Part shown: positions 1-43,342 of the stretch, piece by piece
How positions within the stretch are numbered: the first letter of the stretch is position 1
How the letters are laid out: every line of letters starts with the position of its first letter
Assembly (NCBI GenBank): GCA_016930155.1
Contig: JAFGHL010000022.1
Span: forward strand, 1-43,342
DNA: 43,342 bases
Source of the DNA: Dehalococcoidia bacterium
GTDB lineage: Bacteria > Chloroflexota > Dehalococcoidia > GIF9 > UBA5629
Direction: 5' to 3'
The notes under the pieces: model-generated
What the model saw: only the letters and a program-made list of their open reading frames with translations
Database searches by the model: none
What the model was told of the DNA's origin: nothing
Made by a program: the position numbers and the translations under genes

Positions 1-2025
1 ACCTACGGCACCAATAACGAGTTCGGCTTCGATTACCTGCGCGACAACATGGTGCTGGATATGTCTCAGAAAGTGCAGTCGCCCATGAGCTATGCCATTG
101 TGGACGAGGTGGACAATATACTCATCGACGAGGCGCGCACACCGCTTATAATCAGCGGGCAGGCCGAGGAGGCCACCCAGAGATACTATATCTTCGCGCG
201 GCTGGTGTCGCAGCTGACTCCCGAGGATTACAAGGTCGAGGAGAGGGAACGGCAGGTCTACCTGTCGGAATCCGGCATAAACCGCATGGAGGGAATGTTG
301 CGCCGCGAGGGATTGCTCAAGGCGCCCAGCCTCTACGATCCATCTAACTATCATCTCAGCACGTTCATGGATAACGCACTCAAGGCGCAGGTGCTGTTCA
401 GGCGCGACAAGGACTACATGCTCAAGAACGGCGAGGTAATCATCGTGGATGAGTTTACCGGCAGGCTGACGTTCGGCCGGCGCTACTCGGAGGGGCTGCA
501 TCAGGCCATCGAGGCCAAGGAAAAGGTAAAGATACAGAAGGAGAGCATTACGCTGGCCACCATCACCTTCCAGAACTACTTCCGCCTTTACAGCAAGCTG
601 GCCGGCATGACGGGCACTGCGGCCACCGAGGCTGAGGAGCTTTTCAAGATATACAAACTTGACGTTGTGGTAATACCGACCAACAGGCCTATGGTACGGG
701 TGGACCACCAGGACCTGATCTATAAGGACGAGGACTCCAAGTTCAAGGCCATCGCCAATGAGATTGAGAAGCTGAGTAAGGAGGGCAAGCCGGTGCTGGT
801 CGGTACCGTCTCTATCGAGAAATCCGAACTTTTAGATGATCTGCTGATGCGCAGGGGCGTTCGGCACGAGATACTCAACGCCAAGTACCACGAGCGCGAA
901 GCTGAGATCATAAAGCAGGCCGGCAGGTTGGGCGCCGTGACCGTAGCAACCAATATGGCAGGGCGCGGCGTGGACATCATCCTGGGAGGCAAGCCGCCTC
1001 AGAAAGAGGATGGACAGGATGAGAAAGAGTCCCAGCGTAAATACGATGAATGGAAGCTGGAACACGAGAAGGTGCTGGAGCTGGGCGGATTGCATGTCAT
1101 CGGCACGGAAAGACACGAAGCCAGGCGCATCGATAACCAGCTGCGAGGCCGCGCCGGACGACAGGGCGACCCGGGGGCCTCGCAATTTTTTGTATCGCTC
1201 GAGGACGATATCGTCAAGCGCTTCGGCGGGGACCGCGTTAAAAGCGTGATGGAATGGGCCGGCATGGACGAGAATACGTCGATCGAACACCCCATGATCA
1301 GCAAGGCCATCGAGAACTCGCAGGTGAAAGTTGAGGCCTTCCACTTCGACATCCGCAAACATCTGGTCGATTACGACAATGTGGTCAACAAGCACAGGGA
1401 AGTCATTTACGGCGAGCGCGACAAGATACTGGCGGGGGCGGATCTCAAGGCTAATATCCTGGACATTGTCGAAAAGCAGATGGAACAGATCGTGGAGGAG
1501 CATTGCCACGGCTACGACGCGCCCGACCTTGAGGGCATACTGCAGGACGTAAAGGAGATATTGCCTCTTCCGGAAAACATCGCCGACATGCAATTGGATA
1601 AGCTGGGAAAGAAACAAATTGCCGGGAGGCTGATCGACTATACCCGCCAGGTGTACGATCTGAGGGAGAAAAACCAGGGCGCCGAGCAGATGAGATTACT
1701 TGAGCGCCTGGTCATGCTCAGGGTGATCGACGACCACTGGAAGGAGCACCTGACCGCCATGGACCACCTGCGCCAGAGCGTGGGGTTGCAGTCGGTCAGG
1801 CAGATCGATCCGCTGGTGGTCTACAAGAAAGAGGGAGGGGCTTATTTCGACAGCCTGATGGCAGGCATACAGCACGATATCGTGCATACGATTTTCAAGG
1901 TCAGCATCGAGAAGAAGGAGCTGCCTGCGCGCAGACCCTCACCGACGCCCGGTCAAAAGGTCGGCCGCAACGATCCCTGCCCCTGCGGCTCAGGCAAGAA
2001 ATACAAGCACTGCCACGGGAAATAG
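1..2025 (+). CDS. secA: Preprotein translocase ATPase SecA (5' end missing)
   Basis: SecA is the cytosolic motor ATPase that pushes unfolded preproteins through SecYEG. The frame is open from base 1, before the ATG at 49 used by the ORF track: the first codons give [17 protein letters not shown], a SecA hallmark in nucleotide-binding domain 1, so the gene runs in from the left and lacks its N-terminal part including Walker A. Visible are the Walker B region ([20 protein letters not shown], with N where most SecAs have S), the preprotein cross-linking region, NBD2 ([16 protein letters not shown] and [18 protein letters not shown]), the helical scaffold/wing, and a C-terminal zinc-binding SEC-C tail ([13 protein letters not shown]). 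The stop is TAG, with a hairpin repeat just beyond. The identification is secure. Confidence 0.99.
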
Positions 2026-2042
2026 TCCCGTCCCATTATTGC

Positions 2043-2083
2043 GGGCGGGTTTAAAACCCGCCCCTACGTTTAGGCTGTAGGGG
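2043..2083. repeat. Overlapping inverted repeats between convergent genes (GTAGGGGC-type hairpin element)
   Basis: Two inverted repeats share a CCC. The first is GGGCGGGTTT / AAACCCGCCC (2043-2063, one central base). The second is CCCCTAC, nine bases, GTAGGGG (2061-2083). They cannot both form at once. There is no T-tract, but the position between the stops of secA and the acyl-CoA synthetase suits a bidirectional terminator. Read on the minus strand it contains TAAACGTAGGGGCG followed by a stem-loop closing in CGCCCG, which closely matches the element before coaBC. Confidence 0.7.
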
Positions 2084-2090
2084 CTCCACC

Positions 2091-3782
2091 TCACACGGCC
2101 TTCTGTTTTTTTGCCTCTTCTTCCTGCAAAATGCGGCGCATGATCTTGCCGACCATCGACTTGGGCAATTCGGTCCTGAACTCCACATGCTTCGGCACCT
2201 TATAGGCGGTCAGGCGTTCTTTGCAGAAAGCCTGAATATCCTGCGCGGTGCATGTCTGGTCCGGCTTCAGGACGATCCAGGCTTTGACGGCCTCGCCCTG
2301 GACATCGTCCCTCACTCCGGCGACGCTCACCTCCAGCACGGCCGGATGCTGTGCGATAACCTCTTCCACCTCGCCCGGGTATACCTGGTGGCCGCTGGGT
2401 TTGATCAGCTCCTTCTTGCGTGAGGTGATAAAAAGATATCCGTCCTCGTCCAGGTGGCCGATATCGCCGGTATACTGCCACTCGCCGCGGAACATCTCGG
2501 CGGTGGCATCGGGACGGTTCCAGTAACCTTGCATCAGATGCGGGGCTTTCACGATGACCTCGCCGTCCTCGCCCGTTTTCAGTTCCTGTGTGCCGGTGTC
2601 GATATCGACGATCTTCATCTCCACATCCGGCGTGGGCATGCCTACCGAGCCCTCCTTCCATTTCCCCACAACGGGGCCCATGACCAGTATGCCGGATTCA
2701 GTCAGGCCATAGGCTTCCACGATCTTGCCCCCCGTCAGCGCCTCCCATCTTTTCTTGGTATCCACCAGCAGCGGGGCGGCCGCGGTAATACACATCTTGA
2801 GGTTGCTGAAATCTATTTTGCCTGATTTTACATCGGGATGGTTCATGAGGGCGATAAAGAGCGTTGCTACCCCCGGGAAGAAGGTCGGCCTGGTCTTTTT
2901 AAAGGTTGTCAGCAGATCCTTGATGTCGCGCGGATTGGGTATCAGCACAATGGGTACCGGTGGATTTACGATTGTAGAGATTAGTATCCAGTTGCCCGCG
3001 CCGTGGAAGATGGGCATCAATAAAACAGCTTTATCAACCCAGCCCTTAAGTATGGGCGAGCACCAGGCGCGAATCTGCATGGCGTTCATGACGATGCCTT
3101 GATGTGAATGCATAACACCTTTGGGGGCGCCCGTCGTGCCTCCGCTGAAAAGTATCAGTGCGGTATCGGCAGGCTCCACTTTGACGTCCGGCAGCGGCGA
3201 ATCGGCGTATTTACGCATGATCTCCTGCAGCCAGAGGTCGCCTGGCTGCAGTTCGATCCTGTGTCCCCCCTTCTTCTCCATCAGCAGAGTGAACATGGCC
3301 CGCATGAAGGGGCTCAGGTATTCCTTGATGGAGGTGGCTATGACCGTTTTCACCTTTGTTTTCGGTTGGACTTTCTTAACCTGGCTATAAAAAGGCGTCA
3401 GCACGATAACGGTCTCGGCGCCGCTGTCCTTGAGAGCGTGAATCAGCTCATCTTCCGAGTACAGCGGATTGACCTGCGCCGTGATGCCGCCTGCCTTCCA
3501 TACAGCGAACTGGCTGATTATTATCTGTGGGCAGTTGGGCATGATCAGGGCAACACGGTCGCCCTTCTTTACGCCTGTACCCGCCAGCGCCTTCGCCAGT
3601 GTGTCCACATACTCCGCAAACTGACGGTAGGATATGGTATTGCCTTTGAACCAGATCATCATGTGATCCGGGTTCTGGCTGGCGTTCTCCTCGATGACCT
3701 TGAGCAGCGTGATGTCGGGATAGGGTTGCAGACTGTGTGCTACACCTTTGTCGTAGTTTTTCAACCAGGGATAATCGGCCAC
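2091..3782 (-). CDS. AMP-forming acyl-CoA synthetase (long-chain fatty-acid-CoA ligase type)
   Basis: A 563-residue ANL-superfamily adenylating enzyme, expected to activate a carboxylic acid (probably a fatty acid) with ATP and CoA to acyl-CoA, AMP and PPi. The phosphate-binding A3 motif reads FSGGTTGAPKGVMHSH, where the usual form is TSGTTGxPKG. The AYGLTESG motif, the YTGDIGHLDEDGYLFITSRKKELIK hinge and the C-terminal catalytic-lysine region (PKSMVGKIMRR) are present. No signal peptide or membrane segment is evident. The start is GTG, supported by GAGGAGGT five bases upstream. It is convergent with secA and divergent from polX. The exact substrate cannot be read from the sequence. Confidence 0.93.
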   Translation of the reverse strand: MADYPWLKNYDKGVAHSLQPYPDITLLKVIEENASQNPDHMMIWFKGNTISYRQFAEYVDTLAKALAGTGVKKGDRVALIMPNCPQIIISQFAVWKAGGITAQVNPLYSEDELIHALKDSGAETVIVLTPFYSQVKKVQPKTKVKTVIATSIKEYLSPFMRAMFTLLMEKKGGHRIELQPGDLWLQEIMRKYADSPLPDVKVEPADTALILFSGGTTGAPKGVMHSHQGIVMNAMQIRAWCSPILKGWVDKAVLLMPIFHGAGNWILISTIVNPPVPIVLIPNPRDIKDLLTTFKKTRPTFFPGVATLFIALMNHPDVKSGKIDFSNLKMCITAAAPLLVDTKKRWEALTGGKIVEAYGLTESGILVMGPVVGKWKEGSVGMPTPDVEMKIVDIDTGTQELKTGEDGEVIVKAPHLMQGYWNRPDATAEMFRGEWQYTGDIGHLDEDGYLFITSRKKELIKPSGHQVYPGEVEEVIAQHPAVLEVSVAGVRDDVQGEAVKAWIVLKPDQTCTAQDIQAFCKERLTAYKVPKHVEFRTELPKSMVGKIMRRILQEEEAKKQKAV

Positions 3783-3787
3783 TGCTT

Positions 3788-3795
3788 ACCTCCTC
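3788..3795 (-). promoter_or_regulatory. Shine-Dalgarno of the acyl-CoA synthetase
   Basis: On the minus strand the sequence is GAGGAGGT-AAGCA-GTG, a near-perfect ribosome binding site with five-base spacing. It fixes the GTG at 3782 as the start codon. Confidence 0.85.
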
Positions 3796-3804
3796 GTCAT
3801 ATTA

Positions 3805-3833
3805 TTGCCGGTTAGGCTCGAATCAGGTATAGA
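3805..3833 (+). promoter_or_regulatory. Candidate sigma-70 promoter for polX
   Basis: TTGCCG (3805-3810), 17 bases, then TATAGA (3828-3833), about 40 bases before the polX GTG. Each hexamer matches four of six consensus positions, so this is only a plausible candidate. Confidence 0.4.
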
Positions 3834-3874
3834 TTATAGCATGAATACAGGATTCACATGGTAAAATAATCCTT

Positions 3875-5596
3875 GTGAAAAACGCGGAAATAGCAACAGT
3901 TTTTGAGAATATAGCCGACCTGCTCGAGCTCAAAGGTGAAAACAGGTTCAAGATACGCGCCTATGCGCGCGCCGCCGAGACCATCAGTCATCTGCCCGAG
4001 GAGATGGAATTGATGCACGAGGAGGGCAGGGATTTCCGGGACATTGCGGGCATTGGCGATGCCATCGCAGCCAAGTCGGTGGAGCTTATCGCCACAGGCC
4101 GGCTGAGGTTTTATGAAGAGTTGAAGGCCAGCCTGCCCGAGGGGATTATCAGTCTGATGGACATACCCGGCATCGGTCCCAGGACCGCATACAGGCTGGC
4201 CACCGAACTGGGTGTGGGAACCGTTGACCAGCTCGAGGCGGCCATCAGGGACGGCCGGGTGGCCGGGCTGGAAAGGATGGGAGATAAGACGGCCGCCAAT
4301 ATACTGCGCGCCATCGCAGCCTTCAGGCGCAAAGACAGGCGCATCCCCCTGGGAGAAGCCCTGCCGATGGTCGAGGAGGTGTTAGGCGCATTGCAGGCCG
4401 TGCCGGGTGTGCTCAACCTCACCCCTGCCGGCAGCCTGCGCAGGTTTAAGGAGACCGTTGGCGATATCGACCTGATGGGTACGGCAGATGACCCGGAGTC
4501 AGTTATCGCAGCCTTTATCTCGCTGCCGCAGGTGAGGGAGGTGCTGGCAAAAGGACCTACCAAGGCCAGCGTGATCTTGCCGGGAGGGCTGCAGGCCGAC
4601 CTGCGCATGGTGGAGCACGCCGATTTTGGATCGCTGCTGCAGCATTTCACCGGCAGCAAGCAGCATAATGTCACGCTGCGCACCTGGGCGCAAAAAAAGG
4701 GCTTCAGCCTCAGCGAGTACGGCATCACCGATATTAAGACCGGCGGCGTGCAGAGATTTGATCATGAGGACTCATTTTATGCTTACCTTGGATTGCAGTT
4801 CATCCCTCCCGAGATCAGGGAGGATATGGGCGAGATCGATCTGGCGGAGAGGAACGCGATCCCCGAACTGATCGAGCAAAAACATATAAAAGGTGACATG
4901 CACACGCATACCGTCGGCAGCGACGGTATAGACACTATCGAAGCTATGGCGGCCGCAGCCAGGGAGCTGGGTTACCAGTACCTGGCAATTACCGATCACT
5001 CCAGCGGGCGCAATATCGGCAGCGACAGGAAGCTGGACCGGGTCGCCAGGCAAACAGCCGAGATAAAAAGGCTCAATTCCTTATCTGCCGGACCGTATCT
5101 GCTCAACGGTGTCGAGGTGGATATAAAAGCGGACGGCAGCCTGGACCTCCCCGATGATATTCTGGCTGAGATGGATATCGTCATAGCCTCGGTTCATTCG
5201 TCCTTCTTGCAGGCCAGGGATGTGATGACCCGGCGTATCGTCGGAGCGATCAAGAATCCTAATGTGGACATGGTAGCCCACCCCACCTGCCGTAAGATAG
5301 GTGAGCGCGATCCGGTGGATGTCGACCTGGAGGCCGTGTATAGCGCCGCCGTAAAGCATGGTAAAGCTCTGGAGATAAATGCCATCCCCGACCGGCTGGA
5401 TCTCAAGGATATTCACGCCTATCGCGCGCGCGAACTGGGGGTGACCCTGGCCATTGGCACGGATGCTCATGCCGTGTACCACCTCGGTTTCATGAAGTTC
5501 GGCATCGGCGTGGCGCGAAGGGCATGGTGCCGTCCCGGTGATATCTTAAATACCAGGCCTTTGAACGAAATGCTGGCTTTCCTGCACAGGGATTAG
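3875..5596 (+). CDS. polX: DNA polymerase/3'-5' exonuclease PolX
   Basis: A bacterial family X polymerase of 573 residues, close to the usual ~570. These repair enzymes fill short gaps and carry a 3'-5' exonuclease in a PHP domain. In order: an N-terminal 8-kDa-like helical domain (about 1-85); helix-hairpin-helix segments including DIPGIGPRTA (about 96-105); the nucleotidyltransferase motif GSLRRFKETVGDIDLM (about 187-201) with the GS and DxD metal ligands; and a C-terminal PHP domain from about 340 beginning GDMHTHTVGSDG, with further metal ligands in ITDHSSG, VHSSF, VAHPTCR and IGTDAH. The start is GTG with no clear Shine-Dalgarno. Base-excision repair is inferred from the family. Confidence 0.96.
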   Translation: MKNAEIATVFENIADLLELKGENRFKIRAYARAAETISHLPEEMELMHEEGRDFRDIAGIGDAIAAKSVELIATGRLRFYEELKASLPEGIISLMDIPGIGPRTAYRLATELGVGTVDQLEAAIRDGRVAGLERMGDKTAANILRAIAAFRRKDRRIPLGEALPMVEEVLGALQAVPGVLNLTPAGSLRRFKETVGDIDLMGTADDPESVIAAFISLPQVREVLAKGPTKASVILPGGLQADLRMVEHADFGSLLQHFTGSKQHNVTLRTWAQKKGFSLSEYGITDIKTGGVQRFDHEDSFYAYLGLQFIPPEIREDMGEIDLAERNAIPELIEQKHIKGDMHTHTVGSDGIDTIEAMAAAARELGYQYLAITDHSSGRNIGSDRKLDRVARQTAEIKRLNSLSAGPYLLNGVEVDIKADGSLDLPDDILAEMDIVIASVHSSFLQARDVMTRRIVGAIKNPNVDMVAHPTCRKIGERDPVDVDLEAVYSAAVKHGKALEINAIPDRLDLKDIHAYRARELGVTLAIGTDAHAVYHLGFMKFGIGVARRAWCRPGDILNTRPLNEMLAFLHRD

Positions 5597-5621
5597 GCCG
5601 ATATGACAAAACTGGGAAAAT

Positions 5622-6319
5622 ATGGTGACGTCAATGCAACAGGATAAAGACCAGGCCTGGAATGCGGCAGCGCTGGCTGGCGATGCGCGCGCCATCCAGC
5701 ACCTAAGGGAACAGCTGAAGGCCGGCAGGAATTGGTATACCGCGCTGCTTGAGGCCATTGTCATGTGGCGCAGCCCCGAGGAGGAGTACAAAGGGGAACG
5801 TTACCTTTACCTGATAGGCGGAGAGGCCTTCGACTGGCTGCGGTTGGCGGAGCGGCTTTGCGATGAGATAAGCGATTCGGTACCGGAAGATGAGATGAGC
5901 AATTTGCTCTTTTTCGACCGGCCTCCTTTCGAAATAAGCAAGCAGGAATTCAAGGCGGCGCTGGGACCGGCCAAGTATCGCGCTTACCTGAACTACCTCT
6001 ACGGCGTCCTGATAGAACAGGCTCTGCTGCTGGCTACCATCTACGAGGTCCGGAAGGCCAGCGTGGTCCCGCTTGTACCCGAGGAAGAGGCTGTCAGGGC
6101 TTATAAGAAGATCTATCGCGCGGAGCTAAGCGACCTGTTGAGCAGGTTCCAGAAAGACATGAAGTACCCGCACCGCAAATCTCTGACGCTGACCGAGCTG
6201 AAGGAGTTCACCTACTGGCTCTTCCGCTACAGGGTGAAGACCAGCGAGAAATCGAGGGTGGCCAGCGACACCAAGAAAGCGCTGCTGCTGATGTACCGCA
6301 AAATGTCCAACCGCAAGCC

Positions 6320-6323
<4 letters not shown>
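5622..6323 (+). CDS. Conserved hypothetical protein, soluble, mostly helical
   Basis: I do not recognise this 233-residue protein. It is rich in charged and helix-forming residues, with no signal peptide, transmembrane segment, cysteine cluster or nucleotide-binding motif. The C-terminal third is strongly basic (for example YRKMSNRKP at the end), which could suit nucleic-acid or partner binding, but that is speculation. It follows polX by 25 bases and is probably cotranscribed. The annotated ATG (5622) has a GGGA about 9 bases upstream; a second ATG at 5634 is possible. Its TAA overlaps the valS stop codon on the other strand. Confidence 0.75.
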
Positions 6324-8977
<2,654 letters not shown>

Positions 8978-8994
8978 GTATAACCCCGCGTTTA

Positions 8995-9630
8995 TTAAAT
9001 ATCCTCGTCGGGTTTCGGCAGTTTAAATATCCAAGCAACGACCCGGTGGGCAACGCCTATCAAGAGCCACGAATAAACTGCAAGATTGGCATTGATGAAA
9101 GCCAGCCCGATCGAAAGGGCGAACCAGCCCGGCGCAATAAGGTTCATTATTATACCGCGCCTGACCCATGCCGGGCCAAGCTTTGCGTCAACCAGCTTGC
9201 GGCGGGTCGCGTATATCCATAGCCCGGTGGCTGTGAAGCCGGCGCATGCCATATTAGCGGCATAGAGAACGACGCTGGCTGTCTCCTCGAAATCGCTCAA
9301 AACGCCGGTGGAGAAGGGGATAAGCACGATGAACATGAGGAAGAGGAGGTTGAGCCAGAGCAATCCCGTATCGTACTTGCGGATAACGCGGAACTGGCGC
9401 ACGTGGACAATCCAGTAAAGCCCGATAACCACGAAGCTGATGAGGAAAGCCAGGTACTTGGGCCAAAGCTCCAGCAGCGCCTGCGGCACATCCGCCCTGG
9501 AGGTGCCGTAAGGCAGCACGATATTCAGTATAAGCAGGGTTATGGCGAATGCGAATATTCCGTCGCTTAAGGAGAGCAGGCGTCCCAGGATTTTTTCGTG
9601 GTTCGGGGAAATTCTTTCATTCGATTCCAT
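8995..9630 (-). CDS. TMEM175-family (DUF1211) membrane protein, putative K+ channel
   Basis: A 211-residue integral membrane protein with about six hydrophobic segments. The first contains LSDGIFAFAITLLIL, matching the family signature (F/L)SDGxFAxAxTLL that lines the pore in bacterial TMEM175 channels. Members so far studied are weakly selective potassium channels working as tetramers; that role is inferred here. It ends with a soluble LPKPDEDI tail. It sits between coaBC and valS on the same strand, 17 bases before valS. No regulatory domain is attached. Confidence 0.85.
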   Translation of the reverse strand: MESNERISPNHEKILGRLLSLSDGIFAFAITLLILNIVLPYGTSRADVPQALLELWPKYLAFLISFVVIGLYWIVHVRQFRVIRKYDTGLLWLNLLFLMFIVLIPFSTGVLSDFEETASVVLYAANMACAGFTATGLWIYATRRKLVDAKLGPAWVRRGIIMNLIAPGWFALSIGLAFINANLAVYSWLLIGVAHRVVAWIFKLPKPDEDI

Positions 9631-9685
9631 GGTCAGGTTATCTAAGCACGCGGTTTTCCTGAATCTTTGCAGGTACTGACAGTCT

Positions 9686-10876
9686 CTATTTCAAAACTCC
9701 GCGCAGTTTATCAAGTACCCTGTCCGCCACCTCATCCTTGGGCATGAGGGGCAATTCATCAACCTTGCCTTTGCCGTCGATGATGGTCACGCGGTTGGTC
9801 TCTGTGCCGAAGCCACAGTCCTTCTCGGTGATATCATTGGCCACAATAAAATCCAGTCCTTTTCTTTTGACCTTATCTCTGGCGTTGGCGATCAGATCGC
9901 GGCTCTCGGCTGCGAAACCAACGCGTATGAAGTTGCCCCTGACCTCGTTAAGTATATCGGGAGTTTTCTCCAGTTCAACGGTCAGTTCGCTCATCTCCTG
10001 GCGCTTGATCTTCTGTGAGGCGGCCTTGACCGGCCGGAAGTCGGCCACGGCGGCGGCCATGATCAGCGCATCGGTCTTTTTCACAGAGTCCTGAACGGCC
10101 TTTAACATCTCTTCAGCCGTCCTGACGCTTATAACCTTGACACCGGGAGGCGCGGCAAGTGTGGTGGGAGCGCTGATAAGGGTTATATCCGCTCCGCGAT
10201 TGCGTGCCGCTTCAGCGATTGCGTAGCCCATCTTGCCCGATGAGTGGTTGGTCAGGCAGCGGACAGGATCCACCGGCTCCTGCGTACCACCGGCGGTGAC
10301 CACGATATGTCTGCCTGCCAGGTCGCCCTTCCTGCCGAGCACCTGCAGGGTAATGCCGAATATCTCGTCCAGCGACGTGAGACGTCCCAGTCCCATCTTG
10401 CCCGAGGCCAGCCTTCCGCGCGCCGGGCCGACGAAGGTGAAACCGCGCTTTACCAGCCTGGCTACGTTTTCCCGTGTGATTGAGTTGGACCACATGTTGT
10501 CGTTCATGGCCGGTGCGATGACGATGGGCGCCCTGGTGGCCAGCACTGTGCAGGAGATCATATCGTCGGCCATGCCGCAGGCTATTTTGGCTATGATGTT
10601 GGCGGTCGCCGGCGCGATCAGGACGACATCGGCGGCCTCGGCCAGCGCCACATGCTCGACACTGAACTCGGAGGCAATGTCCCACATGGTGGTGACCACC
10701 GGCCGCCCTGTGATATTGCGGAATGTGAGAGGTGAGATAAATTGCTGCGCCGATTCCGTCATTATGACATTGACACAGAAGCCTTCAGTGGTGAAACGGC
10801 TGGCAAGCTCGGCCGCCTTATAAGCGGCGATGCTGCCGGTTACGCCCAGTACAATGGTTTTTATTTTATTTACCAT
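9686..10876 (-). CDS. coaBC: Bifunctional phosphopantothenoylcysteine decarboxylase / phosphopantothenate-cysteine ligase
   Basis: It catalyses two CoA-biosynthesis steps: joining 4'-phosphopantothenate to cysteine (CTP-dependent, CoaB) and FMN-dependent decarboxylation to 4'-phosphopantetheine (CoaC). The N-terminal flavoprotein half has GVTGSIAAYKAAEL and the substrate motif PAMNDNMW. The CoaB half begins near GGTQEPVDPVR and includes NHSSGKMG and the lysine-rich CTP region. The ORF track starts eight codons upstream at TTG. I prefer the ATG at 10876 because the family starts directly before this first beta strand. It gives 396 residues, normal for the family. A hairpin repeat sits just upstream and may touch the ribosome binding site. 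coaX is the next gene upstream. Confidence 0.96.
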   Translation of the reverse strand: MVNKIKTIVLGVTGSIAAYKAAELASRFTTEGFCVNVIMTESAQQFISPLTFRNITGRPVVTTMWDIASEFSVEHVALAEAADVVLIAPATANIIAKIACGMADDMISCTVLATRAPIVIAPAMNDNMWSNSITRENVARLVKRGFTFVGPARGRLASGKMGLGRLTSLDEIFGITLQVLGRKGDLAGRHIVVTAGGTQEPVDPVRCLTNHSSGKMGYAIAEAARNRGADITLISAPTTLAAPPGVKVISVRTAEEMLKAVQDSVKKTDALIMAAAVADFRPVKAASQKIKRQEMSELTVELEKTPDILNEVRGNFIRVGFAAESRDLIANARDKVKRKGLDFIVANDITEKDCGFGTETNRVTIIDGKGKVDELPLMPKDEVADRVLDKLRGVLK

Positions 10877-10884
10877 GTTTCTTT

Positions 10885-10918
10885 CTCGGGCACACCTCAA
10901 GGTACGCCCCTATGTTTA
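10885..10918 (-). repeat. GTAGGGGC-type hairpin element before coaBC
   Basis: On the minus strand TAAACATAGGGGCG is followed by a stem-loop closing in TGCCCG. GGGCGTACCT pairs with AGGTGTGCCC over ten positions if two G-U pairs are allowed, with a two-base turn that would open in practice. The segment matching 2059-2072 is identical at 13 of 14 bases. It ends about 10 bases before the coaBC ATG, so it could affect translation of coaBC. Confidence 0.55.
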
Positions 10919-10927
10919 AATTTATGA

Positions 10928-11695
10928 TTAGTCCCTGTTCATATTATAAATCAGGCGGAGGCCGATAAGGGTAAGGTCCGGGTTGACGATCTCTATGACG
11001 CTGGTGGCCTGCGGGGCCATGGTGGCGAAGCCGCCTGTTGCTACCACTCTGGCTTTCTCATCCAGTTCGGCCTGAATACGTTGTACCAGCCCTTCTATCA
11101 GCCCTATATACCCGAACAATATGCCCGATTGCATGGCGGCTACGGAGTTGCGGCCGATGGCCTTCTTGGGGATAGCCAGCTCGATCCTGGGTAATACCGC
11201 AGTGCGGGTGAACAACGCCTCGGTGGCGATGGCTATGCCCGGCGCAATGGCGCCGCCGATGTAGCGGCCGTCCTTTGAAACGACGTCGAAAGTGGTTGCG
11301 GTGCCCATGTCGATTACGATGACCGGTCCTCCATAGAGGTTATGGGCTGCGACAGCATTGACGATGCGGTCGGGCCCTACCTCCCGCGGGTTGTCCATAT
11401 CGATGCGGACGCCCGTCTTGACGCCGGCCTCCACGATAAGGGGAGCCTTCTTGAGGAAGCTCTTGCACACCTGCTCGAAGACGATCAGCATGGGAGGAAC
11501 CACGCTGCATACGACGACATCCTTGATCTGCGACCCTGTCACCCCCCGCCGTTCCATCAGGGACAGCATCAGATGAGCGTATTCGTCCGATGTGCGGTGG
11601 ATGGCGGTGGAGACACGCCAGGTCGTCTTGATCTTGTCCCCGTCAAAGGCGCCGAACGTAACATTAGTATTGCCTATATCGATCGCCAGCAGCAT
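10928..11695 (-). CDS. coaX: Type III pantothenate kinase
   Basis: CoaX phosphorylates pantothenate with ATP in the first step of CoA synthesis; type III enzymes belong to the ASKHA fold, need a monovalent cation and resist CoA feedback. The 255 residues begin MLLAIDIGNTNVTFGAFDGD, the phosphate-1 motif. The catalytic Asp lies in the GPDRIVNAVAA region, followed by VIVIDMGTATTFDVV (phosphate-2) and GGAIAPGIAIATEALF. The coaX-coaBC pairing on one strand (51 bases apart) places three CoA steps together. The ATG start is unambiguous. Confidence 0.97.
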   Translation of the reverse strand: MLLAIDIGNTNVTFGAFDGDKIKTTWRVSTAIHRTSDEYAHLMLSLMERRGVTGSQIKDVVVCSVVPPMLIVFEQVCKSFLKKAPLIVEAGVKTGVRIDMDNPREVGPDRIVNAVAAHNLYGGPVIVIDMGTATTFDVVSKDGRYIGGAIAPGIAIATEALFTRTAVLPRIELAIPKKAIGRNSVAAMQSGILFGYIGLIEGLVQRIQAELDEKARVVATGGFATMAPQATSVIEIVNPDLTLIGLRLIYNMNRD

Positions 11696-11722
11696 AGTAA
11701 TTCATTATGACATAAATGAGCC

Positions 11723-11736
11723 TGTCATTGCGAGCG
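11723..11736. repeat. Fragment of a TGTCATTGCGAGC-type intergenic repeat
   Basis: TGTCATTGCGAGCG in the 76-base gap between coaX and nnrE/nnrD matches the head of an intergenic repeat I recall from many bacterial genomes. Only the first arm is recognisable, so this is a degenerate remnant or chance. Confidence 0.35.
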
Positions 11737-11771
11737 CTTAATCACGCTGTTCTTTCGGCAGGGGTGTAGCT

Positions 11772-13364
11772 TTAGCTGCGCCCGGATAAATCGGGCTGGT
11801 CTATGGGTCTGCCTATACGGAGATTATTAATTGCCTTCGGCAGGGCCGGCAGCAGGTCAGTGGCAAGCATGCCAGCGTCGCCCATCTCTCTCTTAACCAT
11901 TTCGCCTGCTGCTGCGTGCAGGTAGACTCCCAGGACGGCGGCGTCGAATAGCGGCATACCCTGTCCGGCCAGTCCGGCGATAGCGCCGGCCAGTACGTCG
12001 CCCGTGCCTGCGGTTGCCAGCCCGGCGCTGGCATAGTCACTTATGCTTACCCTGCCCGCAGGATCCGCGATGATGGTATAGGCCCCTTTGAGCACGACGA
12101 TCTTGGCCCATTGCGCAGCGGCTTTGCGACACATCTCCAGCCTGTTTCCTTGCAGCTTCTCTATGGACAGGCCCATCAGCCTGGACATCTCACCGGCGTG
12201 CGGTGTGACAACCGTGTCGGCAGGAAGCTGTTTCCACCACCCCTCCATGCCCGCAACGATGTTAAGCGCATCGGCGTCAAGTACCAGCGTGGGCGGATTT
12301 TGCGGCAGGCCCGCCAGCACATTTCGCACGAAATCCCTGGTATGTGGATGTTGTCCCAACCCGCAGCCCATCAGCAGCACCCTGTAATACGGCAGTATAC
12401 TTAGAATAGCAGAAGAAGCTTTGACCGAGAGTGTTCCCTTTGCAGTTTCCGGCAGCGGCGCATAGGTGACCTCGGTTAGCTTTGAAGCAAGTATCGGCTG
12501 CAGGCTTTTGGCCGTTGACAGCGTGACCACGCCCGCTCCAACGCGGGCGGCGCCCATGCAGGCCAGGTAGGCGGCTCCTATGTAGTTTTCCGATCCAACG
12601 ACAGCGAGCACTCTTCCGAATGTGCCCTTGTTGGCGCTGGCCGGTCGCGTCGGGAGTGCGGATCGCGCCCACGCTGCAGTGATCAGGCCGGTTTTTATAT
12701 TCCGGCTCAATCTCTCGGGTATTCCGATATCGGCAACAACAACTTTCCCTGCCATCCCTGCGCCCGGGAAGCTAAAGAGGCCGGGTTTGGGAAGGCCCAG
12801 CGTTACCGTCAGGTCTGTTTTTATGCAGCTCTGATCCACGGCGCCGGTATCCGCATTCATTCCCGTTGGGATATCGATGGCCACAGCAGTAAGCTGTGGC
12901 CGCTGCTGTTTCTCAAGGTTGATCCTGTCGAGTATTTCTTTAAACCTGCCTTCGAGAGGACGGGCGCGCCCTGTGCCCAGTATTCCATCGATCACTATCT
13001 CCGCTGTTGACAGGACATTTTTCAGTTTGGCGTACCTGACATCCCTGTGCATAAAAATCAGGGGAATGCCGTGCTGCTTCGCCAGGGCAAGGTTTTTATC
13101 TTCGGGCGTTCTGTCACTCAATAAATAGATGCTTACGTCCGCACCCCACTCATGAAGGTATCTTGCCGCCACCAGTGCGTCGCCTCCATTATTGCCCGTC
13201 CCAACCAGCACAAGGACGATTCTCCCCGCTATATAATTTACGAAACCGCGGGTCTCTTCAGCCACAGCCCGCCCGGCGTTCTCCATGAGGAGAGATGTGG
13301 ATATGCCGGATTGGGCCGCCCTGTGGTCTATAGCCCTCATTTGATCGGAAGTCACAATTTTCAT
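11772..13364 (-). CDS. nnrD: Bifunctional NAD(P)H-hydrate epimerase / ADP-dependent dehydratase
   Basis: A metabolite-repair enzyme restoring damaged NADH/NADPH hydrates. The N-terminal YjeF_N domain (about 1-215) epimerises the R form (GTGNNGGDALVAARYL). The C-terminal ribokinase-like domain (about 230-520) dehydrates the S form using ADP (TPHAGEMSRLMG, and GTGDVLAGAIAGLAGQG with the catalytic Asp). The ORF track start is 37 codons too long. The ATG at 13364, behind AAGGAG with a sensible spacer, gives MKIVTSDQMRAIDHRAA, the classic family start, and 530 residues. That ATG overlaps the TGA of the upstream gene as ATGA, so the two are probably translationally coupled. The nnrE activity is in the same polypeptide. 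Confidence 0.96.
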   Translation of the reverse strand: MKIVTSDQMRAIDHRAAQSGISTSLLMENAGRAVAEETRGFVNYIAGRIVLVLVGTGNNGGDALVAARYLHEWGADVSIYLLSDRTPEDKNLALAKQHGIPLIFMHRDVRYAKLKNVLSTAEIVIDGILGTGRARPLEGRFKEILDRINLEKQQRPQLTAVAIDIPTGMNADTGAVDQSCIKTDLTVTLGLPKPGLFSFPGAGMAGKVVVADIGIPERLSRNIKTGLITAAWARSALPTRPASANKGTFGRVLAVVGSENYIGAAYLACMGAARVGAGVVTLSTAKSLQPILASKLTEVTYAPLPETAKGTLSVKASSAILSILPYYRVLLMGCGLGQHPHTRDFVRNVLAGLPQNPPTLVLDADALNIVAGMEGWWKQLPADTVVTPHAGEMSRLMGLSIEKLQGNRLEMCRKAAAQWAKIVVLKGAYTIIADPAGRVSISDYASAGLATAGTGDVLAGAIAGLAGQGMPLFDAAVLGVYLHAAAGEMVKREMGDAGMLATDLLPALPKAINNLRIGRPIDQPDLSGRS

Positions 13365-13864
13365 CGGCTTACTCCTTGCTCCGGCGGCCGTTCCTCCGCG
13401 CTTAACTCCTCCAGCTTCCTGTGCATGGCAGCCCAGTGCGTACCTCGCCAGTAGATTCGTCCGCAGATAGGGCATTGCATATACTGATCCTGAAGGTTGT
13501 AAACCCTCTCAGGCACCGAGCCGTTCACATCGCTTTTCTCTCTGCTGGAAAGCTCGGCGTTGCATTCCAGGCAGCGAGAAAAAGGTTTGTAATCCCGGTC
13601 GATGCTCAGCGCCGAAATGGCTGACCGCATCTGGGCGGCAGGATCGTCACCTGAGACAAGCAAAGCCCTTACGCGGCCGCTCGCTACAGCCCGCCTTTTC
13701 ATGAACTCGGTGTCGCGGGTGATAACGGTCCTTCCCTGTGCCAGAGCCAGCTTGACCATGCTTCCATCGTCTGGCCCGTTGAAGAAGAGCGTATCGTACC
13801 CCATCATACGCAGCCATCTGGCGAGCTTGCCCGCGTTGGCATCCACGATAAACCGCTGTTCCAC
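13361..13864 (-). CDS. Mut7-C domain (PIN-fold) putative ribonuclease with zinc ribbon
   Basis: A 167-residue protein of the Mut7-C/DUF82 family. It begins RFIVDANAGKLARWLRMMGYDT, the family signature with the first acidic residue. TVITRDTEF provides a second acidic cluster, and a C-terminal zinc ribbon has paired CLEC and CPIC motifs. These proteins have a PIN-like nuclease fold and are presumed RNases; no substrate is established that I know of. The start is GTG with a weak GGA upstream. The TGA overlaps the nnrE/nnrD start codon. Its link with NAD repair is by coupling only. Confidence 0.88.
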   Translation of the reverse strand: MEQRFIVDANAGKLARWLRMMGYDTLFFNGPDDGSMVKLALAQGRTVITRDTEFMKRRAVASGRVRALLVSGDDPAAQMRSAISALSIDRDYKPFSRCLECNAELSSREKSDVNGSVPERVYNLQDQYMQCPICGRIYWRGTHWAAMHRKLEELSAEERPPEQGVSR

Positions 13865-13889
13865 GTTCCAATTAAATTTTAGGGCCTAA

Positions 13890-14576
13890 TCAATCCGCCC
13901 GCAAGGGATTGAAATCGGTGCCGTAGTCATAGGTATCGAGGTTCTCGGCCTTTTTAAGATACCTGACCAGTGTGTAAGTCAATGGCGTAGCCAGGATTTC
14001 ATAACAGATTTTAAACAGCCAGTGCCAGAATATCATGGATAGAATGATCGAGGGCGGAAGCACTCCCCAGAAGCCGATGAGAAGTACGATGGCCGTATCG
14101 ACCGCTTCACCGGCTACGGTAGATGCAATTGTGCGCGTCCACAGCCATCTCCCTTTGGTTAACATCTTCATGCGGGCCATAATGTAGGAATTCACAAACT
14201 CCCCGGCCAGGTAAGCGATAAAAGAGGCAATCAGGAAACGGGGAGTATTGCCCAGTATCCGTTCATAGGCGGCCTGCGCATCGAATACCGATGAGGCTGG
14301 CAGGATGCCCACCAGACAGATGGCGATGACCATCAGCAGGTTACAGAAAAAGCCCAGCCAGATGACGCGCCTGGCCTGGCTGTAACCGTATACCTCGGTC
14401 AACACATCCCCGAAGATGTAGCTGAGAGGGAAGATTACAACGGCTGCCGGGAGGGTGAGGCCGAAAAGCTCGATCTGCTTAACGATCAGGATGTTGGAAG
14501 CCAGAAGACATGTGATGAAGAGCGCTGTGATGAAAACGAACCTGTACGAGTAAGATAATCCCTTGGTTGCTCCCAT
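13890..14576 (-). CDS. yhhQ: Queuosine precursor transporter (YhhQ/VUT family)
   Basis: A 228-residue inner-membrane protein with about six transmembrane segments, including the conserved PLSYIFGDVLTEVYGY and AYLAGEFVNSYIMARMK. In E. coli YhhQ imports preQ0/preQ1 for queuosine in the tRNA wobble position, and the same function is inferred. It begins 10 bases after corA and is followed after 25 bases by the Mut7-C gene. The short leader leaves no room for a preQ1 riboswitch directly upstream. Confidence 0.92.
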   Translation of the reverse strand: MGATKGLSYSYRFVFITALFITCLLASNILIVKQIELFGLTLPAAVVIFPLSYIFGDVLTEVYGYSQARRVIWLGFFCNLLMVIAICLVGILPASSVFDAQAAYERILGNTPRFLIASFIAYLAGEFVNSYIMARMKMLTKGRWLWTRTIASTVAGEAVDTAIVLLIGFWGVLPPSIILSMIFWHWLFKICYEILATPLTYTLVRYLKKAENLDTYDYGTDFNPLRAD

Positions 14577-14586
14577 GCGGCTGCAC

Positions 14587-15540
14587 CTAAATCCAGTTCT
14601 TGCGATGGAAGTACCATAACATCGCGCCCGCGGTAACCATCATGAAACCGATTACCACGATGAAAGTGAGGAAGTCGCCCGCTCCGTTTCCTCCCGGCAG
14701 GTGAACATTCATCCCGTAGATGCTGGCAATCAGGGTGGCCGGCGCCATCATTGCCATGACGATGGTCAGCACCCGCATAACCTCCTGGATGCGATGCGAA
14801 GTGAGCCAGTTGCTGGTATCCGCCAGCCCGTCCACAACCTCCTTGCAGTCTTCCAGCCCGTCCCAGATCTTGCGGATATGGTCTGCTATGTCGCCGAAAT
14901 ACACATCCTGGTCTTCTTTGAAAAACGGGTATTTCTCCTTTTCCAGCTCCTCCACCACCGATATCTGAGGGTGGATGATGCGGCGGAATGAGATCAGGTC
15001 CCGGCGTATCATGGAGATTTCTCTCACCGTCTCGGGAACGGCGCGTGAGAATATCAGGTCCTCGATCTTATCGACATTGTCCTCGATCCTGTCCAGGATG
15101 GGGAAACAGTAGTTTACCAGGCGGTCAAGCAATTGATAGAAAAGGAAGCTGGCGCTGCGGCCCATGTATTTCTGGCGTACGTTTTCATCAATTAGACACT
15201 CATTGAACAGCTTGGAGAGCGGCTTGAGGTCACCCTTGTGGCTGGTGACTACGAAGTTCTCACCTATGAAGATGTCAAGCTCGCTGGGCGTGGTCACGCG
15301 ATTGGTCTTATCGAAAACGGGGAAGTGCAGGACGATGAAGAGATATGATTCGTAGTCATCTATTTTCGGTCGCTGGTTGCGGCTGAGCACGTCATCCAGC
15401 GCCAGTGTGTGAAAATGGAAGTTGTCGGCCAGGTATTGAGCCTCGCGTTCGGTGGCTTTTTCAATGTAGTACCAGGTCAGCTTGCCGTTGCAGCAGACCG
15501 AGTTGATATTATATGAATCTGTCGAGGCTGTGATTTGCAT
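14587..15540 (-). CDS. corA: CorA-type magnesium/cobalt transporter
   Basis: A pentameric divalent-cation channel of the cytoplasmic membrane. The large N-terminal cytosolic domain (about 1-250) ends in a long helix. Two C-terminal transmembrane segments flank the selectivity motif YGMN, here YGMNVHLPGGNG. The C-terminus is basic (WYFHRKNWI). The ORF track begins 15 codons upstream at TTG. I prefer the ATG at 15540, which gives 317 residues. It is the first gene of the long minus-strand block and is divergent from the sugar-phosphate cassette; its promoter must lie in 15541-15674. Confidence 0.94.
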   Translation of the reverse strand: MQITASTDSYNINSVCCNGKLTWYYIEKATEREAQYLADNFHFHTLALDDVLSRNQRPKIDDYESYLFIVLHFPVFDKTNRVTTPSELDIFIGENFVVTSHKGDLKPLSKLFNECLIDENVRQKYMGRSASFLFYQLLDRLVNYCFPILDRIEDNVDKIEDLIFSRAVPETVREISMIRRDLISFRRIIHPQISVVEELEKEKYPFFKEDQDVYFGDIADHIRKIWDGLEDCKEVVDGLADTSNWLTSHRIQEVMRVLTIVMAMMAPATLIASIYGMNVHLPGGNGAGDFLTFIVVIGFMMVTAGAMLWYFHRKNWI

Positions 15541-15584
15541 TGTTTTTACCGCGCCGTTATACCGTTGACCGTTTGTGGGCGACA

Positions 15585-15645
15585 ACTTGTAATTATAAAT
15601 CTTCCGCGGTTTTATTTACAGCTTGCACGGTAGACGACTTGTAAT
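15585..15645. promoter_or_regulatory. Phased direct repeats ACTTGTAAT (candidate operator)
   Basis: GACAACTTGTAAT (15581-15593) and GACGACTTGTAAT (15633-15645) match at 12 of 13 positions and are offset by 52 bases, about five helical turns, in the divergent corA/lacD interval. The second copy overlaps the proposed -35 of the cassette. This spacing would suit a protein bound on one DNA face, possibly with looping. No regulator gene is adjacent. Confidence 0.45.
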
Positions 15646-15667
15646 CGGAATTGTAAACAGCTATATT
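15639..15667 (+). promoter_or_regulatory. Candidate promoter of the lacD-pyk-pfkB cassette
   Basis: TTGTAA (15639-15644), 17 bases, TATATT (15662-15667). Transcription would begin near 15674, at the proposed ATG. That would make a leaderless or nearly leaderless mRNA, which fits the absence of any Shine-Dalgarno before lacD. Confidence 0.45.
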
Positions 15668-15674
15668 GATTAAC

Positions 15675-16685
15675 ATGATGAGTGTAAATAACAGACAGAT
15701 ATCCATCGGAAAAATCAGGGGGTTGCAACAGATAGCGACGCCCTCGGGGTTGCTCGTCATGTGCGCCATGGACCATCGATCCGGGCTTGTCAGCATGATG
15801 GAGGGGTCGCAGCATGAAGCTCCCAATTATAGTGAGATTGTTCAGCTGAAGCTGGATATGTGCTCCGCGCTGGGGCTGTACTCCAGCGGAATATTGCTCG
15901 ATCCGGAATACGGGGCTGCCCATTGCATAGCGGGTGGCTCTTTGCGAGGGCAGACCGGGCTGCTGGTCAGCATCGAGGCCACTGGATACCAGAAGGATCC
16001 CACCGGGCGGCTTACCGCACTGCTGAAGGACTGGGGCGTGGAGAAGATCAAACGCATGGGCGCATCGGCGGTTAAGATTCTGGTTTACTACAGACCGGAT
16101 ATCACCAAACTGGCAAAGAAGCAGCTTAAAATGATTGCCAAAGTCGCAGCAGACTGTATTAAACACGACATTCCGCTGCTGGTCGAACCCAAGACCTACC
16201 GGGTCGAAGGGGAGACCATGGATTCCGCCGAATTTGCCCGCAATTTGCCTCAGATGGTGATCGAGACGGCGCGGCAGATCACCGCCCTGCCGATCGATGT
16301 GTTGAAGGCCGAGTTTCCTGCGGATATGAAATATGATCAAGACACCGTCAAGCTGGCCGGATATTGCAGGCAGCTTGACGGGGCGTCATCCGTACCCTGG
16401 GTTATTCTCAGTGCAGGAGTGGACTTTGACACATTCAAACAGCAGGTAACCATTGCCTGCCAGGCCGGCGCCTCCGGGTTTTTAGGCGGGCGCGCCATAT
16501 GGCAGGAGGCAACTGAGATGGCGTCGAGAGATAGCAGGATCAACTTCTTATCAGGGATTGCTGCCAAACGGATGCAGGAGCTGGGTGAGGTGGCGGCACG
16601 CTATGCCCGGCCCTGGTACGGCAAGTTTGGCCTGAGCGCAGAAAAACTGGCGGATACGGATGCGGACTGGTACCGCAGGTATTAG
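15675..16685 (+). CDS. lacD: LacD-type class I aldolase (tagatose-1,6-bisphosphate aldolase family)
   Basis: It is expected to split a ketohexose 1,6-bisphosphate (tagatose or fructose form) into dihydroxyacetone phosphate and glyceraldehyde 3-phosphate by a Schiff base. Family signatures are GKIRGLQQIATPSGLLVMCAMDHRSG near the N-terminus, VKILVYYRPD, LLVEPKTY and the lysine motif PIDVLKAEFPAD. The ORF track uses a TTG at 15666; I favour the ATG at 15675 (336 residues). An adjacent second ATG at 15678 is also possible. No Shine-Dalgarno is visible. Pyruvate kinase follows after 8 bases and a PfkB kinase after that, so it probably works with them. The preferred sugar epimer cannot be decided here. 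Confidence 0.88.
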   Translation: MMSVNNRQISIGKIRGLQQIATPSGLLVMCAMDHRSGLVSMMEGSQHEAPNYSEIVQLKLDMCSALGLYSSGILLDPEYGAAHCIAGGSLRGQTGLLVSIEATGYQKDPTGRLTALLKDWGVEKIKRMGASAVKILVYYRPDITKLAKKQLKMIAKVAADCIKHDIPLLVEPKTYRVEGETMDSAEFARNLPQMVIETARQITALPIDVLKAEFPADMKYDQDTVKLAGYCRQLDGASSVPWVILSAGVDFDTFKQQVTIACQAGASGFLGGRAIWQEATEMASRDSRINFLSGIAAKRMQELGEVAARYARPWYGKFGLSAEKLADTDADWYRRY

Positions 16686-16693
16686 GTTTCGAG

Positions 16694-18136
16694 ATGGCCA
16701 ATTTACCGAAGCAGGCTCTGACCCTGCGAAAAACTAAAATCGTTTGCACTATCGGCCCCAGCAGCATAGTTCCTCCTGTGATCGGTCAACTGCTTGAGGC
16801 CGGGATGAACGTCGCTCGCATCAACGCATCTCATGGCACTGTTGAAGAGCATGCCGAGTATCTTCAACTGCTGCGTCTCGAAGCGAAGAAGCTGAAGTTG
16901 TCGCCGGCAATGCTGCTTGACCTGCCCGGTCCGAAGGACCGCACGGGCAAGGTCAAGAAGGGGGGTATCAGGCTTAGAGAGGGCGCTGATTACATTTTGA
17001 CAACGAGGGACGTGCTCGGGAATGAATCGCAGGTCTCGGTCGATCTGCCCGACCTCCCCAATCATGTGAAACTGGGACAGACCATTTTGCTGGATGACGG
17101 ATTGATCAGCTTGAAGGTTGAATCAATCAGCGCCGATTCAGTTAAATGCAAGGTGGTCACAGGTGGCAGGCTGTTCGACAACAAGGGTATCGCTGTGCCC
17201 GGCGTGACATGGGATATCGATGCTGTCACAGAGGAGGATTGGCGTCATCTTGAGTTCGCTGTTGCTCAGGACGTCGATTTTGTCGGACTGTCCTTCGTGC
17301 GTAGCGCCGAAGACGTGATAAGGGTGAGGGAATTCCTGGTGGAGAGGGGATCGACTGCCAAGATAATTGCCAAGATCGAACGCCTCGAAGGGCTGAATAA
17401 TTTCGATTCAATACTTGAAGCTGCGGACGGCGTCATGGTGGCGCGTGGCGATCTGGGTGTACAAATACCAATACAGCGAGTACCGATTGTACAGAAAGAC
17501 CTTATTCGAAAATGCAACCACGCGGGTAAACCCGTTATTGTGGCAACTCAGATGCTGGAGTCGATGGTGGATTCTCCCATGCCCACACGCGCTGAAGCTA
17601 CCGATGTAGCCAACGCTATCTTCGATGGCACGGATGCCATCATGCTCTCAGAAGAGACGGCTATCGGGCAATATCCCATCGAGACTGTGAAAATGATGTC
17701 GCTCATAGCACTTGAAGCTGAGAACGCTCTGCCCTACGATGAAAATATGGCCAGCCGCGGCAAGTACCTTCAACCGCTGACGGATGATGCCATCAGCTAT
17801 GCTGCCTGCCATACGGCACGCCAGCTGGGAGCCAGGGCCATTATCGCTTATACGGCTTCGGGAAGCACCGCCAGGCGGGTATCGAAATACCGTCCGCGCA
17901 CGCCGATACTGGCCGTTACCGCCATAGAGTCCATACGCAGGCAGTTATCACTTTCATGGGGCGTGACAGCCCTCAAAATTCGTGAGCCTGAACTGGTAGT
18001 GAATATGTTTACGGAGGCCGCCGATGCCGGGCGTAAATGCGGTCTTTGCTCCGCGGGAGACCTGGTGGTGGTGACCGCAGGAGTGCCAATGGGTAAATCC
18101 GGCACTACCAACATGCTTAAAGTCGAGAAAATTTGA
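16694..18136 (+). CDS. pyk: Pyruvate kinase, with variant active-site motifs
   Basis: It converts phosphoenolpyruvate and ADP to pyruvate and ATP. The 480 residues cover the barrel, the B domain and the C-terminal allosteric domain (ending GTTNMLKVEKI). Catalytic residues can be aligned: R/N/S/H in ARINASHG (usual NFSHG), D and R in DLPGPKDRTG (usual DTKGPEIRTG), K and E in IAKIERLEGL (usual KIEN), D in ARGDLG, and T in ATQMLESM. GVQIP replaces the usual GVEIP. So the catalytic core is kept while surrounding residues differ from well-known enzymes. It sits between the aldolase and the PfkB kinase. A divergent but active pyruvate kinase is the best reading. Confidence 0.93.
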   Translation: MANLPKQALTLRKTKIVCTIGPSSIVPPVIGQLLEAGMNVARINASHGTVEEHAEYLQLLRLEAKKLKLSPAMLLDLPGPKDRTGKVKKGGIRLREGADYILTTRDVLGNESQVSVDLPDLPNHVKLGQTILLDDGLISLKVESISADSVKCKVVTGGRLFDNKGIAVPGVTWDIDAVTEEDWRHLEFAVAQDVDFVGLSFVRSAEDVIRVREFLVERGSTAKIIAKIERLEGLNNFDSILEAADGVMVARGDLGVQIPIQRVPIVQKDLIRKCNHAGKPVIVATQMLESMVDSPMPTRAEATDVANAIFDGTDAIMLSEETAIGQYPIETVKMMSLIALEAENALPYDENMASRGKYLQPLTDDAISYAACHTARQLGARAIIAYTASGSTARRVSKYRPRTPILAVTAIESIRRQLSLSWGVTALKIREPELVVNMFTEAADAGRKCGLCSAGDLVVVTAGVPMGKSGTTNMLKVEKI

Positions 18137-19072
18137 TTGATTGCGACTGTGACTCTTAATCCATCGCTGGATAGGCATGTGGCGGTGGAGGACCTTATCC
18201 TGGACGATACAAATCGCTGGCTCAGCTACAAACGGGAGTCGGGTGGGAAGGGCATAAACGTTTCCAGGGTGGTAAAGGAGTTGGGTGGTAAAACGATTGC
18301 ATACGGCTTAGTAGGCGGATTCGCCGGCAGGACGCTCAGGGCAATTCTCAAGCAGCAGGGCGTCCCCTACGATTTCACGCCGATTAAGGCTGAGATCAGA
18401 AGCAACTTTATCATCACTGATCTCAAGACCCACTGCCAGACCAGAATTTCTGCGCCCGGCCCCAGGGTATCAGCCGGTGAGCTCAAGAAGCTGATGGCCA
18501 AGGTTATCTCTCTCAAACCCAGGCCCAGCTATATGGTAATGGCCGGCAGCGTGCCGCCGGGCGTACCTTATTACATTTACAGGGACCTCATTCATGACAT
18601 GAAGGCGCTGGGCATCACTACTGTGCTTGATTCTGCCGATCTCTGGTTGCAGGAGGGAATCAAAGCCAAACCCGATGTGGTCAAACCCAACGTGCGGGAG
18701 GCGCAGACCGCCATGGGTGTGGAGCTTACCAGCCAGGAAGACATCGTATCTGCTGTAAAAACCCTGATTCGCAAAGGCATCAATATAGCGGCGATTTCAT
18801 GTGGCAGGGAAGGTATGGTTATCGGCGATAAAAATGCGATTTACAGGGTCGTCCCGCCGAGCGTGGACGTCATGAGCACTGTGGGCGCCGGGGATTCCAG
18901 CGTGGCAGGGCTGGTATTCAAGCTCAGCGGCGGAGGTAGCCTGGAAGAGGCGTCGCGCTTTGCAGTAGCAGCCGGGACGGCGGCCACGATGACGCCCGGA
19001 ACCGAGCTATGCCACAAGCGTGACGTGGAGCTGCTGCTGCCCCTGATAACCGTAGAGAGACTGCCGCTTTAA
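18137..19072 (+). CDS. PfkB-family phosphofructokinase (FruK/LacC type)
   Basis: A ribokinase-family sugar kinase of 311 residues. The N-terminus IATVTLNPSLDR and the GGKGINVSRVVKELGG motif are typical of 1-phosphofructokinase and tagatose-6-phosphate kinase. The catalytic Asp lies in VGAGDSSVAGL (about 249-259). With LacD it could phosphorylate tagatose 6-phosphate or fructose 1-phosphate to the bisphosphate for cleavage. The start is TTG directly after the pyk TGA with no intervening base, suggesting translational coupling. The start is fixed by the family N-terminus. The last coding bases are nine bases from the convergent MBL gene and no terminator is visible. Confidence 0.9.
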   Translation: MIATVTLNPSLDRHVAVEDLILDDTNRWLSYKRESGGKGINVSRVVKELGGKTIAYGLVGGFAGRTLRAILKQQGVPYDFTPIKAEIRSNFIITDLKTHCQTRISAPGPRVSAGELKKLMAKVISLKPRPSYMVMAGSVPPGVPYYIYRDLIHDMKALGITTVLDSADLWLQEGIKAKPDVVKPNVREAQTAMGVELTSQEDIVSAVKTLIRKGINIAAISCGREGMVIGDKNAIYRVVPPSVDVMSTVGAGDSSVAGLVFKLSGGGSLEEASRFAVAAGTAATMTPGTELCHKRDVELLLPLITVERLPL

Positions 19073-19081
19073 CCTGCCAAA

Positions 19082-19933
19082 TTATAATGACGTTCTGATT
19101 CCCGCGCTGTTAAAAAAGAAAGTATCGCTGAATTCGTTTGCCAGTATGGCCCCGGATTTCATTCCCGTACAATGTGAGACACCCAGTTTGGATATATTCA
19201 TACTCTTCAGCGCCTGGATCGTCTTATCCATCCGTGTTTTGTCGGCGCTGATGAGATGGGTCCCTCCGATGACGGCGTAGATCGGCCTGACACCTGTGAT
19301 CTTCTGCGCGTGCAGGATCGTATTGATCAATCCCCTGTGCGCACAGCCCAGCAATATGACGAGACCCTTTTCCGTTTTGATGATAAGTGACAGGTCGTCG
19401 GCAAGGGGATCAGGCAGGTATTTTTCCTTCTCTTTAATACAAAGGTTGGCATCGATTGGCTCGAAATCAACGCTGATCTCCACCTCGCCGGTAGTAATAA
19501 TGTTCTCTGTCAGTTTGACAGGTTCACGTGAGAGTTTGAATCGTGCCCCCATTGCTTCCAGTTCGGTTCGTGTGAAGGGAATGCCTATGCTCCTGGCTGG
19601 CAAGCCTTCGATGTAGAAATATTTCTCCTGAAAGATATCAGGATGGCCGATAACCTCGATTTCCTCCTGCCGGTTGCCTGAGCCCTGTATCAGGGCCAGT
19701 ACATCCATAAGTCCGCCGGTATGGTCGTAATGACCATGGCTGAGGACTATTTTATCAATAGTATTTAGTTCGACACTCAACTTATTTGCGTTATCGAGGA
19801 CATGTTGGCTCGGCCCGGTATCGAAAAGAATTCGCATGCCGTCCGCTTCTACCAGTAGGCTCTGCCCCCACTCGCCATATAGGGATGGGCCACCCGCGGT
19901 ATTTTCTACCAGAGTTGTAACCGTTATCGACAT
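19082..19933 (-). CDS. MBL-fold metallohydrolase
   Basis: A metallo-beta-lactamase-fold protein of 283 residues with the metal motif HGHYDH (66-71), an upstream FDTGPS and a later GCAHRGLIN. The N-terminal TTLVENTAGG and the later VIGGTHL resemble the archaeal/bacterial subgroup often annotated as 7,8-dihydropterin-6-yl-methyl-aminobenzene-phosphate synthase-like. That name is not evidence of the reaction, and the substrate is unknown. The ORF track starts at a GTG two codons earlier, but AAGGAG has correct spacing only for the ATG at 19933. The next gene upstream, HAD, is 32 bases away on the same strand. Confidence 0.87.
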   Translation of the reverse strand: MSITVTTLVENTAGGPSLYGEWGQSLLVEADGMRILFDTGPSQHVLDNANKLSVELNTIDKIVLSHGHYDHTGGLMDVLALIQGSGNRQEEIEVIGHPDIFQEKYFYIEGLPARSIGIPFTRTELEAMGARFKLSREPVKLTENIITTGEVEISVDFEPIDANLCIKEKEKYLPDPLADDLSLIIKTEKGLVILLGCAHRGLINTILHAQKITGVRPIYAVIGGTHLISADKTRMDKTIQALKSMNISKLGVSHCTGMKSGAILANEFSDTFFFNSAGIRTSL

Positions 19934-19965
19934 CTTCACACTCCTTAATTGTTTATTTATTAGCT

Positions 19966-20670
19966 CTAAATGTTTTTTACAAGTGGTACCAGTTCGTTCA
20001 GGCTCCGCAGCGATGTAGCCATGCCGCCCTCCTGATTGCGATCGAGGTGGAAAGCATTTATACCGATGCTGGCGGGCTCAATGAAATCGAACTGCATGTG
20101 ATCTCCAATATGAATAATCTGCCCCGGGGCTACATCCAGATCACGGCACATGGCGGCCCAGAAATCGGCGGTCTTAACCTGCTGATAATCGGAGGTTGAT
20201 GAGTAGACAGCGTGGAAATTATGTTCGATATCCCGCAGCAGATGCTTTAAAAACGGCCTGGGCGATCCCGACGCCACACTCAACACGAACTTATTTTGCA
20301 GTTGTTTAAGCACATCTTTGGTGTCCGGGTAATACCGTACCCTGGGCTGCAGTTCCTCCATGGCGATATCCGCGTTACCCAGGTCGAAGCGGGTAAACCA
20401 GTACTGGACATCGTACCACTCCAGGCGCTGATCGCCGATGCTGTCATAGGCCTGCCTGACCTTCATTGTCGCCTCTTCAAAGTTTAACCCGTATCTTTTG
20501 GAATAGCGACCCGGTATCAGTTCGAACCAGATGGCGCTGCTGAAGTCTGTTGTAACCAGGGTGCCTTCCACATCAAAAGATACCACGGTGATACCGTTAT
20601 CCTTTTTATGCATGACAAGAGATTTTAGCATTTTGGTCGAGCTCGCGTCACGGCCGGGCAGAATTTTCAT
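19966..20670 (-). CDS. HAD-superfamily hydrolase with a DxE motif
   Basis: A 234-residue haloacid-dehalogenase-fold protein. Motif I is FDVEGTLV (about 32-39). Asp33 is the nucleophile, but the second acidic residue, normally Asp and the general acid/base in phosphatases, is Glu35. Motif II is SVASGSPRPF and motif IV is HIGDHMQFDFIEP. The cap is helical, after residue 40. Phosphatase activity is the family expectation but the DxE change makes it less certain. The start is uncertain: there is no clear Shine-Dalgarno before 20670, and Met14 or Met20 are alternatives. It is divergent from the radical SAM gene by 33 bases. Confidence 0.85.
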   Translation of the reverse strand: MKILPGRDASSTKMLKSLVMHKKDNGITVVSFDVEGTLVTTDFSSAIWFELIPGRYSKRYGLNFEEATMKVRQAYDSIGDQRLEWYDVQYWFTRFDLGNADIAMEELQPRVRYYPDTKDVLKQLQNKFVLSVASGSPRPFLKHLLRDIEHNFHAVYSSTSDYQQVKTADFWAAMCRDLDVAPGQIIHIGDHMQFDFIEPASIGINAFHLDRNQEGGMATSLRSLNELVPLVKNI

Positions 20671-20703
20671 TGGTGTTGCTTAAGCGATAAAATAAATATC
20701 AAC

Positions 20704-21861
20704 ATGAACCTGGAAAAGCTGAATCAGTTCTACTTTGAGACGGGACCTATCCGACCGCCCAGCGAGGCTTATTCTCTTTTAATCCGCGCCACGCGCAATT
20801 GCCCCTGGAACAGATGCGCCTTTTGCCATACCTACAGGGGATGTAAGTTCGAACTGCGGCCTGCCGAGGATGTGATAAGGGATATAGAGACAGCCCGGGC
20901 CATAACTCAGGGCATTAAGGAGTTCGGACGGCAGAATGGATTCGGCAACCAGCCGCGTGAGGTGGCCGCCTATATACACAGTATGGCAACCAGTAACGAC
21001 TCGGTCAGGCAGGTATCACTGTGGCAGTGGGCCGGTGGAAGGTCGGCATTCCTGCAAGATGCAAACAGCATTATCATGCGTCATGCAGATCTGATGCGAG
21101 TGGTATCAGCTTTGAAGGCTAACTTCCCCGAACTCGATCGCATCACGTCATATTGCCGCTCAAAGACAGCCGCTAAAAAAAGCGTGTGTGAACTGACAGA
21201 GTTGAGGGAGGCCGGTTTGACGCGTATTCATGTTGGAATGGAGAGCGGCTCGGATGAGGTGCTTAAATTCATGGACAAGGGCATGACTGCGGATGATCAT
21301 GTCAGGGGTGGCATCAATATAAGGGACGCTGGCATAGAACTGTCCGAATATTACATGCCGGGGTTGGGGGGCAGGAAATGGTCAAAGGGACATGCCGAGC
21401 AATCTGCCGCAGTGCTGAACCGGATTAATCCGGATTTCATCAGGCTGAGGACGTTAATGGTGGGTGAGACGCTGTCGCTCTGGGAAAGGGTTAAATCGGG
21501 CGAATATGATGTGCTGGGTGAGGATGAGATCATACAGGAAACAGGCGAATTTATTTCAAGGCTGGATTTTACGGGGGAATTAAAGAGCGACCATATAGTG
21601 AACCTGCTGCCTGAGCTGGAAGGGAAATTTCCGCAGTCCAGACAGGCCTGCCTCGACACTGTCGATCGTTATCTCGCAATGCCTCTCAGGGATAGGCTCA
21701 ATTACCGCCTGGGAAGACGGGCCGGGCTTTACGAGAAACTTGACGATATCTACGATGCCAGCAAGCACGAAAAAATCGACATGGCTATGCGGCGTGTTGG
21801 CGTTGAGACGGCTGAGCAGGTGGACGAACTGATAGACGGCATGAAAAAGCACTTCATTTAA
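20704..21861 (+). CDS. Radical SAM protein of unknown function
   Basis: The 385-residue protein carries the cluster motif RNCPWNRCAFC, cysteines at 33, 38 and 41, that is CX4CX2C rather than the usual CX3CX2C. I recall the CPxNxCxFC form from a group of uncharacterised radical SAM proteins, so it is probably a family trait rather than a defect. A later GMESGSDEVLKFMDKGMT fits the SAM-binding barrel strands seen in Elp3/HemN-like members. There is no B12-binding domain. The substrate is unknown. No Shine-Dalgarno is seen before the ATG. It may share a divergent promoter region with the HAD gene. Confidence 0.88.
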   Translation: MNLEKLNQFYFETGPIRPPSEAYSLLIRATRNCPWNRCAFCHTYRGCKFELRPAEDVIRDIETARAITQGIKEFGRQNGFGNQPREVAAYIHSMATSNDSVRQVSLWQWAGGRSAFLQDANSIIMRHADLMRVVSALKANFPELDRITSYCRSKTAAKKSVCELTELREAGLTRIHVGMESGSDEVLKFMDKGMTADDHVRGGINIRDAGIELSEYYMPGLGGRKWSKGHAEQSAAVLNRINPDFIRLRTLMVGETLSLWERVKSGEYDVLGEDEIIQETGEFISRLDFTGELKSDHIVNLLPELEGKFPQSRQACLDTVDRYLAMPLRDRLNYRLGRRAGLYEKLDDIYDASKHEKIDMAMRRVGVETAEQVDELIDGMKKHFI

Positions 21862-21864
21862 ACG

Positions 21865-21870
21865 TATAAT
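21865..21870 (+). promoter_or_regulatory. Candidate -10 element of the oligopeptide transporter operon
   Basis: A perfect TATAAT lies four bases after the preceding stop codon. The only -35-like hexamer is ATGAAA, 18 bases upstream and inside the radical SAM gene, so promoter strength is unclear. It would give a leader of about 120 bases. Confidence 0.45.
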
Positions 21871-21875
21871 TTATG

Positions 21876-21985
21876 GTAGTATATTCTTCTCGGGTCAGCC
21901 GGGTCTGTGCCGGGTATTGTCAGAGTAGCACTGAGTGAAACCCTGCAACCAATTGAAGGTTACCGCGTTATAAGACAAGGACGTT
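21876..21985 (+). other. Leader of the opp/dpp operon with possible RNA structure
   Basis: This 5' leader ahead of the first binding protein contains a short hairpin (AACC-AATTGAA-GGTT) and a longer-range GGGT/ACCC pair. The segment TGAAACCCTGCAACC looks like part of the SAM-I riboswitch core, but the other conserved blocks are not evident. I call it only a potentially structured leader. Confidence 0.25.
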
Positions 21986-21996
21986 AAAGGAGAGAT

Positions 21997-23727
21997 ATGA
22001 AAAGGATACTATTCTTAGCCACGGTCATAACTGTGTTTATCATGCTTTTGCCTGCCTGCACGGCATCGCGGCCGCAACTTCACCCGGTTAAGGGTACATT
22101 TGTCGAATCACAACTCGGCGAAAGCGCACAAACGCTTAACTGGATAATTGCTAACGATGGAGGGGCTTCAAGGAGGTACGCCAGTTTTATGGTGGAGCCT
22201 CTGGCTGTTTACGATAACCAGTATGAACTGCAGCCGAGGTGCATTGCCAAAGCTGTTGAAGTTACTTCGGACGGCTTGATCTACACGGTCACTATCAGGG
22301 ATGACCTGAAATGGAGCGACGGGACTAAGGTATCGGCGGACGATTATGTCTACACTATTAACAATATCATGCTGGCGGATTGGCTGGAATGTGCGGACAA
22401 ATCACGCTGGCAGGAGGAAGTCGGAGGTAATTTAATGCCGGTTGCGGCGGAAGCGATAAGCGGCACTGTTTTCAAGGTCGTCAGGAAGAATGCCGATCCT
22501 AACTTCGAATATGCCATTTATGACCTGATGCCCTATCCAATGAATATTGCGCGCCATTATGAAAACATGACCGATGAGTTCATTTCCTTGCCTGAGTTTA
22601 ATAACATGAGCTACTGCGGCAACATGGGACCCTACAGGCCTATTGCTTGGACGACAGCCGAGGGCCTGGTGATGGAGAGAAACCCCGATTATTACCTGGG
22701 CAAGGATAACGGCGCACCTTATTTCGAGGGCTATATCATCAATCAACCCGGCCTGCAGGATGCCATCAACGAAGGCCTGAATCAGGGATGGATATCTTAC
22801 GCATTTATTGAGCCGCAGGACGCCAATACGTTTCGTAATAACAAGGATATTAAGGTTGTGACGATTCCATCGGGGCAGTTCCTGATGCTTGCCTATAATC
22901 AGCGCGACAATGGCTGGATCGGTCTTCAAGATCCCCGCATCAGACAGGCCATATCGATAGCCATCGATAAGCCAGCTGTTATCAACGATATTTTCGGTGG
23001 TTATGCAGATCCTGCATATGGAATCATCCCACCCTATTCGCCCTGGTATAACGAGAACGCGGTTCAAAAATACGGGATGAGCGCTGCCGCCGACGCGCAA
23101 AAGGCCATTGATTTGATAAAAAGCGCCGGCTATGAGATGAAGGATATCGACGGCAAACAGCGTTTCGTGGATAAGGACGGCAAAGCTATTAAACTGGTCA
23201 TGCCCATTGCCATTGACAGCGAAGTGCAGAAGGCTGCGGCTTACATCATCGGGCAGAACTTGAATAATATCGGATTTGAAGTCGAACCCAAGTATCAGGT
23301 GCAGGATTTTGTAGCACGCGAGATTTATATGAACAAGATACCCGGCGTCGACAGGAATCCGGAATATAACAGTGGTACGGGTGCTGTGAGCAACCAACCG
23401 TGGGATCTGATAATTCTTTCATCTTTCGGCGATGCCCTGACTATCGGCCGCAGCGAGATTTTCTTCTCAACCGAAGGCAAGTTAAATATCGTCGGCTTTT
23501 TCGATGATAAAATAGATGATCTTTACAAAAAGGCATCCTCAGCTGAGGCTGTAGACCCGGTCAATCGGCAGAAGGTCTATGACAAGCTGTCGCAGGCTAT
23601 ATCTGACGCCCAGCCCGTTGATTTCCTTGTCTATTACAGGGATAACTATGCATTGTCCAACAAGATAAAGGGAATTGAACCCGGGGTAAACATGCTTTAT
23701 AACTACCAGTTCTGGTACACGGAATAA
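21997..23727 (+). CDS. Oligopeptide ABC transporter substrate-binding lipoprotein 1 (SBP_bac_5)
   Basis: An extracytoplasmic solute-binding lipoprotein of 576 residues. The signal peptide MKRILFLATVITVFIMLLPAC has a lipobox LPAC with Cys21 as lipidation site. The mature part shows family 5 features such as YTVTIRDDLKWSDGTKVSADDYVYT and DPRIRQAISIAIDKPAV. It delivers peptides or similar ligands to the adjacent permeases. AAAGGAG sits just before the ATG. It is a close paralogue of the next gene. The ligand is not predictable; family 5 members also bind nickel, heme or oligosaccharides. Confidence 0.95.
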   Translation: MKRILFLATVITVFIMLLPACTASRPQLHPVKGTFVESQLGESAQTLNWIIANDGGASRRYASFMVEPLAVYDNQYELQPRCIAKAVEVTSDGLIYTVTIRDDLKWSDGTKVSADDYVYTINNIMLADWLECADKSRWQEEVGGNLMPVAAEAISGTVFKVVRKNADPNFEYAIYDLMPYPMNIARHYENMTDEFISLPEFNNMSYCGNMGPYRPIAWTTAEGLVMERNPDYYLGKDNGAPYFEGYIINQPGLQDAINEGLNQGWISYAFIEPQDANTFRNNKDIKVVTIPSGQFLMLAYNQRDNGWIGLQDPRIRQAISIAIDKPAVINDIFGGYADPAYGIIPPYSPWYNENAVQKYGMSAAADAQKAIDLIKSAGYEMKDIDGKQRFVDKDGKAIKLVMPIAIDSEVQKAAAYIIGQNLNNIGFEVEPKYQVQDFVAREIYMNKIPGVDRNPEYNSGTGAVSNQPWDLIILSSFGDALTIGRSEIFFSTEGKLNIVGFFDDKIDDLYKKASSAEAVDPVNRQKVYDKLSQAISDAQPVDFLVYYRDNYALSNKIKGIEPGVNMLYNYQFWYTE

Positions 23728-23760
23728 CTTGAACCGTGCGTATAACAGGTGCGGGAGAGA

Positions 23761-25491
23761 TTGAATAACGCGATAATAAAGAGAAGCCTGGCGTCCATTA
23801 TCTCGGCAGCGATACTGATAATATCACTGCCGGCCTGTGCTGCACCCTCTTCCGGGGGCAGCTTTATTGAGGGAGACGTGTCGGGTGGTGAGGCTGAGAC
23901 ACTCAACTGGATACTGGCTGCTGACGCTTCATCCTTCGCATATGCGGGTTATACACTGGAATCTCTGGCTAATTACGATAACCAATTTAACATTGTACTT
24001 CGTTGTCTGGCAAAGGATATCGAAGTGTCACCCGATGGCCTGGTTTATACTTTAACCATTCGTGACGACCTTAAATGGAGCGACGGCTCCCCGGTCACGG
24101 CGGAGGATTACGTCTATACTTTAAAAAACCTGATGTTTTCGGACTGGCTGAACTATAATTACAAAGATGACTGGCAGGAGGATACGGGTGGCAAAAAGGT
24201 TTTCGTCACTCCCGCTGTGGTCGACGGCACGACTTTCACCATAACACGGCAAACCGTGCAGCCTGAATTCATCTACACGTTATATAACCTGATACCCTAC
24301 CCCAAATATATTGCTGTGAAATATGAGGGGGATGTGGATGCTTTTACCCGGGCCAAGGAGTTCAACGATCTCTCGTATACAGGCAACCTGGGTCCGTACA
24401 AATTCAAGCAGTGGTTGAAGAACGATAAATATGTTCTTTCTCGCAATCCGCAGTATTTCCTGGGCCAAGACAACGGCGCACCGTTTTTCGATGAATACAT
24501 AGTCAAAATGTTCGGGACCTCGGCGGTAATGCAGGCTGCTTTGGAGGCCGGTGATATAACCTATTGCGGGATCGAGCCGCAGAATGTGGCGAAATTCAAG
24601 AAAATGCCGGATATCAATGTGTACACGGTGCCGACACGGGGCTATAACATTATTGCTTATAACCAGAGGGCCAACGGCTGGGAAGGATTGCGCAAGAAAG
24701 AGGTCCGGCAGGCGCTGTCCATGGCCATAGATAAAGAGACAATTGCTAAAAAGATATCTCTTGGCTTTGCCGAGCCCGCATACAGCTTTATCCCTTCCAG
24801 CTCACCCTGGTACAGCGACAACACGGTCATGAAGCTGGGCGTGGCCCCCCTCAACGATAAGCAGCAGGCTATGCAGTTACTCAAGGCAGCCGGATATGAA
24901 TATACCAGGAGCGACGGCCGCGATATTCTGCTGGGCGAAGACGGGAAGCCGGTTAAATTGCTTATGGTGACCACGCCGGGCAGCGACGTGGTAGAGTCCA
25001 TGTCCCTGCTGATTAAACAGGAACTGGCGGGCATTGGCATCGATGTCGAGGTCAAATGGGTGCAGTGGCCCACCCTTCTGAGGCAATATATGATGAACAG
25101 GGAGCCCGGCACCGATCAGGAGCCAAGATATAACAACGGGCCGCGAGCCGTTAGCGACGAGGACTGGGATATGACTCTTATGGCGCATAATACCGATCCT
25201 CTTGCGCCATCCGGCAGCCGCGTTTTCTTTGCATCGGACGGCGGGCTCAATTCATTCGGTTTCTTTAATGACCTGGTAGATCAACTTTTCCAGGAAATAC
25301 GCTCTGAAAAAGGGATGAATAAAGACGACCGCTCGCTGATGTACGGTGAGCTGGCACGTGTGATATCTGAGGAACAGCCTGTGGACTTTATAACATATAC
25401 GCGCGCCAACCGGGGATTTCAGAGTAATGTCAAGGGCATCGAGCCGGGCATCAATATGGGTTATAATTACTACCTGTGGCGCTTTGAATAA
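23761..25491 (+). CDS. Oligopeptide ABC transporter substrate-binding lipoprotein 2 (SBP_bac_5)
   Basis: A second family 5 binding lipoprotein in tandem. Long blocks match binding protein 1, for example YTLTIRDDLKWSDGSPVTAEDYVYT, so a duplication is evident. The ORF track begins at GTG 23749. I prefer the TTG at 23761 because GGGAGAGA lies directly before it, as the similar AGGAGAGAT does in binding protein 1. This gives 576 residues, the same length as its paralogue. The signal peptide ends SLPAC with Cys26. It lies 33 bases after its paralogue. Different ligand preference of the two is likely but unproven. Confidence 0.94.
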   Translation: MNNAIIKRSLASIISAAILIISLPACAAPSSGGSFIEGDVSGGEAETLNWILAADASSFAYAGYTLESLANYDNQFNIVLRCLAKDIEVSPDGLVYTLTIRDDLKWSDGSPVTAEDYVYTLKNLMFSDWLNYNYKDDWQEDTGGKKVFVTPAVVDGTTFTITRQTVQPEFIYTLYNLIPYPKYIAVKYEGDVDAFTRAKEFNDLSYTGNLGPYKFKQWLKNDKYVLSRNPQYFLGQDNGAPFFDEYIVKMFGTSAVMQAALEAGDITYCGIEPQNVAKFKKMPDINVYTVPTRGYNIIAYNQRANGWEGLRKKEVRQALSMAIDKETIAKKISLGFAEPAYSFIPSSSPWYSDNTVMKLGVAPLNDKQQAMQLLKAAGYEYTRSDGRDILLGEDGKPVKLLMVTTPGSDVVESMSLLIKQELAGIGIDVEVKWVQWPTLLRQYMMNREPGTDQEPRYNNGPRAVSDEDWDMTLMAHNTDPLAPSGSRVFFASDGGLNSFGFFNDLVDQLFQEIRSEKGMNKDDRSLMYGELARVISEEQPVDFITYTRANRGFQSNVKGIEPGINMGYNYYLWRFE

Positions 25492-25537
25492 AAGACCATA
25501 GCGGTACCTTCCCGAGCGCTGCACCAGGCACTAACAG

Positions 25538-26500
25538 ATGCGCAGCTATATTATCAAGCGTCTTCTCTACAGCGTCATCATCGCCTGGGGCATCATGACC
25601 GTCACTTTCGTTCTGTTACGCCTAGGCCCCACCTCACCAGTTGACAGGTACATTCTCAATATCGCTGCCAGGGGTCAGGACGTAGAATCAGTACGACAGG
25701 CCATCGAGGCGCGCTACGGACTGGATAAGCCCGTTATCGAGCAGTATTTTACCTACATGGGTAACCTGCTGCAGGGCAATTGGGGATGGTCTTTCAGCAC
25801 GTCTCAGACGGTTGGTGATCTGATAGCCTCGCACTGGATATATTCCTTCCAGCTAATATTGCTGGCCACTATTTTCGCTATCGTTCTTGGGGTGGGGCTG
25901 GGCATGCTGGCAGCGGTCAAGCAGAACACCAAAATAGATTACGCTGCATCCATCTTCTCGTTCATCGGTATTTCGATACCGGGATTCTGGCTGGGTTTGA
26001 TGTTGATCATGGTGTTTGCGGTTTATCTGGGATGGTTTAAAACATATTACGACACCAGTTATCCGATATGGTCGCTGGAAAACATCAAACAGCTCCTGCT
26101 GCCCGTGCTGGCGCTGGGCATAGGTGAACTGGCGGGATATCTGCGTTATACGAGGTCTGCCATGCTGGACAACCTACGCAAGGATTTCGTAACGACGGCG
26201 CGCGCCAAAGGATTGCCTGAGAAAACGGTCATCGGCAAACACGTTCTGCGTAATGCTGTGCTGCCGCTTGTTACCATTATTATGTTCGATCTGGGCAGTG
26301 TTGTTTTCGGCGGCGCGTACCTGACGGAGATAGTTTTCGGGATTCCCGGGTTGGGGCAGGTATCATTCAATGCTATTTTTGCCAACGACTATGCTGTCGT
26401 GGTGGCTGTTACTCTGATCGGCACCTTCCTTGTGCTCTTCATCAACCTGGCGACAGACCTTATATATACATATCTCGATCCGAGGATTAGATATGACTGA
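25538..26500 (+). CDS. Oligopeptide ABC transporter permease, DppB/OppB type
   Basis: A 320-residue inner-membrane subunit with about six transmembrane helices. The N-terminal MRSYIIKRLLYSVIIAWGIMTVTF is standard for the DppB/OppB group. The cytoplasmic EAA loop that contacts the ATPases is DFVTTARAKGLPEKTVIGKH, and the LVTIIMFDLGSVVFGGAYLTEIVF segment is typical. It forms a heterodimeric pore with the next gene, whose ATG lies inside its last codons. Only a weak Shine-Dalgarno is seen before the ATG. Confidence 0.95.
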   Translation: MRSYIIKRLLYSVIIAWGIMTVTFVLLRLGPTSPVDRYILNIAARGQDVESVRQAIEARYGLDKPVIEQYFTYMGNLLQGNWGWSFSTSQTVGDLIASHWIYSFQLILLATIFAIVLGVGLGMLAAVKQNTKIDYAASIFSFIGISIPGFWLGLMLIMVFAVYLGWFKTYYDTSYPIWSLENIKQLLLPVLALGIGELAGYLRYTRSAMLDNLRKDFVTTARAKGLPEKTVIGKHVLRNAVLPLVTIIMFDLGSVVFGGAYLTEIVFGIPGLGQVSFNAIFANDYAVVVAVTLIGTFLVLFINLATDLIYTYLDPRIRYD

Positions 26501-27428
26501 CGGTAAGCCGGTACGCTCCGGCAGGCGGCTGATGGATTACTACTGGGAGAGGTTGCGTAAAAACCAGCTGTCTATCATCGGTCTGGGTTTTGTGGTGTTC
26601 CTGTCTCTACTGGGTATATTCGGCCCGATCTTTGCGCCGGACCCGCAAAAAACAGATTTTCAGACTAAGAACCTTCCTCCGCTGGGCTTTTCAATCGAAG
26701 AATCAGTCTACGAAATAAGCACGGGGGAATCCATTACCACCGTTATATGGGGGAATCTCGATCACCCACTGGGCACTGACAGCAAGGGGCGCGATATGCT
26801 TGCCATGCTGATTTCCGGGGCCAGGATATCGCTTCTGGTCGGACTGCTGGCTACCGGCATAGCTATTTTCCTGGGTACTTTAATCGGCGTTCTATCTGCT
26901 TACTCGGGAGGTTGGGTGGACAATATTTTGATGCGCTTTACCGACATAATGATGACCTTCCCCTTCTTTTTACTGCTGGTGATGATCGTGTTTATTTTCG
27001 GGCCGAGCCTGGCCATCATAGTGCTGGTAATAGGCCTGACGGGTTGGACAGGGGCGGCAAGGCTCATTCGCAGTGAAACCCTGTCAATTCGAACCAGGGA
27101 CTTCGTCACCGCTTCTAAAGCGCTGGGGGCCAGCGATGCCCGCATAATGTTCCGCCATCTTATTCCCAATGTCAGCAGCCTTATTATCGTGATGGCTACG
27201 TTGTCCATACCCGGTGTGATCATGGCTGAAGCGGCGTTGAGCTTCATCGGACTGGGAGATCCCATGAGCACCAGCTGGGGAACGATACTTAATACCGGCC
27301 AGCACAGCCTGGATACGGCTTGGTGGGTGGCTGTTGAGCCCGGTATCATGCTCTTTCTGACAGTTCTTTCTTTCAATTTCTTTGGTGATGGCTTAAGGGA
27401 CGCCTTTGATCCCAAAGCCAGTATATAG
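26493..27428 (+). CDS. Oligopeptide ABC transporter permease, DppC/OppC type
   Basis: The partner permease of 311 residues. Motifs are LGTDSKGRDMLAMLISGARISL, the EAA loop DFVTASKALGASDARIMFRH, and an ALSFIGLGDPMSTSWGTIL stretch near the C-terminus. The ORF track begins 21 codons too early. The ATG at 26493 has CGAGGA upstream, gives the expected cytoplasmic N-terminus MTDGKPVRSGRR, and overlaps the dppB stop by eight bases (ATGACTGA), so the two permeases are translationally coupled. Confidence 0.95.
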   Translation: MTDGKPVRSGRRLMDYYWERLRKNQLSIIGLGFVVFLSLLGIFGPIFAPDPQKTDFQTKNLPPLGFSIEESVYEISTGESITTVIWGNLDHPLGTDSKGRDMLAMLISGARISLLVGLLATGIAIFLGTLIGVLSAYSGGWVDNILMRFTDIMMTFPFFLLLVMIVFIFGPSLAIIVLVIGLTGWTGAARLIRSETLSIRTRDFVTASKALGASDARIMFRHLIPNVSSLIIVMATLSIPGVIMAEAALSFIGLGDPMSTSWGTILNTGQHSLDTAWWVAVEPGIMLFLTVLSFNFFGDGLRDAFDPKASI

Positions 27429-27444
27429 TAGGGATAGTGTTTGA

Positions 27445-28440
27445 ATGATGTCTGAAACAGTTCTGGAAGTAAAGGATCTGAAGACATGGTTCTTCACACG
27501 GCGCGGCACGGTCAAAGCCGTAAACGGCGTGGATTTCGTTCTCAAGAGAGGAGAATGTCTTTGCCTGGTGGGTGAATCCGGCTGCGGAAAGACGGTGACT
27601 GCCCTCTCGATTTTACGTCTTTTCGATAGTCCTCCCGGCAGGATAGTCGGGGGCCAGGTCATCTATAAGGGAGACGATCTTGCCACCTGCCCGATGCAGC
27701 GTCTGAGAGAGATCAGAGGCGGAGATATTGCCATGGTTTTTCAGAATGCGCAGTCCTCGTTGAATCCTGTTTTTACTGTCGGCGACCAGATCGCGGAGCA
27801 GGTCATGGTACATGAACGGGTTAGCCGGAGGGAAGCGCTGTCCAGGGCGCATGCCCTGATGGAAGAGATGAATATTCCTCAGCCGGGACGCGCCCTCAAT
27901 ATGTATCCGCATCAGATGTCCGGAGGGATGAAACAGAGGGCGATGATCGCCATGAGCCTTTCCTGCAGCCCGCAGATATTGATCGCGGATGAGCCGACTA
28001 CAGCGGTAGATGTAACCATAAGAGCGCAGATAATACACATTCTGCGCGAACTTAAAACGCGCAGGGATATGTCCATCATTTTTATTACACACGATCTGTC
28101 GCTGGTAAAGGATATTGGAGATCGGGCTGCTGTTGTCTACGGAGGGAGGGTGGTTGAAGTAGCTGCGGTTGAAGATATCTTGAAGAATCCGGCTCATCCT
28201 TATACAGTTGGCCTCATCGATTGTCTGCCGGATGTCTCGTCTCAGGATAAAAGGCTGCCCTCTATTGCGGGCAATACACCCAATCCCCTGGAAATGCCGT
28301 CCGGATGTCCTTTTCATCCCCGCTGTTCACATGTAATGGATATTTGCCGATCCAAGATGCCCGCTTGTGCGAATATCACCGATGTTCACACGGTATCCTG
28401 TTATTTATTTGGAGATAAAAATGGAGGGATAGCGAGGTGA
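27445..28440 (+). CDS. Oligopeptide ABC transporter ATPase, DppD/OppD type
   Basis: An ATP-binding subunit of 331 residues. Walker A is GESGCGKT (about 45-52), the signature is MSGGMKQR and Walker B is ILIADEPTTAVD. A C-terminal oligo_HPY domain has a cysteine-rich CPFHPRCSHVMDICRSKMPAC segment, a conserved cluster of this family that binds a metal or iron-sulfur centre in some members. The next ATPase starts within its stop codon. Two consecutive ATGs mark the start, with AGGGA upstream. Confidence 0.96.
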   Translation: MMSETVLEVKDLKTWFFTRRGTVKAVNGVDFVLKRGECLCLVGESGCGKTVTALSILRLFDSPPGRIVGGQVIYKGDDLATCPMQRLREIRGGDIAMVFQNAQSSLNPVFTVGDQIAEQVMVHERVSRREALSRAHALMEEMNIPQPGRALNMYPHQMSGGMKQRAMIAMSLSCSPQILIADEPTTAVDVTIRAQIIHILRELKTRRDMSIIFITHDLSLVKDIGDRAAVVYGGRVVEVAAVEDILKNPAHPYTVGLIDCLPDVSSQDKRLPSIAGNTPNPLEMPSGCPFHPRCSHVMDICRSKMPACANITDVHTVSCYLFGDKNGGIAR

Positions 28441-29405
28441 AAGGCAGAGTCATGCTGGAAGTCAATAACCTTAAGAAGTATTACAGGGTAACGGGTGGGC
28501 TGATGTCACGTTCGATCGGAGAGATCCGTGCGGTGGATGGTGTTTCTTTGGCTGTCGGCATGGGCGAGGTGCTGGGTCTGGTGGGTGAGTCCGGATGCGG
28601 GAAATCGACTCTGGGCAAGACCATTTTGAGATTGGAAGAGCCGACCGCCGGTGAGATCAAATTCAACGACGTAGATGTGGTCAGGCTTAACAGGCGACAT
28701 CTCAGGGAACTGAGGGGCAAAATGCAAATAGTTTTTCAGGATCCGGATTCATCTCTGGACCCCAGGATGACTGTAGGTGATTCAATAGCGGAGGCGCTTG
28801 TAGTACATGGTATCAGTGGTTCTGCGGAGCTGGATGATCGGGTTGCTCGCTTACTGGAGAAAGTTGGGTTGGAGTCGGATTTTGGGGAGAGGTATCCCCA
28901 CGAATTCAGCGGCGGACAGAAGCAGCGTATAGGTATAGCCAGGGCTCTGGCAATGGATCCACAGCTGATTATAGCCGATGAGCCTGTCAGTGCGCTGGAC
29001 GTCTCGGTGCAGGCACAGATTTTAAATCTGATGATGGATATCAGAGAGAGGGACGGACTGGCTTATATATTCGTGAGTCACGATCTTTCGGTGGTCAGAT
29101 ACTTATCCGATCGCGTGGCAGTTATGTATCTGGGCAAAATTGTGGAGATGGCGGATAAAACCGAATTTTTCCGAAATCCGCTGCATCCTTATACGGAAGC
29201 TTTATTATCGGCAATAGCCAGCCTGCGTCCGGCAGGCAGGGACAGGATATTACTGACGGGCGATCTCCCATCTCCGCTCAATCCTCCCCCCGGCTGCCGC
29301 TTTCATACCAGGTGCCATCGTGTGATGCCGGTTTGTTCCCAGGTTGAGCCGGAACTGGCTCAAATTGCGCCCGGTCATATGGTATCATGCCATCTTTACG
29401 TCTGA
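28437..29405 (+). CDS. Oligopeptide ABC transporter ATPase, DppF/OppF type
   Basis: The second ATPase, 322 residues: Walker A GESGCGKS, signature [15 protein letters not shown], Walker [15 protein letters not shown], the H-loop in FVSHDLSVV, and a C-terminal oligo_HPY region with [19 protein letters not shown] overlaps the dppD TGA as GTGA, with GGAGGGA seven bases upstream supporting this start. It is the last gene of the operon. Its final 21 bases overlap the 3' end of the convergent elp3 gene, so no separate terminator fits between them. Confidence 0.96.
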
Positions 29406-30761
29406 CCCCAGCTTTTTGAACATGTAGGGGCCCTCCAGTTGATAGCCGAAACCGCGTCGGAAATAGTCACGGGCTCCCACGCCGCTGATCACGGCGATCC
29501 TGTCTGCTGAAAATTCTTCGTGAGCAATACGCTCCGCTTCTTTAATCAGCGCTGACCCCAGACCCTTGTGCTGAGCAGCCAGGTCGTCCTGCTCGCCTAT
29601 AGGCACCTCTGATCCAAAAATGTGGACCTCCCGTATCAGGGCGGGGTGAATATCACCGGGGCCGATACGAAGTCGTAACAGGCCGAAGAGCGTGCCGGCA
29701 TCGTCCTCAAAGGATAGAAATATTTCCCTGCCCCCTGAAGCATCATAATCGTATCTGTGTAAAGAGGGCGCGCCTATTTTCCAGCCTTCCCGCCGGCGGT
29801 GGCCGTATTCACGGCAGCGCGTGCACCGGCATTTCGACCCTCTAATTTTCATAACATTCTTTACACCGGAGCGTAAGGAAAGGTCGCGGCAACCTGCCAC
29901 GATAAATTTGGTAGGGATATCGCGCATTACGCGCGGGATACGGACATATCCCGGCACGGCATCTTTTATATCAGCTATCAGATCGGTCATTTCGCCCATG
30001 GAATAAGGAGTGTAGCTGCCATGTCTGTACCATTGCTCGAGCTCGGTGCCTGTCACAACCAGGGTGGGGTAGATCTTGATGCCGTCGGGTTTGTATACGG
30101 CATCGTTGAAAAGCAGCTTTGCCTGCGCCAGGTCATGCGAGGGCGTCGATCCGGGCAGGCCGGGCATCCAGTGGTAGTAGACCTTCAGGCCGTATCTTTT
30201 CAACAGGGCTGTGGCATCTATAACATCTTTCGAGCAGTGCCCGCGGCGGACCAGCCGGTATATGTCGTCATCCAGTGTTTGCACACCCAATTCCACACGG
30301 GTGGTGCCGTACTCGAGCATGCGTTTCACATCATTTTCACTGCACCAGTCCGGCCTGGTTTCAATACATAGCCCGATGCACCTGTATCTGGCAGTCTCAT
30401 TCATGCGCTGTGCATCCTTCAGATTTTGCGAAGCGTGTCCATTAAGCGCATCGTAGCAGGACTGTATGAAATCGTACTGGTATTCGGGTGGGGAAGCCAG
30501 AAACGTTCCGCCCATTATGATCAGCTCTACTTTATCTACTGGATGCCCCATTTTAGAAAATATGTTGAGGCGGAACTCCACCTGCCTGGTCGGATCGTAT
30601 TCGCAGGAGAGGGCTCGCAGTACTGCCGGGGATTCCGGCGTATAGCTTTTGGGCGAGCCGTCGAATGTGGGACAAAATACGCAGGAACCCGGACATGGCA
30701 TAGGCCTGGCCATTACCGCGACGGGTGTGACTCCTGAGATGGTCCTTGAACTTTTTCGCAT
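29385..30761 (-). CDS. elp3: Elp3-like radical SAM/GNAT tRNA uridine-34 modification enzyme
   Basis: Elp3 uses acetyl-CoA and radical SAM chemistry to make 5-carboxymethyl-type uridine at tRNA position 34; bacterial and archaeal versions work without the other Elongator subunits. The radical SAM motif is CPGSCVFC (Cys 23, 27, 30), close to the N-terminus. Further matches are LCIETRPDWC, TRVELGVQTLDDDIYRLVRRGH and YHWMPGLPGS. A zinc-type CRCTRCREYGHR segment lies near the middle. The C-terminal acetyltransferase part has QHKGLGSALIKEAERIA and YFRRGFGYQLEGPYM. The ORF track adds 79 spurious codons; ATG at 30761 gives 458 residues. It lacks the long N-terminal extension of eukaryotic Elp3. A Trm9-like methyltransferase is head-to-head. 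Confidence 0.94.
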   Translation of the reverse strand: MRKSSRTISGVTPVAVMARPMPCPGSCVFCPTFDGSPKSYTPESPAVLRALSCEYDPTRQVEFRLNIFSKMGHPVDKVELIIMGGTFLASPPEYQYDFIQSCYDALNGHASQNLKDAQRMNETARYRCIGLCIETRPDWCSENDVKRMLEYGTTRVELGVQTLDDDIYRLVRRGHCSKDVIDATALLKRYGLKVYYHWMPGLPGSTPSHDLAQAKLLFNDAVYKPDGIKIYPTLVVTGTELEQWYRHGSYTPYSMGEMTDLIADIKDAVPGYVRIPRVMRDIPTKFIVAGCRDLSLRSGVKNVMKIRGSKCRCTRCREYGHRRREGWKIGAPSLHRYDYDASGGREIFLSFEDDAGTLFGLLRLRIGPGDIHPALIREVHIFGSEVPIGEQDDLAAQHKGLGSALIKEAERIAHEEFSADRIAVISGVGARDYFRRGFGYQLEGPYMFKKLGSDVKMA

Positions 30762-30835
30762 GGTGGGATGCAAATATACAGTTATGATATATTTAGGTTG
30801 CGACTCAAGTTTAGCAAATAAGGCAAAAGGCCACC

Positions 30836-30850
30836 AGGGGAAGTCACATT
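30836..30850 (+). promoter_or_regulatory. Shine-Dalgarno and ATT start of the methyltransferase
   Basis: AGGGGA-AGTCAC-ATT: a purine-rich site with standard spacing to an ATT codon. ATT is a rare start known from E. coli infC. Other frames here are closed quickly (the nearby ATG at 30861 meets TAG after two codons). Confidence 0.55.
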
Positions 30851-31489
30851 TCAAATACCTATGACAATATAGCAGAGAGCTGGTATCGCCTCCGGCACAG
30901 GACCCGCTTTGAGGCCGAACTACTATCCCTGGCGGATCGTTGGGTAAAAGGCAGGCTGTTAAATATCGGCTGTGCCCACGGCCCGGATTTCCTCCCATTC
31001 AGAGATAAATTTGAAATGTGGGGCCTGGATTCATCGGGACGGATGATCAAGTTGGCAGTTAAATATGCAGATAAACACAACATCAGCCCCAATTTATTGA
31101 TGGCGGATGCGGTTCAATTGCCCTTTGGCGACGATGTTTTCGATTATGCATTAGCTGTAGCAGCCTATCATCATATCCCGGGAAGGCAGAGCCGGGATAT
31201 GGCTTTCCGGGAGTTAAAGCGTGTGCTTAAACCAGGAGGGGAGGCCTTCATCACTGTGTGGAACCGCTGGCAGAGAATCTTTCTGGGTAAAGGCAAGGAG
31301 GTACGAGTGCCATGGAAGACCGGGGATCAAGTAATACACAGGCACTACTATTTGTTTACCTATTTTGAAATCGGGCGGGCTCTCAGCGGTGTTGGATTCA
31401 AAGTGCTGGCAATGCGGCCGGAGAGCTATTACAAATTACCCTGGAAATGCTTTTCACGCAATATCTGCGTGCTGGTAAAGAAGGATTAA
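30848..31489 (+). CDS. Trm9/ALKBH8-like class I SAM methyltransferase, apparent ATT start
   Basis: The ORF track starts at 31016, but the same frame is open back to a TAG at 30812-30814. The added part encodes TYDNIAESWYRLRHRTR and the SAM motif I, LLNIGCAHGPDF, without which the fold would be broken. No ATG, GTG or TTG occurs in this added part. The best start is ATT at 30848, six bases after AGGGGA. That gives 213 residues. The later ADAVQLPFGDDVFDYALAVAAYHHI and RELKRVLKPGGEAFITVWNRWQ resemble Trm9 and ALKBH8, which methylate carboxymethyluridine-34 of tRNA. Adjacency to elp3 supports that job, but a generic methyltransferase cannot be excluded. Its stop overlaps the next gene's stop. Confidence 0.82.
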   Translation: MSNTYDNIAESWYRLRHRTRFEAELLSLADRWVKGRLLNIGCAHGPDFLPFRDKFEMWGLDSSGRMIKLAVKYADKHNISPNLLMADAVQLPFGDDVFDYALAVAAYHHIPGRQSRDMAFRELKRVLKPGGEAFITVWNRWQRIFLGKGKEVRVPWKTGDQVIHRHYYLFTYFEIGRALSGVGFKVLAMRPESYYKLPWKCFSRNICVLVKKD

Positions 31490-34400
31490 TCGGGTTCGTG
31501 GCGAACTCGTTGCAGTTCCAGCTCAATATCATCTGGCGCTGTCGAAAGTACTACCGGTATAAACGTTTTTACTATATGGGGATCAAACTGCGTGCCGGCG
31601 CATTTTTCCAGTTCGGCAATGGCTTGCTTGAAAGTCAGTGCTGAGCGATAAGGGCGCTCCGATATCATAGCTTCGAACGCGTCGGTAACACACAGTATGC
31701 GCGCCTCGATAGGGATCGCCTCTCCTTTCAGACCGGACGGGTAACCCATGCCGTCCCATCGCTCATGATGGTGTTTTACGGCAGCCAGGCAGGCGCTTAG
31801 ACTCGGGACGTGCCCCACAATAGTAGCTGATAGTCGGGGGTGCTGCTTGAGCAATTCCCACTCTTCATCCAGCAGTTTTTCTCTCTTATTGAGTACGCTG
31901 TCCGGTATACCTATTTTGCCTATGTCATGCAGGAGCGCTGCTGCACTTACCAGTGTCACCTGTGCTGGCGTTAAGTTAAGCTTTTCTGCAACGGCAACAG
32001 CGTACCGGCTTACGCGGCGTGAATGGCCGTAGGTAAATTTGTCCCGCGCCTCGAGTGTCGCCGCCAGCGCATATATGGTGCTCAGTACTTCTGCTTCCGA
32101 GTTTACGTTGACGCTGGGCTCATTAAGCGAGAAAAGAGTCCGCGATGCTATTGAGGTCCTGTTCTGACCGGTGCGCTTGGCATAGTAGAGGGCCATATCG
32201 GCGGAGTAGCATAGCTCGTCAAGCGTGGTACCGTCGCCGGGCCAGGATGCGACGCCGATGCTGACCGATATGTCGAGCTGCCGTGCTGCCATTGCCTCAG
32301 CTATTCTCTCGCGCATGCGCTCGGCGACGCTAAAGGAATCCATGGTGGACGAGTGAGGAAGTATCACCGCGAACTCATCGCCTCCATATCGAAAAGCCTG
32401 GTCTGATGATCTGATGGAGCTTTTTATTATTTCGGCCGCCTGGACCAGGAGGCGATCGCCGGCAAGGTGTCCGAATGTATCATTGTATTTCTTAAAGTTA
32501 TCCAGATCGATCAGCAATATCGACAGGATATCACCGTACCTTGAATGGCGATCTATCTCCTCACGCATCCTTTCATCGAAATGGCGGCGGTTGAACAGCT
32601 CGGTGATACCGTCGATGCGGGCAATCTCCTCCGATTTGGTAAAGAGGCGGCTGTTTTCAATAGGGGCTGCGATCTGCGACGCAAGGTGCTCCAGCAGGAT
32701 CGTCTGCTCCGGGCTATAGGCCGCGGCCTTCTTGCTGCCGACAAGCAAAACTCCTATCACTTCTCCCTTATTTACGAGGGGCAGATAAAGCATGGATTTG
32801 ATCCCGTGTTTGGCATGGTCCTCTCCCGTCCAAAATCTTCTGCTCTGGGAAAGGTCTCGTTCATAAAATGAACGCTTGTTGAGAAAGACCCATTCAGCAG
32901 TAGTGCCGGCCAGCGGTATTTTCTGTCCCGTATTCCATGCAGAGCCGACCTCGGACGATACCGCAGCAAAATAAATCTCGTTTTCCTCGATAAGGCAGAT
33001 CGCAGTGTAGTCCGCCTCAACCACTTCCTGCAGTTCGTCCGCAAAGGCGTCGTAGACATCATGAATATTAAGGCTGGACGATATCACTGCCGCCAGTTGG
33101 TTGATGAGAGATAACTCCTGCTCACGCTTGCGCAACTGGTCCTGCAGGTATTCTTTTTCCAGGCTGGTAGCGATATCTCGGATTACCCTTTCAGCCAGGT
33201 TGATGTCTTCCAGTGTGTATCTATGTTTATCGACTCTCTCTCCCAGCATCATCAGGCCGATCGTTTTACCCCTGCTTATGATGGGGAGAAAGAGATGAAT
33301 ATTCAACCGCTTAATAGTGTCTTTCTCTTCGCTCCACAGGCTTTTAAACTCAGGCGCTATTTCCAAAGTTTCACGGGGGAGAAAAGTGTTCTCCTTTGCA
33401 AGCCACTCCAACAGAGGGCTGTCCTTTTTTACAGTGAATGAAGCTCCGTTGCTTAATGGAGGGAGGGCAAACCGCACGAAAAAATCCGATCCGTCTTCCT
33501 GCGGCAGTAGCAGGAACGCCTTTTTGCACCTGAGCGCGCCGGAAAGCAAGGTCAGAAGCTCACTGCCGAGCTCATCAAGGCTGATCAGACGCCTTATTCT
33601 ATCCCTGACCAATGTATTTAATTGTTGCCTGTAGCTGTAACTTTCCCTGTAAAAGAGTTTATCTATCTGGCTGGATGTGAAGCTCCGAATCTGTAGGATC
33701 ACCAGCGTTATGATCAGTGCGATTCCCATACCCAGCGCCAGATTTAAGGGTGCAACCTCGATATTAAATAGAACGTGGGCGATGGCGAACAGCATAAGGT
33801 ATATGCCGACACCGACTATGGCCATTAACAGCAGGGTCAGGCCGCGGCGGGCTATCAGACGCAGGTCCAGCAAGCGATGTCTGATCACTGTGTAGGTGAG
33901 AATAAATGCGAGTATGCAGTTGCCAACCTGTGCCATTGGGTAAACACGTCCGATCTCTATAGCAGTAGTTAGGGATAAAATCAGCGCTACCCCAAGGCCG
34001 AATATAAGGTAAATGATCTGGTTACGTGCAATTGGATCAGACAAGTGGCTCAATTTTCTCGTCAGTAAGAATGCGTCTCTTGCCAACAAGAAGAAGTTGA
34101 AAAGCATCACCGGATAAAGCCATAAGCCATATATCGGCAAAACACCGTTATCGATGATAACAGTCTGGGGAAGGAAAAGTAGAACGAAGACAATTGAAAT
34201 TATGGAAAAAACGAAGGCCAGGGGAAAGCCGGGCTTGGCGTTCTCATAATACGTACGTAAAAAGTAGTGAAGCGGTGCAATTGATAGAGCCAGAAAACAC
34301 AATGTTATTTTAGCCAGCCATAACTTGTCATTCATGAAGAATTCGCTGCGGAAGAGGAAGGTACCGAGGCTCCAGATCATCATGCCGACGAGGAAGGCCG

Positions 34401-34506
34401 CAAACAGCCTCTGTCGCCTCTGCCATGGCCGGTTAGCAACGAGCAGAATAAGGAGTGGTATATAAGCTATAGTCGCTAAGAGCGAGACTAATGTACCAAT
34501 ATTCAT
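31486..34506 (-). CDS. Membrane GAF-GAF-GGDEF-HD-GYP cyclic-di-GMP signalling protein
   Basis: A 1006-residue sensor. About 1-290 form a multi-pass membrane region with roughly eight hydrophobic segments. Two GAF-like domains follow (about 315-450 and 470-620). The GGDEF domain has an intact RYGGDEFAVILPHS active site (about 705) and an RSSD inhibitory site five residues upstream, so diguanylate cyclase activity with product inhibition is predicted. The HD-GYP domain has LLHDIGKIG (about 858) and HHERWDGMGYP (about 915), intact for c-di-GMP hydrolysis. One protein may therefore make and break c-di-GMP. No c-di-GMP effector or target is in the window. The stop overlaps that of the convergent methyltransferase. 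Confidence 0.95.
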   Translation of the reverse strand: MNIGTLVSLLATIAYIPLLILLVANRPWQRRQRLFAAFLVGMMIWSLGTFLFRSEFFMNDKLWLAKITLCFLALSIAPLHYFLRTYYENAKPGFPLAFVFSIISIVFVLLFLPQTVIIDNGVLPIYGLWLYPVMLFNFFLLARDAFLLTRKLSHLSDPIARNQIIYLIFGLGVALILSLTTAIEIGRVYPMAQVGNCILAFILTYTVIRHRLLDLRLIARRGLTLLLMAIVGVGIYLMLFAIAHVLFNIEVAPLNLALGMGIALIITLVILQIRSFTSSQIDKLFYRESYSYRQQLNTLVRDRIRRLISLDELGSELLTLLSGALRCKKAFLLLPQEDGSDFFVRFALPPLSNGASFTVKKDSPLLEWLAKENTFLPRETLEIAPEFKSLWSEEKDTIKRLNIHLFLPIISRGKTIGLMMLGERVDKHRYTLEDINLAERVIRDIATSLEKEYLQDQLRKREQELSLINQLAAVISSSLNIHDVYDAFADELQEVVEADYTAICLIEENEIYFAAVSSEVGSAWNTGQKIPLAGTTAEWVFLNKRSFYERDLSQSRRFWTGEDHAKHGIKSMLYLPLVNKGEVIGVLLVGSKKAAAYSPEQTILLEHLASQIAAPIENSRLFTKSEEIARIDGITELFNRRHFDERMREEIDRHSRYGDILSILLIDLDNFKKYNDTFGHLAGDRLLVQAAEIIKSSIRSSDQAFRYGGDEFAVILPHSSTMDSFSVAERMRERIAEAMAARQLDISVSIGVASWPGDGTTLDELCYSADMALYYAKRTGQNRTSIASRTLFSLNEPSVNVNSEAEVLSTIYALAATLEARDKFTYGHSRRVSRYAVAVAEKLNLTPAQVTLVSAAALLHDIGKIGIPDSVLNKREKLLDEEWELLKQHPRLSATIVGHVPSLSACLAAVKHHHERWDGMGYPSGLKGEAIPIEARILCVTDAFEAMISERPYRSALTFKQAIAELEKCAGTQFDPHIVKTFIPVVLSTAPDDIELELQRVRHEPD

Positions 34507-34607
34507 AGTATAGAAGTAAATGATGTATATCTGTCATTATCGATGGAATCAAATATAAAAGTCAAGGGAAACAACGTAGTCGATGATATTAGAATGCCTA
34601 TAAACAA

Positions 34608-34643
34608 GTACCGAGCGGTCGTTTTTATACAACCACCCGGTAC
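34608..34643 (-). terminator. Hairpin downstream of the GH3 gene (probable terminator)
   Basis: On the minus-strand RNA, GUACCGGGUGGUUG pairs with CGACCGCUCGGUAC through 14 pairs (three of them G-U), with an eight-base loop UAUAAAAA, then UUGUUUAU. The plus-strand RNA would have three mismatches at those places, so the structure favours the minus-strand transcript. It lies 43 bases past the GH3 stop and before the GGDEF/HD-GYP start. The U-tract is imperfect. Confidence 0.65.
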
Positions 34644-34686
34644 ATTTTGCAACCAGTCCGGATTTATTCTATTGGCATAGGTTTTT

Positions 34687-36363
34687 CTATTTGCCTGAAG
34701 TTATACCCACCGGTGTTGATATTGGAGCTGCAGTTTCGACGGTCTCCTCCGGCATCAATATAGCCAGATCTTTATCTGTAGGATTGATGTGCGGCGGCTT
34801 TAAATGCGCAAGGTCAGCGCCCAGTGATCTGCGCAGGTTCAAATAGCGCTCAAAGGCACCTCTAGGCAACAGAGTGATCTTGATTGGCTCGGAGCCCAGT
34901 ACATGCTGGACATTCCCGTAAGGAAGGCCATCGTCCATTTTCTGCAGTTCCCTATAGATATTCTGTGCGATGTCCTCCTCAGGAATTTTCGCAACCCCTT
35001 TTAACTCTATGAAGATATGCAGTATGGCATCCTTGCCCTGGTATTCTTTGCGTGCAGCCCAATCCACGTATGGAACTTCAGATCTGCTTACAGCTTGCCA
35101 TATTATCTTTTCCGTCAACCTGATGAAGCCGCCGATGTCTATCGTGTGATCGACTCTGCCTTCAAATACCATCTGGGGTAATTGGATGTTAAGGTTTTCA
35201 TTACTTAAAGAAGTGATCTTGATTACGTCACCGGTTCTGTATCTGACAAGCGGGGACCCATGGAAGTTGGTTACTACCAGCTCATATTTCTCGCCCGGCT
35301 TAACTTCGTCCAGCAGCAAAACGCGGGGGATGTAAGAGCTGTCCTCCTTGTTCCTCCTATATTCAGATTCTGGAATGAATTCAAGGAAGTTGAGACTGGG
35401 GGTGAAAGTCATACTGCTAAAATCCCAAGCCTGCATGGCTACCAATCCTGACTCAGTGCTCGCATATACGTCCAGCGTATCTCTACCCCAGGTTTTCTTA
35501 ATCGTATCCCGGAAAATCTCGACATCGCTGCCGCTGCCCATAATACCTTTGATATTCCATAAATCTTTGGGCATGAGATTGCGCCCGGCCAGCTTGCTTT
35601 TTAGCAGAGCTCCGGCAACACGGAAAAGTGCCTTTGGGTGAGAGACCAGTGAAGCGATATTCACATTTCCCATCTGCTGGTTCAGCTTCTCTCCGATGGC
35701 AACAAGCGCCAGGGTTAACCCGAAATAAAAATCGAAGCCTTCCGATAGTGCCAGCTTAAAGCTCGATGACAATCTTTCTTCGAATTCCATCTGCTGTGCT
35801 GCCTCGAGAGAAGGAAGGCTGATGCCTCCAATTTCATCTGATGCCACATAGGCATATGTGCCGGATACATATGGTCTTGGGGCGACGGCATATATAAATT
35901 TTAATCCTTCCTTCATTGCCGATACGTCGCCTTTTTTCTTGCAGCTTGCCAGTATGGCAATTGCTGCCCCTATCTTGCCTGATTCGTGGACGAACTCCTT
36001 AGTCAGCGGCACCCACTTGGTGCTCTCCCATTTAAAAGGATACTCGCTCGACCGACCCGATGAGTGCTGCCAGTACAGCGGCTTGCCCGGAAGCTGGTCC
36101 TCCTGTTTTTCCGACAGCTCAGGGCAGTAGTCTTTATAAGTTGTCAGCGGCACCCTCTTTCTGAATTCATTTACGTCTTGTGGCACCAGTCCGCCCATTA
36201 TTTTCTTGCCGAGATTGGACTGGTTGAGAAGCTCGATCTGCTCAAGCAGCAGCCTTCTCTGGATCGACATAAATTGCTCTATGTTGAGGTCAAGAAAGCC
36301 ACAGCACATCTGCCACAGTTCCTCTCTGCGGCCTGTGCGCAATAATTCTTTAATCGTAGGCAT
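34687..36363 (-). CDS. GH3-family acyl-adenylate enzyme
   Basis: A 558-residue member of the GH3 family, first known from plants, where members join jasmonate or auxin to amino acids through an acyl-adenylate. Family features are PLTTYKDYCP, the ATP phosphate-binding WQHSSGRSSEYP, VYASTESGLVAMQ, and the adenylate-binding SPLVRYRTGDVIKIT. Bacterial homologues are mostly uncharacterised, so the acid and the nucleophile are unknown; amide or thioester formation is possible. No signal peptide or membrane segment. GGAGGTG before the ATG is a strong ribosome site. A hairpin follows the stop. A pair of TAGAAC repeats lies upstream. Confidence 0.9.
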   Translation of the reverse strand: MPTIKELLRTGRREELWQMCCGFLDLNIEQFMSIQRRLLLEQIELLNQSNLGKKIMGGLVPQDVNEFRKRVPLTTYKDYCPELSEKQEDQLPGKPLYWQHSSGRSSEYPFKWESTKWVPLTKEFVHESGKIGAAIAILASCKKKGDVSAMKEGLKFIYAVAPRPYVSGTYAYVASDEIGGISLPSLEAAQQMEFEERLSSSFKLALSEGFDFYFGLTLALVAIGEKLNQQMGNVNIASLVSHPKALFRVAGALLKSKLAGRNLMPKDLWNIKGIMGSGSDVEIFRDTIKKTWGRDTLDVYASTESGLVAMQAWDFSSMTFTPSLNFLEFIPESEYRRNKEDSSYIPRVLLLDEVKPGEKYELVVTNFHGSPLVRYRTGDVIKITSLSNENLNIQLPQMVFEGRVDHTIDIGGFIRLTEKIIWQAVSRSEVPYVDWAARKEYQGKDAILHIFIELKGVAKIPEEDIAQNIYRELQKMDDGLPYGNVQHVLGSEPIKITLLPRGAFERYLNLRRSLGADLAHLKPPHINPTDKDLAILMPEETVETAAPISTPVGITSGK

Positions 36364-36367
36364 AGTT

Positions 36368-36374
36368 CACCTCC
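36368..36374 (-). promoter_or_regulatory. Shine-Dalgarno of the GH3 gene
   Basis: GGAGGTG, four bases before the ATG at 36363, suggests efficient translation. Confidence 0.8.
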
Positions 36375-36430
36375 AGCGTATATGAACAGGTACACTATGG
36401 CACGATTAAAGTGAATTTGGAAGTGATTAT

Positions 36431-36449
36431 GTTCTAGAAAAGAGTTCTA
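36431..36449. repeat. Direct repeat GTTCTA-N7-GTTCTA upstream of GH3
   Basis: Two identical GTTCTA hexamers start 13 bases apart in the 151-base interval between the RHH-like gene and GH3. They could be half-sites for a regulator of GH3, or chance. No clear -35/-10 pair was found beside them. The rest of this interval shows no gene. Confidence 0.3.
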
Positions 36450-36514
36450 TCTGGTACGAAGTTTGATTGAAAAAATGGAGGGCGAATGACTGATTTGCCT
36501 GCGCGTGTCAGGTA

Positions 36515-36841
36515 TTACAGTTTCCTGGTCTTGCTGGACTTGGTCAGGCCTTGAAGTTTTAAACTCAGCTTATCCAATTCCCCGTCAGTAGGCTGCTTGC
36601 CAAGTTCGAGGCCATAGCTGAGGAAGAACTCGAGGAAGCTGCGCAGAAGGTCTCTGATACCTTCCTCGAAATGGTGAAACTCCTCTTTGGTGACCAGGTC
36701 GCTTTGCTGGCTGGCAGCAGGCTCGTCCAGGTGGCTGTCGATAAGAATATTGATGAATTCTGAGACGCTCATATCGCCGCGATTCTCATCGATTTTCCTG
36801 ACCGTAGCCGCATCCAGTATCAGCATCCTTTTTTCCGTCAT
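36515..36841 (-). CDS. Small ribbon-helix-helix-like protein
   Basis: A 108-residue protein. The N-terminal half (MTEKRMLILDAATVRKIDENRGDMSVSEFINILIDSHL) has the strand-helix-turn-helix layout of ribbon-helix-helix DNA-binding proteins. The rest is an acidic then basic helical tail ending TKSSKTRKL. The ORF track starts at 36847, but that ATG touches the Shine-Dalgarno; ATG 36841 has AGGAGGAG at six bases and is preferred. It follows the winged-helix gene by 17 bases and is probably cotranscribed from the promoter at 37182. A DNA-binding role is inferred from predicted secondary structure only. Confidence 0.65.
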   Translation of the reverse strand: MTEKRMLILDAATVRKIDENRGDMSVSEFINILIDSHLDEPAASQQSDLVTKEEFHHFEEGIRDLLRSFLEFFLSYGLELGKQPTDGELDKLSLKLQGLTKSSKTRKL

Positions 36842-36847
36842 ACGCAT

Positions 36848-36855
36848 CTCCTCCT
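36848..36855 (-). promoter_or_regulatory. Shine-Dalgarno deciding the RHH-like start
   Basis: AGGAGGAG lies six bases before the ATG at 36841 and directly abuts the ATG at 36847, so it favours the inner start. Confidence 0.75.
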
Positions 36856-36858
36856 ATC

Positions 36859-37134
36859 TTATTTTTCTTCAGGCATGTTGAATTTCAGGACTTCTAATAC
36901 GGTCTCAATACTGCGCCGCAGCCCGTGGCCTTTTTCGGTAACTATGAAGGTAATCGAGGGATTACCAACCTCGATCTGATCGATCAGGCCCTGCGACACC
37001 ATGAATTTCAGATATTTCTGCAACTGCCTGTAGCTCATATTGGCGCTGTACATGATTTCGGTTTTACCCGCACCCTCAGCACCAATTCTCAGCATTTCGC
37101 TGATTATCTCAATGTTAGACCGCCGTTGATTCAT
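36859..37134 (-). CDS. Winged-helix DNA-binding protein (archaeal-type HTH_45)
   Basis: A 91-residue single-domain regulator. AGKTEIMYSANMSYRQLQKYLKFMVSQGLI is the winged-helix core as seen in the archaeal-type HTH_45 family, and FIVTEKGHGL forms the wing. No ligand domain is attached. It is the first gene behind a near-consensus promoter whose -35 is covered by an inverted repeat, so autoregulation is plausible. The RHH-like protein is encoded next, giving two small DNA-binding candidates in one transcript. Confidence 0.85.
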   Translation of the reverse strand: MNQRRSNIEIISEMLRIGAEGAGKTEIMYSANMSYRQLQKYLKFMVSQGLIDQIEVGNPSITFIVTEKGHGLRRSIETVLEVLKFNMPEEK

Positions 37135-37181
37135 TTGCCGGCCCGGCCGTGTTCTTATTCATGTTTTATGTAAGCTCGAGT

Positions 37182-37210
37182 AATATATAACGCTTTCTCA
37201 ATATTGTCAA
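37182..37210 (-). promoter_or_regulatory. Near-consensus sigma-70 promoter of the winged-helix gene
   Basis: Minus strand: TTGACA (37205-37210), exactly 17 bases, TATATT (37182-37187). It is among the best promoter matches in the window. Transcription should start near 37175, about 40 bases before the winged-helix ATG. Confidence 0.85.
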
Positions 37211-37222
37211 CAGAAACAATAT
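37201..37222. promoter_or_regulatory. Inverted repeat over the -35 (candidate operator)
   Basis: ATATTGT-N8-ACAATAT, perfect seven-base arms with an eight-base spacer. It covers the -35 hexamer of the promoter above, as expected for a repressor site. The likely binders are the winged-helix or RHH-like proteins encoded just downstream. Confidence 0.6.
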
Positions 37223-37248
37223 AACCGATGGCCGGGGTTAATAGAATC

Positions 37249-37923
37249 TCAGTATCTCTTGAAGAGGTTAAGAAAGCGGTCCTGATATGTGCTCCACAGC
37301 TTCCAGCGGTGAAGCTCGCTCACCAGTTCGGGTGCGTAGGAGGGATCTTTGGCGGCCATCTCAAAGAGCTCTTCAATATTTTCACGCGCATCCCGCGGAA
37401 CTCCCTGGTTATCCGCCACCAGCCTGCCTCGCCCGTAGAGCTCGGAGAAATTGCGGTAGGCCGAGTTCCTCGTGAGCTCAAAGGTGAATTTCATGAGTGA
37501 AACATCCCACAACTCCTCTACGCCTTTAATGATTGCACTGAGCGGATCGTTGCGGTTGTCGATGCGCTTGTTTATTTTATCAAGGATATTAACCAGCGGC
37601 TCTGAGACGATATTCATCTCCCCCGTTTCGTTTTTATACGAGTACAGAATACCCGGCTCGTGCGGGTTCTGCTCGGCCGCCATCTGTATAAAGCGCTTGG
37701 CTGGCCCGCTGAAGCCTTCAATATTGATCAGGTAGGTGGGGGTGACTATTTTTGGTCTTGCCGCTATTACCCTCCCTTCCCTGACCACGTTTACCTCATT
37801 CATAAGTTCGGTGATCATGTAATAATAGACGTTGGTGATTCCGAAAGTGGCCAACTGCTGTCTGGGAGGACGCAGGACCATGGTGTTCTCAATAGCCAGT
37901 CTTATTTTATCGTCAGCTTCCAT
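37249..37923 (-). CDS. Conserved hypothetical protein, soluble
   Basis: I do not recognise this 224-residue protein. It is soluble by composition, with no signal peptide or cysteine motif. The stretch REGRVIAARPKIVTPTYLINIEGFSGPAKRF looks like a structured beta-rich core, followed by a helical C-terminal half. The ORF track start is a GTG; the ATG two codons later (37923) has AAGG with a five-base spacer and is preferred. It follows the MBL gene by 11 bases, so the two are probably in one operon, and both may work together. Confidence 0.7.
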   Translation of the reverse strand: MEADDKIRLAIENTMVLRPPRQQLATFGITNVYYYMITELMNEVNVVREGRVIAARPKIVTPTYLINIEGFSGPAKRFIQMAAEQNPHEPGILYSYKNETGEMNIVSEPLVNILDKINKRIDNRNDPLSAIIKGVEELWDVSLMKFTFELTRNSAYRNFSELYGRGRLVADNQGVPRDARENIEELFEMAAKDPSYAPELVSELHRWKLWSTYQDRFLNLFKRY

Positions 37924-37934
37924 AGACACCTTAG

Positions 37935-38660
37935 CTATTCGAAGTACATTTTAACCGCCTGGAAATTGCGCTTTATCATATCCCTGCCACGGATGACCCC
38001 GTTAGGCTCAGTATTGTGCCCGGGAATCAGGAATTCCACATCCAGTTTTGACAGTCGTTCTATGCTCTTTTGCAGCATCCTGGTGCTTCCGCCGGGGAAA
38101 TCAGTCCTGCCTACACTCATATAAAAAATAACGTCGCCGGTGATAAGGACCTTGCTGTCAGGAAGATAAAGGCAGATTGAACCGGGCGAATGGCCGGGGC
38201 ATAGCAGGACCCGCATGTTGAAATCGTCTTTACCCAGCTTGACATCTCCTTCCTTCAGGAAAAAAAGAGGAGTGAATTTGGGGGCTCTCATGCCGAACAT
38301 AGTGTACATTCGGTCCCCGGCAGTTGTTCTAAATGCGTTTTCCTCCTCTGACAGGGTCACTGCCGCACCGCTGACATTGACTATCTCCTCGTTGGACTGA
38401 CAATGATCGGGGTGGCTGTGAGTGTTGATAATCAGGCCGATATCCTTCATTTGGATATGGTCTGTCTGCATGGATTCTTTCAGGCTGCTCAAGCAGTCCT
38501 CATCAGCCTCGTTGCTTATGTGCCCGGGATCGATGATAATGTGCGGCTTGTCCCCGTTGAGAACGTCCGTCAAAACACATGTGTTGCAGTTATTCCCCAT
38601 ACCGGACCAGATATAACAATAGAGATTATCCAGAAGTTTGACTGATTTATGATATTGCAT
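37935..38660 (-). CDS. MBL-fold hydrolase, glyoxalase-II-like
   Basis: A 241-residue metallo-beta-lactamase-fold protein with the metal motif HSHPDH (81-86), PGHSPGSICLYLP supplying a further His, ITGDVIFYMSVGRTDFPGGS with the bridging Asp, and a late IPGHNTEP. The GRTDFPGGS stretch is typical of the glyoxalase-II/YcbL-like group, which hydrolyses thioesters or related substrates. The actual substrate is unknown. AGGT lies shortly before the ATG. It precedes the unknown 224-residue gene and follows the HEAAH gene by 30 bases. Confidence 0.88.
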   Translation of the reverse strand: MQYHKSVKLLDNLYCYIWSGMGNNCNTCVLTDVLNGDKPHIIIDPGHISNEADEDCLSSLKESMQTDHIQMKDIGLIINTHSHPDHCQSNEEIVNVSGAAVTLSEEENAFRTTAGDRMYTMFGMRAPKFTPLFFLKEGDVKLGKDDFNMRVLLCPGHSPGSICLYLPDSKVLITGDVIFYMSVGRTDFPGGSTRMLQKSIERLSKLDVEFLIPGHNTEPNGVIRGRDMIKRNFQAVKMYFE

Positions 38661-38690
38661 TTATACCTGCTTTTATTAAGATATACGCCT

Positions 38691-39545
38691 TTAAATCAGG
38701 CCCATAAGTTGATGAAAAGCTGCATCAATGTTGCTATGCGTATCTTCGCCCAGTACTTCAATAATCGAGCCGGCCACTTTAAGCACTTTGTTCTCCTCAG
38801 CTTCGCCCAGCAGGGCGATCATTTGCTCCATCCTGACACTGAGCTGTAATTGCGTCTCCACCGGTGTTTTTTTTGTTTTCGGCAGTGAAAGAAGCGGGTC
38901 CGCAAAAAGTATCGGCCTGATCAAAGCGCTTTCGTAGATGAACCTTGTTTGCCTGTTTGTCCGCGCTATGGTCCAGGCTGTCTTGTCGTCCTCGGCGGGT
39001 TTGATCCACTCCATGGCGTAGTGGAACTGGCAATTGATGAAATCGTGCTGGATCAGAAACCTGGTAGCCTCGAAGTCTTTAACTCCCAGCGATAGTTGAA
39101 AAAAGACCTCTTCAAGTTTCTCATTCTCGATGCCTTTGATTGTGGCTGTATGGCGGCAATCCTCGGGTATCTGGAAAATACTGTACTCCAGCGCCCCGTG
39201 AAGTATCGTATGTGCAGCTTCGTGCCTCATAGCCCCTGCCCTGGCCTGCTTGCTGTATTTAAGCAATCTTTCCTGGCAAAGCAGTAGCCTGGGATAACCG
39301 CGCAGAACTTCGTAAGTGCAGGCGGATGCGTCATCCACAGTGTTGAAAGAAAGTCCAAGCTTGAATTTTTCTTCGCGCAGGAAGCTGGCGAGATTGGACT
39401 CAGTATCGAATGCATATATCTCGATCTTGTAGGGAACTTTTTTTGCAAAACGTCCGTAGCAGTCGTTGAGGACCTCGGAGACTTCTTTCTTGAAACTGCT
39501 TGAGATGTCTCCCCTCGCAAAATAGCTCAGGTCGATCGATGCCAT
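38691..39545 (-). CDS. Unknown protein with a zincin-like HEAAH motif
   Basis: A 284-residue protein without signal peptide or membrane segments. MRHEAAHTILHG (HEAAH at 108-112) fits the HExxH zinc site of metallopeptidases, set in a helix as expected. The third ligand is not obvious. Around it the sequence matches no peptidase family I know. The ORF track starts eight codons earlier at TTG; the ATG at 39545 is preferred, though neither has a Shine-Dalgarno. It heads the three-gene run with the MBL and 224-residue genes. A cytosolic metalloprotease is possible but unproven. Confidence 0.65.
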   Translation of the reverse strand: MASIDLSYFARGDISSSFKKEVSEVLNDCYGRFAKKVPYKIEIYAFDTESNLASFLREEKFKLGLSFNTVDDASACTYEVLRGYPRLLLCQERLLKYSKQARAGAMRHEAAHTILHGALEYSIFQIPEDCRHTATIKGIENEKLEEVFFQLSLGVKDFEATRFLIQHDFINCQFHYAMEWIKPAEDDKTAWTIARTNRQTRFIYESALIRPILFADPLLSLPKTKKTPVETQLQLSVRMEQMIALLGEAEENKVLKVAGSIIEVLGEDTHSNIDAAFHQLMGLI

Positions 39546-39632
39546 AGCCAGATGAAACAAAGATATCAATCTTGCGCAGTAAAGTCAATAATCGTGCTAC
39601 AATGTCTAAACTTTCTTTTGAGGTAGATATCG

Positions 39633-40124
39633 ATGAAGAGATTATGGGCGCCGTGGCGAATGCAGTATATACTGGGAGGGCATAAAAGCGGTGGATGTAT
39701 ATTGTGCGATAAGCCGGCTGAAAAGAAAGATGAGAAGAATTATATACTCCACCGTGGGAAACATGGTTATATCATACTTAACGCTTATCCATATACGCCG
39801 GGCCATCTGATGGCCGCCCCTTACCGCCATATTGCGAATGTTACCGAGGCGAATGCCGGGGAAGCAAAAGAGCTCTTCGAGCTGATTCAACTCTGCGTGA
39901 AACTGCTGACACAGACCATCAAACCGGATGGTTTTAATATAGGGATGAACATCGGTAGAGTAGCGGGCGCCGGATTGGAAGGACATATTCACATGCATAT
40001 TGTGCCCAGGTGGAACGGAGACAATAACTATATGAGCGTGGTTGCAGACACCAGAGTTCTTTCCGAGGGGCTGGCGACAACATACAAGAAGCTTAAGGAA
40101 GGCCTATCGCAAATAGCTGCCTGA
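39633..40124 (+). CDS. HIT-family protein (Ap4A phosphorylase-like hydrolase)
   Basis: A 163-residue histidine-triad protein. The catalytic motif is GHIHMHIVPRW (about 116-126), and the N-terminal RLWAPWRMQYI plus a CxxC pair in GGCILCDKP match the branch related to Ap4A phosphorylase/FHIT. It probably hydrolyses dinucleoside polyphosphates or nucleotidyl adducts. GAGGTAG precedes the ATG at a slightly long spacing. It stands alone on the plus strand between minus-strand blocks, ending seven bases before a TrkA-type gene. Confidence 0.93.
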   Translation: MKRLWAPWRMQYILGGHKSGGCILCDKPAEKKDEKNYILHRGKHGYIILNAYPYTPGHLMAAPYRHIANVTEANAGEAKELFELIQLCVKLLTQTIKPDGFNIGMNIGRVAGAGLEGHIHMHIVPRWNGDNNYMSVVADTRVLSEGLATTYKKLKEGLSQIAA

Positions 40125-40131
40125 GCCGGCC

Positions 40132-40800
40132 TTAGCTGAGCAGGATTTTTTCCAGGATTTTCTCGCTGTCCAGAGTAGTCAACGCGATAATACGATCATT
40201 CTCTTTAAAAACAGCTTCGGGGGAGGGAATCTTCGGACGTTCTCCTTCACGCATGATGAGTGCGATGGTGGTGTCCTGGGGCAGCTTTAGTTGGCCTATG
40301 GATTTGCCTACAGCCGGCGATTCTTTGGTGATCAGCAACTCCACGACCTCTTCCATATGTCCGCTCATTGTGAGCAGGTGTATCAGCGGATGTGCGGGTA
40401 TCTCCTGTTCCACATGCTCGAGGATCGTGTTGGTCACCGAGATAGTGGCATCTATGCCCAGTTTTCTGAATATGGCATCGTTGTTGGGATTATTGACCAG
40501 GGCTATGGTACGGGGCACATTAAAACGGTGTTTTGCCACCTGACAGGATACCAGGTTGTCTTCATCGTGGCTGGTCGTTGCAATCAGCACATCGGCCCGG
40601 CTGAGGCCGGCTTCATTCAAGACCACAGTTTCACAACCGTCGCCACGCATGCAGCAACTGCCCAGTTCATCCTCCAGCCTCTCGCATTTTCTCACGTCGC
40701 GTTCAATAATCAATAGCTCGTGGCCTTGATTAAGCAATGCTTTGCTGAGGTAATAACCGATATTGCCTCCGCCGACGATTACTATATAAAGAGATTTCAT
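40132..40800 (-). CDS. TrkA/RCK-type NAD-binding regulatory protein (TrkA_N + TrkA_C)
   Basis: A 222-residue RCK protein. The Rossmann motif VGGGNIG (about 9-15) followed by an acidic residue at the end of strand two (IIERD) indicates NAD(H) or related binding; the second half is a TrkA_C domain (VVELLITKESPAVGKS...). Such subunits gate potassium transporters in response to nucleotides. It is last in the set, five bases after another TrkA_N gene. No TrkH/KtrB-type membrane subunit is visible in the window, so its partner is unclear; the permease three genes upstream is a candidate. Confidence 0.92.
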   Translation of the reverse strand: MKSLYIVIVGGGNIGYYLSKALLNQGHELLIIERDVRKCERLEDELGSCCMRGDGCETVVLNEAGLSRADVLIATTSHDEDNLVSCQVAKHRFNVPRTIALVNNPNNDAIFRKLGIDATISVTNTILEHVEQEIPAHPLIHLLTMSGHMEEVVELLITKESPAVGKSIGQLKLPQDTTIALIMREGERPKIPSPEAVFKENDRIIALTTLDSEKILEKILLS

Positions 40801-40805
40801 GGCGT

Positions 40806-41240
40806 TCAGACTTTCTCCAACCTGTTGAAAAGAAGGTCTGCAAAGACCTCTGTCGGGCTGATGGATTCCAGGCCGAGATGTTCGTAGATATCTTTGCGCA
40901 GGGGGTCGTATATACGGCAGATAACGCGTGGAACTTTAAAGACATGTTTGGCTATCTGTGCCGCCATGACGTTGCGGTTGTCGCCCTGTGTCAGTGCGAT
41001 GAAGGCGCTGGCATCCTCAATACCAGCCTTGCGCAGCATCTCTTCGTCGGTGCCGTTGCCGATAAGAGCTGTGCCGCTGAAAGTAGGGGGGAGCCTTCTG
41101 AAGCTGTATGCGTCAATATCGAGTACGGTTACCTTATGACCGGCTGCATCAAACATAGCCGCCAGTTTGCCGCCCACGCGGCCGCAACCCATTATGACAA
41201 TCGTCTTCCTGTTCTGTTTTAAGGCTTCCGTTCCCGGCAT
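40806..41240 (-). CDS. TrkA_N-type NAD-binding protein (single RCK domain)
   Basis: A 144-residue protein with just the Rossmann half: IVIMGCGRVGGKLAAMF, then VLDID, and the TQGDNRNVMAAQIAKHVF loop. The C-terminal domain found in its neighbour is missing, so it may pair with the neighbour. Its ATG lies inside the end of uspA (22-base overlap). No strong Shine-Dalgarno. Together with its neighbour it makes the equivalent of a duplicated TrkA split over two genes. Confidence 0.9.
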   Translation of the reverse strand: MPGTEALKQNRKTIVIMGCGRVGGKLAAMFDAAGHKVTVLDIDAYSFRRLPPTFSGTALIGNGTDEEMLRKAGIEDASAFIALTQGDNRNVMAAQIAKHVFKVPRVICRIYDPLRKDIYEHLGLESISPTEVFADLLFNRLEKV

Positions 41241-41644
41241 ATAAGTACTCGGCAGGGTGCCTCTTCGAGGACATGCGGTACTGCATTCCCCATTGTGAAA
41301 GAGCCAAACCTTTTTTTATAGGTTAAACCCATTACAATCAAATCAACGTTGTTTTGCCGGGCCACCTCGATAATTGCCGGCCCGACATCGCGTGCTTGTA
41401 TGATCTCTGTTTCGACATCGAAATCGTTATCCTGCGCATATTCTTCGGCCTCGAGAAGCACCTTCTCTGCCGCTTCAACATCAGGTTTAATTATAGCATC
41501 GATCGGTAAGCTCCGGTTAACTTCCAGGACGTAAACAATAAATATCTTGGCCTTGGATTTTTTACCGATTTTACAGGCCAGCTCCACTGCCACCTGATCC
41601 ACACCGTTTCCCCTGGCAGCTACTAAAATCCTGGCAAATTCCAT
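41219..41644 (-). CDS. Universal stress protein, UspA family
   Basis: A 141-residue USP-fold protein: MEFARILVAARGNG at the start and VDLIVMGLTYKKRFGSFTMGNAVPHVLEEAPCRVLI near the end. The usual ATP-binding motif G-x2-G-x9-G(S/T) is altered (first glycine kept, later GN instead of GS), so ATP binding is uncertain. It lies between the APC permease and the TrkA-type genes. USP domains are often fused to or encoded with transporters of the APC and cation antiporter groups, so a regulatory role is inferred. Confidence 0.9.
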   Translation of the reverse strand: MEFARILVAARGNGVDQVAVELACKIGKKSKAKIFIVYVLEVNRSLPIDAIIKPDVEAAEKVLLEAEEYAQDNDFDVETEIIQARDVGPAIIEVARQNNVDLIVMGLTYKKRFGSFTMGNAVPHVLEEAPCRVLICRERKP

Positions 41645-41661
41645 CGAATTATTCTCAGTCC

Positions 41662-41671
41662 TGATTAATCA
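41662..41671. promoter_or_regulatory. Palindrome TGATTAATCA downstream of the uspA promoter
   Basis: A perfect ten-base palindrome near +15 of the proposed uspA transcript. It could be an operator, but ten bases at this AT content may be chance. Confidence 0.25.
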
Positions 41672-41692
41672 TTAGTCTGTTGAACAGCTACC

Positions 41693-41722
41693 ATTATAAT
41701 GTTGCAGTTGCTCTTAATCCAA
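41693..41722 (-). promoter_or_regulatory. Candidate promoter of uspA-trkA-trkA
   Basis: Minus strand TTGGAT (41717-41722), 18 bases, perfect TATAAT (41693-41698) in the 84-base gap between the permease and uspA. It would allow the three regulator genes to be expressed without the permease. Confidence 0.5.
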
Positions 41723-41728
41723 TCAGCA

Positions 41729-43264
41729 TCATTTTGCGGCCGCCGTGATCTTTCCATCGTTGCCGTTGGCATCTGGCTTTCTACGCTTGACGGTATACCA
41801 GTATACCACCAGCCCGATGGCTATCCAGGAAAATCCAACCCAGCGGCTATAAGGCTGCATCACAATTACCACGACCCAGATAGCCATGGTTCCCAGAAAA
41901 CCGAGGATTGCTGTCAGGGGTAAATCGCGGCCCATCACCGGTATATTTAAGCCCAGGCGAAAAGGCCGCTCGGCATAGGGCTGCTTGATGCGCAGAGCCA
42001 GAATCGAGGCATGAGCAATGGCAAAGGACATCATCGAGCCGAAGGCGTAAAGGCCACCCAGATTGGAGTACATGTCAGGGACAAAAAAGCCAGGCGCTTG
42101 CAAAAGAATTGCCAGTCCCGAGAAAAGGATAATAGATAAATAGGGGGTCTTGAACTTGGGGTGCACCTTGCCCATTATGGCTGGGACAAGTTTGAAGCGG
42201 CTGAGCGAGAATGCCAGCCTGGATATGCCCAGCAAACCCGCGTTGGTAGCTATGAGCAGGATGGTTGCCGCCAGTATCGCCACCAGCACCGGCAGAAACG
42301 CCTGAAGGCTGCTCAGCGCCCATGTGAATACGATTTGTTGTGCTTCCACGTTGAAAAGCTGGGTAGCAAGTTCAGTGGGATTCATGCCAAGGGACAGTTT
42401 ATTGGCTATCCCGGCGATGGGGTCCGTGGCCCAGTTGGTTGCCAGCTCGGTCGGGGTCATGGTGCTGAAAGCTGACACCGAGATACCTGCGTAGACCACC
42501 AGTACTACGATGGTTGTTATCAGGAGCGCCCTTGGACCGCGTACCTCGGGACGCTTGGTTTCCTCCGACATTTGAGATATCGTCTCTATACCGGTGAAGG
42601 CGATGGCGGCAATGGCTATGCCGAATAGGAAATCTTGAGGAGAGGGCCAGTAGTTCACAATTCTCTCCATAATAAGCTGAGGATTAAAGAAAAAAATCAG
42701 GGCCAGGGTAATTAAAATCGCTTGCACGGCCAGGTCCATAATGGCAAGCATAATATTCAATATGGATGATTCTTTGACACCGATAACATTGATCGTCATA
42801 AGAAACGCCACGACCATCATGGCGAACCCGGTCATCACGGCCGGAGATGTCTTAAGCGGGGCCCAGAAAAAGCCAAGGTATGATGGGATGGCGATTGCAG
42901 AGATGGATATTGTGACTATATACCCGAACATCAGGCCCCAGCCGGCCAGAAATCCTGCAAAATCGTTGAATCCATGCCGTGCGAAGCTGGCGGATCCGCC
43001 CGATTCGGGGTACATCGCTATTCCCTCGGCGTAGGACAGGGCGGTGAAGACAAAAATTATGCCGGCCAGGCCCAGTGCCATGGGCGTTGCGCCGGCGGCT
43101 GCCAGGACAACTATACCAAGAGCGTAATAGATGGAGGAGCCGACGTTGCCGTAGGCGATACTGAATAGATGTGTAGTGCGAAGGACCCGCCGCAGCGGTC
43201 TGATCTTCAGTCGTTGAGGGCGGACGAATTTGTCGCCCGGTTTAACCTGCCAGTTATTTTTCAC
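41729..43264 (-). CDS. APC-superfamily permease (amino acid or cation transporter)
   Basis: A 511-residue membrane protein with about 12 hydrophobic segments and a basic N-terminus. The first helix has FSIAYGNVGSSIYYALG and a later loop FTGIETISQMSEETKRPEVRGPR, the APC consensus for helix 6 and its following loop. The usual substrate class is amino acids. Because uspA and two RCK genes follow, potassium transport of the KimA kind is worth considering, but the large C-terminal cytoplasmic domain of KimA is absent. The start is GTG with no clear Shine-Dalgarno, behind a near-consensus promoter. Confidence 0.9.
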   Translation of the reverse strand: MKNNWQVKPGDKFVRPQRLKIRPLRRVLRTTHLFSIAYGNVGSSIYYALGIVVLAAAGATPMALGLAGIIFVFTALSYAEGIAMYPESGGSASFARHGFNDFAGFLAGWGLMFGYIVTISISAIAIPSYLGFFWAPLKTSPAVMTGFAMMVVAFLMTINVIGVKESSILNIMLAIMDLAVQAILITLALIFFFNPQLIMERIVNYWPSPQDFLFGIAIAAIAFTGIETISQMSEETKRPEVRGPRALLITTIVVLVVYAGISVSAFSTMTPTELATNWATDPIAGIANKLSLGMNPTELATQLFNVEAQQIVFTWALSSLQAFLPVLVAILAATILLIATNAGLLGISRLAFSLSRFKLVPAIMGKVHPKFKTPYLSIILFSGLAILLQAPGFFVPDMYSNLGGLYAFGSMMSFAIAHASILALRIKQPYAERPFRLGLNIPVMGRDLPLTAILGFLGTMAIWVVVIVMQPYSRWVGFSWIAIGLVVYWYTVKRRKPDANGNDGKITAAAK

Positions 43265-43297
43265 TTTTTAGTTATGTTCAGGAACAACTGTTGGCAA

Positions 43298-43326
43298 ATT
43301 GTATTCTTGACCTATGTCATTGTCAA
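43298..43326 (-). promoter_or_regulatory. Near-consensus promoter of the APC permease
   Basis: Minus strand TTGACA (43321-43326), exactly 17 bases, TACAAT (43298-43303), which lies 33 bases before the GTG. A strong sigma-70-type promoter by sequence. Confidence 0.8.
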
Positions 43327-43342
43327 GATACCGTACAACAGA

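Follow-up and report, generated by a model that had tools for sequence, protein, structure and literature searches.

A putative control element before a GH3-family gene in a conserved winged-helix and RHH-like gene cassette of Dehalococcoidia

The best-supported control site identified here seems to be a conserved dyad element before a gene for a GH3-family acyl-acid amido synthetase-like protein, rather than the inverted repeat ATATTGT-N8-ACAATAT at the -35 of a promoter further upstream. Both are located in the window, i.e., the whole stretch of 43,342 nucleotides of Dehalococcoidia DNA that was analyzed. In the reading preferred here, to which a probability of roughly 0.55 is assigned, the repeat is coincidental, and the upstream promoter, called first promoter in the following, would start a class-wide cassette consisting of a winged-helix regulator of the Sso10a family, an RHH-like partner and the GH3 acyl-acid amido synthetase. 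A dimer of the winged-helix protein would bind the sequence TAGAAC-N4-TTCTA and, once bound, would activate or gate the transcription of the GH3 gene, and the RHH-like protein, or the pair, may tune the first promoter via AGTAMTA sites around its -10. The coordinates of all features are listed in Table 1.

Table 1. Genes, promoters and candidate sites of the cassette region (positions in the window).
Feature	Position	Strand	Details
226-aa conserved gene, upstream of the cassette	37249..37929	-	Neighbor mainly in the window's own family
Inverted repeat ATATTGT-N8-ACAATAT, ATATTGTTTCTGTTGACAATAT	37201..37222	.	Letters real, judged a chance match
First promoter	37182..37210	-	TTGACA 37210-37205, 17-nt spacer, TATATT 37187-37182; start of transcription ~37175 (estimated)
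Imperfect dyad over the -10, GCGTTATATATTACTC	37178..37193	.	Candidate operator with AGTAMTA half-sites
Sso10a-family winged-helix protein, 91 aa	36859..37134	-	PF14947 1e-21; NF053610; AlphaFold/Foldseek
Small RHH-like protein, 110 aa	36515..36847	-	Conserved C-terminal helical part
Dyad TAGAAC-N4-TTCTA, here TAGAACTCTTTTCTA	36435..36449	-	Followed by an overlapping GAACA half-site; conserved in relatives
GH3 promoter	36394..36422	-	Weak -35 TTCCAA 36422-36417, 17 nt, extended -10 TGC-CATAGT 36399-36394; start ~36387 (estimated)
GH3-family acyl-acid amido synthetase-like gene	34687..36363	-	PF23571 5e-15, PF03321 4.7e-8, both above cut-off

The first promoter, TTGACA-17-TATATT, was found on the minus strand just as an earlier note on this DNA had described it. 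It matches 11 of 12 positions, which makes it the best promoter of the region, and lies 47 nt upstream of the ATG of the 91-aa gene. An exact TTGACA is present before the winged-helix gene in about 65 of 76 relatives. Judged by its sequence, this conserved promoter is strong and of the sigma-70 type. A search of positions 36300-37300 against Rfam gave no match.

The repeat ATATTGTTTCTGTTGACAATAT was likewise confirmed as letters. Its 7-bp arms are perfect, separated by a gap of 8 nt and centered at about -36, over the -35. Such a perfect repeat in front of regulator genes would fit an autoregulated repressor binding over the -35, as had been proposed. However, 223 of 2000 dinucleotide shuffles (11%) of the 114-bp intergenic region also yield a perfect inverted repeat whose arms are 7 or longer. 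The genome scan for the 22-base site, which the earlier note had suggested, returned this perfect copy and no second one in the 2.6-Mb genome, as well as one copy with a single mismatch, 38 bases upstream of a 198-codon open reading frame; this is no meaningful pattern. The comparison of the arms speaks against an operator, too. Although relatives retain both genes of the pair along with the promoter, the left arm is missing in every one of them, which is the outcome that the earlier note had named as refuting its reading. Among 71 scored promoters, arm complementarity of 7/7 was reached solely in the window, two score 5 and the rest 0-4, mostly 1-3. The closest relative (G006, 95-97% protein identity) carries ATAGCAT instead of ATATTGT and another one (G001) ACATCAT, each with 4/7 matches. 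Half of the right arm is made of the conserved -35, and it is conserved in close relatives because of this overlap. As the left arm is not kept in relatives, the repeat is judged to be a chance feature of this genome, hence a coincidence and not an operator, and an autoregulated repressor acting on it is highly improbable. What is left of the proposed autoregulation is a potential action via a different motif around the -10.

Sequence and fold place the 91-aa protein among the winged-helix proteins of the Sso10a family, so that this part of the earlier description was right. Beside the Pfam match, it reaches a score of 73.1 bits with NF053610 (NCBIfam, cut-off 60), which is matched by all 22 aligned members, and a PDB sequence search gave 4hw0 at 8.5e-7. 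The AlphaFold model (pLDDT 80, pTM 0.70) has 4hw0 and 1r7j as best Foldseek matches, with query TM-scores of 0.71-0.75. No other PF14947 protein was detected in the genome. The Sso10a proteins of Sulfolobus (PDB 1R7J, 1XSX, 4HW0; PMC4941522) share the sequence family, the winged-helix fold and the 10-kDa size class with the 91-aa protein. Sso10a proteins are described as archaeal chromatin proteins, and Sso10a1 and Sso10a2 bend, bridge or stiffen DNA (PMC4941522). In contrast, the 91-aa protein is bacterial, is encoded in an operon beside a metabolic gene and has apparently one dedicated target. In Sso10a dimers the C-terminal helices pair as an antiparallel coiled coil, whereas the corresponding helix 67-83 of the 91-aa protein is predicted to be short in a model of the monomer.

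The assignment of the second small protein is plausible, yet not established. In the segment MLILDAATVRKIDENRGDMSVSEFINILI the 110-aa protein resembles RHH proteins, and its C-terminal part LLRSFLEFFLSYGLELGK is conserved at least as strongly as the N-terminal part. There is no Pfam match for the protein of the window; RHH_1 is matched by 2 of 40 members of its family (best E 0.097), an hhalign comparison with four RHH proteins gave 1.8%, and the Foldseek search with the model found no structural match. In this model of the monomer, an extended segment, to which no strand was assigned, is followed by the helices 13-22 and 28-41 with a pLDDT of about 80-85. Regulators of the CopG/Arc/MetJ type likewise have an N-terminal extended segment, two helices with a turn and this size, but the 110-aa protein differs from them by lacking a significant family or structure match, by its additional conserved C-terminal helices and by a helix A which looks 2-3 residues shorter. 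Of the two small DNA-binding genes which had been suggested, the co-directional pair and the winged-helix protein hold, and the RHH-like protein is plausible.

The pair itself is genuine and, as far as can be judged by gene order, conserved across the Dehalococcoidia, usually together with the GH3 gene. A search of 60 related genomes detected the RHH-like gene in 41 of them and the winged-helix gene in 40. In a set of 80 named loci, nearly all from Dehalococcoidia or Chloroflexi bins, the winged-helix gene is located directly upstream of the RHH-like gene in 74, which supports the earlier hint at a paired regulator. Two of the six exceptions (G018 and G026) are cleanly devoid of the winged-helix gene, and the other four either lie at a contig end or close to it, or show a different neighboring gene. 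In most loci the GH3 gene comes next after the pair; a genome taken as Dehalococcoides has one extra gene of 196 codons in between. The cassette is also present in single-contig genomes of 1.4-2.1 Mb, which were taken as Dehalococcoides and Dehalogenimonas (inferred names). It is apparently decaying in one genome (G030, L197, 4770-5825), where truncated winged-helix, RHH-like and GH3 frames follow each other in order. Duplicated RHH-like genes were observed in L115, L117, L125 and L146, with a GH3 gene, or a second one, close to the copies of L115 and L125. One pair lies on a contig labeled as Deltaproteobacteria (L138), probably due to a binning or naming error.

Two small genes side by side, one of them with an N-terminus weakly similar to antitoxins, could also form a toxin-antitoxin pair with autorepression. 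Yet both genes appear to encode DNA-binding proteins, a toxin family was not found among the proteins of the cassette, and the vertical conservation with the GH3 gene across the class is unlike typical mobile pairs, so that this explanation is barely credible.

The third gene is assigned to the GH3 family by its domain matches, with amide synthesis as predicted function, and it is the probable target of the regulation. OlsH, a bacterial GH3-like enzyme, takes part in the formation of ornithine lipids in planctomycetes (PMC12493201). The GH3 acyl-acid amido synthetase-like family is common to both, but the gene of the Dehalococcoidia has a putative function and comes with a regulator pair and a promoter dedicated to it; Chloroflexi go unmentioned in the main text on OlsH (PMC12493201). 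A literature search for RHH or GH3 proteins in Dehalococcoides found nothing relevant. Downstream of the GH3 gene, a hairpin of fifteen pairs (34608-34643, minus strand) is a likely terminator before a GGDEF/HD gene. In some close relatives the sequence TAGTACTA was observed upstream of a promoter-like sequence before the GGDEF/HD gene (L075 ~3979, L078 ~3443, L079 ~3531, L080 ~3421), where the same regulator may have a further site.

Between the RHH-like and the GH3 gene, about 760 bases beyond the first promoter, lies the conserved element TAGAAC-N4-TTCTA-N12-TTCCCA-N17/18-(TGN)CATAGT (36449-36394 in the window). The N12 stretch reads GAACAyAATCAC. The dyad starts 27 nt before the TTCC hexamer, i.e., the -35, in 73 of 74 sites and 28 nt in the remaining one. 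From there to the CATAGT hexamer, nearly all of the 74 sites have a spacer of 17 or 18, and most sites show a TG at the extended -10. Columns left free in the search pattern turned out to be invariant as well (element offsets 15 G, 17 A, and 26 C). The element was found in 38 of 60 related genomes with one or two sites each, two being present in several genomes with a duplicated GH3 gene; the reversed control pattern gave no site in these 60 genomes. In single-contig genomes the perfect dyad occurs once per genome, at the cassette. A reading of TAGAAC-N4-TTCTA as a LexA/SOS box was set aside, since the site is single-copy at the cassette.

A dyad upstream of a poor -35 is the general layout for a local activator encoded beside its target gene. 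The GH3 element shares this layout, as its dyad keeps a constant distance from a weak -35 downstream of it, and the -10 is of the extended type. In the window, the -35 matches three of six positions and the dyad is centered at about -55, an anatomy which suggests an activated promoter. Activation rather than repression is inferred from two features only, the weakness of this -35 and the place of the dyad. In the literature no report was found of a regulator family of the Sso10a type, or of this site sequence, used in such a manner.

The winged-helix protein most likely reads this element and controls the GH3 gene. It is favored because the element is kept without the RHH-like gene and is gone without the winged-helix gene. 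In one genome (G316, L159) the winged-helix and GH3 genes are kept, the RHH-like gene was not detected, and the element TAGAACTAAGCTCTA ... TTCTCA-17-GATAGT is present at identical spacing. In G018 and G026 the winged-helix gene, the GH3 gene and the element are all missing, and the RHH-like gene is retained together with the first promoter. In G009 (L198, 2877-3106) the GH3 gene alone is kept, both regulators and the element being absent, and it sits behind remains of the first promoter with TTGCAG as -35. The informative losses are few, comprising one genus and two single genomes, and as GH3 and winged-helix genes were lost together in the genus of G018 and G026, the loss of the GH3 gene alone could explain the loss of the element there.

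The RHH-like gene adjoins the element and co-occurs with it in almost all genomes, so that the RHH-like protein might be the reader of the TAGAAC element, with a role for the winged-helix protein at the first promoter or in the nucleoid. This is unlikely, given that G316 retains the element without a detectable RHH-like gene and that G018 and G026 lack it although this gene is kept. Still less likely is the reading of the element by an unrelated global regulator, with the small genes as mere neighbors and the winged-helix protein as a nucleoid protein. The name of the family, Sso10a chromatin protein, and the bending, bridging or stiffening of DNA by Sso10a1 and Sso10a2 (PMC4941522) point in this direction, but each genome has essentially a single copy of the element, at the cassette, no regulon is seen, and where the winged-helix gene is missing, so is the element.

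Returning to the preferred reading, the sites which may serve at the first promoter form a weaker motif than the GH3 element. AGTAMTA is enriched on both strands around the -10 and the transcript start of the first promoter, with 53 of 151 copies (in 417 kb) lying within 75 bp before the winged-helix start; it is rare at the other strong promoters of the same loci (n = 16, two of which are the cassette promoters of G018 and G026). The imperfect dyad over the -10 is perfect in two relatives (GAGTAATATATTACTC and GTGTAATATATTACAC). In the close relatives of the window 79% of its cells are paired compared to a mean of 28%, a value to which the -10 sequence itself contributes. The dyad is retained in G018 and G026 despite the missing winged-helix gene, and G009, devoid of both regulators, still carries the AGTAMTA motif. 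An autoregulation of the RHH-like protein via AGTAMTA is a reasonable guess, but no more. In a few relatives (L110 and L126) a TAGAAC dyad directly abuts the -35 of the first promoter, so that the same protein would act at both promoters there.

Outside the cassette, the leader motif RGTAMTAGG-N3-AARGTAMTR was rejected as a marker of further sites in relatives, as its copies seem to be dispersed repeats that lack good promoters. Such repeats, found in several related genomes (L174, L175, L176, L177, L179), carry AGTAATAGGAATATAGTATTA or AGTACTATGAGAAAGGTAATA beside conserved flanks; they resemble the cassette leader and are not located at recognizable promoters. At six loci (L099, L103, L105, L122, L128, L143) the usual promoter near the winged-helix ATG was not found, and in several of these the leader is of another kind, longer and containing a motif similar to TTTGTGAACCTTTAGGCTCATTA.

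By this analysis a false operator is removed, and a sharply defined, testable candidate element is put in its place. The more far-reaching proposal, that the Sso10a-family protein and its undescribed RHH-like partner form a dedicated, class-wide two-protein switch for a single GH3 enzyme with an activator-type promoter, is tentative and should be regarded as rather doubtful at present. If true, an Sso10a-type protein would act as a sequence-specific local switch in bacteria, which would be new compared to the chromatin role in archaea. It would also provide the first handle on the control of a GH3 enzyme in Dehalococcoidia, organohalide-respiring genera included, and the 56-bp promoter model could be used to search genomes of a class for which genetic tools are scarce.
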